Positions 1 through 64,000 of a stretch of DNA of 64,000 nucleotides are shown here, one piece after another. Made by a program: the position numbers and the translations under genes. Each line of letters starts with the position of its first letter. Within the stretch, counting starts at the first letter, position 1. This DNA is from Opitutaceae bacterium (lineage in GTDB: Bacteria; Verrucomicrobiota; Verrucomicrobiia; Opitutales; Opitutaceae). The notes under the pieces were generated by a model. It ran no database searches. It had not been told where the DNA came from and saw only the letters and a program-made list of their open reading frames with translations. The DNA is taken from NCBI GenBank assembly GCA_003164715.1, contig PLTZ01000030.1, positions 24,504 to 88,503 on the forward strand, in the 5' to 3' direction.

Positions 1-2
1 AC

Positions 3-689
3 ACTCCGCCGCCGCAGTCGCTAGACGTGCCTTTTGCCCCGGGCCGGCTTGAGGCGGCGTTGAATGCCGTCATCACTTATAACGGGCCTGGTTCGTGGAA
101 ACGCGATGCGTTCTGGGACGAATACGTCGTGACGCTCCGCAATCCCGGCAGCCAGGTTCTCACGGTCTCCGCCACGGGGCTGACCGATTTCTCGGGCGCG
201 GTCCAGACGGCAGGGGACAATCCGTGGAAACTGGAAAAGCAGAGCAAGACCCTTGAAGAGAAATACCGAGCGGCCGGCATTACCTTTGCGCGTTACACGG
301 TTCCAGGCGTACTCATTGTCGGTGGGGCAACGGCTCTTGCAGCCGCTACTTCAGGCGGTGGGTTTTTAGCCGGTTATGCCGTGGCCGCCGGGGCCGCCGG
401 GGCCACCGTGGTGGTGCTGCCTGTTTATTACGGCACCGTTCTAACGATCAATCACTTTGACAAGGTCCGGATGGAAAAAGAGTTCACCAGGCGACGGATT
501 GTGCTGCCGATTTCCCTTGCTGCGGGGCAGACGCGGACCGGCAGCTTCTTCTTCCCCATGGTGCCCAGCCCCCGCTCGCTCGCCTTTCACTGGACTGCCG
601 AGTCGGGCCCTGGAGATTCCGTCCTTGCGCTCGGATTCCTGCACGACCTCCACGTCAAGAAGGCGGATAAGCCGGCGGCCACCAAGTAG
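3..689 (+). CDS. hypothetical protein, probably 5'-truncated by the window edge, hydrophobic Gly/Ala-rich central segment
   Basis: Frame of the 27..689 ORF stays open to the window start; hydrophobic stretch VPGVLIVGGATALAAATSGGGFLAGYAVAAGAAGATVVVLPVYYGT. Confidence 0.55.
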   Translation, partial: TPPPQSLDVPFAPGRLEAALNAVITYNGPGSWKRDAFWDEYVVTLRNPGSQVLTVSATGLTDFSGAVQTAGDNPWKLEKQSKTLEEKYRAAGITFARYTVPGVLIVGGATALAAATSGGGFLAGYAVAAGAAGATVVVLPVYYGTVLTINHFDKVRMEKEFTRRRIVLPISLAAGQTRTGSFFFPMVPSPRSLAFHWTAESGPGDSVLALGFLHDLHVKKADKPAATK

Positions 690-794
690 ATCGCGAGCCC
701 GTTCGGGGCGTTCCTGCTTAATCCGCTCGCCAATTCGGGCGGGTTGAGGGATGTTGGAAGCGGTTGACTCGCCGAATGCGGGTCCCGCAAAGAA

Positions 795-2852
795 ATGTTA
801 AACACCAAGCCGGGCCGCAAGGGCCCACAGGCCGATGACTCAGTCAAAGGCGTAATCCAATTCAGAGCCGGCGGTTCCGCGTTCGTTGTCGTTGACGGCA
901 AACGGGATGAGCCGTCGATCCAGATCTCCCCAGACGACACAGGCGTCGCCCTCCCGGGCGACACGGTCGTCGTTCGCATCTACGGAGGCGTCGCCGGCAG
1001 GCGCCCCGGCGAGCGCGTGGGCCGCGTGGTCCAGATTGTCGAGCGCGCCCGCGCCGTCATTGTCGGGGACCTAAGGCGCGAGGGCCGCAACTTCATCGTT
1101 GCCCCGGACGACCCGCGGTTCGTCTACGAGATCGCCGTCCCCGACCCCGCGAGGTCCCCCGTCAAGCCCGTTCCCCACCCCGGCGACAAGGTCATCGTCA
1201 AGCTCGGGGAATGGCGGCGGCGCGAGCAGCCCCTGGTCGGCGAGATCACCGGCAGGCTCGGGCGCACCCACGAGCCGAGGGCGGAGCTCCTCGGCATCTT
1301 CGTCAAGCACGGCCTCGAGCCGAACTTCCCGGCGGACGTCGAGCGCGAGGCTTCCCACATCCCCGACCACGTCGGCGCAAGGGAGATCGAGGGCCGCAGG
1401 GACTACCGCGCCATCCCCGTCTTCACGATCGATCCCGACGACGCGAAGGATTTCGACGACGCCCTCTCGATCGAGGACCTGGGCGGCGGCAGCGTCCGCG
1501 TCGGGATCCACATCGCCGACGTCTCGAGCTACGTGAAGCACGGCACCGCCATCGACCGCGAGGCGCGCACGCGCGGAAACTCGACCTACCTGGTCGGCAC
1601 CGTGATCCCCATGCTGCCGGAGAAGCTCTCGAACGGCCTCTGCTCGCTCGTCGAGGGTCAGGACCGCCTCTGCAAGGCGGTCTTCCTCACCTTCGGGCCG
1701 GACTTCCGGATCCGGGACACGGACTTCGCGAACACGGTCATCCGCAGCCGCAAGCGCCTCACCTACAAGCAGGCCTACGCCCTTCTCTTCGAGAACAGCC
1801 TGGAGAAGATCCGCTCGATGCCGGTCCCGCCGAAGCACCAGACAGGCTCCACGGGCCGGGCGCTGCGGGAGCTAGGCGACCGCGAGCTTTCGGATCTCCA
1901 GTCGTGGATCCGGGCCCTCTGGCGGATCGCGAGCGCCCTCAGGCGCGAGCGCATGGCGGTCGGGAGCCTGGACCTCGACATGCCGGAGACGAAGATCTTC
2001 GTCGACCCCCAGGGCTACGCGGACCGGCTCGAGCGCATCGAGCAGGACGAGAGCCACCAGCTGATCGAGGAGTTCATGCTGGCGGCGAACGAGGCCGTGG
2101 CGCGGCTCACCCGCACCCACAAGCTCCCTTCGCTCTACCGCGTCCACGACAACCCGGACGCCGAGAAACTGAGCGACTACCGCCAGTTCGTCTCCACCTT
2201 CGGCATCAAGGTCGGCGACCTCACCCACCGGGAGGAGGTCGTGAAGCTCCTCACCATCCTGAAGACCCATCCACAGGGCTACACGCTGCGCACCCAGTTC
2301 CTGAGGAGCCTCAAAAAGGCCTGCTACCGAGCCACCCCCGACGGCCACTACGGCCTGCACAAGAAGGACTACACGCACTTCACCTCCCCGATCCGGCGGT
2401 ACTCCGACCTGGTTGTCCACCAGGTCCTCCAGTCCTACCTTTCCAACAGGGGCGAAGGCGGCGCCGTCCGCCACGACCTCCGGGGCATCCAGCAGCTTGC
2501 CGAGCACCTGAGCCTCACCGAGGTGAACTCGACGGAGGCCGAGCGCGAGAGCGTCAAGATCAAGCTGCTCGAATTCTTCGAGCGCGAGCTGGCGAAGAAG
2601 AAGCGCACGGCCTTTGCGGCCGTCATCACGGACGTGCGCCGCCACGGGTTCTTCATCGAGCTCGTCGAGTCCATGACCTTCGGGTTCGTCTCGTCCGACA
2701 CGCTCGGCGACGACTACTACCAGCTGAACCCGGAGGGCAACGCTCTCGTCGGCCGGCGCAAGCACCGGGTCTACGAGCTCAACGGCAGGCTTGACGTCGT
2801 CGTGGACAAGGTGGACCGGTTTAAGCGGATCATCGACTTCCGGCCGGCCTAG
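795..2852 (+). CDS. rnr: ribonuclease R (RNB-family exoribonuclease)
   Basis: RNB-domain motifs TIDPDDAKDFDDALS, HIADVSSYV, YTHFTSPIRRYSDLVVHQ and C-terminal S1-like region. Confidence 0.95.
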   Translation: MLNTKPGRKGPQADDSVKGVIQFRAGGSAFVVVDGKRDEPSIQISPDDTGVALPGDTVVVRIYGGVAGRRPGERVGRVVQIVERARAVIVGDLRREGRNFIVAPDDPRFVYEIAVPDPARSPVKPVPHPGDKVIVKLGEWRRREQPLVGEITGRLGRTHEPRAELLGIFVKHGLEPNFPADVEREASHIPDHVGAREIEGRRDYRAIPVFTIDPDDAKDFDDALSIEDLGGGSVRVGIHIADVSSYVKHGTAIDREARTRGNSTYLVGTVIPMLPEKLSNGLCSLVEGQDRLCKAVFLTFGPDFRIRDTDFANTVIRSRKRLTYKQAYALLFENSLEKIRSMPVPPKHQTGSTGRALRELGDRELSDLQSWIRALWRIASALRRERMAVGSLDLDMPETKIFVDPQGYADRLERIEQDESHQLIEEFMLAANEAVARLTRTHKLPSLYRVHDNPDAEKLSDYRQFVSTFGIKVGDLTHREEVVKLLTILKTHPQGYTLRTQFLRSLKKACYRATPDGHYGLHKKDYTHFTSPIRRYSDLVVHQVLQSYLSNRGEGGAVRHDLRGIQQLAEHLSLTEVNSTEAERESVKIKLLEFFERELAKKKRTAFAAVITDVRRHGFFIELVESMTFGFVSSDTLGDDYYQLNPEGNALVGRRKHRVYELNGRLDVVVDKVDRFKRIIDFRPA

Positions 2853-2865
2853 ACTTGAACCCTCC

Positions 2866-3396
2866 ATGAAACACTACGACTTCCCCACGCACTTCCGAGA
2901 GCTGTACGACCGCGCGGTGGCGCTCTATGCCAAGGGCCAGCGCGGCGCCGAGACCTTCTTCGACAAGGAGCAGACGGCGTGGCTCGCCTCGAACGGCATC
3001 ACCCCCCAGCACGTCTACGACTACGCCGAGGACGAGGTCAACGACGGCGAGCCGGGATTCGCGCACGCGATCCTCATCGAATCCGCGCGCCACAACTACT
3101 TCATGAACGTCCAGCACGGCAAGCCGTCGGCGCACGTGCTCGACGTGGCGACCTTGCCCGCGAAGACGGACGCCGCGAAGGGCATCGAGTGGCTGCCAAG
3201 GATCATCCCGAAGGCCAAGGCGAAGCTCCGCGGCGAGCTGCCCGCGAGCCTCATGTACTGCTGCGGCGGGGACCGGCGCTTCTTCAAGGCCCACGACATC
3301 CTTCCCTCGGAGTTCCTGGGCGTCGTCTGGCGAAACGCCGACAATGACGCGGCGACCATCGACTGGGTCGTCGCCCGCAGCAAGACGGCGAAGTAG
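2866..3396 (+). CDS. DUF5069-like protein
   Basis: Starts MKHYDFPTHFRELYDRAV; GIEWLPRIIPKAKAKLRG...CCGGDRRFFKAHDILPSEFLGVVW resembles DUF5069. Confidence 0.55.
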   Translation: MKHYDFPTHFRELYDRAVALYAKGQRGAETFFDKEQTAWLASNGITPQHVYDYAEDEVNDGEPGFAHAILIESARHNYFMNVQHGKPSAHVLDVATLPAKTDAAKGIEWLPRIIPKAKAKLRGELPASLMYCCGGDRRFFKAHDILPSEFLGVVWRNADNDAATIDWVVARSKTAK

Positions 3397-3407
3397 CGCC
3401 GCCCCCG

Positions 3408-5597
3408 CTAAAGGAGCTCCCCCTGCCGGCTGTCGGACCCGCGGGGCGGCGCGCTTGCGCCGATAAACTTCCCGTAGCGCTCGAGCCAGTCGTCGAGCTT
3501 CCCGAGGTAGTGGTCGGGATCGTAGGGCGCCGCGGCGGGGTCGTACAGCGCCAGGGGGCGCGCCCGCTGCCAGTCGCTCGTGCGGCCCTTCCCTTTCGGC
3601 GTGATGTAGTAGGTCACCCGCTCCCCCATCCTCGGCCGCGGCGACAGCTGAAGCGCGGCCTCCGCGGAGGCGCGCCGCGGCTTGCCGCCGCCGGCGATGA
3701 AGCGCTCGTACGCGTCGGGGTTCATCCCGAGGATCTCCCCCTTCGCGAGCTCGGCCACCGAAAGCGTGCTCTCGGAGATCCTCTTGCGGTACTCCCCTAC
3801 GAGGCCGACCGGCGAGGCGGCCTCGACGCCGAGGAGGAATTGGATGAGCGAGTGGGTCAGCTTCTTCAGGAACGGCTCCACCCCCCTCGAGCGAAGCGCG
3901 CTCCCGCGAAGGACCACCCGGCCCGACTCGAGGAGCGCATAGTTCTTGGCCTTGTAGCAGAACATCGCGTCGTACCGGCCGTCGAACTCGAGCTCGATTC
4001 CCGATGGCAGGATCGGCGCGACCAGGGCGAGGAGCTCCTCCGGCTTGTCGAAGTACTCCTCGGCGGACAGGTAGATCCCATCGGTGTCCGCCTCGAGCAT
4101 CCTGCAGCCGTGCTTCCCGAACTCGTCGATAAGCCTCTGGAGCAGCTCGCGGCCCCGCCGCGTCACCTCGGCCGCGAGCTCGCCGTCGCCGAACCGGGCC
4201 CCGGAGAACCCGAGGTACCCGTAGAACGAGTTGATGAGGATCTTGTAGGCGCCCTGGCGCGCCTGGGCCTCCGCCCGCTCGTCGGCGCTCGTCGACGTCC
4301 TCGCGATCAGCTTGTACTTGAGCCGGTACTCGAGCAGGCGCCTAAGGAGCGGGATGAAGACCCCGAGCGAGTCGTTCGCCGGGTTGCGCCCGATGTTCAG
4401 GAGCAGGCTCGGATACAGCGAGGCCACGTCGAAATGCAGGACGTGGCGGAAGACGCCCTCGTTGAAGCTGCGCGTGTAGCCTCCGTCAAAGGGGCGGACC
4501 TCGGGCGGCTGCGGGCACGACTGCCTGGCGTGGTAGTACTCCTCGAGGAACAGGAGGTCGATCTTCACGGTCGTCCCCCGCAGCGTCGCCTCCTGCAGCG
4601 GGATCGGGAACGCGCGGGCCTGCTCGAAGTACGTCGGCAGCAGAAGGTCCGCAAGGCCGTGGGTCTCTCTCAGGTCGTCCTCCAGGTAGGCGCAGAACCG
4701 GGCCCGGTCCCGCGCGAACGCCTCGGCGATGCGGCTGCCCTCGATGTACGTGCGGTCCGCGCCCTCCTCCTCGGTTATCCCGAAGTGGATCGCGACCTCC
4801 TTCAGGCCGTAGGCGTTGAGCTCCCGGGCCGTGATGTCGTTTAGGAGCGTGAGCAGGTACGTGTCGATGACCGCCCGGCCCGGCAGGTCGCAGCGCGGGA
4901 AGTCGATCCAGCGCTCGGCCACCTTGAGCCGGCTGTTCCGGAACGACGCCCGCTGCCCGAAGCGCCCCCAGGCGCACGGGACGCGGCGCATCCGGCACCG
5001 CTGGCGCAGGTAGTCGAGGTCGAACTTGAAGATGTTGTGGCCCTCGATGACGTCGGGGTCGGCCTCCGCCAGCTCCCGGTTGAAGGCGACCAGGAGCCGC
5101 TTCTCCGCCTCGTCCGTCATCGCGTCGAGGAGGAGGAGGCGGTTCCTCCCCTGGAAGCGCATCCCGATCGCGAGCACCCGGTCGCCGGGGTTCGCAGGAT
5201 CGCTGAACCCCCCGTCGGCCGAGCCCGTCTCGATGTCGACCTGGCAGCGCCGCAGCCTGGCGAAGGCCATGTCACCGAACAAGCGGGCGCGCCGCTGCAG
5301 GAGGAACTGGCTCTCGAGGGGCCTTATGGCGTCCACCGCGACGTGGTCGCGGGCCGCCTTGACGAAGTCGTCGAACGCCTCGAGCGATCCCGCCCGGGCC
5401 AGCGTCCCCAGCGCCGCGGTGCCGCCCAGCTTCTCAAACTCCACTCCGGCCACGGGCCCGATGAACGGGTTCCTGGACAGCCACGCGAACGGCTCGAAGG
5501 GCCTTGTCTCCTCGCGCCTCCCCCCTGCCTCGGTCTCCACCGAGACCCGGGCCCTGCCCCCGCCGTCGATCCAGACGCCGCAGAGCGAGCCGTCCAT
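3408..5597 (-). CDS. family B DNA polymerase (PolB-like) with 3'-5' exonuclease motifs
   Basis: Exo motifs DIETGSADGGF, EGHNIFKFDLDYL, YLEDDLRET; pol motifs FDVASLYPSLLL, INSFYGYLGF, EADTDGIYL, YKAKNYAL. Confidence 0.9.
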   Translation of the reverse strand: MDGSLCGVWIDGGGRARVSVETEAGGRREETRPFEPFAWLSRNPFIGPVAGVEFEKLGGTAALGTLARAGSLEAFDDFVKAARDHVAVDAIRPLESQFLLQRRARLFGDMAFARLRRCQVDIETGSADGGFSDPANPGDRVLAIGMRFQGRNRLLLLDAMTDEAEKRLLVAFNRELAEADPDVIEGHNIFKFDLDYLRQRCRMRRVPCAWGRFGQRASFRNSRLKVAERWIDFPRCDLPGRAVIDTYLLTLLNDITARELNAYGLKEVAIHFGITEEEGADRTYIEGSRIAEAFARDRARFCAYLEDDLRETHGLADLLLPTYFEQARAFPIPLQEATLRGTTVKIDLLFLEEYYHARQSCPQPPEVRPFDGGYTRSFNEGVFRHVLHFDVASLYPSLLLNIGRNPANDSLGVFIPLLRRLLEYRLKYKLIARTSTSADERAEAQARQGAYKILINSFYGYLGFSGARFGDGELAAEVTRRGRELLQRLIDEFGKHGCRMLEADTDGIYLSAEEYFDKPEELLALVAPILPSGIELEFDGRYDAMFCYKAKNYALLESGRVVLRGSALRSRGVEPFLKKLTHSLIQFLLGVEAASPVGLVGEYRKRISESTLSVAELAKGEILGMNPDAYERFIAGGGKPRRASAEAALQLSPRPRMGERVTYYITPKGKGRTSDWQRARPLALYDPAAAPYDPDHYLGKLDDWLERYGKFIGASAPPRGSDSRQGELL

Positions 5598-5616
5598 GGC
5601 GCCCCCCTAGGTCCCG

Positions 5617-5955
5617 TCAGAACGGCCGGACGAAGACCATCGCCACGGCCGTGATCGCGAGAACCAGGGAGACGAGCATGAACGCATCGGCCTGGGCGCG
5701 CCTGCGGTAGGCGAAGCTGACCATCACGGAGAGCCCGAGCCAGCAGACGAGCTTCACGGCGACCCATCCCGGGAACCCAAGGTGGAGCTTGCCGAGCATC
5801 GCGAACCCGCTGATGAACGTCAGGAGCGCCGCGACCCCGGTGATCATGACGACCCGCTTGCGCGTCTCGGCGGGGGCGGCAAAGGCGTAGAACGTGTACG
5901 CCAGCAGCACGATGATCGAGCTTAGGTGGAGCACATGGTAGGTGGTTAGCTTCAT
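5617..5955 (-). CDS. small integral membrane protein
   Basis: MKLTTYHVLHLSSIIVLLAYTFYAF... with about four hydrophobic segments. Confidence 0.6.
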   Translation of the reverse strand: MKLTTYHVLHLSSIIVLLAYTFYAFAAPAETRKRVVMITGVAALLTFISGFAMLGKLHLGFPGWVAVKLVCWLGLSVMVSFAYRRRAQADAFMLVSLVLAITAVAMVFVRPF

Positions 5956-6199
5956 CGTGCTGGCTGGTAGAAAGTTAAATGACACCCCGCCTGTGCCGTG
6001 TGCCCAAAGGCTCAGGACCTTTTCAAGTCAAGGTGGGCGCCTCCGTTGCGACGTTTGCTTTCCGGTTTACGGCCTAGCAGCTTCCGCGGCGGTTCTGGCT
6101 CCCGTAATGTTTCCAAGGCAAAGAGCGGTTATTGAAAGCACCTCGAACACTGCAGGGTGTCTGTCCTTGAGTCTGGGAGATGCCGGCCCACCGTCAAGT

Positions 6200-7447
6200 A
6201 TGCCCTTGCGGATTCTACTGCCGGCCATCGGCAGCTCCGGCGACGTCCACCCGGTGATCGCGCTCGGCCGGGCGCTCCGCCTGAGGGGCCACGCGGTCGA
6301 GGTGGCCGCCAACGAGTATTTCTGCGAGCCGGTCACCGCCGCAGGCCTCGGGTTTGTCGCGCTCGGCACCCGGGCGCAGGCTGACGCGATCATGAAGGAC
6401 CCGAGGCTCTGGCACCCGCACCGGGGCTTCGAGTGCATCGTGGACCACGCCCTCCTCCCCCACCTGAGGAGCCTTTACCGCATGATCGAGGAGCGCCGCG
6501 GGCCGAGCTTGGTCGTCGCCGCGACGACCCTGTGCCTCGGGGCGCGGGTCGCCCAGGAGCGGCTCGGGGTTGCGACGGCGACGCTTCACCTGCAGCCAAG
6601 CGTCTTTCGCAGCCACGTCGACAGCGGCAGGCTCTCGTTCCTCAACCTGGGCCCGGGCATGCCGCGCGCGGTGAAGACGGCGCTCTTCTGGCTGATCGAC
6701 GCGATCTTCGTCGAGCGGGCCATAGCCCCCGAGCTGAACGGATTCCGGGCGACGCTCGGCCTGCCGAGCGTGCGGGGCGTCTTCAGCCGGTACGTCCACT
6801 CGCCCCAGCTGGTCCTCGGGCTCTTCCCGGACTGGTTCGCCCCGGCGCAGGCCGACTGGCCCGGGAACACCCATCTCACGGGCTTCCTCATGCACGACGA
6901 CGGGGGGCTCAGGGACGAGCAGGAGGAGGCCGAGGCGTTCCTCTCCTCCGGTCCCCCGCCGGTCGTCGTCACGCCCGGCTCGGCGGCCATGGACCGCGGT
7001 GAGTTCTTCGCGCGGACGGCCGCCGCCTGCCACTCGCTCGGCCTGCGCGCCATGCTCGTCACCAACCACGCGGCCCAGCTGCCCGCGAGCCTTCCGCCGG
7101 GGATACGGGCGTTCTCCTACCTGCCCTTCAGCCGGATCCTCCCCAAGGCCGCGGCGATCGTGTACCACGGCGGCATCGGGACGCTGGCGCAGGCCGTGAG
7201 GGCGGCAGTCCCGCACCTGATCGTGGCGAACGCCCACGACCAGCCCGACAACGGCCAGAGAATCGAGCGCCTGGGCCTCGGCCGCTGGGTCGGTTCCTCC
7301 CGGTACCGCGCCGGCCGCGCCGCGCGGTTGGTGTCGGAGATCATCGGCTCGGCCGAGATCCGCCAGCGCTGCCGCGAGTTTGCGCCGAGAATCGACAGCG
7401 CGGCGTCGCTCGAGCGCGCCTGCGCGCTCATCGAGGGCCTTGGATAG
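6200..7447 (+). CDS. glycosyltransferase, UDP-glucuronosyltransferase/GT1-like
   Basis: MPLRILLPAIGSSGDVHPVIALGRALRLRGHAVEVAAN; C-terminal VYHGGIGTLAQAVRAAVPHLIVANAHDQPDNGQRIERLGLG. ATG at 6200 is in frame with the longer ORF. Confidence 0.85.
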   Translation: MPLRILLPAIGSSGDVHPVIALGRALRLRGHAVEVAANEYFCEPVTAAGLGFVALGTRAQADAIMKDPRLWHPHRGFECIVDHALLPHLRSLYRMIEERRGPSLVVAATTLCLGARVAQERLGVATATLHLQPSVFRSHVDSGRLSFLNLGPGMPRAVKTALFWLIDAIFVERAIAPELNGFRATLGLPSVRGVFSRYVHSPQLVLGLFPDWFAPAQADWPGNTHLTGFLMHDDGGLRDEQEEAEAFLSSGPPPVVVTPGSAAMDRGEFFARTAAACHSLGLRAMLVTNHAAQLPASLPPGIRAFSYLPFSRILPKAAAIVYHGGIGTLAQAVRAAVPHLIVANAHDQPDNGQRIERLGLGRWVGSSRYRAGRAARLVSEIIGSAEIRQRCREFAPRIDSAASLERACALIEGLG

Positions 7448-7486
7448 GCAGTGCCCCGCAGAGGGGCTCCCCGGCACCCGGGCTCC

Positions 7487-7948
7487 CTACGATCCAATGA
7501 TGCTCGAATCCAGATGCTGGATGATGAGCTCCTGCACGGTGGCCAGGAAAAGGTAGCACATGAAGGCCTTCCGGACGGGCTCGTCGAGCCCATCCATGTC
7601 GATGTCGCCGGTCTCGAGCGCCTCGTCGGTGAGCGCCTTCAGGCGCCGCTCCCTCAGGTGAAGGCGGAACGCGGTGCAGGCGCGCACGATCGGCTCGGCG
7701 TTCTTCTCGTCGAAGGCGACCACGCCCTCGGTGAAGAACTCCCCGTCGAAGAGCGAGAGCAGCGCCCGCAGGTCCCCGTTCTGCCCCTCCAAGAGCTCCC
7801 CGATCCATGCGCCGCGAAAATCCTGGTCCATGTCGTGGAGCGCCTGGGGCGCGGCGAGGGTCTTCTCGAGCTCGAACGAAAGCTCCCGGATGATGTCCAG
7901 GAGCGGGGCCACCACCGGGAGGCTCAGCTTCACCTCAACGCGCTTCAT
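7487..7948 (-). CDS. DUF2017-like protein
   Basis: All-helical 153 aa protein directly downstream of and overlapping clpS, the usual DUF2017 context. Confidence 0.6.
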   Translation of the reverse strand: MKRVEVKLSLPVVAPLLDIIRELSFELEKTLAAPQALHDMDQDFRGAWIGELLEGQNGDLRALLSLFDGEFFTEGVVAFDEKNAEPIVRACTAFRLHLRERRLKALTDEALETGDIDMDGLDEPVRKAFMCYLFLATVQELIIQHLDSSIIGS

Positions 7949-8234
7949 CGGGCTCGAGGACGGCGGTCAGGTGCCACTGCTGCAGGCTGAAGACGTACGC
8001 CTCGGCGGTCTCCCGCACGCCGGTCCAGACGACGGAGCGGCCCTGCTCATGGACCTCGAGCATGTGCTTGCGAGCCCGGTTCTCGTCGAACCCCAGCACC
8101 TTCTTGAACACCATGACCACGTATGACATCAGGTTGACCGGGTCGTTCAGCACCACGACCCGCCAGCCGTTCTCCAGCTGCAGCTCCGTGAACGCGCGGG
8201 GCTCGGAGCGGGTGTGGGAGCGGGACTCAGGCAC
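7935..8234 (-). CDS. clpS: ATP-dependent Clp protease adaptor ClpS
   Basis: WRVVVLNDPVNLMSYVVMVFKKVLGFDENRARKHMLEVHEQGRSVVWTG is a ClpS signature. Confidence 0.92.
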   Translation of the reverse strand: MPESRSHTRSEPRAFTELQLENGWRVVVLNDPVNLMSYVVMVFKKVLGFDENRARKHMLEVHEQGRSVVWTGVRETAEAYVFSLQQWHLTAVLEPDEAR

Positions 8235-8260
8235 AAATATTCGGATGATCAGGCCCTTGT

Positions 8261-10018
8261 TCAGGCCTTTTTCCGGACGGCCGCTTCAACCCAGGCTTCC
8301 GCGTCATCAATCGGTATCTTGAGCACTTCCGGGGCGCCGCGCCACTTCATTTCGACGACGCCCTCCTTGATCCCGCGCCCCCCGACCGTGATCCTGAGCG
8401 GTATCCCGATCAGGTCGGCGTCCTTGAACTTGACGCCGGGCCTCTCCGCGCGGTCGTCGACCAGCACGTCGGCGCCGGCGCGCGCCGCCGCGGCGCCGAT
8501 CCTCCCCGCGATCACGGTCGCCGCGGTGTCCTGGGGGTCCAGCAGGCAGACCAGGACCTGGAAGGGCGCGATCGCCCAAGGCCAGATGATCCCGTCGCTG
8601 TCGTGGCTCTGCTCGATCACCGCCTGCATCGTGCGGCTGATGCCGATGCCGTAGCAGCCCATGACGAACAGGTGCTTCTCCTTGCGGTCGTCGGTGTAGC
8701 CCGCGTCGATCCTCTCGGAGTACTTGGTCCCGAGCTTGAAGATGTGCCCCACCTCGATGCCGCGGCGCACCTTGAGCGGCCTGCCGGAAAGCGGATCCGG
8801 CTCCCCGGCCTGCACGCGGCGGAAGTCCCCAAAGCGCGTGATCTCGAGGTCGCGCGAGACGCTGACACTCCTCAGGTGGAAGCCGTCCCGGTTCGCCCCC
8901 GTCGTGCCGTTGCCGATCAGGCGTATCGCGTGGTCGGCGTAGATCCCGGCGAGCGCGCCCGGGTTTCTGATCGTGCCCTTGACCGTCCCGAGGCTTCCGG
9001 GCTTGGCCCCCATGACCGGCTCGATCTCCTCCGGGGTCGCCGGCCGCAGGAGCGTGTAGCCGAGCGCACCCAGCTTCGCCTCCTCGAGCTCGTCGCAGCC
9101 CCTCAGGACGACGGCGAACGGCCGCCCGTCGCCGATGTAGACGAGCGTCTTGAACTGCGCGTTCGCCGGGACCCCGTAGGGGGGCGCCTCGAGGGCGGCG
9201 ATCGTGACGACGCCCGGCGTCGGGAACTCCTGAGGGGGGGCCCCGGGGGCGGCCTCGGCGAAGCCCTCGGGAACGAGGGCGCTTCGCGCCTTCTCCCGGT
9301 TCGCGGCGTAGCCGCTCTCCTCGTTGTAGAACAGGTCGTTGTCCCCGACCTCGGCCGGCACCATGAACTCGTGCGAGTAGCTGCCCCCCATGACCCCCGT
9401 GTCGGCCTCGACCGAGATCGCCTGGGCGCCGATCCGCCGGAAGAAGGACTCGTAGGCGGACTTCATCGCCAGGTAGCTGCGGATCGCCCCCTCGTCGTCG
9501 GCGTCAAACGAGTACGCGTCCATCATGACGAACTCCCTGGCCCTCATCAGGCCGAAGCGCGGGCGGATCTCGTTGCGGAACTTGGTCCCGATCTGGAAGA
9601 AGCACTTCGGGAGGTCCCGGTAGCTCGAGATCTCCGCCTTGACGAGCGGGGTGATGACCTCCTCGTGGGTCGGCCCGAGGACGAATTCCGGCTCCTTGGG
9701 CGCGCGCTTCTCGGCGCCCGCGCTGTCCGCCCGGAACATGATCTCCCTGACCGGGCCCCACCGCGGCCCCTCCGCCCAGAACTCGGCCGGGTGGATGTGG
9801 GGCATCGACAGCTCGATCGCGCCCGAGCGCTCCATCTCCTCACGGCAGATGCGGGTGAGCTTCTGCATCACGCGAAGGCCGAGGGGCAGGTAGGTGTACA
9901 GGCCGCCCCCGAGCTTGCGCACGAGCCCGGCCCGGATGAGCAGCTTGTGCGAGGCGATCTCGGCGTCCGCAGGGCTTTCCTTGAGCGTGGGGATAAAATA
10001 GCGCGACCAGAATTTCAT
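8261..10018 (-). CDS. proS: prolyl-tRNA synthetase
   Basis: MKFWSRYFIPTLKESPADAEIASHKLLIRAGLVRKLGGGLYTYLPLGLRVMQKL; LGPTHEEVIT; class II motifs and INS-type insertion. Confidence 0.95.
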   Translation of the reverse strand: MKFWSRYFIPTLKESPADAEIASHKLLIRAGLVRKLGGGLYTYLPLGLRVMQKLTRICREEMERSGAIELSMPHIHPAEFWAEGPRWGPVREIMFRADSAGAEKRAPKEPEFVLGPTHEEVITPLVKAEISSYRDLPKCFFQIGTKFRNEIRPRFGLMRAREFVMMDAYSFDADDEGAIRSYLAMKSAYESFFRRIGAQAISVEADTGVMGGSYSHEFMVPAEVGDNDLFYNEESGYAANREKARSALVPEGFAEAAPGAPPQEFPTPGVVTIAALEAPPYGVPANAQFKTLVYIGDGRPFAVVLRGCDELEEAKLGALGYTLLRPATPEEIEPVMGAKPGSLGTVKGTIRNPGALAGIYADHAIRLIGNGTTGANRDGFHLRSVSVSRDLEITRFGDFRRVQAGEPDPLSGRPLKVRRGIEVGHIFKLGTKYSERIDAGYTDDRKEKHLFVMGCYGIGISRTMQAVIEQSHDSDGIIWPWAIAPFQVLVCLLDPQDTAATVIAGRIGAAAARAGADVLVDDRAERPGVKFKDADLIGIPLRITVGGRGIKEGVVEMKWRGAPEVLKIPIDDAEAWVEAAVRKKA

Positions 10019-10096
10019 CAGGATGGTACAGCCAAGAAAGGCCCGGGGCCGATGGCAACACGCGAAAACGTTTGTTGCCTATTGGGCGGCGCCGTA

Positions 10097-10729
10097 ATGG
10101 CCTTTATCAACTGTATGAGCGCAGCCCCAAAGGAGCGGAAACCGTGGCCGATGAAGTGGATCGTGGTCGCGATCCTGGTGTTCATCCCCGTCTACACCTA
10201 CCTGACCCTGCACTTCCGCCGCCCGGGACCCTCGTTCAACCCTTACCGGGACATGCGCGACCGCGCCGATGTCATCCGGCTGCTGAAGGCCGGCTACCGG
10301 CGCGTGTCGATTGACGCCAGCCGCCTGGTCGACGATGACGTACCGAGGGCGGCCTCGGCCGGCGCCCCCGCCCCCGGGGGGCTTCCCGACGAGCTGAGGA
10401 AAACGCTCGTCGAGTCCCCACTCCTGCCGCTTGAGGTCAACTCCGTGTCGGCGGCGCCGACGGCCGTCGCCGGCATCGGCTACTCGATCGCGCTCACGTA
10501 CACGATCCCCGACAACAAGCGCCAGCTCTCGGGGGCCCACCTGTACGAGCGCACGGGCGAGGTGGTCATCGTCGCGGACTTTGAGCGCCTGGCCGGGGGG
10601 CTCCTCTCGAGGACGCGCGAGGGGGCGGCGCTCCTTGAGGTCCCGCCGGGCTCGCTGAAGCCGGGCACCTACAAGGTGACGCTCGTCGGGGAGCGCGCGT
10701 CGCGCTCGTGGCCGCTGAGCGTGCGCTAG
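10097..10729 (+). CDS. membrane-anchored hypothetical protein
   Basis: MAFINCMSAAPKERKPWPMKWIVVAILVFIPVYTYLTLHF; N-terminal TM then soluble domain. The longer 8603..10729 ORF upstream part is antisense to proS. Confidence 0.6.
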   Translation: MAFINCMSAAPKERKPWPMKWIVVAILVFIPVYTYLTLHFRRPGPSFNPYRDMRDRADVIRLLKAGYRRVSIDASRLVDDDVPRAASAGAPAPGGLPDELRKTLVESPLLPLEVNSVSAAPTAVAGIGYSIALTYTIPDNKRQLSGAHLYERTGEVVIVADFERLAGGLLSRTREGAALLEVPPGSLKPGTYKVTLVGERASRSWPLSVR

Positions 10730-10798
10730 GGCGGGCGCTTCCCCGTTGAGAGGTCCCTTGACGAAACGCGCCGCTTCCCTGAGAACGCCCTTCTGCAC

Positions 10799-12142
10799 AT
10801 GACCAACGAAAACGGTCAACCTTCCCCCGCCGCCCCTTCGACCGCACAGGCGACGACCATCAAGCCCACGGACCTCCGCGGGATCCTCCAGTACGTCCCC
10901 AGGTTCCAGGGCCAGATCTTCGTCATCGCGATCGACGGCTCCATCGTCGCCGACGAGAATTTCGGCAACCTGCTGGTCGACATCGCCGTCCTTCGGAGCC
11001 TCGGGATCAAGGTTGTCCTGGTGCACGGGATCGGCCACCAGCTCCAGGAGCTTTCCGCGCTGAGGGGCGTGCCCATATCGAACAGCGACGGCACCGGCGT
11101 CACGGACGCGGCGACGCTCGACCTTTCCATCCGTGCCTCCTCGCGCGTCGCGCATCTGATCCTCGAGGGGCTGACCGGCAGCTCGCTCAAGGCAGCGATC
11201 ACCAACGCCGTCCGCGTGGTTCCGGTCGGCATCCTGAAGGGGATCGACCAGCAGCTGACGGGCAAGGTGGACCGGATCGACATGGACCTGCTGACGATGC
11301 TGATCGAGCGCCAGGTCGTGCCGCTCATCTCCCCGGTCGCGTTCGGCCCGGACGGCAAGTCCCTGCGGGTCAACTCCGACCTCCTCGCCGCCGAGACGGC
11401 GCAGGCCCTTCAGGCGACGAAGATCATCTACCTGGCGCCGACGCCGGGTCTGGAGATCGAGGGCAACGTGAGGCACGAGATCTCGGTGGATGCCCTGCGC
11501 ACGCTCCTGAGCGAGCATCCGGAGCAGATCGCGGAGACCAGCCGCAGCAAGGCCACGCACGCGGTGCGGGCGATCGAGTCGGGGACCGCGCGGGTCCACG
11601 TCGTCGACGGCCGCGTCTTCGACGGTCTCCTGAACGAGATCTTCTCGAACGAGGGGGTCGGCTCGCTCGTCTACGGCAACGACTACCAGCAGATCCGCAA
11701 GGCGACGCGCCGGGACGCGAGGCTCCTCTACAACCTGACGAGGAACGCCGTCAGGCGCGAGGAGCTGATCCACCGCACCCAGCAGGCGATCGAGAAGAAC
11801 ATCGACGATTTCTTCGTGTTCGAGGTGGACGAGGCCGTCATCGCGTGCGTGACGCTCATGTTCTACCCCGACCAGCCCGAGACGGCCGAGATCGGGTCGC
11901 TCTACGTGCTGCCCTTCTACCACAACCGGGGGATCGGCAAGAAGATGGTGGAGTACGCGTGCCTCCAGGCGAAGGAGCGGGGTGCGAAGCGGGTCATCGC
12001 CCTCTCGACCCAGAGCTTCGGGTTCTTCAGCAACGTGTGCGGGTTCGAGGAGAGCACGAAGGAGATCCTTCCCGAGGCGAGGCTCAAGCAGTACGACGAG
12101 AGCGGGCGCAACGCCAGGGTCCTGACGAGAGATATCCCGTAA
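10799..12142 (+). CDS. argA: amino-acid N-acetyltransferase (N-acetylglutamate synthase; kinase-like domain + GNAT domain)
   Basis: AAK-like VLVHGIGHQLQELSALRG and C-terminal GNAT IGSLYVLPFYHNRGIGKKMVEYA. Confidence 0.9.
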   Translation: MTNENGQPSPAAPSTAQATTIKPTDLRGILQYVPRFQGQIFVIAIDGSIVADENFGNLLVDIAVLRSLGIKVVLVHGIGHQLQELSALRGVPISNSDGTGVTDAATLDLSIRASSRVAHLILEGLTGSSLKAAITNAVRVVPVGILKGIDQQLTGKVDRIDMDLLTMLIERQVVPLISPVAFGPDGKSLRVNSDLLAAETAQALQATKIIYLAPTPGLEIEGNVRHEISVDALRTLLSEHPEQIAETSRSKATHAVRAIESGTARVHVVDGRVFDGLLNEIFSNEGVGSLVYGNDYQQIRKATRRDARLLYNLTRNAVRREELIHRTQQAIEKNIDDFFVFEVDEAVIACVTLMFYPDQPETAEIGSLYVLPFYHNRGIGKKMVEYACLQAKERGAKRVIALSTQSFGFFSNVCGFEESTKEILPEARLKQYDESGRNARVLTRDIP

Positions 12143-12188
12143 CCAAAACGCCGATGCGGCGTCTATGGTTTCGTACATTATCCTTCCC

Positions 12189-12581
12189 ATGATTCCCTAC
12201 ACACTCAAAGACATCCCCCTCTACAGGCCTCTCCCGCTGCTTCGCGCGGCGGCCGGCGCGGCGGCGCTGGCGTCCGTCCTCGTCCTCACCTCCGGCTGCG
12301 TGGTCGCCGTCCGTCCGGCGCCCGTCGCCACCGTCTACGCCGAACCCGCCGAGGTCGTCGTAACCGAGGAGCCACCCGCGCCCGTCGCGGAGATTGTCGG
12401 CGTCGCCCCCGGTCCCGGCTTCATCTGGATCGGCGGCTACTACCACTGGTACGGCAACCGCTGGGTTTGGTACCGCGGCCACTATGAGCGCCCGCCCCAC
12501 CCAGGCGCAGTCTGGGCGCGCGCGCGCTACGAGTTCCGCGGCGGCAGGCGCGTTTACATCCGCGGATACTGGCGCCAATAA
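12189..12581 (+). CDS. lipoprotein with YXWGXW-like repeats
   Basis: Lipobox VLVLTSGC; WIGGYYHWYGNRWVWYRGHYERPPHPGAVW. Confidence 0.7.
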   Translation: MIPYTLKDIPLYRPLPLLRAAAGAAALASVLVLTSGCVVAVRPAPVATVYAEPAEVVVTEEPPAPVAEIVGVAPGPGFIWIGGYYHWYGNRWVWYRGHYERPPHPGAVWARARYEFRGGRRVYIRGYWRQ

Positions 12582-12587
12582 TCGGCG

Positions 12588-13052
12588 CTAGTCCCTCACC
12601 TCGACGACCGCCTGGATCTCGGCGGTCGCCCCCCTGGGCAGCCCGTTCACGGCCACCGCGGCCCTCGCGTGGCGCCCCGCCTCGCCGAACACCTTGACGA
12701 AGAGGTCGCTCGCGCCGTTGATCACGGCCGGGCTGTCCGCAAACCCGTCGACGGCGTTCACGAACCCGCTGACGAAGACGATCCGGGCCACCCGGTCGAG
12801 CGACCCCAGGGCCGCCTTCACGTTGGCGAGCGTGTTGAGGGCGCAGTTCTCGGCCGCCTTCGCGCCGCTCTGGACCGTCTGCTCGCGCCCCACCGCTCCG
12901 GCGTGCGTGAGCTTGCCGTCGATGATCGGAAGCGTGCCGGCGCAGTACAGGAGGCTCCCCGTCTGCACCGACGGAACGTAGCTTCCGGCGGCGGCCGGAG
13001 GCGGGGGAAGGACGAGGCCGAGTTCGGCGAGCTTGGATTCCGGGTGGGTCAT
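12588..13052 (-). CDS. RidA/YjgF family protein
   Basis: SVQTGSLLYCAGTLPIIDGKL...NTLANVKAALGSLDRVARIVFVSGFVN...EIQAVVEV. Confidence 0.85.
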   Translation of the reverse strand: MTHPESKLAELGLVLPPPPAAAGSYVPSVQTGSLLYCAGTLPIIDGKLTHAGAVGREQTVQSGAKAAENCALNTLANVKAALGSLDRVARIVFVSGFVNAVDGFADSPAVINGASDLFVKVFGEAGRHARAAVAVNGLPRGATAEIQAVVEVRD

Positions 13053-13152
13053 TGAGTCCACTCTTGCCCGCGCCGGAAGAATTTCGAAGCAAAAACTGGC
13101 GTTGCACGGACCGGCCCGTTGCTCCACACACTTCCCGACCCACGGCCAACGC

Positions 13153-14487
13153 ATGGTATCACGCTTCTTCAAACTCGAAAGCCGCGGAACGACGCCGTTC
13201 CGGGAGTTTCAGGCCGGCCTGACGACCTTCGCGGCGATGGCCTACATCCTCGCGGTGAATCCGTCCATCCTGGCGAACACCGGCATGGACAAGGGCGCCC
13301 TGGTCACCGTCACCGCGATAACGGCCGCCGTCGCGACGACGCTCATGGCGCTCTTCACGAACTACCCGATCGCCATGGCGCCCGGGATGGGAATCAACGC
13401 GTTCTTCACGTTCACGATCTGCTTGGCGATGCACGTGCCCTGGAGCGAGGCGCTCGGCATGGTCCTCATTAACGGCGTCATCTTCCTGTCGCTCTCCGTC
13501 TCCGGCATCCGCGAGAAGATCATCGCCTCGATCCCGCTCGGGCTGAAGATCGCCGTGACCTGCGGCGTGGGCCTCTTCATCGCCTTCATCGGGCTGCAGA
13601 AGGGCGGCGTCATCGTGTCCAACCCCGCGACCTACGTCGGGCCGGGCGACTTCACGGCGGGTCCCGTCGCCCTCTGCCTTGCCGGGATCGTGCTCACGTC
13701 GCTCCTGGTCGCGCGCAAGGTGCCTGGGGCGATCGTCCTGAGCATCCTCGTGGTCACCGTCGCGGGGCTCTTCACTCCCGACGGGGCGGCCGGCAGGGTG
13801 ACCGACCTGAGCAAGGGGGTCTTCGCGTACCCGGTCTCCGCCGCGCCCGTGTTCTGGAAGCTGACCTTCGGCTTCCTCAGGAGCTGGGAGAAGTTCCAAG
13901 CGGCCCTGCCCCTCATCTTCACGCTCCTCCTGGTCGACATGTTCGACAACATCGGGACCCTGATCGGGGTCACCAAGCGCGCCGGGCTACTCGACAAGGA
14001 GGGCCGCCTGCCGCGGGCGGGCCGCGCGCTCCTGGCCGACTCGATCGCGACCATCCTCTCGGCCCTGTGCGGCACCTCGACCGTCGTCAGCTACATCGAG
14101 TCCGCCTCCGGCGTCGAGGCGGGCGGCAGGACCGGCCTCACGGCCATCTGGGTGGCCGTGTTCATGCTGCTCGCCCTCTTCCTCACGCCGCTCATCCTGG
14201 CGGTACCGGCCTGCGCGACCGCGCCCGCGCTCGTCGTCGTCGGGATCTTCATGATGCAGTCCGTTGTGGAGATCGACATGACCCGGTTCGAGGACGCGGC
14301 CCCGGCGATCCTCACGATCTTCGCGATTCCGCTCACCTTCAGCATCGCGAAGGGTATTGGGATCGGGCTCATCTGCTCGGTCCTGCTCGGGATCGGGCTC
14401 GGCAAGGCGCGCGCGATCCCTCCGATCGGCTACGCCGTGGCCGCCATGTTCTTCCTGTCGTTCTTCAAGATATGGCCCTTCCGGTGA
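13153..14487 (+). CDS. NCS2-family purine (hypoxanthine/guanine/xanthine) permease
   Basis: FREFQAGLTTFAAMAYILAVNPSILANTGMDKGALVTVTAITAAVATTLMALFTNYPIAMAPGMGINAFF is an AzgA-like signature. Confidence 0.9.
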   Translation: MVSRFFKLESRGTTPFREFQAGLTTFAAMAYILAVNPSILANTGMDKGALVTVTAITAAVATTLMALFTNYPIAMAPGMGINAFFTFTICLAMHVPWSEALGMVLINGVIFLSLSVSGIREKIIASIPLGLKIAVTCGVGLFIAFIGLQKGGVIVSNPATYVGPGDFTAGPVALCLAGIVLTSLLVARKVPGAIVLSILVVTVAGLFTPDGAAGRVTDLSKGVFAYPVSAAPVFWKLTFGFLRSWEKFQAALPLIFTLLLVDMFDNIGTLIGVTKRAGLLDKEGRLPRAGRALLADSIATILSALCGTSTVVSYIESASGVEAGGRTGLTAIWVAVFMLLALFLTPLILAVPACATAPALVVVGIFMMQSVVEIDMTRFEDAAPAILTIFAIPLTFSIAKGIGIGLICSVLLGIGLGKARAIPPIGYAVAAMFFLSFFKIWPFR

Positions 14488-14504
14488 AGGAGTAAGGCAG
14501 CGCC

Positions 14505-16199
14505 ATGTCCAGGACCACGGCAAGGTTCGTCTTCGCGCTCACGAGCGCGTTCTTTGCGGTGTTCTTCCTGTGGCCGATCCTGCAGATCCTGAAGGGCGGA
14601 TTCACGGACGAGAACGGCCGGCCGACCCTCGCGTTCCTGGAGGCCCTCCTGAGCGACCCGACCTACCTTGGGGCGCTCATGAATTCGTTCCTGCTCGCGT
14701 GCGCCGGGACGGCGATGGCGTTTCTGATCGCGCTCCCGCTCGCCGCCGTCTCGGACCGCTTCCTGTTCCCCTTCAAGGGGTTTCTAAATTCCGCGGTCCT
14801 GATCCCCATGATCCTTCCGCCCTTCGTCGGGGCAATAGGCATCAAGCAGATCTTCGGCCAGTACGGGTCCGTGAACACACTCCTGATCGACCTGGGCCTC
14901 AGGCCCCGCGGCTGGACGTTCGACTGGTTCGCGGCGAACCAGTTCTGGGGCGTCGCTGTGGTCGAGGCGCTCTCGCTCTACCCGATCATCTACCTTAATG
15001 CCGTCGCCGCGCTGGCGAACGTCGACCCGGCCATGGAGGAGGCGGCCCAGAACCTCGGCTGCACGGGCCTGAGGCGCTTCCGCAGGATCACGCTGCCGCT
15101 CATCCACCCCGGCCTGTTCGCGGGCGGCACGATCGTTTTCATCTGGGTCTTCACGGAACTCGGCACGCCGCTGGTCTTCGACTACTCGAAGGTGACGAGC
15201 GTCCAGATCTATTACGGCCTGAAGGACATCGGCGGAAACCCGTTCCCGTACACGCTTGTCGCCGTGATGCTCGCAAGCTCGGTGGCGATCTACGCGGTCG
15301 GCAAGGGCGTCTTCGGCAGGACGGGCCACGCGATGATGGCCAAGGCGACGGCGACCGGCGGCGCGCGCGCGCTGCCGCGGCCCCAGGCGTGGCTCTGCAC
15401 GCTCCTCTTCTGCGCGGTCACGCTTGTCGCGATCCTTCCGCACCTGGGCGTCGTGCTGATCGCGTCGTCAAAGGATTGGTACGCAAGCGTGCTCCCGACG
15501 GGCCCCACGCTCGACAATTACCGGGCCGCGCTCGGGCACGAGCTGACGGTTCCCGCGATCGCAAACAGCCTGAAGTACGCGAGCGTCTCGACCGTGATCG
15601 ACGTGTTCCTCGGCGTCGCGATCGCCTACGTCGTGGTCCGCACCAAGATGGCCGGCCGGCACGTGCTCGACTTCCTCGCGATGCTGCCGCTCGCGGTCCC
15701 CGGGATCGTGCTCGCGTTCGGCTACCTCGCCATGTCGCACGAGGGGCGCCTCTTCGCGTTCATCAACCCGGTGCGCAACCCCACGGTGCTGCTCATCGTC
15801 GCCTACTCGATCCGCAGGCTCCCCTACGTCGTGCGCTCGGCCGCGGCCGGCTTCCAGCAGACGAGCCCGGTGCTCGAGGAGGCGGCGGAGAACCTCGGCT
15901 GCCCGCCGCTGCGGGCGATGGTGCGGATCACGCTGCCGCTCATCGCGGCGAACCTGATGGCGGGAGCGCTCCTTGCGTTCGCCTTCGCGATGCTCGAGGT
16001 GAGCGACTCGATCATCCTCGCCCAGAAGATGGTCTATTTCCCGATCACGAAGGCCATCCTCGAGCTCTTCCAACTCCTCGGCGACGGCAAGTTCCTCGCG
16101 TGCGCGCTCGGAGTCTGGGCAATGATCTTCCTCGGGACCATGGTCGCAGGGGCGAGTATCCTCCTCGGCAAGCGCCTGGGGGTCCTCTTCCGGGTGTGA
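14505..16199 (+). CDS. ABC transporter permease, two fused BPD_transp_1 domains (Fe3+/thiamine-type)
   Basis: Two EAA loops: EEAAQNLGCTGLRRFRRITLPLIHPGL and EEAAENLGCPPLRAMVRITLPLIAANL. Confidence 0.92.
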   Translation: MSRTTARFVFALTSAFFAVFFLWPILQILKGGFTDENGRPTLAFLEALLSDPTYLGALMNSFLLACAGTAMAFLIALPLAAVSDRFLFPFKGFLNSAVLIPMILPPFVGAIGIKQIFGQYGSVNTLLIDLGLRPRGWTFDWFAANQFWGVAVVEALSLYPIIYLNAVAALANVDPAMEEAAQNLGCTGLRRFRRITLPLIHPGLFAGGTIVFIWVFTELGTPLVFDYSKVTSVQIYYGLKDIGGNPFPYTLVAVMLASSVAIYAVGKGVFGRTGHAMMAKATATGGARALPRPQAWLCTLLFCAVTLVAILPHLGVVLIASSKDWYASVLPTGPTLDNYRAALGHELTVPAIANSLKYASVSTVIDVFLGVAIAYVVVRTKMAGRHVLDFLAMLPLAVPGIVLAFGYLAMSHEGRLFAFINPVRNPTVLLIVAYSIRRLPYVVRSAAAGFQQTSPVLEEAAENLGCPPLRAMVRITLPLIAANLMAGALLAFAFAMLEVSDSIILAQKMVYFPITKAILELFQLLGDGKFLACALGVWAMIFLGTMVAGASILLGKRLGVLFRV

Positions 16200-16221
16200 C
16201 CCCGCGGCGCGACGCACCCGG

Positions 16222-17079
16222 ATGACGCTCCTGCTGATCGTCTCAGTCATCTGGGCCTTCTCCTTCGGCCTTATCAAGGGCCTCGGCGGGCTCGACCCCA
16301 CGGCGATCGCCGCGGTCCGCCTCATGATCTCGCTCCTTGTGTTCGCCCCATTCCTGCGACCCCGGCCGCTCGGGGCGGCGCGGATGGCCCGCCTTGCCGC
16401 CATCGGCGCGGTGCAGTTCGGGGCCGTCTACATCCTCTACCTGCGTGCGTACGCCCACCTCCACGCCTTCGAGGTCGCCCTCTTCACCATCACGACGCCC
16501 CTCTTCGTGGCGTTCCTGGACGCGCTCCTTGAGCGCCGGTGGCGCCTGAGCTACGCAGCGGCGGCGGCGCTGTCCGTCGCCGGGGCGGGCGTCGTCCTGT
16601 GGACGTCCGTGGGCGACGCGGGGATCCTCGGCGGCTTCGTGCTCGTTCAGCTTTCGAACCTCTGCTTCGCCGCCGGCCAGCTGGCGTGGCGGCGCGAGAG
16701 GGCCCGCCTGCCTGCCGGCTCGGGCGACGCGTCGGTGTTCGCGCTGCTCTTCGCGGGCGCGCTCGCGCTCACGCTCGCGGTCTCGCTGGCCGCGACGGAC
16801 TGGAGCGCCTTCACCCCGGGGCCCGGCCAGTGGGCCACGATCGCCTACCTTGGCGCCGTCGCCTCCGGGGCGGGCTTCTTCCTCTGGAACGTCGGGGCGA
16901 CGCGCGTCAACGCGGGCGCCCTGGCCGCGTTCAACAACGCGAAGATCCCGCTCGGGATCGCGTGCTCGATCGTCGTCTTCGGGGAGAAGGCGGACCTGGC
17001 ACGGCTCGCCGCGGGGGGCGCGCTCATGGCCCTCGGCGTGTGGGTGGCCGGCGCGGGCCGTGAGGGTTCGGTCAGTTGA
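16222..17079 (+). CDS. EamA/DMT-family transporter
   Basis: ~10 TM protein; two internal homologous halves; VIWAFSFGLIKGLGGLDPTAIAAVRLMISLLVF. Confidence 0.85.
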   Translation: MTLLLIVSVIWAFSFGLIKGLGGLDPTAIAAVRLMISLLVFAPFLRPRPLGAARMARLAAIGAVQFGAVYILYLRAYAHLHAFEVALFTITTPLFVAFLDALLERRWRLSYAAAAALSVAGAGVVLWTSVGDAGILGGFVLVQLSNLCFAAGQLAWRRERARLPAGSGDASVFALLFAGALALTLAVSLAATDWSAFTPGPGQWATIAYLGAVASGAGFFLWNVGATRVNAGALAAFNNAKIPLGIACSIVVFGEKADLARLAAGGALMALGVWVAGAGREGSVS

Positions 17080-18505
17080 AGTCGAACCCCCAGGTGCTCC
17101 TCGCGTAGCCGTAGGCCACCGGCCTCACCGAGGCGAGGGCGCCGAGCGCCGCGTCCGCGGGGACCGCGCCGTAGCGCTCCTCGAACCCGGCGATCCGCCG
17201 CTCATAGTCGGCGAGGAGCCGGGCCTTGGCCTCCGGCTCGGCGAACGAATGCGCGAGCGAGTCCCGGCCGATCGAGAGGATCTCGCCCCACGACAGGTGG
17301 TAGAGGGTGACCGCCGTGTAGTACTCGTCGGTCAGGTTCGAGTCCCACATGCCCCGGTCGTCGGTGTTCAGGCAGACGGGAACCCCGGTCCGGAGGTATT
17401 CCGGAAACGGGTGCGTGGACAGGTCGGGCACGTAGCCTAGCAGCCGGTTCGAGATCAGGTTGACCTCGATTAGGACCCGCCGCGTCTGCTGCAGGAGCAG
17501 GAGCGTCTCGGGGTCCCTGATGAGGTTGATCCCGTGGCCGATCCTCGACGCCCCAAGGAGCAGCGTGTCGCGCACGTGCCGGTCGGGACCGTCCATCTCC
17601 CCGGCGTGGATCGACAGCGCGAGCGTCGGGTAGCGGGAGCGCAACCTGCGGAACGTCTCGAGGAAGCGCGACGGGTAGCCGTAGCCGTTCTCCTCGATCC
17701 CGGCCATGTTGAGGCCGACCCACAGGTCCCGGTGGGCGTCGACGAACGCGTAGGAGAGTTCGAGGCGGCGCTCCGCGTCCGGCGCGAAGCGCAGGATCGT
17801 GTTCTGGAAGCGCACGGTCACGCCGGTGGCCAGGGCGTCCGGCCGGGCGAGCCTGCGCCTGACGTAGTCCACGGCAAGGGCGTCCGGGATCACGCCTCCG
17901 TCGTTGTCGACCATCCCCATCACGACGAACTGCGTCTCGAGGTAGCCCAGGTGCTCGGCGCCGAAGGCCTTCATGTTCTCGACCAGGAGCTCCGTGACGG
18001 CCGGCAGGCACGTGTTCAGCTGGCCGAGCCGGGGCCAGATGTGGGAGAAGAACTCGAGCCTTCCGTCGCCCGTCCCGTCGAGGCGAAGGCTGTGGCACCA
18101 CCGCTCCCGCTCCTCCGCCGAGAGCGAGGCGAGCGGCACGTACTCGGCCTTGGCCTTCTCGGAGAGCAGCTCGTAGGCCTTCCTGCGGATCGTGCGGAAC
18201 CGCGCGCCCGGATCGATCGCGTCCGGAGCGTCGGAGAACCTCGACCGCGTGTAGAACGTCTCCCCGCCGCTTCTCGCGGGGTCCGTGCAGACGGCGTAGA
18301 TCCACTCGGGCCGGTTGGCCCCCGCCGCGTGGTTGTGCAGGTCCCCGCCCTTCGGCATGTCGTAGAGGAGGGCGTAGAGCTGGGCGGGCGTCGCCCGCCG
18401 CGTGAGTTCGTCGAAGCGCGGGCCGAAGTCCGCGGCGCGCGCACCGAGCGCCGCAAGGAGGAAGAGGCCGGCCACACACCCCAGGGCATGGATTCTAGGG
18501 GCCAT
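17072..18505 (-). CDS. exported adenosine deaminase-family protein (ADGF-like)
   Basis: Signal-like N-term MAPRIHALGCVAGLFLLAALGARA; MPKGGDLHNHAAGA, SIHAGEM, RIGHGINL, VCLNTDDRGM. Confidence 0.85.
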   Translation of the reverse strand: MAPRIHALGCVAGLFLLAALGARAADFGPRFDELTRRATPAQLYALLYDMPKGGDLHNHAAGANRPEWIYAVCTDPARSGGETFYTRSRFSDAPDAIDPGARFRTIRRKAYELLSEKAKAEYVPLASLSAEERERWCHSLRLDGTGDGRLEFFSHIWPRLGQLNTCLPAVTELLVENMKAFGAEHLGYLETQFVVMGMVDNDGGVIPDALAVDYVRRRLARPDALATGVTVRFQNTILRFAPDAERRLELSYAFVDAHRDLWVGLNMAGIEENGYGYPSRFLETFRRLRSRYPTLALSIHAGEMDGPDRHVRDTLLLGASRIGHGINLIRDPETLLLLQQTRRVLIEVNLISNRLLGYVPDLSTHPFPEYLRTGVPVCLNTDDRGMWDSNLTDEYYTAVTLYHLSWGEILSIGRDSLAHSFAEPEAKARLLADYERRIAGFEERYGAVPADAALGALASVRPVAYGYARSTWGFDFN

Positions 18506-18556
18506 GAGCCACCCAAGCCCCGACGGGACGGCCGCGCAAGCCATCTTGCGCCGCCC

Positions 18557-19900
18557 CTAAGCGAGTCCGAGGTCCGCGCGCGCCGCGCCCAGGAGCCTGT
18601 CGAGCCCCGAGCGGACGGCCTCCTGCGTGGGGCCCTCGACCAGGAACCTCAGCTTGGGCTCCGTCCCGGAATACCGCACGAGGACCCGGCCCCCGCCGCC
18701 GAGCTCCCGCTCGAGCCCCTTCACGGCGCCGCAGAGGCCGGCAAGCGACTCGACCGGCCGCTTCTCGCGCACCCCGAGCGTGGCGGATAGCTGGGGACAT
18801 TTCTTGAGCACCTTGCGCAGCTCCGAGAGCGGGCGGTCCGTCTCGGCCATGACCCCGGCGATCTTCAGGGCCGCCGCAAGGCCGTCGCCCGTCGGGCTGA
18901 ATTCGAAGTTCAGGATGTGCCCCGAGGACTCGCCCCCGAGGCAGGCGCCGAGTTCGCGCATCTTCTCCGCGACGTAGCGGTCGCCGACATCGGTCCGGAC
19001 GACCCGGCCACCCGCGGCCCCGACCGCCAGGTCGACCCCGAGGTTGCTCTGCACCGTGACGACGAGCGTGTTGCGGGCGAGCGTCCCGCGGGCGAGCGCG
19101 TGGGTCGCAAGGATGGCCAGAAGCTCGTCGCCGTCGAGCAGCTGGCCCTTCTCGTCGCACATGACGCAGCGGTCGCCGTCGCCGTCGTGGGCGGCCCCGA
19201 GCCGTGCGCCGCTCGAGAGGACGAGGGCTGCGAGGGCCTCCGGGTGCTCGCTGCCCACGCCGGCGTTGATGTTCCGCCCGTCCGGCCGGTTCCCCACGCA
19301 GGAGACCTCCGCCCCCAGCGCCGCGAACACGGCCGGGCTAGAGGCGCAGGTCGCGCCGTTCGCGGTGTCGAGCGCGACCCTCCAGCCGCGCAGCGATCCG
19401 GGCGGCAGGATGCGCGCGGCGTCCGCGATGTACGCCTCCAGGGCGGATTCGCCGGGCAGCTCCCCGGCGGCCCCGGAAGGCGCGCCGCCGGCCGGGGGCA
19501 GGAGCGACTCGATCTCGGCCTCCTCGGCGTCGGTGAGCTTCGAGCCGTCGCTACCAAAGAACTTCACGCCGTTGTCGCAGGCCGGGTTGTGCGACGCCGT
19601 GATCACGGCGCCGAGCGCGGCACGGTCGAGCCGGGAGGCGCGCGAGACGGCCGGAGTGGGGACGATGCCGAGCGACACGGCCCGCGCGCCGCCCGCGTTT
19701 AAGCCCGCGCCTACCGCGCGCGCGAGCGAGGCGCCCGAGTGGCGGGTGTCGCGGCCGATCACGACCTTTCCCCCTCGCACGCCGCGCGCCCCAAGCCAGT
19801 GCGCGGCCGCCATGCCGATCCGGGCGAAGAACGCCTCGTTGACGACGTCGCCGCCATAGGCCCCCCGAATGCCGTCCGTTCCAAAGAAAAGCCTCTTCAT
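18557..19900 (-). CDS. glmM: phosphoglucosamine mutase
   Basis: LFFGTDGIRG, VITASHNPACDNGVKFFG, DGDGDRC, VRYSGTEPKLR. Confidence 0.93.
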   Translation of the reverse strand: MKRLFFGTDGIRGAYGGDVVNEAFFARIGMAAAHWLGARGVRGGKVVIGRDTRHSGASLARAVGAGLNAGGARAVSLGIVPTPAVSRASRLDRAALGAVITASHNPACDNGVKFFGSDGSKLTDAEEAEIESLLPPAGGAPSGAAGELPGESALEAYIADAARILPPGSLRGWRVALDTANGATCASSPAVFAALGAEVSCVGNRPDGRNINAGVGSEHPEALAALVLSSGARLGAAHDGDGDRCVMCDEKGQLLDGDELLAILATHALARGTLARNTLVVTVQSNLGVDLAVGAAGGRVVRTDVGDRYVAEKMRELGACLGGESSGHILNFEFSPTGDGLAAALKIAGVMAETDRPLSELRKVLKKCPQLSATLGVREKRPVESLAGLCGAVKGLERELGGGGRVLVRYSGTEPKLRFLVEGPTQEAVRSGLDRLLGAARADLGLA

Positions 19901-19909
19901 TTCTTCCAG

Positions 19910-20956
19910 CTATGTTGAATAGAAGTCGCGCGTGTCCGAGATCTTTCGCTTGACCGCCCCCCCGAGGAGGAGCTCGCGGGCCTCCCCGATCGAGCCGCGG
20001 ACATCGGCCCGCGCCCCCGCAACCCAGAGGGCGACCGCGCCGTTGAGGGCGATTGTGTCGGCGAGCCCCCGAGGCCCGCCGCCCGAGGCAAGCGCCTCGG
20101 CGATCGCGAGGTTCGCCGGGACGTCCCCGCCCGCGATGTCGGCGAACGGCGCGGCCTCCAGGCCCAGGGATTGCGGGGTCCATTCCCCGCGCACCGACCG
20201 CAGGCGCCCGACGCCGCGCACGAGGTTGTGGGTCGCCGATGTGAGCTCGTCGATCCCCTTGCCCGGCGACAGGATCCCGTGGACGGCAAGTCCGGCCGTT
20301 GTCCCCAGCGCCTCGAGCGCGTCCGCGAGCTTCTCCAGCAAGGGGGGCGAGGCCGCGCCGAGGACGATGCCGGCGGGCCGCCCCGGGTTCAGGAGCGGCC
20401 CGAGGACGTTGAAGACTGTGCGCTCGCCCCGAGCGGCCAGAAGCTTGCGGACGGGTCCGATGCGCCTGAACGCGGGATGCCATGCCGGGGCGAAGAAGAA
20501 GGCGTAGCCGAGCGCGCTCATCGCCTCCCTCAGGCGCCCGGCGGGCGCCTCCAAGTCGACACCGAGCGCCGCAAAGAGGTCGGCGCTTCCGCACTTCGAG
20601 GTGATCCCGCGGTTGCCGTGCTTCATGACGGGCACGCCGGCGCACGCCACGACAAGCGTGACGAGGCTCGAGACGTTGAAGCCGCCCGCGTGATCCCCCC
20701 CGGTCCCGACGATGTCGACGGCCCGCGGCGCCCACTGCGCCATGCCGGGGTCGGTTGCGAGTCCGCGGAACACCTCGGCGAAGCCCGCCACCTCGGCCGA
20801 TGTCTCGCCCTTCCTCGACAGCGCCGAGAGAAACTGCGCCTTCACCTCGTCGGAGGGCCCCTCCGAGGCGAGGAGCGCGGCGGCTCCCCGGACCTCGTCC
20901 GGGTTCATGTCGCGTCCCGAGGCGAGCGACCGAGTCAGGATCACAAGGTTGGCCAT
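19910..20956 (-). CDS. trpD: anthranilate phosphoribosyltransferase
   Basis: DIVGTGGDHAGGFNVSSLVTLVVACAGVPVMKHGNRGITSKCGSADLFAALGV. Confidence 0.93.
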   Translation of the reverse strand: MANLVILTRSLASGRDMNPDEVRGAAALLASEGPSDEVKAQFLSALSRKGETSAEVAGFAEVFRGLATDPGMAQWAPRAVDIVGTGGDHAGGFNVSSLVTLVVACAGVPVMKHGNRGITSKCGSADLFAALGVDLEAPAGRLREAMSALGYAFFFAPAWHPAFRRIGPVRKLLAARGERTVFNVLGPLLNPGRPAGIVLGAASPPLLEKLADALEALGTTAGLAVHGILSPGKGIDELTSATHNLVRGVGRLRSVRGEWTPQSLGLEAAPFADIAGGDVPANLAIAEALASGGGPRGLADTIALNGAVALWVAGARADVRGSIGEARELLLGGAVKRKISDTRDFYST

Positions 20957-20957
20957 G

Positions 20958-21833
20958 TCAGTACCCCATCGCGGCAAGCGCGCAGACGCCGGCGGCGGCC
21001 GCGAAGCAGTAGTAACCGAAGTAGTGCCAGCGCCCGTTCTCGAGCCAGCGCGAGAGCCACCTGAGCGCGATGAGGCCGGCGACGAAGCTAGAGCCCATCC
21101 CGATGAGGCCCGGCCCCGCCAGCGCCCCGACGTCAAGCCTTGCGGCCGCCGAGGCGTGGGCCCGGTACAGCCTCCAGGCCTCGCGCGCGATGACGGGCGG
21201 GGTGAGGATGACGGCGAGGGCGAAGCTGAACTCCTCGGCGGCCCGCCTCGGGACGCCGAGCAGCATCCCGGTCGAGATCGTCGCCCCGCTCCTCGAGAAG
21301 CCCCGGAAGGGCAGGCACACGCCCTGGACGGCGCCTATCCAGATCGACGGGCCGGTGCGCAGGGCGCCCCCCGAGGCGGTCGTCGGCTCCGCGGTCCTCG
21401 ACCGCAGCCCCGCGGCGACTATCAGGACGCCCGCGGCCGCCAGGCAGGCGGCCATGAGGGGAAGGTTCGAGAACAGGTCCTCGACCTGGGCCCCGGGCTT
21501 TCCGCGCAGGACGAGCCTCACCACAAGGGCCTGCAGGGGATAGCCGACCAGCGCCGTGGCGGCGGTCGCCAGGGCCGCCCGGGCGGCAAAATCCCGGAAC
21601 ACGGCCGCGCTCGCGAAGAAGCTGCGCTTCCAGGCTCCCCAGAAGTAGGCGACCATGGCCACCATCGTCCCCGCGTGGAGCATCACCATCAGGTAGGTCA
21701 TCTCCGGGCTCGACGGGTCGAGCCGCATGAGCCTTTCGGCAGCGATCACGTGGGCCGAACTCGACACGGGCAGCAGCTCCGCGGCGCCCTGGACGATGCC
21801 CAGGAGGATGATTTGGAGGAGCGTGGGCGGCAT
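20958..21833 (-). CDS. uppP: undecaprenyl-diphosphatase
   Basis: IILLGIVQGAAELLPVSSSAHVIAAERLM and FRGFSRSGATIST. Confidence 0.92.
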   Translation of the reverse strand: MPPTLLQIILLGIVQGAAELLPVSSSAHVIAAERLMRLDPSSPEMTYLMVMLHAGTMVAMVAYFWGAWKRSFFASAAVFRDFAARAALATAATALVGYPLQALVVRLVLRGKPGAQVEDLFSNLPLMAACLAAAGVLIVAAGLRSRTAEPTTASGGALRTGPSIWIGAVQGVCLPFRGFSRSGATISTGMLLGVPRRAAEEFSFALAVILTPPVIAREAWRLYRAHASAAARLDVGALAGPGLIGMGSSFVAGLIALRWLSRWLENGRWHYFGYYCFAAAAGVCALAAMGY

Positions 21834-21948
21834 TGGGTTGCTCCTTGCTACGCGACCCGGCCGGAGGCACAAGCTTTGTGCATTCCAGTGCGCGCTTGAC
21901 GGAAAGGCGATGCGCCCTTTAAACGGTCAACCTTTAACCCCCTCTCAA

Positions 21949-22128
21949 ATGGCCAATCCAAAACGCAAGCAGTCCAAGCGTCGTAGCGCAAACCGCCGTG
22001 CAGCCAATGCTTTCCAAGCGCCTGAGTTCGCCCGGGACCCTGCTGACGGAAGCCTCGTGCGGGCCCACCGGGTAAACCCGAAGACCGGCACCTACCGCGG
22101 CCGCCAGGTTCTCAACGTCGAGGCCTAA
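21949..22128 (+). CDS. rpmF: 50S ribosomal protein L32
   Basis: MANPKRKQSKRRSANRRAANAF..., 59 aa, directly upstream of plsX. Confidence 0.95.
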   Translation: MANPKRKQSKRRSANRRAANAFQAPEFARDPADGSLVRAHRVNPKTGTYRGRQVLNVEA

Positions 22129-22165
22129 ACCTTAACCGTCCAGCAACGGCGGTACGAGGACGGTC

Positions 22166-23215
22166 ATGGCCCCAGGATCTCTCGGTCGAATTGCGGTAGA
22201 TGCGATGGGCGGCGACATGGGCCCGAGCGAGGTGGTCGCCGCGGTCAAGCTCGCGCTCGCGCAGAGCCCGAACCTGAACCCGATCACGCTCGTGGGCGAC
22301 GAGGCGGTGCTCCGCCCGATCATCTTGCACTACGGCATGCACCGGAGCGAGAGGCTCTCGGTGTTCCACGCCTCCGAGGTCATCACCATGGATGACAAGC
22401 CGCTGGTCGCGCTCAAGAGGAAGAAGGACTCCTCGATGGCGCGGGCGGTCGAGCTCGTGAAGCTCGGCGAGGCGAAGGTCGTCGTCAGCTGCGGGAACAC
22501 CGGCGCCCTGATGGCGTGCGGGACCCTGCGCCTGAGGACCATGGAGGGCGTCGCCCGGCCGGCGCTCGCGGCAGTGGTCCCGAGGGAGGGAGGCCATTTC
22601 GTGCTGATCGACGCCGGGGCGAACCCCGAGCCCAAGCCCGAGCACCTGGTGCACAATTCGATCCTGGGCAGCCACTACTGCCGGGTCATGCTCGGGGTCC
22701 CGTCCCCCCGGGTGGGCCTCATGTCCATCGGGACCGAGGATGGGAAGGGAAACTCGCTGATCACCGAGACGAACGAGCTCCTCAAGCGCATCGACGGGAT
22801 CATCCGGTACTCGGGCCCGATCGAGGGGTTCCAGGTGTTCGCCGAGCACGTCGACGTGGTCGTGTGCGACGGCTTCGTTGGAAACATCATGCTGAAGAGC
22901 TGGGAGTCCCTGGAGAAGTTCATGCGCGGGGTGCTGCGCGAGGAGCTCGGGGCGAACCCGATGCGCCGGACGGGCGCCCTCCTCTCGAAGGGCGCCTTCG
23001 CTGCGCTCAAGGACCGGATCAACCCGGAGCGCTACGGCGGGGCGCCGCTGCTCGGGCTGCGGGGCAACATCCTCAAGGCCCACGGATCCTCGAACCGCAA
23101 CGCGATCAAGAGCGCGATCCGGGCGGCGGGCGAGATCATCAAGGCGGACATGAACCTGAGGATGGAGACCGACATCGCGCGGGCAAACGAGCTGCTGCTC
23201 TCCCCCGTCTCCTGA
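22166..23215 (+). CDS. plsX: phosphate acyltransferase PlsX
   Basis: IAVDAMGGDMGPSEVVAAVKLAL; VVSCGNTGALMA; DGFVGNIMLKSWE. Confidence 0.95.
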   Translation: MAPGSLGRIAVDAMGGDMGPSEVVAAVKLALAQSPNLNPITLVGDEAVLRPIILHYGMHRSERLSVFHASEVITMDDKPLVALKRKKDSSMARAVELVKLGEAKVVVSCGNTGALMACGTLRLRTMEGVARPALAAVVPREGGHFVLIDAGANPEPKPEHLVHNSILGSHYCRVMLGVPSPRVGLMSIGTEDGKGNSLITETNELLKRIDGIIRYSGPIEGFQVFAEHVDVVVCDGFVGNIMLKSWESLEKFMRGVLREELGANPMRRTGALLSKGAFAALKDRINPERYGGAPLLGLRGNILKAHGSSNRNAIKSAIRAAGEIIKADMNLRMETDIARANELLLSPVS

Positions 23216-23224
23216 CCGCCCTGC

Positions 23225-24217
23225 ATGTCCCACCGCTCCACCGTCATCCTCGGCACCGGCTCCTATGCTCCGAAGCGCGTCCTCACGAACGAGGACCTCT
23301 CGCGGATGGTGGACACCTCGGACGAGTGGATCCGGGCGCGCAGCGGGATCCGCGAGCGCCGGATAGCCGCAGCCGAGGAGGCGACGAGCGACCTTGCGTT
23401 CCACGCGGCCCAGCGGGCGCTCAAGGACGCCGGCGTCGCCGCCTCAGAGATCGACCTGGTGGTCGTCGCGACCGTGACGCCCGACTACCCGATGCCGTCG
23501 ACCGCGTGCATCCTGCAGCACAAGCTCGGCATTCCGACGACGGCCGCCTGCTTCGACCTAAACGCGGCCTGTTCGGGCTTCATCTACGGCCTCGACACGG
23601 CGTGCGCCCTGCTGGCCTCCGGCCGCTATAAGAAGGCGCTTCTGATCGGCGCCGAGAAGCTCTCCTGCATCGTCGACTGGAGCGACCGCGGGACCTGCCT
23701 GCTCTTCGGCGACGGGGCCGGCGCCGCCGTGATCGGCGTGAGCGACAGGCCGGGGGTCGGGCTCATTGGGACGAGGCTGGGCGCGCTCGGCGAGGACACC
23801 GACCTGCTGCTGGTCCCGGGGGGCGGCAGCCGCGCGCCCGCCACGGCCGACTCCTTCAAGAAGGGGGACCACTTCATCAAGATGAAGGGCAAGGAGGTCT
23901 TCAAGCTGGCGGTGCGGGTCATGGAGGAGGCCGCGCGAGATATATTGGAACAACACCACCTCGACGCGCATCAGATTGGGCTTGTGATCCCCCACCAGGC
24001 CAACCTGCGCATCATCGACGCGATCGCCAAGTACCTCGAGCTTCCCATCGAACGCTTCTTCGTGAACGTCGACCGTTACGGCAACACGTCCTCGGCCTCC
24101 ATCCCCATCGCCCTGGACGAGGCCCGCCAGGCCGGCCGCATCCGGCGCGGGGACGTCACGCTCCTGGTCGCATTCGGGGCAGGCTTGACCTACGGGAGCG
24201 CCCTGATTCGCTGGTGA
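23225..24217 (+). CDS. fabH: beta-ketoacyl-ACP synthase III
   Basis: [77 protein letters not shown]. Confidence 0.96.
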
Positions 24218-24228
24218 TTTCCGTTCTC

Positions 24229-25275
24229 ATGCCGCTCCCCTTTCCCTGCCGCTCCATACTCCCTGTTCTGATCGCGGCGGCGCTCGCGCTGGGGGCGGCG
24301 CCGAGGCTGAAGGCCGACCTGACCTGGATTCCCGGAAGGGGCTGGCAGCTTGAGGGGGGCTCCCTTTCCGGCCTCGCGGGCCCCCAGGGCCGCGCGGCAC
24401 TGGACCTCATGAACAAGGCGAGGAAGGACGAGGAGTCCGGCAGCCTGCACTCCGCCTTCAAGACGTACGAGAAGGTCGCCCGGAAGTACCAGTCCTCCGT
24501 CTACGCACCCGAGGCGCTCTACCGCTCCGGCAGCATCCTGTACCGCAGGAAGCAGTTCTACAAGGCCTTCATCGACTTCCAGACGTTGATCGCGCGCTAC
24601 CCGAACTCCAAGCGGTTCAACGACGTGATCGGGGCCCAGTATCAGATCGCCGCGGCCCTCATGGACGGCGCCCACAACCGGGTCTGGGGCTGGTTCCCGG
24701 GGCCCACGAACCGGGTCAAGGCCGTCGATTACTTCCGGATCGTCGTGGCCGAGGCGCCGTACAGCGACTACGCGCCCCTCTCCCTCATGGACGCGGCCCG
24801 GGGCTTCCAGCTGGACAAGGACACGGACGAGGCGATCGATTCCCTCGACCGCCTGGTGAACACCTACCCGCAGAGTGTCCTGGCGCCCGTCGCCTACCTG
24901 AAGCTCGGCGACCTGCACGCCTCGCTCAGCGAGGGGCCCAAGTACGACCAGGCGTCGACCAAGGAGGCCATGACCTACTACGAGGACTTCATGATCCTCT
25001 ACCCGGGGGACCCCAACATCGCCCAGGCGGCCCGGGGCGTCGACCGGATGAAGACGATCCTCGCCCAGAGCAAGATCTACATCGGCGACTACTATTTCTA
25101 CAAGCGGCTCAACTTCACCGCGGCCAAGGTGTTCTACAACGAGGCCATCACGGCGTTCCCCGACTCCCCTCCCGCGAACCTTGCGAAGAAGCGCCTCGCC
25201 GAGATGACCGCGAAGGCGAACAAGGAGAACATCAGGCCCAAGACCGCGCCCAAGAAGCGGTTCTGGCTGTTCTGA
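24229..25275 (+). CDS. outer membrane assembly lipoprotein YfiO/BamD-like TPR protein
   Basis: Signal-like N-term; AFKTYEKVARKYQSSVYAPEALYRSGSILYRRKQFYKAFIDFQTLIARYPNSKRFNDV. Confidence 0.8.
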   Translation: MPLPFPCRSILPVLIAAALALGAAPRLKADLTWIPGRGWQLEGGSLSGLAGPQGRAALDLMNKARKDEESGSLHSAFKTYEKVARKYQSSVYAPEALYRSGSILYRRKQFYKAFIDFQTLIARYPNSKRFNDVIGAQYQIAAALMDGAHNRVWGWFPGPTNRVKAVDYFRIVVAEAPYSDYAPLSLMDAARGFQLDKDTDEAIDSLDRLVNTYPQSVLAPVAYLKLGDLHASLSEGPKYDQASTKEAMTYYEDFMILYPGDPNIAQAARGVDRMKTILAQSKIYIGDYYFYKRLNFTAAKVFYNEAITAFPDSPPANLAKKRLAEMTAKANKENIRPKTAPKKRFWLF

Positions 25276-25296
25276 CCCCGGCGCGGCCGGCATGCG

Positions 25297-25836
25297 ATGA
25301 CGCGAGTGTGGAGCCTGCTCCTGATCTCGGCGTTCCTGGTCCAGGGATGTGAGCACTACAGGCTTGGAGCCGGCCCCGGGCCGTCCTTCTCCACGCTCTA
25401 CGTGGAGCCGTCGAAGAACGCGACAAAGCTCGCCCAGACCCAGGCAACCGTGAGCACGATGGTGCGCGAGGCCTTCGCCAGGGACGGCCGCGTGCAGGTC
25501 GCGGGCAGCTCCTCGGACGCCGACGCCACGCTCGAGGTCAAGCTCCTCACCTACCACCGCGACAACTCCGCGAACCGGGAGGACGACAATGGTCTGGCCC
25601 GCAAGTTCACCCTGCGCCTGACGGCGAGCTGCAGCCTGAGGGACAACCGGTCGGGCAAGATGCTCTTTGACGGCCGGCTGATCGAGGTGCAGCGAGAGGC
25701 CTTCACCGACAACGGCCTCGGCTCCGTGCCGTTTGGCACGAGCAACGACCAGCTGCAATCCGAGTACAACACGCTGCCGATGCTGGCCTCCCTCCTCGCG
25801 GACAAGGTGACCCACGCCGTCCTCGACGTGTGGTGA
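25297..25836 (+). CDS. LPS-assembly lipoprotein LptE-like
   Basis: Lipobox SAFLVQGCEHYRLG; FSTLYVEPSKNAT...TMVREAFARDGRVQVAGSSSDADATLEVKLLTY. Confidence 0.7.
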   Translation: MTRVWSLLLISAFLVQGCEHYRLGAGPGPSFSTLYVEPSKNATKLAQTQATVSTMVREAFARDGRVQVAGSSSDADATLEVKLLTYHRDNSANREDDNGLARKFTLRLTASCSLRDNRSGKMLFDGRLIEVQREAFTDNGLGSVPFGTSNDQLQSEYNTLPMLASLLADKVTHAVLDVW

Positions 25837-25856
25837 GCCGCGCCGCCCGCAACCCG

Positions 25857-26513
25857 ATGAACCCACCGATCCTGGTCCCCTCCCTGCTGGCCGGCGACCA
25901 TGCGGCCGCCGGCGAAAGCGCGGCGCTCGTGGCGAAGCTCGGCCTTGCGTGGCTGCACCTCGACATCATGGACGGCCACTTCGTGCCCAACCTCTCCTTC
26001 GGCCCGGGGATGCTGGCGGCGCTGCGGAGCCGCGGCTCGGCGCTGTTCTTCGACACGCACCTGATGCTCTCCGAGCCGCAGCGCTACGTCGGCGCGTTCG
26101 CGAAGGCCGGCGCCGACCGGATCACGATCCACGTAGAGCCGCCCTATGACCACGCCGCGGCGCTAAAGGACATCCGCGCCAAGGGATGCCGGGCCGGGAT
26201 CGCCATCAACCCCGGCACCCCGGCCGAGGCCGCGGAGCCCTACCTCGGCCTCGTGGACCTCGTGCTCGTGATGACGGTGCAGCCGGGCTTCGGAGGCCAG
26301 GCCTTCAGGGACGACGTGCTCCCGAAGATCGCCCAGGTCGACCGCTGGCGCAGCGACCGCGGGCTCGACCTGCGGATCGAGGTCGACGGCGGGATCGAGC
26401 AGGCGACCGCGGCGCTCTGCCGCGCCAGGGGCGCCGACACCTTCGTGGCCGGGACGTCCTTCTTCGCCGCCAAGGACAAGGCCGCGTTCGCCGCCGCGTT
26501 CGCGGGCCTGTAG
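25857..26513 (+). CDS. rpe: ribulose-phosphate 3-epimerase
   Basis: ILVPSLLAGDH, LHLDIMDGHFVPNLSFGPGM, MTVQPGFGGQAF, EVDGGI. Confidence 0.94.
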   Translation: MNPPILVPSLLAGDHAAAGESAALVAKLGLAWLHLDIMDGHFVPNLSFGPGMLAALRSRGSALFFDTHLMLSEPQRYVGAFAKAGADRITIHVEPPYDHAAALKDIRAKGCRAGIAINPGTPAEAAEPYLGLVDLVLVMTVQPGFGGQAFRDDVLPKIAQVDRWRSDRGLDLRIEVDGGIEQATAALCRARGADTFVAGTSFFAAKDKAAFAAAFAGL

Positions 26514-26521
26514 GCTCCCCT

Positions 26522-28147
26522 CTACGGCTCGCCCCGCGCGATGCGCTCGGCGCGCCGGTAGTTTGCGCGGAACCCCTCGGCCAAGTCGCGGGCGAGGCTG
26601 ACGGCGTCGACCTGGTTCTTGGAGCCGAGGCCCCGCTTGATCCGGCCCATGGCCTGGTCGTAGTCTACGGCCGAGACGTCCTGCAGGACGGCCAGGGCGC
26701 GGCCGCGCGCAGGCTCGGGCGCCGCGATGACCGCGCGCCACGCGCGGACAAGCTCCGGGTGGGTGTCGAGCGTCATGACCCTGATGGCGAAGCTCATCTC
26801 CTGGAAGAGCTGCACCGTCCACTCATCGTGGTGGACCAGGAGCTCCTTCTGGGAATAGGGGTCCACCTCCGGGTCGCTGCGGTACGCCCGCCACTCCCCG
26901 TGCCCGTAGAAGTCGCGGCGCACCGGCAGTCGCCGCAGCGCGAAGTCCCGCGGCCCGCCCGGGGCGCCCGTCCGGAAATTCCAGAGCTTCTGCCCGTCGA
27001 GCGACAGGACGTATTCGATGAACGCCCTGGCGACCGCGGGGTGCGGTGCGCCCCGCAGCAGCGCGATCGGGTCGACCGAGTACGCGCTTCCCCCTTCGGG
27101 CGAGACATAGCCGAGCCTTTCCTGCCCGGGGTTGCGCCGCCGGATGTCCTCCTCTTCCTCCCTGCCGTAGAAGTCGATGCACATGCCGGCGGCGCAGTCG
27201 CCGGCCGCCACGTCGATCGGCGGCTTCTGGGAGGTGTCGGTGAAGTAGCGGGCGTTGGCCCCGACCAGCTGGATCAGCCTCATCGCGTCGGTCCATCCCC
27301 CGCGCACGGCCCCGGCCTCCAGCGTGCCCGGGTCGGCCGCGGGGTCGGCCGCGCGCAGGGCGTCTAGCCTCTTGTGGATCTGCTGCTGGACCACGTTTTC
27401 GTACGCGGCCGCAATCGACCCGCTCTTCGTCGGGTCGCACATGCCGAGCTCGCCGACGAACCGGGGGTCGGTCAGGTCGCTCCACTCATCTGGCTCTCGC
27501 GCGAATCCGAGGCGCTTCAGCGAATCCCGGTTAAAAAGGATGCCGTAGGAGCTTAAGACCGTGCCGAACCAGAGATCGCCCCGGTCGTACTGCACCTCGC
27601 CGCCGAACGTGCGCGGGAGCGCCTCGTCCGCAAACCACTCGGGGTGGAGCCTGCGGATTCCGGGGTCGACGAGTCGCCCGGTGCGGGCCTGCCTCACGAA
27701 GTCATAGGGGCCGCCCCCGAAAAAGAGGTCGATCCCGCAGCCGACGTTCGATGCGAGGAAGGCCGCCCGGGCCGCGCGGACCTGCGGCGCGGCGTCGGCC
27801 GGCCGGCGGTCGGTCTGGAAACCCGACTGGAGGTCCGCGCTCCACGCCCGGCCCGGCACCCCCGTCCAGAGGTTGCGGAACGAGGCCACGTACTCCCCCT
27901 CCAGGTAGCGCGCGATCTCGCTTGTCCCGCCGATCATCCTCCAGTCGACGAAGACCCTGCGGCCCGTCCTCGCCCGGTACCAGTCCATGAAGCCGAGCTC
28001 GAACTCGTGGCGGATGGCCTCGTTGTGGGGCGTGATGATGACCAGGGTTTCGTCCGCGCCCCCGGCCGGACCCTGCCGCGGCCGCAGGGCGAACGGCACG
28101 GCGAGGGTCGCCGCGAGGGCAAGGAGGATCATCCCCCGCTTGAGCAT
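26522..28147 (-). CDS. extracellular solute-binding protein of an Fe/thiamine-type ABC transporter
   Basis: N-term signal; LVIITPHNEAIRHEFELGFMDWYRARTGRRVFVDWRMIGGTSEIARYL. Confidence 0.85.
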   Translation of the reverse strand: MLKRGMILLALAATLAVPFALRPRQGPAGGADETLVIITPHNEAIRHEFELGFMDWYRARTGRRVFVDWRMIGGTSEIARYLEGEYVASFRNLWTGVPGRAWSADLQSGFQTDRRPADAAPQVRAARAAFLASNVGCGIDLFFGGGPYDFVRQARTGRLVDPGIRRLHPEWFADEALPRTFGGEVQYDRGDLWFGTVLSSYGILFNRDSLKRLGFAREPDEWSDLTDPRFVGELGMCDPTKSGSIAAAYENVVQQQIHKRLDALRAADPAADPGTLEAGAVRGGWTDAMRLIQLVGANARYFTDTSQKPPIDVAAGDCAAGMCIDFYGREEEEDIRRRNPGQERLGYVSPEGGSAYSVDPIALLRGAPHPAVARAFIEYVLSLDGQKLWNFRTGAPGGPRDFALRRLPVRRDFYGHGEWRAYRSDPEVDPYSQKELLVHHDEWTVQLFQEMSFAIRVMTLDTHPELVRAWRAVIAAPEPARGRALAVLQDVSAVDYDQAMGRIKRGLGSKNQVDAVSLARDLAEGFRANYRRAERIARGEP

Positions 28148-28159
28148 GGCGGCATCCCC

Positions 28160-29230
28160 CTAGTCCCTGAGCACGACCACGTCCTCGGGCCGGGCGCTCG
28201 CGAAGAACTCCTGCGCCTCGGGGCGGTCGATGAACCGGGGATTGAGCTCGAGGATCTTCAGGCCGACGCCCCCGGAAACGAAGTCGTACTGCGCGTTCTC
28301 GCCGAGGTAGACCGAGGCGCCGATCCGGCCGCGCACCGCGTTGGCGCCCTCTGGGGCGGTGGAGATCGACCAGCACTCCGGCCGGACGGAGAGGGTCACC
28401 GCGGCGCCGGCGGCGGGCGGCGAGCCGGGGTCGCCGAGGACCCCCTCGAATTCCCCGATGGTCGTGGACACCCGCGCCCCGCCCGGCGAGGCGGAGACGA
28501 GCGTGCCCGCGATGAAGTTCGTCTCGCCGATGAAGTCCGCCACGCTCTTGTGGGCCGGCCGGCGGTAAACGTCCCTCGGCGTGCCGACCTGCAGGATCCT
28601 CCCCCCCTCGAGGATGGCCATCCGGTCCGAGACCGAGAGCGCCTCCTTCTGGTCGTGGGTCACGTACACGGTCGTCAGCTTGAACTCCTTGCACACCCGG
28701 CGGATCTCCATGCGCATCTCGAGCCTGAGTCTCGCGTCCAGGTTCGAGAGGGGTTCGTCGAGGAGCAGGCACCGCGGCCGGATGACGAGCGCGCGGGCGA
28801 GCGCCACGCGCTGCTGCTGGCCGCCGGAGAGCTGGTTGGGGCGCCGCTCCGCGTAGGCCCCCATGTGGACCGACTCGAGCGCCTCGCCCACCTTGGCGCG
28901 GATCTCGGGCCTGGGGAGCCTTCGCTCCTCGAGGCCGAAGGCCACGTTCTCGGCGACCGTCATGTGGGGCCAGAGGGCGTAGCTCTGGAACATCATCCCC
29001 GTGTTGCGCTTGTGGGGCGCCAGCTGCGTCACGTCCTCGTCCCCGAAGAAGATCCGCCCCTCGTCGGGGATGTAGAAGCCGGCCAGGCACCTGAGCAGCG
29101 TCGTCTTGCCGCACCCGCTAGGGCCCAAGAGGAAAAAGAGCTCCCCGGGCTCGACCCGCAGGTCGAGGTTGCGCAGCGCCGCGACGGCGCCGAAGCGTTT
29201 GGACAGGTTCTGGATTCGGATCGATATCAT
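28160..29230 (-). CDS. ABC transporter ATP-binding protein with C-terminal TOBE-like region
   Basis: LLGPSGCGKTTLLRCLAGF, QLSGGQQQRVALARALVIRPRCLLLDEPLSNLD, VTHDQKEA. Confidence 0.93.
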   Translation of the reverse strand: MISIRIQNLSKRFGAVAALRNLDLRVEPGELFFLLGPSGCGKTTLLRCLAGFYIPDEGRIFFGDEDVTQLAPHKRNTGMMFQSYALWPHMTVAENVAFGLEERRLPRPEIRAKVGEALESVHMGAYAERRPNQLSGGQQQRVALARALVIRPRCLLLDEPLSNLDARLRLEMRMEIRRVCKEFKLTTVYVTHDQKEALSVSDRMAILEGGRILQVGTPRDVYRRPAHKSVADFIGETNFIAGTLVSASPGGARVSTTIGEFEGVLGDPGSPPAAGAAVTLSVRPECWSISTAPEGANAVRGRIGASVYLGENAQYDFVSGGVGLKILELNPRFIDRPEAQEFFASARPEDVVVLRD

Positions 29231-29366
29231 TCCAGCTTGGTCGGCCGAGTCTCGACGCACGGCCGGCCGGAGTCGAAGTCAAAAGAAAAATCGCAGGGGA
29301 TTACCGCGGAGGGCCCTTAACGGTTTGCGTTGGGGGCGCGAGTGCGCATGTCTGGACGCCCCGCCC

Positions 29367-29945
29367 ATGCCGACGAAAAACAGGAACTCAGAGCAGCACC
29401 CGGACCTGGAGAGCGTGATGTTCACCGAGGCCCAGATAAAGAAGCGGGTCCGGGAGCTCGCCCGCGAGATCCGGAAGGTCTACGGCGGAGGCGAGTTCAC
29501 GATCATCTCGATCATCAACGGCGCGGTCATGTTCACCGCGGACCTGATGCGCGAGATCGACAATCCGGTGCGCCTCGACTGCGTCCGGATCTCGAGCTAC
29601 GGCAACCGGACGACCTCGGTGGGGACCCCGCAGATCGTCAGCAGCCTGACGATCGACATCGCCCGGCGCCACGTGCTCCTGATCGACGACATCCTCGACA
29701 CGGGAAAGACCATCACGCTCGTCTCGGGGCTCATCATGAAGCTCGGCCCCGCGAGCCTGCGAACCTGTGTCCTCCTCGACAAGGTCGGCCGGCGGCAGGT
29801 GCCCTTCGACGCCGACTTCGTCGGGTTCAAGATTCCCGACAAGTTCGTGATCGGCTACGGCCTCGACTTCGCGGAGCGCTACCGGAACCTGCCCTGCATC
29901 GGCGTCCTCAGTCCCCGGCTGCAGAACCCGCCCGAGTGGGCCTGA
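29367..29945 (+). CDS. hpt: hypoxanthine phosphoribosyltransferase
   Basis: IISIINGAVMFTADLMREI; HVLLIDDILDTGKTITLV; VGFKIPDKFVIGYGLDFAERYRNLPCIGVL. Confidence 0.93.
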   Translation: MPTKNRNSEQHPDLESVMFTEAQIKKRVRELAREIRKVYGGGEFTIISIINGAVMFTADLMREIDNPVRLDCVRISSYGNRTTSVGTPQIVSSLTIDIARRHVLLIDDILDTGKTITLVSGLIMKLGPASLRTCVLLDKVGRRQVPFDADFVGFKIPDKFVIGYGLDFAERYRNLPCIGVLSPRLQNPPEWA

Positions 29946-31932
29946 CCCGCCGGGGCGCCGCCCCGGCCATCTTCCGGTAGCTGCCCGACCTGAGCGCGTC
30001 GATCTGGTCCCTGAGGAGCGCCGCCTTCTCGAACTCGAGGCGCTCGGCGGCCTCCCGCATCTCGTCCTCGAGCTCGGCGATCACGGCGGCAACGTCGTCC
30101 GCGCCCTCGGGAACCGCGGCCTCGCCGCGCCCGCCCGACCCGTCGCCGCTCTGGAGGCTCGCCTGGGCGCCGCGGGTCACGCTGCGGGGGACGATCCCAT
30201 GCTCCAGGTTGTAGGCGATCTGCTTGCGGCGGCGCGCGGTCGTCACCTCGATCGTGCGCGCGATCGACCCGGTGATCGTGTCGGCGTAGAAGATGACCCT
30301 GCCCTTCTCGTGGCGCGCGGCGCGCCCCGCCGTCTGGATCAGGCTCGTCTCGCTCCGCAGGAACCCCTCCTTGTCGGCGTCGAGGATCGCGACCAGCGCG
30401 ACCTCCGGCAGGTCGAGCCCCTCCCTCAGGAGGTTGATCCCGATCAGCACGTCGAAGTTGCCGAGACGCAGGTTGCGCAGAATCTCGATGCGCTCGATGG
30501 TGTCGATGTCGGAGTGCAGGTACTCGACCCGCACGTTCGACTCCCTCAGGTAGGTGGTGAGGTCCTCCGACAGGCGCTTGGTGAGCGTGGTCACGAGCAC
30601 CCGCTCCCCGGCGGCCGCGGCCCTCTTGGCCTCGCCGATCAGGTCCTCGACCTGGCCCTTGATGGGCCGCACGGTGATCTCCGGGTCGAGGAGCCCCGTC
30701 GGCCGGATGACCTGCTCCGCGACGACCGACGACCTGCGGACCTCGAACTGCGAGGGGGTGGCCGAAACGTAGAGGGTCTGGCCCGTGATCTGCTCGAACT
30801 CGGCCATGCTCTGCGGCCGGTTGTCGAGCGCCGAGGGCAGCCTGAAGCCGAAGTCGACGAGCGTCTGCTTGCGGGAGCGGTCGCCGTTGTACATCCCGCC
30901 GATCTGCGGGACGGTGACGTGGCTCTCGTCCACCATCAAGAGGAAGTCCTTCGGGAAGAAGTCGATCAGGCAGAAGGGGCGGTCGCCCGGCCTGCGGCTG
31001 CCGAAGTGCAGGGAGTAGTTCTCGATCCCGTTGCAGAACCCCATCTCCTGGAGCATCTCCAGGTCGTAGTTCGTCCTCATCTTGATCCGCTGCGCCTCGA
31101 GGTACTTGCCCTGCGACTCGAACCAGGCCACCCGCTGCTCGAGCTCGGCCCTGATCGACTGGATCGCCGGGGTGAGCGAGCCGCGGCTCCTCACGTACTG
31201 GTTCGCCGGGTAGAGGTCGAACCTCTCGAGCTTGCGCAGGACGTCGCCCGTCAGCGGGTCGAACTCGCTCAGGCCCTCCACGTCGTCGCCGAAGAACTCC
31301 ACGCGCAGCCCGTACTCCGTGTACGCCGGCATCACGTCGACCACGTCGCCGCGGACGCGGAACCTGCCGGGCTTCAGCTCGTAGTCGTTGCGCTCGTAGA
31401 TGTTGTCGACCAGGCGCTCGAGGAACGCGTTGCGGCCGAGGCCGTCCCCCTTGCGGATCGAGATCCGCAGCGCGGTGAAGTCCTCGGGCGACCCGAGGCC
31501 GTAGATGCAGGAGACGCTCGCGACGACGATCACGTCCCGCCGGCTGACCAGCGAGCTCGTGGCCGACATCCGCAGCCGCTCGATCTCCTCGTTGATCGAC
31601 GAGTCCTTCTCGATGTAGGTGTCGCTCGAGGGGATGTAGGCCTCGGGCTGGTAGTAGTCGTAGTAGCTGACGAAGTACTCGACGGCGTTCTCCGGGAAGA
31701 AGCTCTTGAACTCCGAGAAGAGCTGCGCCGCCAGCGTCTTGTTGTGGCAGATGATCAGGACGGGCCGCTCGCACCGGGCGATGACGTTGGCCATCGTGAA
31801 CGTCTTGCCCGAGCCCGTGACCCCGAGGAGGGTCTGGTACCGGTTGCCGGCGCAGAGCGAGCCGACCAGCCGCTCGATCGCCTGGGGCTGGTCGCCGGTG
31901 GGCCGGTAGTCGGAACTGAGCTTAAAAAGCAT
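29908..31932 (-). CDS. uvrB: excinuclease ABC subunit B
   Basis: TLLGVTGSGKTFTMANVIA; YYQPEAYIPSSDTYIEKDSSINEEIERLR; C-terminal UVR motif. Confidence 0.97.
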   Translation of the reverse strand: MLFKLSSDYRPTGDQPQAIERLVGSLCAGNRYQTLLGVTGSGKTFTMANVIARCERPVLIICHNKTLAAQLFSEFKSFFPENAVEYFVSYYDYYQPEAYIPSSDTYIEKDSSINEEIERLRMSATSSLVSRRDVIVVASVSCIYGLGSPEDFTALRISIRKGDGLGRNAFLERLVDNIYERNDYELKPGRFRVRGDVVDVMPAYTEYGLRVEFFGDDVEGLSEFDPLTGDVLRKLERFDLYPANQYVRSRGSLTPAIQSIRAELEQRVAWFESQGKYLEAQRIKMRTNYDLEMLQEMGFCNGIENYSLHFGSRRPGDRPFCLIDFFPKDFLLMVDESHVTVPQIGGMYNGDRSRKQTLVDFGFRLPSALDNRPQSMAEFEQITGQTLYVSATPSQFEVRRSSVVAEQVIRPTGLLDPEITVRPIKGQVEDLIGEAKRAAAAGERVLVTTLTKRLSEDLTTYLRESNVRVEYLHSDIDTIERIEILRNLRLGNFDVLIGINLLREGLDLPEVALVAILDADKEGFLRSETSLIQTAGRAARHEKGRVIFYADTITGSIARTIEVTTARRRKQIAYNLEHGIVPRSVTRGAQASLQSGDGSGGRGEAAVPEGADDVAAVIAELEDEMREAAERLEFEKAALLRDQIDALRSGSYRKMAGAAPRRVRPTRAGSAAGD

Positions 31933-31966
31933 GGCCAATGGCTATGACATCGGGCAGACTTGAGCC

Positions 31967-33241
31967 ATGTCAAAGGCAGTCATTTCGAGTCTTTATGATT
32001 CTGACGTTTTTCGCATGGCGTGCCGCCAATTTGACCAGGCCGCCGATGCCATCAACCTCGCGGAGGACATCCGGGACCGCACCAAGTATCCCCGCCGGTG
32101 CATCGCGGTCTCGCTGCCGGTGCGGCGCGACGACGGCAGTGTGACGGTCTTCGAGGGGTACCGCGTCCAGCATAGCCTGTCGACCGGCCCGTCCAAGGGC
32201 GGGATACGGTTCCACGAGAACGTCACGCTGGGCGAGGTGGCCGCCCTCGCGATGTGGATGAGCTGGAAGTGCTCCCTGGTGGGGCTTCCCTACGGCGGCG
32301 CAAAGGGCGGCGTGATCGTGAACCCGAGGGAGCTCTCCCCGACCGAGCTTGAGCACCTCTCGCGGCGGTACATGCAGGAGCTGATCGGCTTCGTCGGGCC
32401 CCAGCTCGACATTCCGGCCCCCGACGTGGGGACGAACGAGCAGATCATGGCCTGGATGATGGACACCTACTCGAACCACATGGGGCACATCTCGCCAGGC
32501 GTCGTGACGGGCAAGCCCATCTCGCTCGGGGGCTCGCAGGGCCGGCGCGAGGCCACCGGCTTCGGGGTCGCCCACCTTGTCGGCAAGTACCTCGAGGACA
32601 TGAGGATCCCCATCGCCAAGGCGACGGTCGCGATCCAGGGCTTCGGCAACGTCGGCAGCGAGACCGCGCTCGCGCTGTCGGCCATGGGCGCGCGGATCAT
32701 CGCCGTGTCCGACTACATGGGCGGCGTCCACAACGCCAAGGGCCTGAACATCAAGAAGGCCATGGCCTATGTCCAGTACGCGGGGGTCCTGAAGGACTTC
32801 GAGGGCGGCGAGGCGATCTCGAACGAGCAGCTCCTCGAGCTCGAGTGCACGGTCCTCGTCCCTGCGGCCCTCGAGAGGGTCATCACCGAGAAGAACGCCC
32901 CGAAGCTGCGGTGCCGCCTGCTGGCCGAGGCCGCCAACGGGCCCACGACGAACGCCGCGAACAAGATCATCGAGAACCGCGGCGACATCGAGCTCATCCC
33001 CGACGTCCTGTGCAACTCGGGCGGCGTCATCGTGTCGTACTTCGAGTGGCTGCAGAACCTCCAGAGCTTCTACTGGGGCCGCGACGAGGTGCTGGAGAAA
33101 TTGAAGGGCATCCTCGACAAGGCCAAGGAGTCGGTCGAGTACCAGAAGCGGAAGTTCAAGTTCGGCCGCCGCCTGGCCGCCCTCACCCTCGGCATCGCCC
33201 GCGTCGCCGAGGCCAAGCAGAAGCGGGGCCTGTTTCCGTAG
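31967..33241 (+). CDS. Glu/Leu/Phe/Val dehydrogenase (glutamate dehydrogenase)
   Basis: GPSKGGIRFHENVTLGEVAALAMWMSWKCSLVGLPYGGAKGGV; VAIQGFGNVGSETA. Confidence 0.94.
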   Translation: MSKAVISSLYDSDVFRMACRQFDQAADAINLAEDIRDRTKYPRRCIAVSLPVRRDDGSVTVFEGYRVQHSLSTGPSKGGIRFHENVTLGEVAALAMWMSWKCSLVGLPYGGAKGGVIVNPRELSPTELEHLSRRYMQELIGFVGPQLDIPAPDVGTNEQIMAWMMDTYSNHMGHISPGVVTGKPISLGGSQGRREATGFGVAHLVGKYLEDMRIPIAKATVAIQGFGNVGSETALALSAMGARIIAVSDYMGGVHNAKGLNIKKAMAYVQYAGVLKDFEGGEAISNEQLLELECTVLVPAALERVITEKNAPKLRCRLLAEAANGPTTNAANKIIENRGDIELIPDVLCNSGGVIVSYFEWLQNLQSFYWGRDEVLEKLKGILDKAKESVEYQKRKFKFGRRLAALTLGIARVAEAKQKRGLFP

Positions 33242-33254
33242 GGCTTCCGCCGGG

Positions 33255-33887
33255 TCAGACGAGCAGCAGGATCGCCTCGAGCGACCGCACGAAGACCGCG
33301 GCCTCGCGCTCGACCGTTTCCCGGGCGACGAAACCGCCGTACCCGACGAACAGCTCCACGTCGGAGCGCGTCTCCAAGTCGCTCACGCCGTCGCCGACCG
33401 TCACGACCCTCGAGGGCCTTAGCTCGGACCTGAGCGCGCGGATGACCTCGAGCTTCCCGCCGGTGCGCGTCGTGGGATAGGCTGAGTCGTAGCCGCTGTA
33501 GGTGCCGTCGGGGGCGAAACGAAGGTCGACCGCCTCGACCCGCGCGACACCGAGAAAGTCTGCCAGCGGCCGGATCGCCTGGCGGAATCCGCCGCTCACG
33601 ATGACCGGTGTCCATCCCCTCTCGACCAGGACGCCGATCGTCGCCTTGGCCGTGGGCTCGACGTTCGCCAGGTAGCGGCCGCCGATCGCGGCCGCGTCGG
33701 CGGCGCCCGGGCGGATGATGTCCAGCCTCCGCCCGAAGACCTCCTCCAGGCGGATCTTGCCGTTCATCGCGTCCCTCGTCATCGCCTCGACCCGCGCAAA
33801 AACCTCGGGGCCGTGAATCCGGGCCAGCTCGTCGATCCCCTCGATCGAGCTGAGCGTGCTGTCGCAGTCAAAACAGATCAGTTTCAA
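33255..33887 (-). CDS. serB: HAD-family phosphoserine phosphatase
   Basis: ICFDCDSTLSSIEGIDELA; VIVSGGFRQAIRPLADFLGV; VVTVGDGVSDLE. Confidence 0.88.
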   Translation of the reverse strand: MKLICFDCDSTLSSIEGIDELARIHGPEVFARVEAMTRDAMNGKIRLEEVFGRRLDIIRPGAADAAAIGGRYLANVEPTAKATIGVLVERGWTPVIVSGGFRQAIRPLADFLGVARVEAVDLRFAPDGTYSGYDSAYPTTRTGGKLEVIRALRSELRPSRVVTVGDGVSDLETRSDVELFVGYGGFVARETVEREAAVFVRSLEAILLLV

Positions 33888-33898
33888 CCGCCTAAGGC

Positions 33899-34150
33899 CT
33901 ATTTCTTCGTGCTGCGCTTGAACTTGGACGTGAATTTCTCGACGCGGCCCGCCGTGTCCACGAGGCGCTTCTCGCCGGTGTACGCGGGATGGGAGTCCAT
34001 TGTCACGTCGCGCAGGACGATGAAATACTCCTTGCCGTCGATCGACTCCTTGCGGGCCGACTTCATCGTCGAGCGCGTCAGGAATCGTTTGCCTGTGGCG
34101 ACGTCGAGGAAGCAGACCGGGTTGAGCGTCGGATGACCTTCAGTTTTCAC
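33899..34150 (-). CDS. rpmE: 50S ribosomal protein L31 type B (zinc-independent form), GTG start
   Basis: (V/M)KTEGHPTLNPVCFLDVATGKRFLTRSTMKS...HPAYTGEKRLVDTAGRVEKFTSKF; GTG at 34150..34148. Confidence 0.85.
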   Translation of the reverse strand: MKTEGHPTLNPVCFLDVATGKRFLTRSTMKSARKESIDGKEYFIVLRDVTMDSHPAYTGEKRLVDTAGRVEKFTSKFKRSTKK

Positions 34151-34169
34151 GTGGAAGATGGGTTCAGTG

Positions 34170-34295
34170 TCAGCCCTGGCGTGCCTTGTAGCGCGGGTCG
34201 GTCTTGTTGATGACGTAGATCTTGCCGCGGCGGCGCACCACCTGGCAGTCCGGGTGACGCTTCTTGGCTGATTTGATTGAGGAAACAACTTTCAT
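34170..34295 (-). CDS. rpmJ: 50S ribosomal protein L36 (C-minus form), 41 aa
   Basis: Manual translation: [41 protein letters not shown]; absent from the ORF track because it is short. Confidence 0.93.
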
Positions 34296-34336
34296 AAAAG
34301 GCACCAAAACAGAGAGCGTACACCCCCCCTGTCAAC

Positions 34337-34891
34337 TCAGTTCTTCCCGGGGTCGTCGGGCTCGTCGGCGAGCAGGCTCCATTCACCGCCCTCGTCGGCG
34401 AGGAGCGACCGCCAGAGGGCGTCCTGCATCGGCCGCTCGAACAGGTCCGCCGGGGGGCTCGCGACGATCCACGTTCCGCTCTTGAGCTCCTTCTCCAGCT
34501 GGCCCGCGGACCAGCCCGAGTAGCCGAGGTACGCCCGCAGGCGCGTCGATCCGTCGGCGAGCATCTGGGCCGCCTTTTCCGGGTCGATGCCAAAATGCAG
34601 CTGGAACGCGTCCTCGCGGGACTGCCAGGCGGCGAGGATAAGCTGTTCGGTCTGCACGGGGCCCCCGGAGAAGATCGGAGTCGCGGAGAGGGGCCCGAGC
34701 GCGAAGTCCCCCTTCAGCTCTCCGAGGCGCTTGCCGAGCGGCCGGTTGAGCACCACCCCCATGGCCCCCTCGGATCCGTGGGTCGACATGAGGACCGCCG
34801 TCCTGCGGAAATTGGGGTCACGCAGCACCGGGTGCGCAAGGAGGATGGATCCGGCGAGGGACTGGCGTGTTTTGCGTAGGCTCTCGCGCAT
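34337..34891 (-). CDS. YqgE/AlgH family protein
   Basis: LAGSILLAHPVLRDPNFRRTAVLMSTHGSEGAMGVVLNRPLGKRLGEL. Confidence 0.88.
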   Translation of the reverse strand: MRESLRKTRQSLAGSILLAHPVLRDPNFRRTAVLMSTHGSEGAMGVVLNRPLGKRLGELKGDFALGPLSATPIFSGGPVQTEQLILAAWQSREDAFQLHFGIDPEKAAQMLADGSTRLRAYLGYSGWSAGQLEKELKSGTWIVASPPADLFERPMQDALWRSLLADEGGEWSLLADEPDDPGKN

Positions 34892-34902
34892 GGGCGTGTC
34901 CC

Positions 34903-35379
34903 TCAAAGCTTCTGCACGACCACCCCGGCGTCCGTCATCAGCTTCGCGACGAGCGGGTCGTTATGGTAACTGGAGCGGTACCGGATCTCGGCGATGCCGG
35001 CCGCGGCCAGCATCTTCGCGCAGTTGATGCAGGGATAGTGCGTCACGTAGGCGACGCATCCGGCGAGCGAGCTGCCGCGCCGCGCCGCGTCCGCCACCGC
35101 GTTCTGCTCGGCGTGGACGGTGGCCTGCTCGTGTCCCGCGCGCACGCGCGACACGTGAGGCGTCCCCGGCAGGAAGCCATTGTAGCCCGCGGCGACGAGC
35201 CGGTTCCTGCGGTCCCCGCCCGAGACGATGACGCACCCGACATGCAGGCGCTCGCAGTTGGAGCGCGTGGCGATGAGGATCGCCGCGGCCATGAAATACT
35301 CGTCCCAGGAGGGGCGGCGGGGAAACCTCCGGGCGGCCTGAGCGATCAGGTCGACCGGGTCTTTCTTTGCGGCGCTCAT
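34903..35379 (-). CDS. deoxycytidylate (dCMP) deaminase-family protein
   Basis: WDEYFMAAAILIATRSNC; VGCVIV; TVHAEQNAVADAARRG; THYPCINCAKML. Confidence 0.88.
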   Translation of the reverse strand: MSAAKKDPVDLIAQAARRFPRRPSWDEYFMAAAILIATRSNCERLHVGCVIVSGGDRRNRLVAAGYNGFLPGTPHVSRVRAGHEQATVHAEQNAVADAARRGSSLAGCVAYVTHYPCINCAKMLAAAGIAEIRYRSSYHNDPLVAKLMTDAGVVVQKL

Positions 35380-35450
35380 TTGATCTGGGCCCAACTCTGG
35401 ACATGCTATGGCGGCCGGGCAACCCTCGACTGAACTGTGACCGGACCCAA

Positions 35451-36095
35451 ATGGAACGAGCCTGCGAACCCGAACTCCTCGATGCGCTGCCCTTCAGCGA
35501 TCCCGACGCTGCGCACAGCCGCCGCGATCTGCGCATCATCAACCGGTTGATGCGCAATGAGGCGTGGTTTGAGCGCACGCTCCCCGGGCTCCTGCGGCCC
35601 GGCGAGCGCGTGCTAGAGCTCGGCAGTGGCACGGGCGAGCTGGGCTGCCGCCTTATCCGCCAAGGGGTTGCGCTGGACGGACTTGACCTCTGGCCGCGGC
35701 CGCAGGCGTGGCCGAAGGACCACCTGTGGCACCAGGCAGACCTCAGGGCCTTCGGCGGCTACGAACCGTACGCAGTGGTGATCGGCAACTTGATCCTCCA
35801 CCAGTTCACGGACCTCGAGCTCGGGGAGCTGGGGGCGAGGCTGCGGCGGAGCGCCCGGGTCGTTCTCGCCTGCGAACCCGCGCGGCGCGGGGCGTCGCAG
35901 CGGCTGTTCGCGGCGCTCGCGCCCCTCTTCGGCGCCAATCACGTCACCCGGCACGACGGGCGAATCAGCATCGCGGCCGGCTTTGTCGGGGACGAGCTGC
36001 CCGCCTCGCTCGGCATCCCTCGGGAGGGCTGGACCACGTCGTGCACCGCCACGGTGCTCGGCGCAATCCGGCTGGTCGCCCTCCGCAGCGCATGA
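35451..36095 (+). CDS. class I SAM-dependent methyltransferase (type III PKS operon)
   Basis: LRPGERVLELGSGTGELGCRLI motif I; stop overlaps downstream ATG (ATGA). Confidence 0.8.
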   Translation: MERACEPELLDALPFSDPDAAHSRRDLRIINRLMRNEAWFERTLPGLLRPGERVLELGSGTGELGCRLIRQGVALDGLDLWPRPQAWPKDHLWHQADLRAFGGYEPYAVVIGNLILHQFTDLELGELGARLRRSARVVLACEPARRGASQRLFAALAPLFGANHVTRHDGRISIAAGFVGDELPASLGIPREGWTTSCTATVLGAIRLVALRSA

Positions 36096-37114
36096 GCGCC
36101 CGCCTTCCGATCGAAATCGTCGGCGGCGGACTCGCCGGCCTGGCCCTCGGCCTTGCCCTGCGCCGCGAAGGGGTGCCGGTAACGGTATTCGAGTCCGGGG
36201 ACTATCCCCGGCACCGCGTGTGCGGCGAGTTCATCTCGGGCCTGGGGGACGACACGGCCGCCTCGCTCGGCCTGCGCGAGTTTCTGGCCGACGCCTGGCC
36301 CCACCGGGTCGTGACCTACCACCTGCGCGGCCGGCCACTCCGGCCGATCCGCCTGCCCGCCCCGGCGCTGGGAATTAGCCGCCACACCCTGGACGCGCGG
36401 CTGGCCAGGGCCTTCGTCGAGAGCGGCGGGCACCTGCGCACCCATACGCGCGCGGACACCTCGCTGTCCCCGGACGGCAGGGTGCACGCCGCCGGCAAGC
36501 GCCGCGACGGGCCGTTCTGGGTGGGGCTTAAGGTGCACCTGCGCAATCTAGACCTCGTCACCGACTTTGAGATCCACCTCGGGGAGCGCTGCTACCTCGG
36601 CCTCTCGAGAGTGGAGACGGGCGCCGTCAATGCGTGCGGGATCTTCGCCCCGCAGGAGCACGCCGAGCGCGGGTTCGGGCTTCTCCTGGCCTACCTTCGG
36701 ACCGCCGGCCTCGGGGCCCTGGCGGAGCGCCTGAGGGCCGCGGACCCGGACCCGGGCTCCTTCTGCGTGACGGCGGCACCGCTCGGTGACCGCCGCATCG
36801 CCCCGTCCGGCCGGATCTGCATCGGCGACGCCTGCGCCTCCATCCCTCCCTTCACGGGAAACGGGCTGGCCATGGCCCTGCAGGGGGCGGAATCGGCAGC
36901 GGGCCCGCTGCTCGCCTATTGCTCGCGCGACTCAAGCTGGGGCGAGGCGGCCCGCGAGGTCGCCTCGGCCCAGCGGGCGCGGTTCTCCAGGCGCCTCATG
37001 GCCGCCAGCCTCATTCATCCCTTCTTCCTCGGGACCTGGCAGCAGTCCTGCCTCGCGGCCTTCATCAACTCACGGATCGTGCCCTTCGGCGCGCTCTACT
37101 CAGTGCTGCGGTAG
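36092..37114 (+). CDS. FAD-dependent oxidoreductase (geranylgeranyl-reductase-like/hydroxylase)
   Basis: IEIVGGGLAGLALGLALRREGVPVTVFESGDYPRHRVCGEFISG; GDACASIPPFTGNGLAMALQGAE. ATG at 36092 in frame with the ORF. Confidence 0.85.
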   Translation: MSARLPIEIVGGGLAGLALGLALRREGVPVTVFESGDYPRHRVCGEFISGLGDDTAASLGLREFLADAWPHRVVTYHLRGRPLRPIRLPAPALGISRHTLDARLARAFVESGGHLRTHTRADTSLSPDGRVHAAGKRRDGPFWVGLKVHLRNLDLVTDFEIHLGERCYLGLSRVETGAVNACGIFAPQEHAERGFGLLLAYLRTAGLGALAERLRAADPDPGSFCVTAAPLGDRRIAPSGRICIGDACASIPPFTGNGLAMALQGAESAAGPLLAYCSRDSSWGEAAREVASAQRARFSRRLMAASLIHPFFLGTWQQSCLAAFINSRIVPFGALYSVLR

Positions 37115-37126
37115 GAGCCCAAAGCC

Positions 37127-38158
37127 GTGTACCTTCACTCCCTCGCCACCGCCGTGCCCGCGGCCGCCTTCACCCAGCCCGACTGCTGGCGGATGGTGGA
37201 GGGTTCCGCCGCGCGCTCCCGCCTCAAACGGCGCTCGATGCTCATCCTGCACAGCATCCTGCGCGGGGACCACGGCATCGAGCGACGGCATTTTTCGGTT
37301 CCCAACGTTGAAAGCGTCTTCGACCGCTCGTCCGACGAACTTAACCAGGCCTTCCGCTCGGAGGCGCCGGCGCTGGCGGCCCGCGCGCTCGGCGCCGCGC
37401 TCGAGAAGGCCGGGGCGGCGCCCGGCGAGATCGACGCCCTCCTTATCTGCACGTGCACCGGGTACCTCTGCCCGGGCGTGACCAGCTACGTCGCCGAGCG
37501 CCTCGGCCTCCGGCAGGACGCGCTCCTCCAGGACATGGTCGGCCTCGGCTGCGGCGCCGCCATCCCGACCCTGCGCGCGGCAAGCCACCTGCTTGCGGCG
37601 CACCCCGGCGCGACCGTCGCCTGCGTCGCCGTCGAAATCTGCTCGGCGGCGTTCTATCTGGACGACGACCCGGGCGTGATCATCAGCGCCTGCCTCTTCA
37701 GCGACGGCGCGGCCGCGACCCTCTGGCGAGCGTCCCCGGGTCCCTCGGGCCTGAGGGCGTTCGGATTCAGCTCGCTCCACCTGCCCGAGGACCGCGACAA
37801 GCTGCGCTTCGAGCAGCGGGACGGGAAGCTGCGCAACCTTCTGCACCGCTCGGTGCCCGAGCTCGCGGCGGGCGCGGTCGGCAGGCTCTGGGCCGGCCGG
37901 GGCCCGCGCCCGGTCGCGGGCGTCGTGGCGCACCCCGGCGGCCGCGACGTCCTTGAGGCGCTGGCGCCCGTCGTCTCGCCCCACCCGCTCGACGCGAGCA
38001 CCCGGACGCTGCGCGAGCACGGAAACATGAGCAGCGCCTCGGTGCTGTTCGCGCTGGAGGAGGCGCTCAGGGGCGGCGGTCCCGGGCCCGAGGGTGATTT
38101 TTGGCTCGTGAGTTTCGGCGCAGGGTTTAGCGCACATAGCTGCCGCCTCGGCCTCTAG
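37127..38158 (+). CDS. type III polyketide synthase (chalcone/stilbene synthase-like)
   Basis: Catalytic triad contexts: MVGLGCGAAIP (Cys), VAHPGGRDVL (His), EHGNMSSASVLF (Asn); C-term VSFGAGFSAHSCRL. Confidence 0.92.
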   Translation: MYLHSLATAVPAAAFTQPDCWRMVEGSAARSRLKRRSMLILHSILRGDHGIERRHFSVPNVESVFDRSSDELNQAFRSEAPALAARALGAALEKAGAAPGEIDALLICTCTGYLCPGVTSYVAERLGLRQDALLQDMVGLGCGAAIPTLRAASHLLAAHPGATVACVAVEICSAAFYLDDDPGVIISACLFSDGAAATLWRASPGPSGLRAFGFSSLHLPEDRDKLRFEQRDGKLRNLLHRSVPELAAGAVGRLWAGRGPRPVAGVVAHPGGRDVLEALAPVVSPHPLDASTRTLREHGNMSSASVLFALEEALRGGGPGPEGDFWLVSFGAGFSAHSCRLGL

Positions 38159-38163
38159 AACCC

Positions 38164-38916
38164 ATGCCCACGCTCAAGGATCTCGTCGATTATTGTGACA
38201 GGCGCACCCGCCTTGCGGCCTTCAAGGACGCCCCGGGAGCGTTCAACGGCCTGCAGTTCGCGAACGACGGCCGCGTCACCCGGATCGGCGCCGCGGTCGA
38301 CGCGGGGCTCGTCCCGTTCCTCGAGGCGGCCCGCGCCGGGGTCGACTTCCTGGTCGTCCACCACGGCATGTACTGGGACATGCCCCGCCCCCTGACGGGC
38401 CCGGCCTACGCACGGGTGGCGGCGCTCGTGAAGGGCAACTGCGCCCTTTACTCCTGCCATCTGCCGCTCGACGCGCATCCGCGGATAGGCAACAACGCCC
38501 TTCTCGCCCGCCAGCTGGGCTTAAGGCCGCGCAGGGGCTTCCTGCCGAACGAGGGCGGCAACATCGGCTGCATCGCGCCGTGCCGGCTCCGGAGATCCGC
38601 CCTGCGCCGCAGGCTTGAGTCGCTCTACCCGAGGGTCGTCTCTATTGAGTGCGGGTCCGCGAGCCCCAAGGCGGTCGCCTTCTGCAGCGGAAGCGGCAAC
38701 GGCGCCATGGCCGCCCTGCCCGGCGCGGGCGCCGACACGCTCGTGACCGGGGAGCTGCGCGAGGAGTGGTTCAACGTGGCGCAGGAGCGCAGGCTCAACC
38801 TCTACCTCTGCGGCCACTACGCTACGGAGGTGCACGGCGTCCGGGCGCTGGCCGCAGAGCTGTCCGCAAAGTTTGGATTGCCGTGGGAGTTCATTGCGAC
38901 CGAAAATCCCCTCTAG
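38164..38916 (+). CDS. Nif3-like dinuclear metal center protein
   Basis: [10 protein letters not shown]...[13 protein letters not shown]...[23 protein letters not shown]...TGELREEW. Confidence 0.88.
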
Positions 38917-38930
38917 TAGTCCCATCTACC

Positions 38931-39359
38931 ATGAAGAAGATCGCGATACTCAACGGACCCAACCTCGACCGGCTCGGCAAGCGCGAGCCGGAGATCTACG
39001 GCAGCGCAACGCTCGCCGAGCTTGAGGCGGCGCTCCGCGCCGAGTTCGCGCAGAAGGCCGCGCTCGAGTTCTTCCAGTCCAACCACGAGGGCGAGCTGAT
39101 CGACAGGATCGCGAAGCTCGCCGATTCCAAGGTCGACGGCATCGTGATCAACGGCGGCGCGCTGACCCACACGAGCGTGGCGCTACGGGACGCCCTCCTC
39201 GGGGCACACGTGCCCGCCGTCGAGGTGCACATCTCGAACATCTACAAGCGGGAGGAGTTCCGCCACACGTCCCTCACCGCACCCGCGTGCGCGGCGGTGA
39301 TCACCGGACTCGGGCTGGAGGGTTACCACGCCGCCGTCCGGTTCCTGCTCAAGACGTGA
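38931..39359 (+). CDS. aroQ: type II 3-dehydroquinate dehydratase
   Basis: [68 protein letters not shown]. Confidence 0.95.
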
Positions 39360-39859
39360 GTGAGGCGCCCGCCGGGAGCGACTGGTTCGCCTGCCATACG
39401 AGGCCGAGACGGGAAAAAAAGTTCGCGGCGCTCATGGCCGCCGAGGGCTTCGAGCACTACCTGCCGCTCGTCAGCAGCGTCCGGCGCTACCCGAGCGGCA
39501 CGAAGCGCTTCACGAAGCCCCTTTTCCCGGGCTATGTCTTCGCCCGCGTCCCCGAGGCCGGCAAGGCGCGCATCTACCAGCAGGAGCTGATCGCGCGGGC
39601 CATCCGGGTCGACGACGAGGCCAGGTTCCTCGCGCAGATCGAGGACGTGCGAAGGATCGTCGCCTCGGGCGTCGAGCTAAGCCTCATCCCCTTCCTCACC
39701 CGGGGCCGGCGGGTCAGGATCATCGGGGGCCCGCTCCACGGGCTCGAGGGGCTCGTGGACGACTCGTCAAACCCCGAGGGGGTCGTGATCGCGGTCGACG
39801 TGCTGCGCCAGGGCCTGCTCCTTAAGCTTCCCGCAGAGAGCCTGAGCGCCCTTCCCTAG
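39356..39859 (+). CDS. NusG/RfaH-like transcription (anti)termination factor paralogue, GTG start
   Basis: [29 protein letters not shown]...[10 protein letters not shown]...[18 protein letters not shown] (NGN + KOW); GTG 39356 overlaps aroQ stop. Confidence 0.85.
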
Positions 39860-39872
39860 CCCCGCGCCGGGA

Positions 39873-40391
39873 TCAGAGCAGAACCCAGACCGCGTGCGCC
39901 AGGTGCAGCGTCGCGCACGTCGCCAGGGCGGCCGCCGTGTCGTCAAGGACGACCCCCCATCCCCCGGGCAGCTCCTGGAGGGCGTTAATGACCAGGGGCT
40001 TCTTGATGTCGTAGAAACGAAAGAGAGCGAAGCCTGCGACCAAGAGCCCCAGGAACGGGAGCGGGCCCGGCCCCACGATCATCCGCCAGCCGAGGAAGCA
40101 GAGGGGCATGGAGACAAACTCGTCCAGGATGATCTCGCCCGGGTCATGCCTGCCGAGGCGGATCTCCGCCTCGCCGCAGATTCCCACGGCAAGGTACCCG
40201 AGGACGGCGATCGCGACCGCGCTCTCGACCAACCCGAGCGGAAAGAAGCAGACGACGAAGAAGAGGACGCCCGCCGCCGAGCCCCAGGTCCCCGGGGCCC
40301 TCATCCGCAGCCCGAGGGGGCCCAGGGTCGCCATGGCCAGGAGGCCCTCCGTGGGGAGGTGCCTCGGCCAGGACGGTTGCTCAAGCTTCAT
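39873..40391 (-). CDS. pgpA: phosphatidylglycerophosphatase A
   Basis: MRAPGTWGSAAGVLFF; HDPGEIILDEFVSMPLCFLG; FYDIKKPLVINALQELPGGWGVVLDDTAAAL. Confidence 0.9.
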   Translation of the reverse strand: MKLEQPSWPRHLPTEGLLAMATLGPLGLRMRAPGTWGSAAGVLFFVVCFFPLGLVESAVAIAVLGYLAVGICGEAEIRLGRHDPGEIILDEFVSMPLCFLGWRMIVGPGPLPFLGLLVAGFALFRFYDIKKPLVINALQELPGGWGVVLDDTAAALATCATLHLAHAVWVLL

Positions 40392-40984
40392 GGCGCCTTG
40401 ACGTCGTCCCCGAACACGAGCCGGGAATTCCTCGCGATGTAGCGGCACCCCGACCAGACGGAGAGCGCCGTGCCGGCGACAAAGACGATGAGGCCCACCT
40501 TGTCGACGTTGCCGGCAAAGAGCGTCGCATCCCAACCGAAGAGGCGGGTCCCATCCCGGGCCACCATCGGAGCCCCCAGGAAGAAGCCCAGGGCGATCAG
40601 CTGCGTGACCGTCTTGGACTTGCCGTGGCTGTCCGCGGAGACGACGACGCCCTTGGTCGCCGCGACCATGCGCATCCCCGTGACGAGGAACTCGCGGCAC
40701 AGCGTGATGAGCGCGAGCGAGACCCATATCTTGTGCAGGTCGACGAGGGCGATGACGATGCCCATCACCATGATCTTGTCGGCCATGGCGTCCATCAGCT
40801 TCCCGAAGCTCGAGACGAGCCCGCGGGAGCGGGCGAGGTAGCCGTCGAGCCAGTCGCCGAGCGCCGCCGCGATGAAGAGCGTGAAGGCGAGCGTCGCCGC
40901 GCCCGGCCATGCGCAGAACATGAGCCCGACGATGACGAACATCAGCGGGATCCGCGAAAGCGTGATGGCGTTCGGCAGGTTCAT
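40388..40984 (-). CDS. pgsA: CDP-diacylglycerol-glycerol-3-phosphate 3-phosphatidyltransferase
   Basis: MNLPNAITLSRIPLMFV; DWLDGYLARSRGLVSSFGKLMDAMADKIMV. Confidence 0.93.
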   Translation of the reverse strand: MNLPNAITLSRIPLMFVIVGLMFCAWPGAATLAFTLFIAAALGDWLDGYLARSRGLVSSFGKLMDAMADKIMVMGIVIALVDLHKIWVSLALITLCREFLVTGMRMVAATKGVVVSADSHGKSKTVTQLIALGFFLGAPMVARDGTRLFGWDATLFAGNVDKVGLIVFVAGTALSVWSGCRYIARNSRLVFGDDVKAP

Positions 40985-41086
40985 CTTCTCGCTTAACAAC
41001 ATACGCGCCGGCGGCGAAGGCAACATCGTAGAGAGGAACACGCTCGCCAGACGGGCGGTTAGGTTATTTCTTTGGTGAAGTCGCCC

Positions 41087-41566
41087 ATGCGCCACTGCAT
41101 TTATCCAGGAACCTTCGACCCCATCACCTACGGCCACCTAGACGTGCTCGCGCGCGCCGCCCAGCTCTTCGACCGGGTGACCGTCTCGGTGGCGGACAAC
41201 CCGGGCAAGAAGCCGCTGTTCACCTCGGAGGAGCGCGTGGCCATGATCCTTCCCAACATCGCCCAGTTCCCGAACGTCGCGGCGACGACGTTCGGCGGGC
41301 TCTTGGTGGACTTCGCGGTGAACCAGAAGGCCAACGCGATCATCCGCGGGCTGCGCGCGTTCTCCGACTTCGAGTTCGAGTTCAACATGGCGCTCATGAA
41401 CCGCCATCTCCAGCCGCTGGTGGAGACGATCTTCGTCATGCCAAACGAGCAGTTCAGCTATACGAGCAGCTCCCTGGTCAAGCAGGTCGCCAGCCACGGC
41501 GGCCCCGTCGGACACTTCGTTCCGCCCAACGTCGCCGAGGCGCTGCGCGTCGCGTTCTCAAAATGA
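41087..41566 (+). CDS. coaD: pantetheine-phosphate adenylyltransferase
   Basis: CIYPGTFDPITYGHLDVLARA; RGLRAFSDFEFEFNMALMNR; YTSSSLVKQVASHGG. Confidence 0.95.
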   Translation: MRHCIYPGTFDPITYGHLDVLARAAQLFDRVTVSVADNPGKKPLFTSEERVAMILPNIAQFPNVAATTFGGLLVDFAVNQKANAIIRGLRAFSDFEFEFNMALMNRHLQPLVETIFVMPNEQFSYTSSSLVKQVASHGGPVGHFVPPNVAEALRVAFSK

Positions 41567-42207
41567 GCGTGGGCCGCACCCGGGCCTTGGGGCTTTGCCT
41601 CCCGATCATCGTGGGTCTCCTGGGAGTGGCCGCGCCCGCCGCCGCGGCGCCCTCGCTCGGCGACGCCGTCTCGCTCTACCGGCAGCAGCGCTTTGCCGAG
41701 GCGAGGACCCTCTTGGAGACCCTGGCGGCCTCGCAGCCCGCCAACGCCGAGGCCAGCTACTATCTCGGCATGGCCCTCCTTCGGGAGGGGGGCCCCTCCT
41801 CGCTCGACTTGGCCCGGTCGTGGCTCGGCAAGGCGGTCAAGCTCTCCCCGTCCAACGAGAACTACCTTTCGCAGTACGCCGGGGTCTGCCTGCTTGCGGC
41901 GGACCGCGACAACTCGTTCTCGCTCGCCCTGGAGGGCCGCGAGGCGATGGTGCGCGCGATCGCCCAGGATCCCGGCGATCTGGAGGCGCGCGAGGGGCTC
42001 ATGAGGTTCTACGCGAAGGCGCCCTGGCCCCTCGGCGACCCGGCGAAGGCCCTGGCGCAGGCGGCCGACATTGCCAAGGCCGACCCGAGGCGCGGCGCGG
42101 CCGCCTACCGCTCCCTGGCCGAGGCCTTCCAGAGGGCCGGGCTCGGGGGGCAGGCCCAACTGGCCGCCGAGACAGCCCAAAGCCTCGCTCCCGGCCGTCC
42201 GCAGTGA
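41563..42207 (+). CDS. exported TPR-containing protein
   Basis: Signal-like N-term; AVSLYRQQRFAEARTLLETLAASQPANAEASYYLGMALLREGG. Confidence 0.75.
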   Translation: MSVGRTRALGLCLPIIVGLLGVAAPAAAAPSLGDAVSLYRQQRFAEARTLLETLAASQPANAEASYYLGMALLREGGPSSLDLARSWLGKAVKLSPSNENYLSQYAGVCLLAADRDNSFSLALEGREAMVRAIAQDPGDLEAREGLMRFYAKAPWPLGDPAKALAQAADIAKADPRRGAAAYRSLAEAFQRAGLGGQAQLAAETAQSLAPGRPQ

Positions 42208-42219
42208 TACGCCTCACCC

Positions 42220-43044
42220 ATGCCGCGCATTCCAATAGAGGATAACTTCAGCGATGTCGTGTCCAAGGCCCAGCGGGGCCTGCGGATCTCGGACGAGGAG
42301 CTGTGCAAGCGGGCCGAGGTGACCCCGGAGGACCTCGCCGCCGTCAAGTCCGGGCGCGTCATCGACGCCGTCATCCGCCGGGTGGCCCGCCACCTGCGCC
42401 TCGGTCCGAACGCCCTCGAGGACCTCGCGCACAAGCGGTGGTATCCCGACGCCCCGGCGTTCCCCCACGGCTTCGCGATCTTCAACACGCCCTTCGAGGA
42501 CATCTTCGTGAACAGCTACCTCGTCTGGGACGCGCGCGAGAAGGTGGGCGCCGCCTTCGACACGGGCGCAGACTCCCAGGGGATGCTCGACGTCATCGGC
42601 ACCGAGAAGATCCGCCTGCAGATGATCTTCATCACCCACACGCACGACGACCACATCGCCGACCTGGCGCGCCTTGCCAGGGAGACGGGCGCCGAGGTGT
42701 GGGCGAGCGAGCGCGAGCCCGTGAGCCACCCGGGGGCACAGGTGTTCCGCGAGAACGCCCACTTCCACATCGGCGGGCTCGCGATAAAGACGCTCTCCAC
42801 GTGGGGGCATTCCCCGGGCCAGACGACGTTCTACGTGACGGGCTTGAGCTATCCCCTCGCCGTGGTGGGCGACTCCCTCTTTGCCGGCTCGATCGGCGGC
42901 AGCACGGAGCACTTCGCCGACCAGCACAAGAACGACGTCGAGAAGATCCTCAGGCTGCCGCGCAACACCGTCCTCGCCTGCGGTCACGGGCCGCTCACCA
43001 CCGTCGGCCAGGAAAAGGTCCACAACCCTTTTTTCACGTCCTAA
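42220..43044 (+). CDS. MBL-fold metallohydrolase with N-terminal HTH-like region
   Basis: THTHDDHIADLARL (HxHxDH), GHSPGQTTFYV, VVGDSLFAGSIGG, CGHGPLTTV; N-term ISDEELCKRAEVTPEDLAAVKSGRVIDAVIRRVARHL. Confidence 0.85.
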   Translation: MPRIPIEDNFSDVVSKAQRGLRISDEELCKRAEVTPEDLAAVKSGRVIDAVIRRVARHLRLGPNALEDLAHKRWYPDAPAFPHGFAIFNTPFEDIFVNSYLVWDAREKVGAAFDTGADSQGMLDVIGTEKIRLQMIFITHTHDDHIADLARLARETGAEVWASEREPVSHPGAQVFRENAHFHIGGLAIKTLSTWGHSPGQTTFYVTGLSYPLAVVGDSLFAGSIGGSTEHFADQHKNDVEKILRLPRNTVLACGHGPLTTVGQEKVHNPFFTS

Positions 43045-43122
43045 GGCGCGACCTATGGGTATGTTCCGTACTCGACTCCCATGAACGGCTCTCGCAAAGT
43101 ACCCTACAACATCACCCAATCG

Positions 43123-44535
43123 ATGAAACGAAAAACCACGTTCATTCTGGTCCTCGCATTTGGACTTGTTATGGCGTGGATCTCGATCATCACCGACGAG
43201 AAGGTCCGCGAGCGCCTGGGCGGCACGCTCTACATCATCGGGTTCGCGATCTGCGGGGCCCTGCTGATGATGCTGGCGGGCTACGTGTGGGACCAGACGC
43301 TTGCGAAGTCGCTCAAGTCGCTGCGCGACACGACGGATTCCGTACAGATCGAGGATGCCCCGCTGATCAGCGACGAGTCCGATTCGGACGAGATCATCGG
43401 ACTGGCGCGCAAGATCGAGCGGATGGCCCGCTCGCTCCAGCAGGTCGAGGCGAGCTACAAGGGGATCGTCGAGGACCAGCCCGACCTCATCTGCCGCTAC
43501 CGCAACGACGGGAAGATCACGTTCGTGAACGGCGCCTACGCGCGCGCCGTGAACCGCAAGCGGACGGAGCTGGTGGGCGTCGAATTCCCGTACTTCACGC
43601 CGGGCGCCGCGATCGCGGACGAGCCGTACACGTTTGAGACCGAGATGGTGTTTAACGACGGAAGGCGCCTGTGGATCCGGTGGACCCAGCGCGCCATAAA
43701 GGACGACGACCGCACCACCATGGAGTACCAGTCGGTGGGCCACGACATCACCGAGCGCAAGGAGGCCGAGGCGGCGCTCTTGCGGGCGAAGGAGGCGGCG
43801 GAGGCCGCCGACCGGGCCAAGTCCGAGTTCCTCGCGATCGTCAGCCACGAACTGAGGACGCCGATCAACGCGATCATCGGGTTCTCGAAGATGCTCGCGT
43901 CGACCACGCTGACCCTGGACCAGCGGGAGCAGGTGGAGATGGTCAACTCGAGCGGCCTCGCTCTGGAGAAGATCATCGCGGACATCCTCAACCTGTCCAA
44001 GATCGACTCGGGCAAGATCGAAATCGAGCACGCGCCGTTCTCGCTGCGCATGTGCGTCCAGGACATCTGCGCGTTCTTCGCCCCCAAGGCGCGGTCGCTC
44101 GCGCTGGCGCTGGACTCGAAGGTCGACGCCGGCGTCCCCGAGATTCTGAACAGCGACGAGGCCCGCATCCGCCAGATCCTCACCAACCTGATCGGCAACG
44201 CCCTGAAGTTCACCGAGCGCGGCGGGGTCTCCGTCGAGGTCTCGTGCGCCCGCGGCGAGCCGCTCGAGCCGGGCTCGCCCCGGCGCGTCGCGCGCCTCTT
44301 CTTCGCGGTCAAGGACTCCGGGATCGGCATTCCGGCGGACAAGCTCGACCTTCTGTTCATGCCTTTCAGCCAGGTCGACACCTCGTCGACGCGCAGGCGC
44401 GGAGGTACGGGGCTGGGCCTCATCATCTCCAAGCGCCTGTGCGAGCTCATGGGCGGCACGATCTCGGTCGAGAGCCGGCCCGGGGAGGGCTCGACGTTCC
44501 GTTTCTCGATCCTGACCGACTTCGAGGAGGCCTGA
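43123..44535 (+). CDS. membrane PAS-domain sensor histidine kinase
   Basis: Two N-terminal TMs; PAS; FLAIVSHELRTPINAIIGFSKML H-box; RRGGTGLGLIISKRLCELMGG G-box. Confidence 0.92.
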   Translation: MKRKTTFILVLAFGLVMAWISIITDEKVRERLGGTLYIIGFAICGALLMMLAGYVWDQTLAKSLKSLRDTTDSVQIEDAPLISDESDSDEIIGLARKIERMARSLQQVEASYKGIVEDQPDLICRYRNDGKITFVNGAYARAVNRKRTELVGVEFPYFTPGAAIADEPYTFETEMVFNDGRRLWIRWTQRAIKDDDRTTMEYQSVGHDITERKEAEAALLRAKEAAEAADRAKSEFLAIVSHELRTPINAIIGFSKMLASTTLTLDQREQVEMVNSSGLALEKIIADILNLSKIDSGKIEIEHAPFSLRMCVQDICAFFAPKARSLALALDSKVDAGVPEILNSDEARIRQILTNLIGNALKFTERGGVSVEVSCARGEPLEPGSPRRVARLFFAVKDSGIGIPADKLDLLFMPFSQVDTSSTRRRGGTGLGLIISKRLCELMGGTISVESRPGEGSTFRFSILTDFEEA

Positions 44536-44548
44536 AGCGCCGCCCGGC

Positions 44549-45340
44549 TCAGAGGATCTTCCAGCGGAAGCGCAGGACCTCGGCCCACGCGCTCCTGCCC
44601 GACCCCAGCACCCGGCTCTCCTCGAAGTCCCACTCGAAGTTCTTGGAGATCGACAGCGTCGCGCCGCCGCCGAGTGTCCCGGAGAAGCTCGAGGACCCCG
44701 CGGTCGAGTCGCTGAGCGTCGTCTCGGCGTAGGCCCCGAGCGTGCTCCCCAGGCTCCACTTGAGGTAGGCGCTCCCGTACCAGCGGGTGTCGTAGCGCGT
44801 GTTCGCCACGTTGCGAAACTCGTCCCACTCGACCATCGCGGCCGCCTTCGTGCCCGCGGCGATATCCATCGACCACGGCAGGATGAGGCCCCCCTCGACC
44901 GAGTTGTTGCCCACGGCGCTCGAGTTCGTGGGCAGCATCACATAGGGGACAATCGCCGCGGCCACGCCCGTCGAGGGATCGCGCCAGAAGGTCCACTTGG
45001 CCCTGAGGGTCACGTCCCCCACCCCGCTCTCGGTGTGGTCTGAGCCGTCCTTCGAAAACGTGTCCCGCAGGAACAGCTGCGCGCCGACCTCGGCATCGAG
45101 CGTGTTCGTCAGGCCGGCCGAGACGAGCGTCGTACCGAGCGCCACGGCCTTGTACTGATTGGGCGCGGTCGTGTCCGGGTTGATCCCCAGGGAGATCGCG
45201 TCCATGCGCATCAGGACGGAGCCCGGCTCGATCGTCTGGGTGGTCTCCGTCACCTGGGCGCGAAGCCCGGGCGCGAGGCACGCCGCGAGCAGGACAACCG
45301 ATGCGAGCGAAGCCGGATTCAACCTCGGAGGGTGGCGCAT
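44549..45340 (-). CDS. predicted outer-membrane beta-barrel protein (phenol MetA-degradation/transporter-like)
   Basis: Signal LASVVLLAACLAPGLRAQ; alternating beta-strand pattern; terminal aromatic-rich strand EVLRFRWKIL. Confidence 0.65.
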   Translation of the reverse strand: MRHPPRLNPASLASVVLLAACLAPGLRAQVTETTQTIEPGSVLMRMDAISLGINPDTTAPNQYKAVALGTTLVSAGLTNTLDAEVGAQLFLRDTFSKDGSDHTESGVGDVTLRAKWTFWRDPSTGVAAAIVPYVMLPTNSSAVGNNSVEGGLILPWSMDIAAGTKAAAMVEWDEFRNVANTRYDTRWYGSAYLKWSLGSTLGAYAETTLSDSTAGSSSFSGTLGGGATLSISKNFEWDFEESRVLGSGRSAWAEVLRFRWKIL

Positions 45341-45399
45341 CCCGGTCAGGTTCGCCGCCCGCCCGTTCGCTGTCACGACCAAAAAACGCCCGCCGCGCT

Positions 45400-46254
45400 T
45401 CAGTCGAAGATGATCGTCCGGTTGGCGCAGAGGAACACCCGGTCCTCGTTCAAGAGCCTCAGGGAATTCGCGAGGACGGTGCGCTCGATGTCGCGGCCGG
45501 CCCTCGCCAGGTCGTGGGGAGAGTAGGAGTGGTCCATCGGGATCACCTGCTGCATGATGATCGGGCCCTCGTCCAGCTGGTCGGAGACAAAGTGCGCGGT
45601 CGCGCCGATCACCTTCACGCCGCGCTGGAAGGCCTGGTGGTAGGGCCGCGCCCCGACAAAGGCGGGGAGGAAGGAATGGTGGATGTTGACGATCCGGTTC
45701 GGCCACGCGGAGACGAACCGGGGGCTCAGGATCCGCATGTACTTGGCAAGGACCAGGAAATCGGGCTTCAGCGGCCCGATGAGCGCCAGAAGCGCCTCCT
45801 CGTGCGCCTCCCGGCCCAGGCCCTCGTGGCTCACATGGTGGAACGGAACCGAGAACTTCTCGGCGAGCGGCCGAAGGACCTCGTGGTTGCTCGCGACCGC
45901 GACCAGGTCCGCGCCGAGCTCGCCGTACGCATGGCGCACGAGGAGGTCGGCCAGGCAGTGGTGCTCGCGCGACACAAGGACGACGATGCGCCGCGGCACG
46001 GCCCTGCGGAAATGCACCTGCGCCCCTTCCGGCAGGACGGCCGCCACGGCCGCCTCAACGGCCGGCGCGTCCAGCAGCCCGTCGCACGCCGTGCGCATGA
46101 AGAACCTGCGGGTCTCCGCGTCGACAAACTCGTGGTTCGAGGTCACGTTTGCGCCCGCGCGAAACAGGACCCCCGTGACCGCGTGGACCAGGCCCGGGCG
46201 GTCGGGACAGTCGACCAGCAGGACGTGCTCCGGTGCTTGGCTGCACTTTTCCAC
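45400..46254 (-). CDS. purU: formyltetrahydrofolate deformylase
   Basis: ACT-like N-term; NIHHSFLPAFVGARPYHQAFQRGVKVIGATAHFVSDQLDEGPIIMQQVIPMDH. Confidence 0.93.
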   Translation of the reverse strand: MEKCSQAPEHVLLVDCPDRPGLVHAVTGVLFRAGANVTSNHEFVDAETRRFFMRTACDGLLDAPAVEAAVAAVLPEGAQVHFRRAVPRRIVVLVSREHHCLADLLVRHAYGELGADLVAVASNHEVLRPLAEKFSVPFHHVSHEGLGREAHEEALLALIGPLKPDFLVLAKYMRILSPRFVSAWPNRIVNIHHSFLPAFVGARPYHQAFQRGVKVIGATAHFVSDQLDEGPIIMQQVIPMDHSYSPHDLARAGRDIERTVLANSLRLLNEDRVFLCANRTIIFD

Positions 46255-46325
46255 GGACGAGAACTCGCCGACGCATTATGGGGAGTCAAGCCGGGCGGTG
46301 AGGCCGGGCCGGCCGAGGCGGCGCC

Positions 46326-47468
46326 CTATTTCCTCAGCACCTCGTAGGTTCCGTCCGCGCCGATCGCCACGTCGTCCCTCGTCAGCGCCCTCGGGTCCGA
46401 ATACAGCGCGCGAAGCTTCGCCGGGTTGTCCCTGGCGAGCGCCCCAAACGGGGGCCAGGGCATGAACCAGGTCCATTTGGGCTGTTGGGTGATTGTCTCA
46501 GGACTCGGCGGCTCCCCGACCTCGCCCATCGCGATCGGCTTGCCGTTGGCGAGCTTCAGGAGGTCCTCGTAGTTCCTCTGGTCGTCCTGGGCCTGGGCCG
46601 CCTTCTTGTGGTAGATGTCCGCCGCAAGCACGTCCACGTACTGCGCTCCCGGCCAGAAGTCCTCGTAGGCGTAGGCCTCGTCGCCGGGATTGGGCCGCGG
46701 CGCGTTGGTGTCCCAGACCCAGATCAGGTTGTTGAGGCGGTGGTGGCGCACGAAGTAGTCGTACATCATGATCCAGAGTTTCCTGAAGCCGTGCTCGCCC
46801 TTCTGGTCGCACCACCAGAACCAGACGCCGTTCATCTCATGGTAGGGCCGCCACAGGACGGGCACGCCCGCGTCCCGCAGCTCTGCCAGGTAGCCGGCGA
46901 TCACGTCGGCCTGCTGTCTCCAGGCCAGGTTCCTCGGGGTCCCGTCGGTCGTCAGCTCCTCCCACTCCTTCGCGGTCGGCCGGTTGCTCATCGCCCAGAT
47001 CTGGGCCCCGTCGCAGGTGTCGCCGAAGCCCGGGGGCGGGGCGTGCCACATGAGCGTGATGATGTGGCCGGCCTTGTGCTCGCGTATGGCGGTCTCGACC
47101 ATCTTCTGCCGGGCCAGCGCTGGCGCCACGTCGATGTAGTAAAGGGGCTCGCCGGGGTTCGTGAGGTTGATGGGGCCACAGTGCTGGAACTTCTGCGGCT
47201 CGGCGCCCTTGTAGGCGAAGCTGAAGTCGGACCCCCACAGGATGGGGCTCTTTCCGGTGATCGCCTGGACGATGTTGGTGTACTTCGAGCCCGAGGCGTC
47301 AAAATTGTGCTGGCCGGTCAGGATGTAGCGGCCCTGGATGTCCACCAGGAACGCGAGGAGGTTCCTTGCCTCCCTCGTCGCATCCGGGTTGACCGGCTCG
47401 CCGTACTGGGGGCCGGCAAGGCCGAGGGCGAGGACGGCCAGCATGGCAAGCTTGCGAGGTGTGGTCAT
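46326..47468 (-). CDS. glycoside hydrolase family 26 (beta-mannanase-like), exported
   Basis: Signal MTTPRKLAMLAVLALGLAG; WRPYHEMNGVWFWW; GEVGEPPSPE; LIWVWDTNAP. Confidence 0.85.
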   Translation of the reverse strand: MTTPRKLAMLAVLALGLAGPQYGEPVNPDATREARNLLAFLVDIQGRYILTGQHNFDASGSKYTNIVQAITGKSPILWGSDFSFAYKGAEPQKFQHCGPINLTNPGEPLYYIDVAPALARQKMVETAIREHKAGHIITLMWHAPPPGFGDTCDGAQIWAMSNRPTAKEWEELTTDGTPRNLAWRQQADVIAGYLAELRDAGVPVLWRPYHEMNGVWFWWCDQKGEHGFRKLWIMMYDYFVRHHRLNNLIWVWDTNAPRPNPGDEAYAYEDFWPGAQYVDVLAADIYHKKAAQAQDDQRNYEDLLKLANGKPIAMGEVGEPPSPETITQQPKWTWFMPWPPFGALARDNPAKLRALYSDPRALTRDDVAIGADGTYEVLRK

Positions 47469-47590
47469 GGCGGGGGCAGTGGGGTTGAATCGCTGCGGCG
47501 CCGCGCGCCGCGGTCGCCGAGCGCAGTCCATAATGGCCTCAATGGCAACTGCGGCTACGGAACCCACCTGTGGATGCACCCGGACGCCCG

Positions 47591-48100
47591 TCAGGGCCTC
47601 GCCAGTGCCTTCGCCTTGGCCTTTTCAAACTCCGCGTCGCTCAGGACCCCCTGGTCCCTGAGCGCCTTGAGCCTCGCCAGCTCCGAGGCCAGGTCCATCC
47701 GGGTCGCAGGGCCCGCGCGGGCGATCGGCCTCAGGTAAAGGTCGAAGAGCTCCACGAAACGACCGAAGGATTCCACCCTGCCGTCCACGAGGCGCACCAC
47801 ATACCGCGGCTGGCGGTCATGGATCGCAACGTGGGCCGGCAGCTCGAGGTAATAGGTCATGAATTCCGCGTTCACCTCGGCGCTCGTGCTGTCGGGCGGA
47901 CCCAGCACCGACTGCACCTGCTCCTTGGTCATGCCGATCCGCAGGTCGGCAAGCTTGAGGGACGAGGTGCTCCCGAACACGTTCTTCGGAGCCGCGTAGG
48001 TGTACCCCCCCGGCACGTGGCCCGGGTCGCCGGACGACTGGCATCCGGCGAGCAGCGCCGCGGCAAGGGGCGCGGCGATCCATGGGGCCTTGGTGTTCAT
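47591..48100 (-). CDS. lipoprotein with BamE/SmpA-like domain and C-terminal SHOCT motif (copy 1)
   Basis: Lipobox LLAGCQSSG; LRIGMTKEQVQSVLGPPDSTSAEVNAEFMTYYLE; LASELARLKALRDQGVLSDAEFEKAKAKAL. Confidence 0.8.
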   Translation of the reverse strand: MNTKAPWIAAPLAAALLAGCQSSGDPGHVPGGYTYAAPKNVFGSTSSLKLADLRIGMTKEQVQSVLGPPDSTSAEVNAEFMTYYLELPAHVAIHDRQPRYVVRLVDGRVESFGRFVELFDLYLRPIARAGPATRMDLASELARLKALRDQGVLSDAEFEKAKAKALARP

Positions 48101-48166
48101 GCCTGGGTGGGAGCGGCCCGCAATCGCGCGAGGGGCGGCAGCGGTCCGGTGGCGCGAGGGCGTCGG

Positions 48167-48673
48167 TCAGGGCTGGGCCAGGAGCTTGGCCTTCTGAAAC
48201 TCCTCGTCCGTCAGGACCCCCTGGTCCTTGAGCGCCTTGAGCCTCGCGAGCTCCGAAGCCAGGTCCATCTGCGGCGCGGGGGCCGCCGTGCCGACCACCG
48301 CCGCGCCCGACAGCAGCGGGTTGGCCGGGTTGAACACCGACTGCGGAAAATCGGGGCTGCCGGGGGTCGCGCTGGTGACCGGCCTGTTGTACAGGTCGAA
48401 GAGCTGGGCAAAGCGGCCGAACGACTCGACCTTCCCGTTGACCAGCCGGATCATGTAGGGCTGGTCCCTGCCGTAGCCGGCTTCGGACTCGAGGTAGTAG
48501 GTCATGTACTCGACATTCGCCTGGGCGCTCGTGCTGTCGGGCGTGCCCAACATCGACTGCACGTCGGCCTTCGTCATGCCAATCTTGATGTTGTTGAGCT
48601 TGGCGGAGCTTTCGCATCCGGCGAGAAACAGGCCGGCGGCCAGGGCAAGGACGAGCGTGATCTTGGGGTTCAT
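48167..48673 (-). CDS. lipoprotein with BamE/SmpA-like domain and C-terminal SHOCT motif (copy 2)
   Basis: Lipobox LFLAGCESS; IKIGMTKADVQSMLGTPDSTSAQANVEYMTYYLE; LASELARLKALKDQGVLTDEEFQKAKLL. Confidence 0.8.
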   Translation of the reverse strand: MNPKITLVLALAAGLFLAGCESSAKLNNIKIGMTKADVQSMLGTPDSTSAQANVEYMTYYLESEAGYGRDQPYMIRLVNGKVESFGRFAQLFDLYNRPVTSATPGSPDFPQSVFNPANPLLSGAAVVGTAAPAPQMDLASELARLKALKDQGVLTDEEFQKAKLLAQP

Positions 48674-49117
48674 GTTTCTTGGGGAATCCGTTGCGGGTTG
48701 TGGCCTCGTCTCGCCAACAGACCCATCGGCAGGAGCACCGAGGGCTTCATGGGCGAGCATCGGCTGGGCGTATTCAAAGGGGAGAGACGTACTCCGGCAA
48801 CAAAGGATGCGCGGGCCGGCGGAGATCCCGGCGCGGCGTCGGCCTTGGGGACAAGGCCCCCCCTGACGGGCAAATTCCGGCCCTTTCCGCCCCTTAATAG
48901 GGGGTAAAACCGGACTTCTACCTTTATGGCACGCGGGGCCGGACCGCCGAGTTGAGGATGGCCCGGCACGCGGCAGGCATCCTCCCTCGGGCGTTGGCAG
49001 GCAACGACTATTGCAGCCAGGCCGCCTCGCGAGGCGCCGCACCCGGGAGCATCAGGCTGCCCGCCCGGCGCCGCTCCGGCCTTGCCTGCTTGCCCGGAGC
49101 CCCCCCATGTTTGATCC

Positions 49118-50344
49118 GTGAAACCACGCAAAGTTGCCATCCTCACCGCGGGCGGCCTCGCCCCTTGCCTCAGTTCAGCGATCGGCGGCCTCATCGAGCG
49201 CTACACCGAGATCGCGCCGGAGATTGAAATCCTCTGCTACCGAGGGGGTTACAAGGGCCTGCTCCTCGGCGACAGCTACAAGGTGACGCCGGAGATCCGC
49301 GCGGCGGCGCATATCCTTCACGGCTACGGAGGGAGCCCCATTGGCAACAGCCGCGTGAAGCTCACCAACGCGAAGGATTGCGTGAAGCGCGGCCTGGTGA
49401 AGGAGGGCCAGAATCCGCAGCAGGTCGCGGCCGACCAGCTCGTCAAGGACGGCATCGACGTCCTCCACACGATCGGAGGCGACGACACGAACACCGCCGC
49501 GGCCGACCTCGCGGCCTTCCTCGCCAAGAACGGCTACGCCCTCACCGTCATCGGGCTTCCCAAGACGATCGATAACGACGTGTTCCCAATCCGCCAGTCG
49601 CTCGGCGCCTGGACGGCAGCGGAGCAGGGAGCGCGCTACTTCGCCAACGTCGTCGCGGAGCGCGGCGCCAACCCGCGGATGCTCATCGTCCACGAGGTGA
49701 TGGGCCGCAGCTGCGGCTGGCTGACCGCGGCGACCGCCCGCAACTACCGCGCGATGATCGCGCACCAGGAGGTCGTCCCGGGCCTCGGCCTGTCCCGGGA
49801 GCGGCTCGACCTGCACGGGATCTACATCCCCGAGATGCACGTCGACATCGCCGCCGAGGCGGCGCGCCTGAAGGCGATCATGAACCGGCTGGACAACGTG
49901 AACATCTTTATCTCGGAGGGCGCCGGCGTCGACGAGATCGTCACCGAGCTGACCGCCAAGGGCCTCGAGGTGCCGCGCGATGCGTTCGGCCACGTCAAGC
50001 TCGACGCGGTCAATCCCGGGAAGTGGTTCGGCGACCAGTTCTCGAAATACATCGGGGCTGAGAAGACCCTCGTGCAGAAGAGCGGCTACTTCGCCCGCGC
50101 GGCGGCCGCCAATCCCGACGATCTGCGCCTCATCAAGGGCTGCACGGACCTCGCGGTCGAATGCGCGCTCCGCGGCGATGGCGGCGTCATCGGCCACGAC
50201 GAGGACCGCGGCAATATCCTTCGCGCGATCGAGTTCCCCCGGATCAAGGGGGGCAAGCCGTTCAACATCGACACGCCCTGGTTCGGCGAGCTGCTCGCGG
50301 CGATCGGCCAGCCGAAGGGTCCCAGGAGCGCCGCCAAGCACTGA
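49118..50344 (+). CDS. pyrophosphate-dependent 6-phosphofructokinase
   Basis: TAGGLAPCLSSAIGGLIERY; IGGDDTNTAAADLA; LPKTIDNDVFP; MGRSCGWLTA; GTG start. Confidence 0.88.
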   Translation: MKPRKVAILTAGGLAPCLSSAIGGLIERYTEIAPEIEILCYRGGYKGLLLGDSYKVTPEIRAAAHILHGYGGSPIGNSRVKLTNAKDCVKRGLVKEGQNPQQVAADQLVKDGIDVLHTIGGDDTNTAAADLAAFLAKNGYALTVIGLPKTIDNDVFPIRQSLGAWTAAEQGARYFANVVAERGANPRMLIVHEVMGRSCGWLTAATARNYRAMIAHQEVVPGLGLSRERLDLHGIYIPEMHVDIAAEAARLKAIMNRLDNVNIFISEGAGVDEIVTELTAKGLEVPRDAFGHVKLDAVNPGKWFGDQFSKYIGAEKTLVQKSGYFARAAAANPDDLRLIKGCTDLAVECALRGDGGVIGHDEDRGNILRAIEFPRIKGGKPFNIDTPWFGELLAAIGQPKGPRSAAKH

Positions 50345-50353
50345 GCGGGGCGC

Positions 50354-50374
50354 CCGCGGGCCCGGGGCCCGCGG
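50354..50374. terminator. perfect GC palindrome 10 nt downstream of the PFK gene, candidate terminator hairpin
   Basis: CCGCGGGCCC-G-GGGCCCGCGG: perfect 10-bp arms; no clear U-tract. Confidence 0.4.
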
Positions 50375-50449
50375 CCACTTTCCTCTAGCAAGGAGGGGCG
50401 CCTTGTAGTCACCTTCCGGAGCGGACGGAATCTCGTCCGAGCCCCACCC

Positions 50450-52816
50450 ATGCCCGCGAAGCGCGCAGAAACAGCCATCCCCAGGCCGGAGCCGGAGCCG
50501 GTTCGCGGCCGGGAAGCTTGGTTGTGGGCGGGCGCGGCCGCGCTGGCGGCCGCGGCCGTCGCGGCCTACGGCCGGACCCTCTCCGTCCCGTTTCTCTTCG
50601 ACGACGATACGTCGATCGCGGCAAACGCGACGATCCGCCACCTGGGCACGGCGATCTGGCCGGCCAGCGGCGCCACCGTCAGCGGAAGGCCCGTCCTGAA
50701 CCTCTCGCTGGCCGCCAATTACGCCGTCAGCGGGACCTCCGTGTGGAGCTACCATGCGCTCAACCTGGCGATCCACGTGCTCGCGGGATGGACCCTGTTC
50801 GGGATCGTGCGGCGGACCCTGGAGCCAAGGAGGCTTCCCCACGCGGCCTCGGTCGCCTTCTGCTCATCCCTCCTGTGGACCCTGCACCCCCTGCAGACGG
50901 AGTCCGTCACCTACGTCATCCAGCGCGCCGAGTCGCTCATGGGCCTGTTCTACCTGCTGACGCTCTATTGCTTCATCCGCGGGGCCGGGGCGGATACCGC
51001 CCCCCGGCGGTCTTGGTACATCCTGTCGGGGGCCGCCTGCCTCCTCGGCATGGGCACCAAGGAGGTGATGGTCACCGCGCCAATCGTCGTGCTCCTCTAC
51101 GACCGCACCTTCGTGGCCGGGAGCCTGAGGGAGGCGCTTCGCCTGCGTCGCGGGCTGTACGCGGGGCTGGCCTCGACATGGGTCCTTCTGCTCGTCCTGG
51201 TAGTGTCCACCCAGGGCCGCGCCGGGACGGCCGGATTCGGAAGCGGCGTGCCCTGGTGGGGCTACGCGCTCACGCAATTGCCTGCGCTGGCCCACTACCT
51301 GCGGCTGAGCCTATGGCCCGACCCGCTCGTCTTTGACTACGGCAGCGCCCTGGCCGTCACGGTCCCGCAGTTCGCTCCCGGCGCCGTCATGATCGCGGGC
51401 CTCCTGGCGGCCACGGCCTGGGCGATGGCAAGGCGTCCCGCCCTCGGCTTCCTCGGGTTTTGCTTCTTCGCGGTGCTGGCGCCGAGCTCGAGCATCGTGC
51501 CGGTGGCGACCGAGACGATGGCGGAGCACCGGATGTACCTGCCCCTGATCCCCGTGGTCGTTCTGGCGGTGCTCGTGATCCACCGTTCCCTCGGACGCTG
51601 GGCCCTGCCGCTCTGCCTGGCGCTGGCCGCGGCGCTCTCCTGGGCCACCTGGCAGCGCAACGGGGCCTATCGCAGCAGCGAGGCGATCTGGGCCGACACG
51701 GTGTCCAAACGCCCGGGCAACGAGCGGGCCCAGAACAACCTCGGATTCCTGCTCTCCAGGACGCCCGGGCGGATGGACGAGGCCATCGCCCACTACGAGG
51801 AGGCCCTGCGCCTCAAGCCCGACTACGCGCAGGCGCACGACAACCTGGCCAGCGCCCTCGTCACGAAGCCCGGCCGCCTGGAGGACGCCGTCGCGCACTT
51901 CGAGGAGGCGCTGCGCCTCAAGCCCGACCTGACCGAGGCGCACTACAACCTGGGCTGCGCCCTGGAGAAGATCCCCGGCCGCGCCGGCGAGGCGATCGCC
52001 CACTATGAGGAGGCGCTGCGCCAGGATCCCGACTACGCCGAGGCGCACTACAACCTGGGCTGCCTCCTTCAGAAGGCGCCCGGACGGCTGGACGACGCGA
52101 TCGCCCAGTACGCGGAGGCCCTGCGCGTCAAGCCCGGACTTCCCGAGGCCCATTACAACCTCGGCCGCGCGCTCGAGGCGAAGCCCGGCCGGCTGAACGA
52201 GGCGATCGCCCACTACGAGGAGGCCCTGCGGCTGAAGCCGGACTACGCCGAGGCGCACAATAGCCTCGGCGACGCCCTCCAGGAGTCGCCCGGCCGGATG
52301 CCGGAGGCGATCCGGCAGTACGAGGAGGCCGTGCGCCTGAAACCCGGTTTCGCCCGGGCGCATTTCAACCTGGGCTACGCACTGGAGACGGCCGGAGGCC
52401 GGAAGGACGAGGCGGTCGCCCACTATGAGCAGGCCCTGCGCCTCGAGCCCGGGTTCGCCCAGGCGCATTACAACCTCGCCTGCGTGCTGCAGAGGCTGCC
52501 GGGCCGGATGGACGAGGCGATCGGCCACTACCAGGAGGCCCTGCGCCTCAGGCCGGATTATGCCGAGGCGCACTGCAACCTGGGTAACGCCCTTGATGCG
52601 GTAGGCAGGACCAGGGAGGCGGAGGCCCAGTATGCGGCCGCGCTCCAGCTGCTTCCGGATAACGCCACCATCCATCTCGACCTCGCCCTGGTGCTCCTGA
52701 AGACGCCCGGGCGGACGGCGGACGCGGTCTTCCACCTGAGGGAGGCGATCAGGCTAGAGCCGGGCAACGAGCCGGCGCGCCGCATCCTGTCGCAGATCGC
52801 CCCGACGGCGCAGTGA
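50450..52816 (+). CDS. multi-TM TMTC-like (DUF1736) protein with C-terminal TPR array
   Basis: N-terminal multi-TM region with FLFDDDTSI acidic loop; ~10 C-terminal TPRs (AIAHYEEALRLKPDYAEAHYNLG...). Confidence 0.85.
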   Translation: MPAKRAETAIPRPEPEPVRGREAWLWAGAAALAAAAVAAYGRTLSVPFLFDDDTSIAANATIRHLGTAIWPASGATVSGRPVLNLSLAANYAVSGTSVWSYHALNLAIHVLAGWTLFGIVRRTLEPRRLPHAASVAFCSSLLWTLHPLQTESVTYVIQRAESLMGLFYLLTLYCFIRGAGADTAPRRSWYILSGAACLLGMGTKEVMVTAPIVVLLYDRTFVAGSLREALRLRRGLYAGLASTWVLLLVLVVSTQGRAGTAGFGSGVPWWGYALTQLPALAHYLRLSLWPDPLVFDYGSALAVTVPQFAPGAVMIAGLLAATAWAMARRPALGFLGFCFFAVLAPSSSIVPVATETMAEHRMYLPLIPVVVLAVLVIHRSLGRWALPLCLALAAALSWATWQRNGAYRSSEAIWADTVSKRPGNERAQNNLGFLLSRTPGRMDEAIAHYEEALRLKPDYAQAHDNLASALVTKPGRLEDAVAHFEEALRLKPDLTEAHYNLGCALEKIPGRAGEAIAHYEEALRQDPDYAEAHYNLGCLLQKAPGRLDDAIAQYAEALRVKPGLPEAHYNLGRALEAKPGRLNEAIAHYEEALRLKPDYAEAHNSLGDALQESPGRMPEAIRQYEEAVRLKPGFARAHFNLGYALETAGGRKDEAVAHYEQALRLEPGFAQAHYNLACVLQRLPGRMDEAIGHYQEALRLRPDYAEAHCNLGNALDAVGRTREAEAQYAAALQLLPDNATIHLDLALVLLKTPGRTADAVFHLREAIRLEPGNEPARRILSQIAPTAQ
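51782..52795 (+). repeat. TPR-encoding tandem repeat, mostly ~105-bp (35-aa) units
   Basis: Consensus A(I/V)AHYEEALRLKPDYAEAHYNLGxALxxxPGRxxE repeated ~10 times. Confidence 0.85.
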
Positions 52817-52824
52817 GGGATTGG

Positions 52825-52847
52825 CGCGCGCCGGCCGCCGGCGCGCG
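52825..52847. terminator. hairpin between convergent genes, candidate bidirectional terminator
   Basis: CGCGCGCCGG-CCG-CCGGCGCGCG: perfect 10-bp arms, 3-nt loop; no U-tract. Confidence 0.45.
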
Positions 52848-52854
52848 CGGACGG

Positions 52855-53340
52855 TCACGCGGCAACAATCTTGAGCAGGACCGAGCCGGATTTCTTGGCC
52901 GTCGAAATCTTCAGGTGAACCGTCTTCAAGCCCTCCTTGGTCATGACCTCCTGGTACGAGTCCACGTCGATCAGGGGCCTGCCGGTCCTGTAGGTATCCG
53001 TCACCGAGTTACGGATCGCGCAGGCCTTGCAGTGGACGTGCTTGCCGCACCCGCCCGGATGTTTGGAATAGATGCACTCGAGCACCTCGCCCGCGAGCTG
53101 GCCCTGGACCTCTTGCCGCTCCTTGCCGACAAGCTTGAGGGCCTCGCTGTTGGCCTCGATCAGTTCCGTGTCCGGGCCCACCACGATCACGGGAAAATCG
53201 AACTTTCCGATGTACTCCTTGAGCGGGACGGGCCCGGGCCCCCCAAGGAATGCGACCTGGCAGGTCGGGCACATCCCGTGGGTGATGAACGCCGGCCTTT
53301 CCGGCTTAAGCACCAGCCCGCACCATGCGCAGATTGTCAT
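52855..53340 (-). CDS. Cys-rich PAS-domain protein with N-terminal CxxC zinc-ribbon-like motif
   Basis: MTICAWCGLVLKPERPAFITHGMCPTCQ; PAS core VIVVGPDTELIEANSEALKLVG; HPGGCGKHVHCKACAIRNSV. Confidence 0.75.
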   Translation of the reverse strand: MTICAWCGLVLKPERPAFITHGMCPTCQVAFLGGPGPVPLKEYIGKFDFPVIVVGPDTELIEANSEALKLVGKERQEVQGQLAGEVLECIYSKHPGGCGKHVHCKACAIRNSVTDTYRTGRPLIDVDSYQEVMTKEGLKTVHLKISTAKKSGSVLLKIVAA

Positions 53341-53576
53341 GAGAAATCGTGACAGGAACCACACATTCTGGGCGCCGTCAATTTTGCCTATTTCGTCCAT
53401 GAGTTGCGCTCACGAGCCCGGGAACCGCCGCCAATCCCGGGCACCGGTCGGGCGGGACCCGGGGCTCCGGCAAGCGCGCGCCCCGTGGCCCTTGAGGTCG
53501 CACACGCTTTGCCCGACGAGCCTCGGATCGAACCTTGCCTCCCGCTCTTCTGCGCCAAGAGTCCACCCTCGTACCC

Positions 53577-56501
53577 ATGACCCGCGTTCTGCTTACGGTG
53601 CCCCCGCACCTGAGAGATTTCATCCATACCTCTGCGGGGCGCAGGCTATGGAGCGGGCGGCTGGCCGAGGTCGCCGGAGGGGCCGAGGTGTTTGTCGGGG
53701 CCGACCCGCGTTCGCGCCGACTGGGCTCCGGGGGCGGCACCGTCGGCCTCCTGGTGCAGGCGTGGCGCGAAGGCCGCGGGCGCCACGGCACACCTCTTTC
53801 CGAATGGCTCCGGGGCGACCAACGGCTGGTGCTGCACGGGGGCGGCGAGAGCCGCCGCCTCCCCGCATACGCCGCCCTCGGGAAGGCGTTCCTGCCGATG
53901 CCGGCCGTCGACGGGCTCGCGCCGCGCCGGTTCGACCAGATGCTCGCGGATTTCCAGATACCGGCCTATCAGCAGGTGCTCCGCGAGGCCGGCACAAAGG
54001 CGGCCGTCCTCGTGACGGCCGGCGACGTCTGGCTCGACTTCGACCCGCTCCAGATCCCCGCCGCCACGGCGGACATCACGGGGATCGGCATGCGGGTGGC
54101 GCCGGAGACCGCCCGGAACTTCGGCGTCTATTTCGTGGCGCGGGAGGCGGGACCCGCCGAGGGTTGCGAGCACCCGATCGCGTTCTTCCGCCAGAAGCCG
54201 GCCGCGGAGGAGATCCACCGCCTCTCGGCGCGTTACGACTACTATGTGGACACGGGGATGTGGCTCCTCAGCCTCGAGGCCTTAAGCCTCCTGTTTCGCC
54301 GGTGCGGGTGGGACGAGAAGCGGGGCCGCTTCGCGACCGCGGACGGCCACCCCGGCCACATGGACCTGTACACCGAGATCGGCTCCGCCCTCGGCCGCGA
54401 GTCCCGCGCTCCGGACCGCCTGCGACGCCTGGGATGGTCCCGCCTGCGCGCCGCCGTGGTCCCACTCGAGGACGCGAGGTTCTACCACCTGGGCTCCAGC
54501 CGCCAGCTCTTCGAGTCCTTCGAGCACATCCAGCGGGGACGCTTCTCGCCGCTCAGGGCGCTGGCCACGGCGACTCCGCCCTCCGCGTTCACCAGCCTGA
54601 CGTCCCTTCCCGTATTGCTCGACGCCGTGGCGGCGCGCCGGCCGATTCGCCTCGACGGGCACAACATCGTCGCCGGGCTTCCCGCCGGGTCCCGCGTCCG
54701 GTGGCTCGGGCAGGGCTGGTGCGCCGAGGCGGCGCCCGTGGGCGGTGGCGAGTGGGTCCTCAGGCCACATCATCTCGACGACACGTTGCGGGGGGCCGCG
54801 GGCACCGGCGGAAGAATCTGCGGGCATGACGCCCTGGACTGGCTCGCCGCGCGCGGCCTGCGCGGGAAGGCGGCCGATGTGTTCGAGCTGCCGATCTATC
54901 CCGTCCTCGCGGCCCGCGAGATCGACCAGGACGCGCTGAACTGGTTCTTCGACCCACACCCCGACCCCGCCGTCGGGGCGCGCCTGGCGCGCCACCGCAG
55001 GCTCTCCGCGGCGCAGATCCCGGAGGCCGTGGACTTCGCACGATGCTTCGCGTCCCGGCGTGCGGCCTATGCCACGTGCCTGCGGGCGGAGTTTGAGGGC
55101 TGCCTTTCGGGAGCCGACATGCGGGTCTTCACGCAGGACTTTGAGGCACTAGGCGCCTACGCGACCAAGGAGGCCCCGGCGCTCGGGCGGTGGCTGCGTG
55201 CGAACGGGCCGCGGATACTCCCGATGATCACCAAGCCCGAGCACGCCTCCCGGCTCCTCATGCTGCTGGCCAGCCTGCGGACGGGACGCCGGCGCGCGGC
55301 ATTGGTCGGCTCGGGCTATGCCCGGCTTCAGGAGTCGGTCATCGCCTCCGGTGGCATCGAGAGGACGCGCCCGCGCCTCGCGCTCAAGGACGACCAGATC
55401 GTGTGGGCGCGCAGTCCCCTGCGCTTCGACCTGGCCGGCGGCTGGACCGACACCCCGCCCTATTGCATCGAGTTCGGCGGCTGCGTCCTCAACGTCGCCG
55501 TGCTCCTGAACGGCCAGCCCCCGATACAGGCGTTCGTGCGCCCGATCACGGAGCTCAAGTTCAGGCTGCGGTCGATCGACCTGGGGTCGATGGAGGACAT
55601 CGACAGCTTTGCGGGCCTGGCCTCCTTTCGCGACGCGCATTCGGGATTCAGCCTTCCGAAGGTCGCGCTCGCCCTGGCCGGATTCCTGCCCGAGTTCGCT
55701 GCCGGCAGGCCCCCGGGCTCGCTGCGCGAGCGGCTCAGGCGATTCGGCGGCGGCCTTGAGATCTCCCTGCTGAGCGCCGTTCCGAAGGGCTCGGGACTCG
55801 GCACCTCGTCGATCGTTGGGGCGACGCTCCTCGCGGCGCTGAATCGGGCCTGCGGCCTCGGTTGGGACCCTGTCGATCTCTACCAGCGGGTCCTGTCGGT
55901 CGAGCAGCTTCTCACGACCGGCGGCGGGTGGCAGGACCAGGCGGGGGCGCTCTTTGCCGGCATCAAGCTGATCCAGACGGAGCCGGGCCTCGCCCAGGCG
56001 CCGAGCGTCCGCTACCTGCCCGAGACCCTGCTCGGCGACGCGTACGCGAACCAGACGCTCCTTCTCTACTACACGGGCGTCACGCGGCTGGCCAAGCGCA
56101 TCCTCAGGGAGATCGTGCACGACATGTTCCTTGCCCGGTCGTCCACGCTGCGGACGCTCGGCCTGATCCGCGCCAACGCCCAGCACCTGCACCACGCACT
56201 CCAGGAGAGCGACCAGGCCTCGCTGCACCGCTGCATTGCGCGCTCATGGGACCTCAACCGGCGCCTCGATCCCGGCACGACTACGCCTCCGATCGAGCGC
56301 ATCATCCGGCTGGCCGGCGAGGACCTGGCCGCCTGCAAGCTTCTCGGCGCGGGAGGAGGGGGCTACATGCTCCTGTGCGCAAAGTCGCCCGAGGCCGGCC
56401 GCAGGATCCGCCGCCGGCTCGAGGAGCACCCCTTGAACGCCCGCGCGCGTTTCGTCGATTTCCGGGTGTCCAGCAGGGCGGTCGAGGTGACCGTGAGCTG
56501 A
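53577..56501 (+). CDS. bifunctional fucokinase / fucose-1-phosphate guanylyltransferase-like protein
   Basis: N-term fucose pyrophosphorylase-like RLGSGGGTVGLLVQAWR; C-term GHMP kinase SPLRFDLAGGWTDTPPYCIEFGGCVLN, VPKGSGLGTSSIVGATLL, LLGAGGGGYMLL. Confidence 0.87.
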   Translation: MTRVLLTVPPHLRDFIHTSAGRRLWSGRLAEVAGGAEVFVGADPRSRRLGSGGGTVGLLVQAWREGRGRHGTPLSEWLRGDQRLVLHGGGESRRLPAYAALGKAFLPMPAVDGLAPRRFDQMLADFQIPAYQQVLREAGTKAAVLVTAGDVWLDFDPLQIPAATADITGIGMRVAPETARNFGVYFVAREAGPAEGCEHPIAFFRQKPAAEEIHRLSARYDYYVDTGMWLLSLEALSLLFRRCGWDEKRGRFATADGHPGHMDLYTEIGSALGRESRAPDRLRRLGWSRLRAAVVPLEDARFYHLGSSRQLFESFEHIQRGRFSPLRALATATPPSAFTSLTSLPVLLDAVAARRPIRLDGHNIVAGLPAGSRVRWLGQGWCAEAAPVGGGEWVLRPHHLDDTLRGAAGTGGRICGHDALDWLAARGLRGKAADVFELPIYPVLAAREIDQDALNWFFDPHPDPAVGARLARHRRLSAAQIPEAVDFARCFASRRAAYATCLRAEFEGCLSGADMRVFTQDFEALGAYATKEAPALGRWLRANGPRILPMITKPEHASRLLMLLASLRTGRRRAALVGSGYARLQESVIASGGIERTRPRLALKDDQIVWARSPLRFDLAGGWTDTPPYCIEFGGCVLNVAVLLNGQPPIQAFVRPITELKFRLRSIDLGSMEDIDSFAGLASFRDAHSGFSLPKVALALAGFLPEFAAGRPPGSLRERLRRFGGGLEISLLSAVPKGSGLGTSSIVGATLLAALNRACGLGWDPVDLYQRVLSVEQLLTTGGGWQDQAGALFAGIKLIQTEPGLAQAPSVRYLPETLLGDAYANQTLLLYYTGVTRLAKRILREIVHDMFLARSSTLRTLGLIRANAQHLHHALQESDQASLHRCIARSWDLNRRLDPGTTTPPIERIIRLAGEDLAACKLLGAGGGGYMLLCAKSPEAGRRIRRRLEEHPLNARARFVDFRVSSRAVEVTVS

Positions 56502-56563
56502 GCGCACGCCGCTATCCGGCGAAATCGATTGAAAACCGGCGCGGGCGAGGTCTTTCATCGGAT

Positions 56564-57811
56564 ATGATCAAGCCACCGGCAGGGCGTGGGATGCCCGGGG
56601 CCTTGGCGCGCGCCACCGCGGTCCTCTTCCTCTGCGGCTCGCAGGCCCTGCTGCGGTCACAGGACTCCGCGGCGCTCTACCGGTACGACGGGAATATCGC
56701 TGCCCGCTGGAGTACCCCAGAGGGACGCGACGGGGCGCCCTGCGCCGCCGCCGAGAACAACGGGGCTAAGGGCCATCCGTTTGATCCGATCAAGGCAGGC
56801 GCCACGTGCGTCCTGCTTGACGTCAAGGGGCCGGGGCTCATCTCGCGGATATGGCTGACAGTTGCCGACCGCTCGCCCGAGATGCTGCGGTCACTGAAGC
56901 TCGAGATGTTCTGGGACGACGCCCAAAGGCCGGCCGTCGCCGTTCCTCTCGGGGATTTCTTCGGCGTCGGCGTCGGCCTCGGCCGGACAGCCCGATTCCA
57001 TAACGCCTTTTTTGCCGACCCCGAGGGCAGGTCGTTCCTCTGCTTCATCCCGATGCCGTTCCGTACGGCCGCGCGCGTCCAGGTGACCAACGAGTCGGGC
57101 AAGGACCTCACTCACCTGTTCTTCGACGTCGATTTCCAGAGGATGAAGGCCTGGGATGCGGGGGACCTCTACTTCCACGCCTATTGGAGCCGCGACCGCG
57201 CGACGACCCTGGCCAGGGACTTTGAGCTCCTGCCCAGGGTGGAGGGCAAGGGCCGGTTCCTGGGCGTGAACGTGGGCGTGAACGCGAACGCGGCCTATGG
57301 GAACACCTGGGGGGGCGAGGGCGAGGTGAAGATGTTCCTGGACGGCGACCAGGGGCACCCCACCTTTGCGGGGACCGGCACCGAGGACTACATCGGCACC
57401 GGGTGGGGCGAAAGCGAGTTCCAGAACGACTACGCCGGATGCCTCTTGGCCGATGAGAAGGTCCGCCAGTGGGCCTTCTATCGTTTTCATGTTCCGGACC
57501 CCGTATTCTTCGAGAACGGCTGCAGGGTGACCCTGCAGCAGATAGGCGGAGGCCCCCGGGCGACCGTCGCGGCCCTGCAGCGCGCGAACGTACTCCTGAT
57601 CCCCGTGAGCGTCGATAGCCAGGGCACGCTGACAAGGTTGTACTCGCCGGGGACGGTCGCCCAGGCGGACGACCCCAAGGTGCCCGACGGGTGGGTCAAT
57701 TTCTACAGGTCCGACGACATCTCGGCCACGGCCTACTTTTACCTTGATGCCCCATCCAGCCGCCTCCCGCCGTTGCAGGGCGTAGCCGAGCGGGTGAGCG
57801 GCGGCAAATAG
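56564..57811 (+). CDS. exported DUF2961 / GH172-like protein
   Basis: SRIWLTVADRSPEMLRSLKLEMFWDDAQRPAVAVPLGDFFGVGVG; FAGTGTEDYIGTGWGES; ATG at 56564 in frame with the ORF. Confidence 0.82.
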   Translation: MIKPPAGRGMPGALARATAVLFLCGSQALLRSQDSAALYRYDGNIAARWSTPEGRDGAPCAAAENNGAKGHPFDPIKAGATCVLLDVKGPGLISRIWLTVADRSPEMLRSLKLEMFWDDAQRPAVAVPLGDFFGVGVGLGRTARFHNAFFADPEGRSFLCFIPMPFRTAARVQVTNESGKDLTHLFFDVDFQRMKAWDAGDLYFHAYWSRDRATTLARDFELLPRVEGKGRFLGVNVGVNANAAYGNTWGGEGEVKMFLDGDQGHPTFAGTGTEDYIGTGWGESEFQNDYAGCLLADEKVRQWAFYRFHVPDPVFFENGCRVTLQQIGGGPRATVAALQRANVLLIPVSVDSQGTLTRLYSPGTVAQADDPKVPDGWVNFYRSDDISATAYFYLDAPSSRLPPLQGVAERVSGGK

Positions 57812-58129
57812 GGGCGCCGCCTCCCGGATACCGGGCTCATCCCCCCCAAAAAACACATGCGATGGTTGAACGAGGACAAAGCGGGAGGACCAGGGTCCCG
57901 GGGTGCGTGTGCGTGCAACCAACCCCTGCCCCGCCGCGAGGAGCCTTAGCGCGCGATCAATGTGCCAAGAACTTGGCCTTATGAAGTTTACAAAGGACAT
58001 ACGCCGGATGGCACGGTGCAAGCAATTCTGAGCATCGGCGGCCTCATGGCGCGCCCATATTCAATGCGAACCCATCGAAGGATTATTGCCACCCAATCAA
58101 CGGGCGCAGCTTCGCATCAATGCTCGTGG

Positions 58130-58504
58130 ATGAAGATGAAGCTCCAGCTCGTCACCCTAGCGGCCTTGTGCCTCATCTGCGCCGGATGCCTTCCGCCCGA
58201 TCCGTTCTCCGCGGATGCCCAGAGGAGCCTGGACACGCGAACGGAGTCGGATGGGCGGGTCGTCGTCCTTGATTCGAGGGCGAACTGGAGGTTCTACTCG
58301 TCGGCGATCGGCGCCCAGGTGGAACAGGAGGCGAAGGGCCTGCCTCCGCCGGGAAGCTTGGGGTCATGGACCGCCTACTGGCGCATGGGCATTGCAAGGA
58401 TCCGCTCAAACCAGGAGCACCCCGAAAGGTACTTCGCGCTGGTGCTGGATCTTCGCCGCCAACACGAGCTGCCCGATCTTCCCAGGGACGCCATCGAACC
58501 CTGA
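58130..58504 (+). CDS. small lipoprotein, unknown function
   Basis: MKMKLQLVTLAALCLICAGCLPPDPFSADAQ lipobox. Confidence 0.6.
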   Translation: MKMKLQLVTLAALCLICAGCLPPDPFSADAQRSLDTRTESDGRVVVLDSRANWRFYSSAIGAQVEQEAKGLPPPGSLGSWTAYWRMGIARIRSNQEHPERYFALVLDLRRQHELPDLPRDAIEP

Positions 58505-58797
58505 GCGGATCGCAGGGATGACTTTGGATGGAGCGCCCGCTAAACGGACCGGATCCGCAGACCGTGACAAAGAACGCCGGGCCGTTGGCGGGCGTCGTGG
58601 TTGAAGGCCGCCGGATGGCGCCCCCGTTAGCCGCGAGAATCGGGTGTAAGTAACCATCTGGCGCGAAACCCCCGGCAAGGCGTCAAGACCCCATCAATGT
58701 TAACCCCTTATTGACCATATGTTAGATTGTGTAGACCCAACTTGGCATGTTGAATGCGATAAGAGGGGGTAACAACGCGCCGACGGCACCTCACCCT

Positions 58798-60180
58798 ATG
58801 AAGACCTTCCATTCGATCCGTTCCCTTTCGGCATGTCCGGCTGCGCCGCTCCTGCTTGCCGCCCTAGCCGTCGGCAGCGTTTCGGCCCAGACCAAGTCGG
58901 AAACGCGTGCCCAGAAACCCGTTGTCATGGACCACTACGTGGTCGACGCCGCGAAGACGCACACGCTCTTCATGGGCGCCGACATCTCGGTCAACCTCGA
59001 CAAGGATCTCTACGCCGTCCGCGACGTCGTTGGCTCCGCGTGGGTGATCGACATCGATGGTAAGGACAAGATCGTCTCCACCAAGGAAGCCCCGCACAAC
59101 CTGAAGATCACGCCGGTGCTCAAGCTGACCGAGGTGTCCGCCACGATCTCGGGCTTCAAGAAGGAGGCCGCGTACTCCTTCGACAACGATCCAAGCGTGA
59201 TCATCACCCGGGGTCTGACCCGGGCCGCCGTCACAAACGCCATGCTCGTGGGCATTTCGCAGGATGCGCGAAACCTGTCGGACACGGTCGCAAACAAAGC
59301 CCTGGGTCCGGCCGCACTCTTTGCCAGCTCGGATAATCAGTTTGGGGAAAGTGCGCTACTGTTCACGGCCATGACCACCCCGGCCATCACCCATCCGGCA
59401 AAACCCATCCTCGGACAAAGAACTCCGCCCCCGAATCCGCTTGTGCCCACGACCTTTGACAGCCTGGACGGCTTGGGCCTTTCCCAGAGCTTAACCAGTC
59501 AGGCCGCCGTCGCCGCCGCAAGCCAGGCCGCAAGCGGGAACGAGCCGGCCGGCCGCCTCACGACACAGGGCCTGGACGCAATGGATGTGGAATTCGACAT
59601 CTCGTCGGCAACGCCGCTCTACAACCCCTACGTCGTCACCATCACGCGCTTCCACGACAAGCTCGCCAAACCGGGCCTCGTGAAGAGCCTGGTCTACGCC
59701 CGAGCGCTCGACCCCATTGATGCGCATTTCAGCCATGTCCATTTCAGCGAGGACGGTTTCCCGTTCAGCTACGAACTGGTCGACTTTCAGCTCCACATCT
59801 ACAACCGGGGCGTGGAGATCGCGACCAACCTGTCGTCCAAGCGGGTGGAGCTCACCCGCGACGAGGCCTTCGAATACGTGAAGATGGAATACGTGAGCGC
59901 CCACCGCAGCGACACGCTGCCCGCGGTGCCGGCGATGGGAAAATTGCCCGCCGAACTGCCCAACAGGCTCGCCGCCGGAAAATACACCGAGACCTTCTTC
60001 GTCAGGGTCTCGAAGGACGGCCTGGCCGAGGAGCCCTTCGCCGACGTCGCGTGCTCGAGAAAGATCGAGGATCCCTTCCTCGAAGCGGTCGTCAGGAGCC
60101 TGCGTTTCAAGCCCGCGCTGGCCCACGGCGAGCCGGTCGACGGCGTCACCGCATTGAATCTCACGAAGCTTCAGTTCTAG
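58798..60180 (+). CDS. exported protein with TonB-C-like C-terminal domain
   Basis: Signal-like ACPAAPLLLAALAVGSVSAQ; C-term FVRVSKDGLAEEPFADVACSRKIEDPFLEAVVRSLRFKPALAHGEPVDGVTALNLTKLQF. Confidence 0.6.
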   Translation: MKTFHSIRSLSACPAAPLLLAALAVGSVSAQTKSETRAQKPVVMDHYVVDAAKTHTLFMGADISVNLDKDLYAVRDVVGSAWVIDIDGKDKIVSTKEAPHNLKITPVLKLTEVSATISGFKKEAAYSFDNDPSVIITRGLTRAAVTNAMLVGISQDARNLSDTVANKALGPAALFASSDNQFGESALLFTAMTTPAITHPAKPILGQRTPPPNPLVPTTFDSLDGLGLSQSLTSQAAVAAASQAASGNEPAGRLTTQGLDAMDVEFDISSATPLYNPYVVTITRFHDKLAKPGLVKSLVYARALDPIDAHFSHVHFSEDGFPFSYELVDFQLHIYNRGVEIATNLSSKRVELTRDEAFEYVKMEYVSAHRSDTLPAVPAMGKLPAELPNRLAAGKYTETFFVRVSKDGLAEEPFADVACSRKIEDPFLEAVVRSLRFKPALAHGEPVDGVTALNLTKLQF

Positions 60181-60326
60181 AAGTACGAAGCCAATCGCAG
60201 GCATTCGGCCCTTGGGATTCCGGGAACCCCGGGTCCTCGGCCCTTAACCGACGTAGGATATGCAGCCTGCCGCAGCTCAACCGTTGCGGGTTGCAGCGTG
60301 CGCTCGGGACAGATTCACGGCGCAGC

Positions 60327-60667
60327 CTAAGCCGAAGCCGACGTCGCCCCCCTGCCTTCAGCCGCTGCACCGTCCGCGGCCTCCTCAATGGCGTCAAATG
60401 TCTCAGACAGCATCTGAAGAATCTTTGCTCTGGGGAGGTGGGTTCGATCTCCTTCATCCTCTTCAATGCCTCAAGGCCGTTCACGAACGGCATATTCACA
60501 TCAATCAGCACGACTTTCGGTTTCTCCTGCTGGAACACCGCAATGGCCTCTTCGCCGTTTCCGGCTTCAAGGACGGTTCAGACTCCGAGCTGATTCAATA
60601 TCATTCCGACGAACTTGCGGATGTGGGGCTCGTCGTCAGCCACCAGAACTGGTCCGTTGAATTTCAT
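60327..60667 (-). pseudogene. decayed CheY-like response regulator
   Basis: Manual translation: MKFNGPVLVADDEPHIRKFVGMILNQLGV*TVLEAGNGEEAIAVFQQEKPKVVLIDVNMPFVNGLEALKRMKEIEP..., then frame change to ...RAKILQMLSETFDAIEEAADGAAAEGRGATSASA*; TGA at 60580..60578. Confidence 0.8.
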
Positions 60668-61809
60668 GCGGCGAATGGAAGGGAAACGCTGAATTCGCAA
60701 CCACCGGATCGAAGGTTGTCCGCTCGAATGGTGCCGTGATGCGCCTCGACAATCTTCTGGCAGATGGCAAGGCCCAGCCCGGTGCTCTGCTCGCCGCCCG
60801 TAGGGCGTGCTGTAAGACGGCTGAAATTCTTGAAGAGCCTGCCACGCTCACCGTCGGGAATGCCGGGGCCCTGGTCCTGCACCGAGAAGCCGCAGGTGCC
60901 CTGCTCGGTCTCGACGGAAATGAAAGCCTTGATCGTTGCCCCTGGGGGCGAATACTTGACCGCGTTGCTCAATAGATTGTCGACCACTTGGCGAATCTTC
61001 GCGGCATCCATCATCAGCGTCGGCGCCGCCTGAGGTTTGACCAGCTCGATGCGGGTCCTTTTTTTCGTCGCCTCTATGTTGGCAAACCTGACCGCCTTTC
61101 CAATCAGCTCTGCGAGGGAGCGCCGCTCCAGGTGAAGCTTCAATTCTCCGGATTGAATCGTAGCGACATCCAGCAATTCGTTCACGAGATCGAGCATCGA
61201 CTGGCTGGCGCCGTGTATTGTGACCACAAGATCCAGCTGGTCCGCAGTGAGTGGGCCCACCACACCGTCCCTAAGGAACTCCGAAAAACCCCTTATCGAG
61301 GCCAGCGGGTTGCGAAGATCATGTGCCGCCATGCCGAGAAAGCGATTCTTGGACGCGTCCGCCTTGTTCAGCTGCTCAACAAGAAGTTGCTGCTGCTCCA
61401 AAAGGATCCGGTTCTGTAGGTGCGATCGAATGCGGGCGAGCACCTCTTTCCCCTTAAACGGCTTCGGAAGATAATCGACACCACCGGCTTCCAATCCTTC
61501 GACGATGTCGTCGGAATCATTCTTGGCTGTGATGAATACCACAGGGGCGCATTTGCCGTTGTATGTGTTCTTCAGCCGCCGGCACGTTTCAAGCCCGTCA
61601 ATGCCTCCCATTACCACGTCAAGTAAGACAAGGTCGGGAAGAAACTTCGCATAAGCTTCCAGCGCGTGTTCGCCTGAATCCGCCTCCGCAACATCAAATC
61701 CCTCGCTTCTCAAGATGGACGAAAGAATCCGGACATTCAGTCGGTCATCGTCGACAATGAGAATTTTCCGTCCAGCGAGGCTTTCTAGCGAGGAGGGGAT
61801 TTGCTGATT
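60664..61809 (-). CDS. REC domain-histidine kinase hybrid
   Basis: ILIVDDDRLNVRILSSILRSEGFDVAEADSGEHAL...LVLLDVVMGGIDG; FLGMAAHDLRNPLASIRGFSEFL; STGLGLAICQKIVEAHHG. Confidence 0.92.
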   Translation of the reverse strand, partial: NQQIPSSLESLAGRKILIVDDDRLNVRILSSILRSEGFDVAEADSGEHALEAYAKFLPDLVLLDVVMGGIDGLETCRRLKNTYNGKCAPVVFITAKNDSDDIVEGLEAGGVDYLPKPFKGKEVLARIRSHLQNRILLEQQQLLVEQLNKADASKNRFLGMAAHDLRNPLASIRGFSEFLRDGVVGPLTADQLDLVVTIHGASQSMLDLVNELLDVATIQSGELKLHLERRSLAELIGKAVRFANIEATKKRTRIELVKPQAAPTLMMDAAKIRQVVDNLLSNAVKYSPPGATIKAFISVETEQGTCGFSVQDQGPGIPDGERGRLFKNFSRLTARPTGGEQSTGLGLAICQKIVEAHHGTIRADNLRSGGCEFSVSLPFAA

Positions 61810-61912
61810 CATGCCTGGGATTTCGCCCTGGTGCGCGGACTCCAAACTAGCCCCCGCATAGGCCAGAAGTAATGGGGTGTTGTACTACCCGGCCCGGCTG
61901 CTTTCATCTCCC

Positions 61913-62241
61913 CTGTTGACGAGGCTCTGTTGCAATGCGCGGGGAACCCTCCTGAAAAACACTCTCGAAGCCAGCCAGCCCGGCAACACCCTCGTGATGG
62001 GAGCGGAGGAGCGCGCTGAGCGATCCATATTCTGGTGCTATAATCGGCAGCCATTTCCACGCGACGTCCGATTGCCGCTTTTCCAGCAACCAAGGGTCCG
62101 GAGCGAGGCATAGGCACCTACAGCATCAGGCTTCTGACCGAACGGCATTTAGGTGGGCAGCTCATATGGTCGTCGAGCCCGGAAACGGGCACGCGATTCG
62201 AACTCCCATTTCCCAGGACGATTGCTTGAGGTACGCTTAGC
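61913..62241 (+). pseudogene. histidine-kinase C-terminal (HATPase_c) remnant with frameshift
   Basis: LLTRLCCNARGTLLKNTLEASQPGNTLVMGAEERAERSIFWCYNRQPFPRDVRLPLFQ then shifted frame TKGPERGIGTYSIRLLTERHLGGQLIWSSSPETGTRFELPFPRTDCLRYA*. Confidence 0.8.
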
Positions 62242-62269
62242 CATCGAGTGTTCCACATCAGAGCTCAAT

Positions 62270-62288
62270 ACAACATCTGGTGTTGTAA
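62270..62288. repeat. small inverted repeat in an AT-rich intergenic region
   Basis: TACAACA-TCTGG-TGTTGTA, perfect 7-bp arms. Confidence 0.4.
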
Positions 62289-62430
62289 GACGTTGATGCT
62301 GTATAGGACGGATTTCTAAAGTTATATCATTCTACTCAACCGAACCCCTTAATCATTTATTATCGAATGCTTCGAAACACAATGATTCGCTAGAAACCCG
62401 CAGGCAATACGGGCTCCGAGCCTTATCCTA

Positions 62431-63292
62431 GGGAATGTCTTCAAACCGCATGGAACCTGAAATATGATGATCTGTCGTAGGATGCTCCATGTTGTTTACA
62501 GATCGAATGGAGTTGCCCGAGCCGCTCTGGGAGCGGCTAAAAAAATTGATCTGACCGCGCCGGAAATCGGCAGGTGGCCTCTCGTAACAAAGGAGGGCGA
62601 CCTCGCAAGGATGACCGATGCATGGTTACGGCGATGTGGTATGTGCTTCGCACCGGTATCCCGTGGCGAGACCTTCCGCACCGATTCGGACCCTGGAGCT
62701 CGGTCTACACGCGCTTCCGACGATGGTGTGCATCTGGTCTCTGGGCCAGAATCCTTGCTAAGCTTGGAAGTGCGGCATTTGGCCGAATCCGCTGAGTGGA
62801 CTGCTCGCACATCAAGGTGCATCGAGACGGTGCCAATCCGATTGGCGGACAAGCCTCCCAGGCTATGGGACGGACCAAAGGAGGCCTCAATACGAAGCTC
62901 GCTGCTGTTGTCGACGGTGTCGGCCGGGCAGTCGGACTCCATCTCGCTCCTGGACAGAAGCATGACCTCAGGGCCTGCGAGCCGCTCGAAACCGAGCTGC
63001 ACGGCCGCTGGGCCGTTGCCGACAGGGCTTTCGATTCGAATGGTCTCAGGCATCGCCTTGCAGAAAGCGGCGCGATGGTCTGCATCCCCCCAAAAGGCAC
63101 CCGTCGCATTGCCTATCGCTTCGACCGCCGCCTCTATGCGCATCGACACACGATTGAGAACTACTTTGCCCGCATCAAACGCCACCGTCGGATCGCGACT
63201 CGTTACGAGAAGCTTGCCGTCACCTTCCTCGGCTTCATCCAGTTCGCTACGGTGCTCGATTGGCTCACTCATGAGGTTTGAATAACACGCCC
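62431..63292 (+). mobile_element. degenerate IS5-family (IS427-like) insertion sequence
   Basis: Transposase-derived coding region flanked by imperfect terminal inverted repeats GGGAATGTCTTCAAACCGCATGG (left) and GGGCGTGTTATTCAAACCTCATGAG (right, revcomp). Confidence 0.8.
62489..63281 (+). pseudogene. IS5-family DDE transposase, disrupted
   Basis: MLFTDRMELPEPLWERLKKLI* (TGA 62552), then shifted frame NKGGRPRKDDR...VLRTGIPWRDLPHRFGPWSSVYTRFRRW...FGRIR* (TGA 62793) VDCSHIKVHRDGANPIGGQ...VADRAFDSNGLR...HTIENYFARIKRHRRIATRYEK. Confidence 0.88.
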
Positions 63293-63359
63293 CGACCCAT
63301 CAACAATGCCCCCGTAATTGGTGTCTGAATTGTCCAGAGAATCGCACTCCAGCAATTTT

Positions 63360-63821
63360 ATGAACGCCATTCAAGGTTACCATCTCATCAAGCCGGAAGA
63401 CCTCTTCTGGCGGCCGTCGAACTTGATGAAGATCCCGAATGCGGACTATTTGGAGCGCACCGGGAGTAAAAACATTGGTGCGCGGCTCTGGCGGTTCCCG
63501 CCCAAGAGCGCTAGCACGCTGCATAAGCACGTACGCGCAGAGGAATTTTATTTCGTGCTGGAGGGCACGGGCCGCCTGCGCGTCGGCGAAGAGACGTTGA
63601 CCGTGCCGCGCTACGGCGGCGTGTTGGTCGGCCCAGACCGGTTGCGCCAAGTGTTCAACGATACGGACACCGAGGTGCTCTGGCTGATCATCGGCGCGCC
63701 GGAGGAGCTGGAATTTCTGCAAGGCGCAAAATCCAAAGCGGACCTCTCGCTCATCTACCCGGTTGATCCGACTCAATTGCCGAAGGAATTGGCCGGCGTG
63801 GAATGGCCACCCAAGAGTTGA
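63360..63821 (+). CDS. cupin-domain protein
   Basis: STLHKHVRAEEFYFVLEGTGRLRVGEETLTVPRYGGVLVGPDRLRQVFNDTDTEVLWLIIGAPEE. Confidence 0.85.
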   Translation: MNAIQGYHLIKPEDLFWRPSNLMKIPNADYLERTGSKNIGARLWRFPPKSASTLHKHVRAEEFYFVLEGTGRLRVGEETLTVPRYGGVLVGPDRLRQVFNDTDTEVLWLIIGAPEELEFLQGAKSKADLSLIYPVDPTQLPKELAGVEWPPKS

Positions 63822-64000
63822 ATAGGGTACGGGCGCTCAGGCGTCGCAAAGGAGCAAAGGCGAAAGAGTCCACGGGAAGCCAACCCATCTGGCGACAATG
63901 AGACCGGTTAGCCGATCGTACGTGCCGATTCGTCACAGCCATTCTCAGTGATAATTTAAGACTCCTGAGGGCGATCCCCACGGCTGTCTGATCAGAACCC

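Follow-up and report, generated by a model that had tools for sequence, protein, structure and literature searches.

A probable hierridin-type phenolic-lipid operon in an Opitutaceae bacterium and its distribution in the class Verrucomicrobiia

Background

The hierridin gene cluster hidABC, comprising genes for a methyltransferase (MT), an oxidoreductase and a type III polyketide synthase (PKS), is known from several cyanobacteria, among them Cyanobium sp. LEGE 06113 (Costa 2019; PMC8086630). The cyanobacterial clusters occur in two gene orders, hidA-hidB-hidC and hidC-hidA-hidB, and the PKSs of HidC clade 3.2222 are reported to carry Met at the position of Phe265 of chalcone synthase (CHS), a position occupied by Gln or Asn in the cyclophane (CylI) clade (PMC8086630). 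Operons of the order MT-oxidoreductase-PKS are present in the Planctomycetota Gimesia maris, Rhodopirellula baltica and Stieleria maiorica, and a two-gene version without oxidoreductase is described for the latter (PMC10896814). When expressed in C. glutamicum, planctomycetal PKSs formed pentadecyl- and heptadecylresorcinols (C15/C17 alkylresorcinols). Co-expression of the G. maris MT gene PM8797T_03249 and FAD gene PM8797T_03244 resulted in the addition of one methyl group, probably on carbon, with the role of the FAD enzyme left unresolved (PMC10896814). Published records of the hierridin-type operon accordingly come from cyanobacteria and planctomycetes, and transfer between the two has been invoked to explain why both possess it.

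For Verrucomicrobiota, no report of a hid-type operon was found among the open-access papers searched, in which "hierridin" and Verrucomicrobiota are named together only in three papers on planctomycetes. A type III PKS (T3PKS) cluster of the Opitutales strain ASA1 (Congregicoccus parvus) is listed as unlike any known cluster (PMC12193912). The present study concerns an MT/FAD/PKS gene trio of an Opitutaceae bacterium, located in a 64,000-nucleotide stretch of DNA (the whole stretch analysed, hereafter the window) that belongs to contig C49 of the genome (3.79 Mb).

Results and discussion

Organization of the locus

The following features were assigned (coordinates in the window, strand and basis of assignment):

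34903..35394, minus strand: dCMP/cytidine deaminase, flanking the insertion site on the left, outside the pathway (Pfam dCMP_cyt_deam_1, synteny)
35451..36095, plus strand: class I SAM-dependent MT, 214 amino acids, HidA-like in position and type (ORF, homologue profile, families, AlphaFold model)
36092..36095, plus strand: ATGA stop/start overlap of the MT and FAD genes (sequence)
36092..37114, plus strand: FAD-dependent oxidoreductase with aromatic-hydroxylase-like fold, 340 amino acids, HidB-like in position and type (family matches near or below cut-offs, model, motifs)
37127..38158, plus strand: type III PKS, 343 amino acids, HidC-like in position and type (Pfam/NCBIfam, PDB relatives, tree)
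37550..37552, plus strand: codon of PKS catalytic Cys142 (invariant in 33 homologues)
37835..37837, plus strand: codon of PKS Asn237, equivalent in position to the gatekeeper Phe265 of CHS (profile alignment with plant enzymes)
37931..37933, plus strand: codon of PKS catalytic His269 (invariant in 33 homologues)
38024..38026, plus strand: codon of PKS catalytic Asn300 (invariant in 33 homologues)
38164..38916, plus strand: Nif3-like (DUF34) gene, flanking the insertion site on the right, outside the pathway (Pfam DUF34_NIF3)

The three co-directional genes, the ATGA overlap and the 12-nt spacing between FAD stop and PKS start (GTG) agree with an earlier, sequence-only reading of this DNA. The nif3-like gene starts 5 nt beyond the PKS stop. 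No promoter-like site was found, terminator-like matches did not exceed chance level, and Rfam yielded zero matches anywhere in the window.

Type III polyketide synthase

Membership of the type III PKS family is indicated by matches above the curated cut-offs of the chalcone synthase superfamily (27 bits each), i.e., PF08392 (FAE1_CUT1_RppA, 60 bits), PF00195 (Chal_sti_synt_N, 49 bits) and PF02797 (29 bits), together with the presence of the Cys-His-Asn triad. The contexts of the three catalytic residues, recognized already in the sequence-only reading, are indeed kept, with C142, H269 and N300 being invariant in 33 diverse homologues. The same applies to Asn237 at the CHS Phe265 position. Relatives in the PDB are THNS, Pks11 and CHS.

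In a maximum likelihood tree of 74 proteins, in which FabH forms a long outgroup and the root is unsure, the window PKS falls into a clade that includes every sampled MT-FAD-PKS enzyme (support 100/99). Its sister clade (100/98) consists of PKS-MT-FAD enzymes including that of a Caballeronia plasmid, and both clades are joined at 99/94. This joint clade is separate from DpgA, THNS, Pks11, chalcone synthase, 2-pyrone synthase and the PKS linked to an ICMT-type MT; the latter enzyme (from Sulfitobacter) clusters with Rhizobium and Pks11 rather than with the window clade.

Two other identities were considered and rejected. The best NCBIfam match of the PKS is the DpgA model, at 132 bits against a cut-off of 425; phylogenetic comparison with DpgA, as proposed in the sequence-only reading, placed the window PKS on a separate branch, and the neighbours of the PKS locus are the deaminase, MT, FAD and nif3 genes, with no dpgB, dpgC or dpgD among them. 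A grouping with KAS III, which the same reading had regarded as evidence against its proposal, did not emerge either: the FabH model TIGR00747 reached 48 bits against a cut-off of 292, and in the tree the window's own FabH lies far away as an outgroup.

Methyltransferase and FAD-dependent oxidoreductase

The window MT on its own has no Pfam match, including none to the ICMT family. All 30 aligned homologues matched NF004851 with scores under its cut-off, and a class I Methyltransf model was matched by up to 11 of them. The AlphaFold model (pLDDT 96.9) displays a Rossmann fold, and its neighbours in the PDB are small-molecule C- and O-methyltransferases, among them the aromatic C-methyltransferases NovO and CouO. 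Since both types are represented, methylation may be on C or O. Residues G60, G62, D79, H117, E142, R145 and D169 are invariant in the MT homologues.

The FAD enzyme matched FAD_binding_3 and GG-red-SF below or near the respective cut-offs, and the GxG and GD motifs are conserved in its homologues. The best folds retrieved with its model (pLDDT 93.1) are 3-hydroxybenzoate 6-hydroxylase, flavin halogenases and kynurenine monooxygenase (KMO); the predicted fold is in keeping with ring hydroxylation. A plasmid search revealed no relative of the window FAD protein.

Conservation and distribution of the trio

Neighbourhoods were searched with the window trio, the Caballeronia trio and profiles built from the matches. 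Altogether 89 complete collinear trios were retrieved, mostly with overlapping or nearly touching genes, of which 79 have the order MT-FAD-PKS and 10 the order PKS-MT-FAD. Median gaps in the MT-FAD-PKS group are -4 nt (MT-FAD) and 5 nt (FAD-PKS), and the protein distances of MT, FAD enzyme and PKS in this group correlate at 0.78-0.83, exceeding all 2000 permutations, with shared ancestry contributing to these values. Beyond the trio, the most frequently recurring gene family was found in at most 11 of 103 neighbourhoods. Tightly conserved in two gene orders, the MT/FAD/PKS trio is a real unit and not a chance assembly, since it recurs throughout the class; the conservation in relatives that the sequence-only reading had called for is thereby established.

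At E <= 1e-20, a PKS homologue was detected in 165 of the 385 genomes sampled from the class. For 17 of them the match is distant and belongs to other clades; with these set aside, ~148/385 are left. Within the family, 65 of 120 genomes contain a PKS match. An MT-PKS pair without FAD gene is present in five Opitutaceae (G291, G321, G594, G645, G654), and further partial loci comprise FAD-PKS as well as PKS alone, the latter in several Akkermansiaceae and other lineages. A search of viral contigs gave no HidC or planctomycetal homologues.

Several loci deviate from this pattern. Solitary window-type PKS genes without MT or FAD genes (L120, L133, L138, L139 and L150, from Akkermansiaceae and other MAGs) are preceded by genes for outer-membrane efflux and HlyD proteins and followed by that for an FKBP-type isomerase, possibly representing an export-linked variant. 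A second, divergent type III PKS (L043, G343:C1:2963675-2964685; 34-35 % identity) with no adjoining MT or FAD gene occurs in a genome that also contains the trio, and an incomplete PKS match containing two in-frame stops (G636:C333:8352-8711) is probably a decayed copy.

Outside the phylum, plasmid pSBC2-3 of Caballeronia sp. SBC2 (L073, 6001-10708) encodes PKS-MT-FAD followed by an acyl carrier protein (ACP) and a ketosynthase; this locus is a betaproteobacterial representative of the PKS-first clade, and its own ACP may hint at the source of the starter. PKS genes with MT and FAD-type or NAD-binding neighbours were also observed on plasmids of Deinococcus radiodurans (L203, 2992-7080; followed by a glycosyltransferase gene), Psychrobacter (L206) and Microvirga (L074). 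In the tree, the PKSs of these three belong to one or more clades other than that of the window. The same helper enzymes thus recur with unrelated type III PKSs, so that the product does not follow from the gene content alone.

Proposed product and alternatives

The trio is interpreted, by analogy, as a hierridin-type (hid-like) phenolic-lipid operon, to which a probability of about 0.68 is assigned. This interpretation draws on the class-wide occurrence of the tightly packed trio in the same two orders as the hierridin clusters, on the FAD-less two-gene version known from Stieleria maiorica and likewise found in the five Opitutaceae, and on the likeness of the FAD enzyme model to 3-hydroxybenzoate 6-hydroxylase and phenol-acting flavin enzymes. 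It is weakened by the invariant Asn, as opposed to Met in HidC, and by the trios containing PKSs of other clades.

In the proposed pathway, the PKS would load a long-chain acyl thioester (about C14-C18, as acyl-ACP or acyl-CoA), extend it three times with malonyl-CoA and close the ring by aldol condensation with loss of CO2, yielding a 5-alkylresorcinol. An acyl-ACP starter would fit the ACP and KAS genes adjoining the Caballeronia trio. The MT would methylate this product once or twice, at carbon or at phenolic oxygen, and the FAD enzyme, given its aromatic-hydroxylase appearance, would introduce a ring hydroxyl group. The alkylresorcinol core and a single methylation have precedents in the literature on apparently homologous operons. 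By analogy with these, proposals are made here for the substrate, the sequence of reactions, the end product and the role of the pathway in this bacterium. Of the methylated or oxidized alkylresorcinol- or alkylpyrone-type lipid envisaged in the sequence-only reading, the alkylresorcinol is thus retained as the best reading, and the alkylpyrone becomes a rival.

The invariant Asn gatekeeper leaves room for a different product. Met, however, is the mark of a single cyanobacterial subclade, and hid membership is not known to require it; moreover, HidC and CylI clades both make resorcinols, so the gatekeeper may affect how the starter is handled more than which type of ring is formed. It is conceivable, though rather unlikely, that the product of the Asn-gatekeeper verrucomicrobial clade is a phenolic or quinone lipid other than a hierridin, e.g., a C-methylated, ring-hydroxylated alkyl-benzoquinone acting in the membrane. 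Over a third of the genomes sampled from the class would then make such a lipid.

A related proposal, for which the odds are low, is that the product is a methylated alkyl-hydroxyquinone lipid serving as membrane redox carrier or antioxidant rather than a hierridin-like phenol. The fold of the FAD enzyme is nearest to a para-hydroxylating phenol hydroxylase, and NovO and CouO, both aromatic C-methyltransferases, are among the MT neighbours. For a Streptomyces, a role of a polyketide quinone has been reported (PMC9927152), and a redox carrier or antioxidant function has been proposed for some type III PKS products of the genus. Yet the hid-type operons have no known quinone product, and about half of the family genomes lack the operon, whose product is hence no essential carrier.

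Formation of an alkylpyrone by intramolecular lactonization, followed by methylation or oxidation, as for PKS18/Pks11- or ArsC-type enzymes, appears improbable. Pks11 is among the nearest solved structures, and products of type III PKSs are not readable from sequence; in the tree, however, Pks11 lies outside the window clade, and alkylresorcinols are the products of planctomycetal PKSs from such operons (PMC10896814).

The srsABC phenolic-lipid operon of Streptomyces griseus, named in the sequence-only reading, resembles the trio by name in its three enzyme classes (PKS, methyltransferase, flavoprotein). SrsB is an ICMT-type methyltransferase, and the gene order of srsABC differs from MT-FAD-PKS. 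The window MT, in contrast, is of the class I Rossmann type with zero ICMT match, and the ICMT-linked Sulfitobacter PKS, used as a proxy for SrsA, groups elsewhere in the tree than the window PKS. An srsABC-type operon is therefore very improbable and was rejected on the type of MT; hidABC and the Planctomycetota operon provide the better match, in gene types as well as in the two gene orders.

Insertion site and the nif3-like gene

In 27 Opitutaceae, the PKS gene lies between a divergently oriented dCMP deaminase gene and a nif3-like gene, with a deaminase-nif3 gap of 1.8-3.3 kb; this count leaves out G581 and G586 (gaps of 4.6 and 1.7 Mb). Deaminase and nif3 genes are directly adjacent (gap 77-686 bp) in 47 genomes, 30 of which lack the PKS and 17 of which carry it elsewhere. 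All three situations occur in the window's genus: in G604 the pair is intact and the PKS is missing, in G660 the pair is intact and the PKS lies ~35 kb away, and G645 holds an MT-PKS pair within the site. Because genomes that lack the PKS, or carry it at another locus, keep the pair intact, the operon is a module entering or leaving the deaminase/nif3 site, and nif3 is only a neighbour.

The sequence-only reading had suggested that the operon may extend into the nif3-like gene at 38164. Their adjacency is real, and the distance of merely 5 nt makes read-through from the operon into nif3, i.e., co-transcription, likely; a fourth functional member of the operon is nevertheless hardly credible in view of the occurrence of nif3 in 116 of the family's 120 genomes irrespective of the PKS, which is present in 65, of the 47 genomes with nif3 beside the deaminase gene and no PKS between them, and of trios at other loci without nif3. 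The synteny survey thus ruled out nif3 as a conserved part of the operon.

Other features of the window

A 988-amino-acid protein (53535-56501) combines fucose pyrophosphorylase and GHMP kinase domains and is of the bifunctional fucokinase/GDP-fucose pyrophosphorylase type. Towards the end of the window (60001-64000), the GC content drops from ~0.68 to 0.57 and a DDE transposase fragment is present (62796-63281); this region is perhaps an acquired or insertion-sequence-rich stretch.

Comparison with known systems

The locus is probably a widespread verrucomicrobial case of an already described operon type. The expectation of undescribed chemistry expressed in the sequence-only reading is weakened by the apparently homologous operons, which have been described and partly characterized. 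With the same two gene orders in ~148/385 genomes of the class, the distribution of the operon type is much wider than described, and the question of transfer should be reopened to include Verrucomicrobiota. For unassigned T3PKS clusters of Opitutales such as that of strain ASA1, a cultured relative with the operon (locus L171), a likely product class can now be offered.

Compared by published description, the locus shares with hidABC a compact single operon that encodes an MT, an FAD-type oxidoreductase and a type III PKS, here in the order MT-FAD-PKS corresponding to hidA-hidB-hidC; this order and hidC-hidA-hidB are both found in cyanobacteria and in this verrucomicrobial class. It differs from hidABC in its phylum and in the residue at the CHS Phe265 position, which is Asn here versus the Met reported for HidC. 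The operons of Planctomycetota, likewise compared by description, share the order MT-oxidoreductase-PKS and the occurrence of an FAD-less two-gene version; they belong to another phylum, and their products have been demonstrated by expression, whereas an alkylresorcinol-derived phenolic lipid is predicted here.
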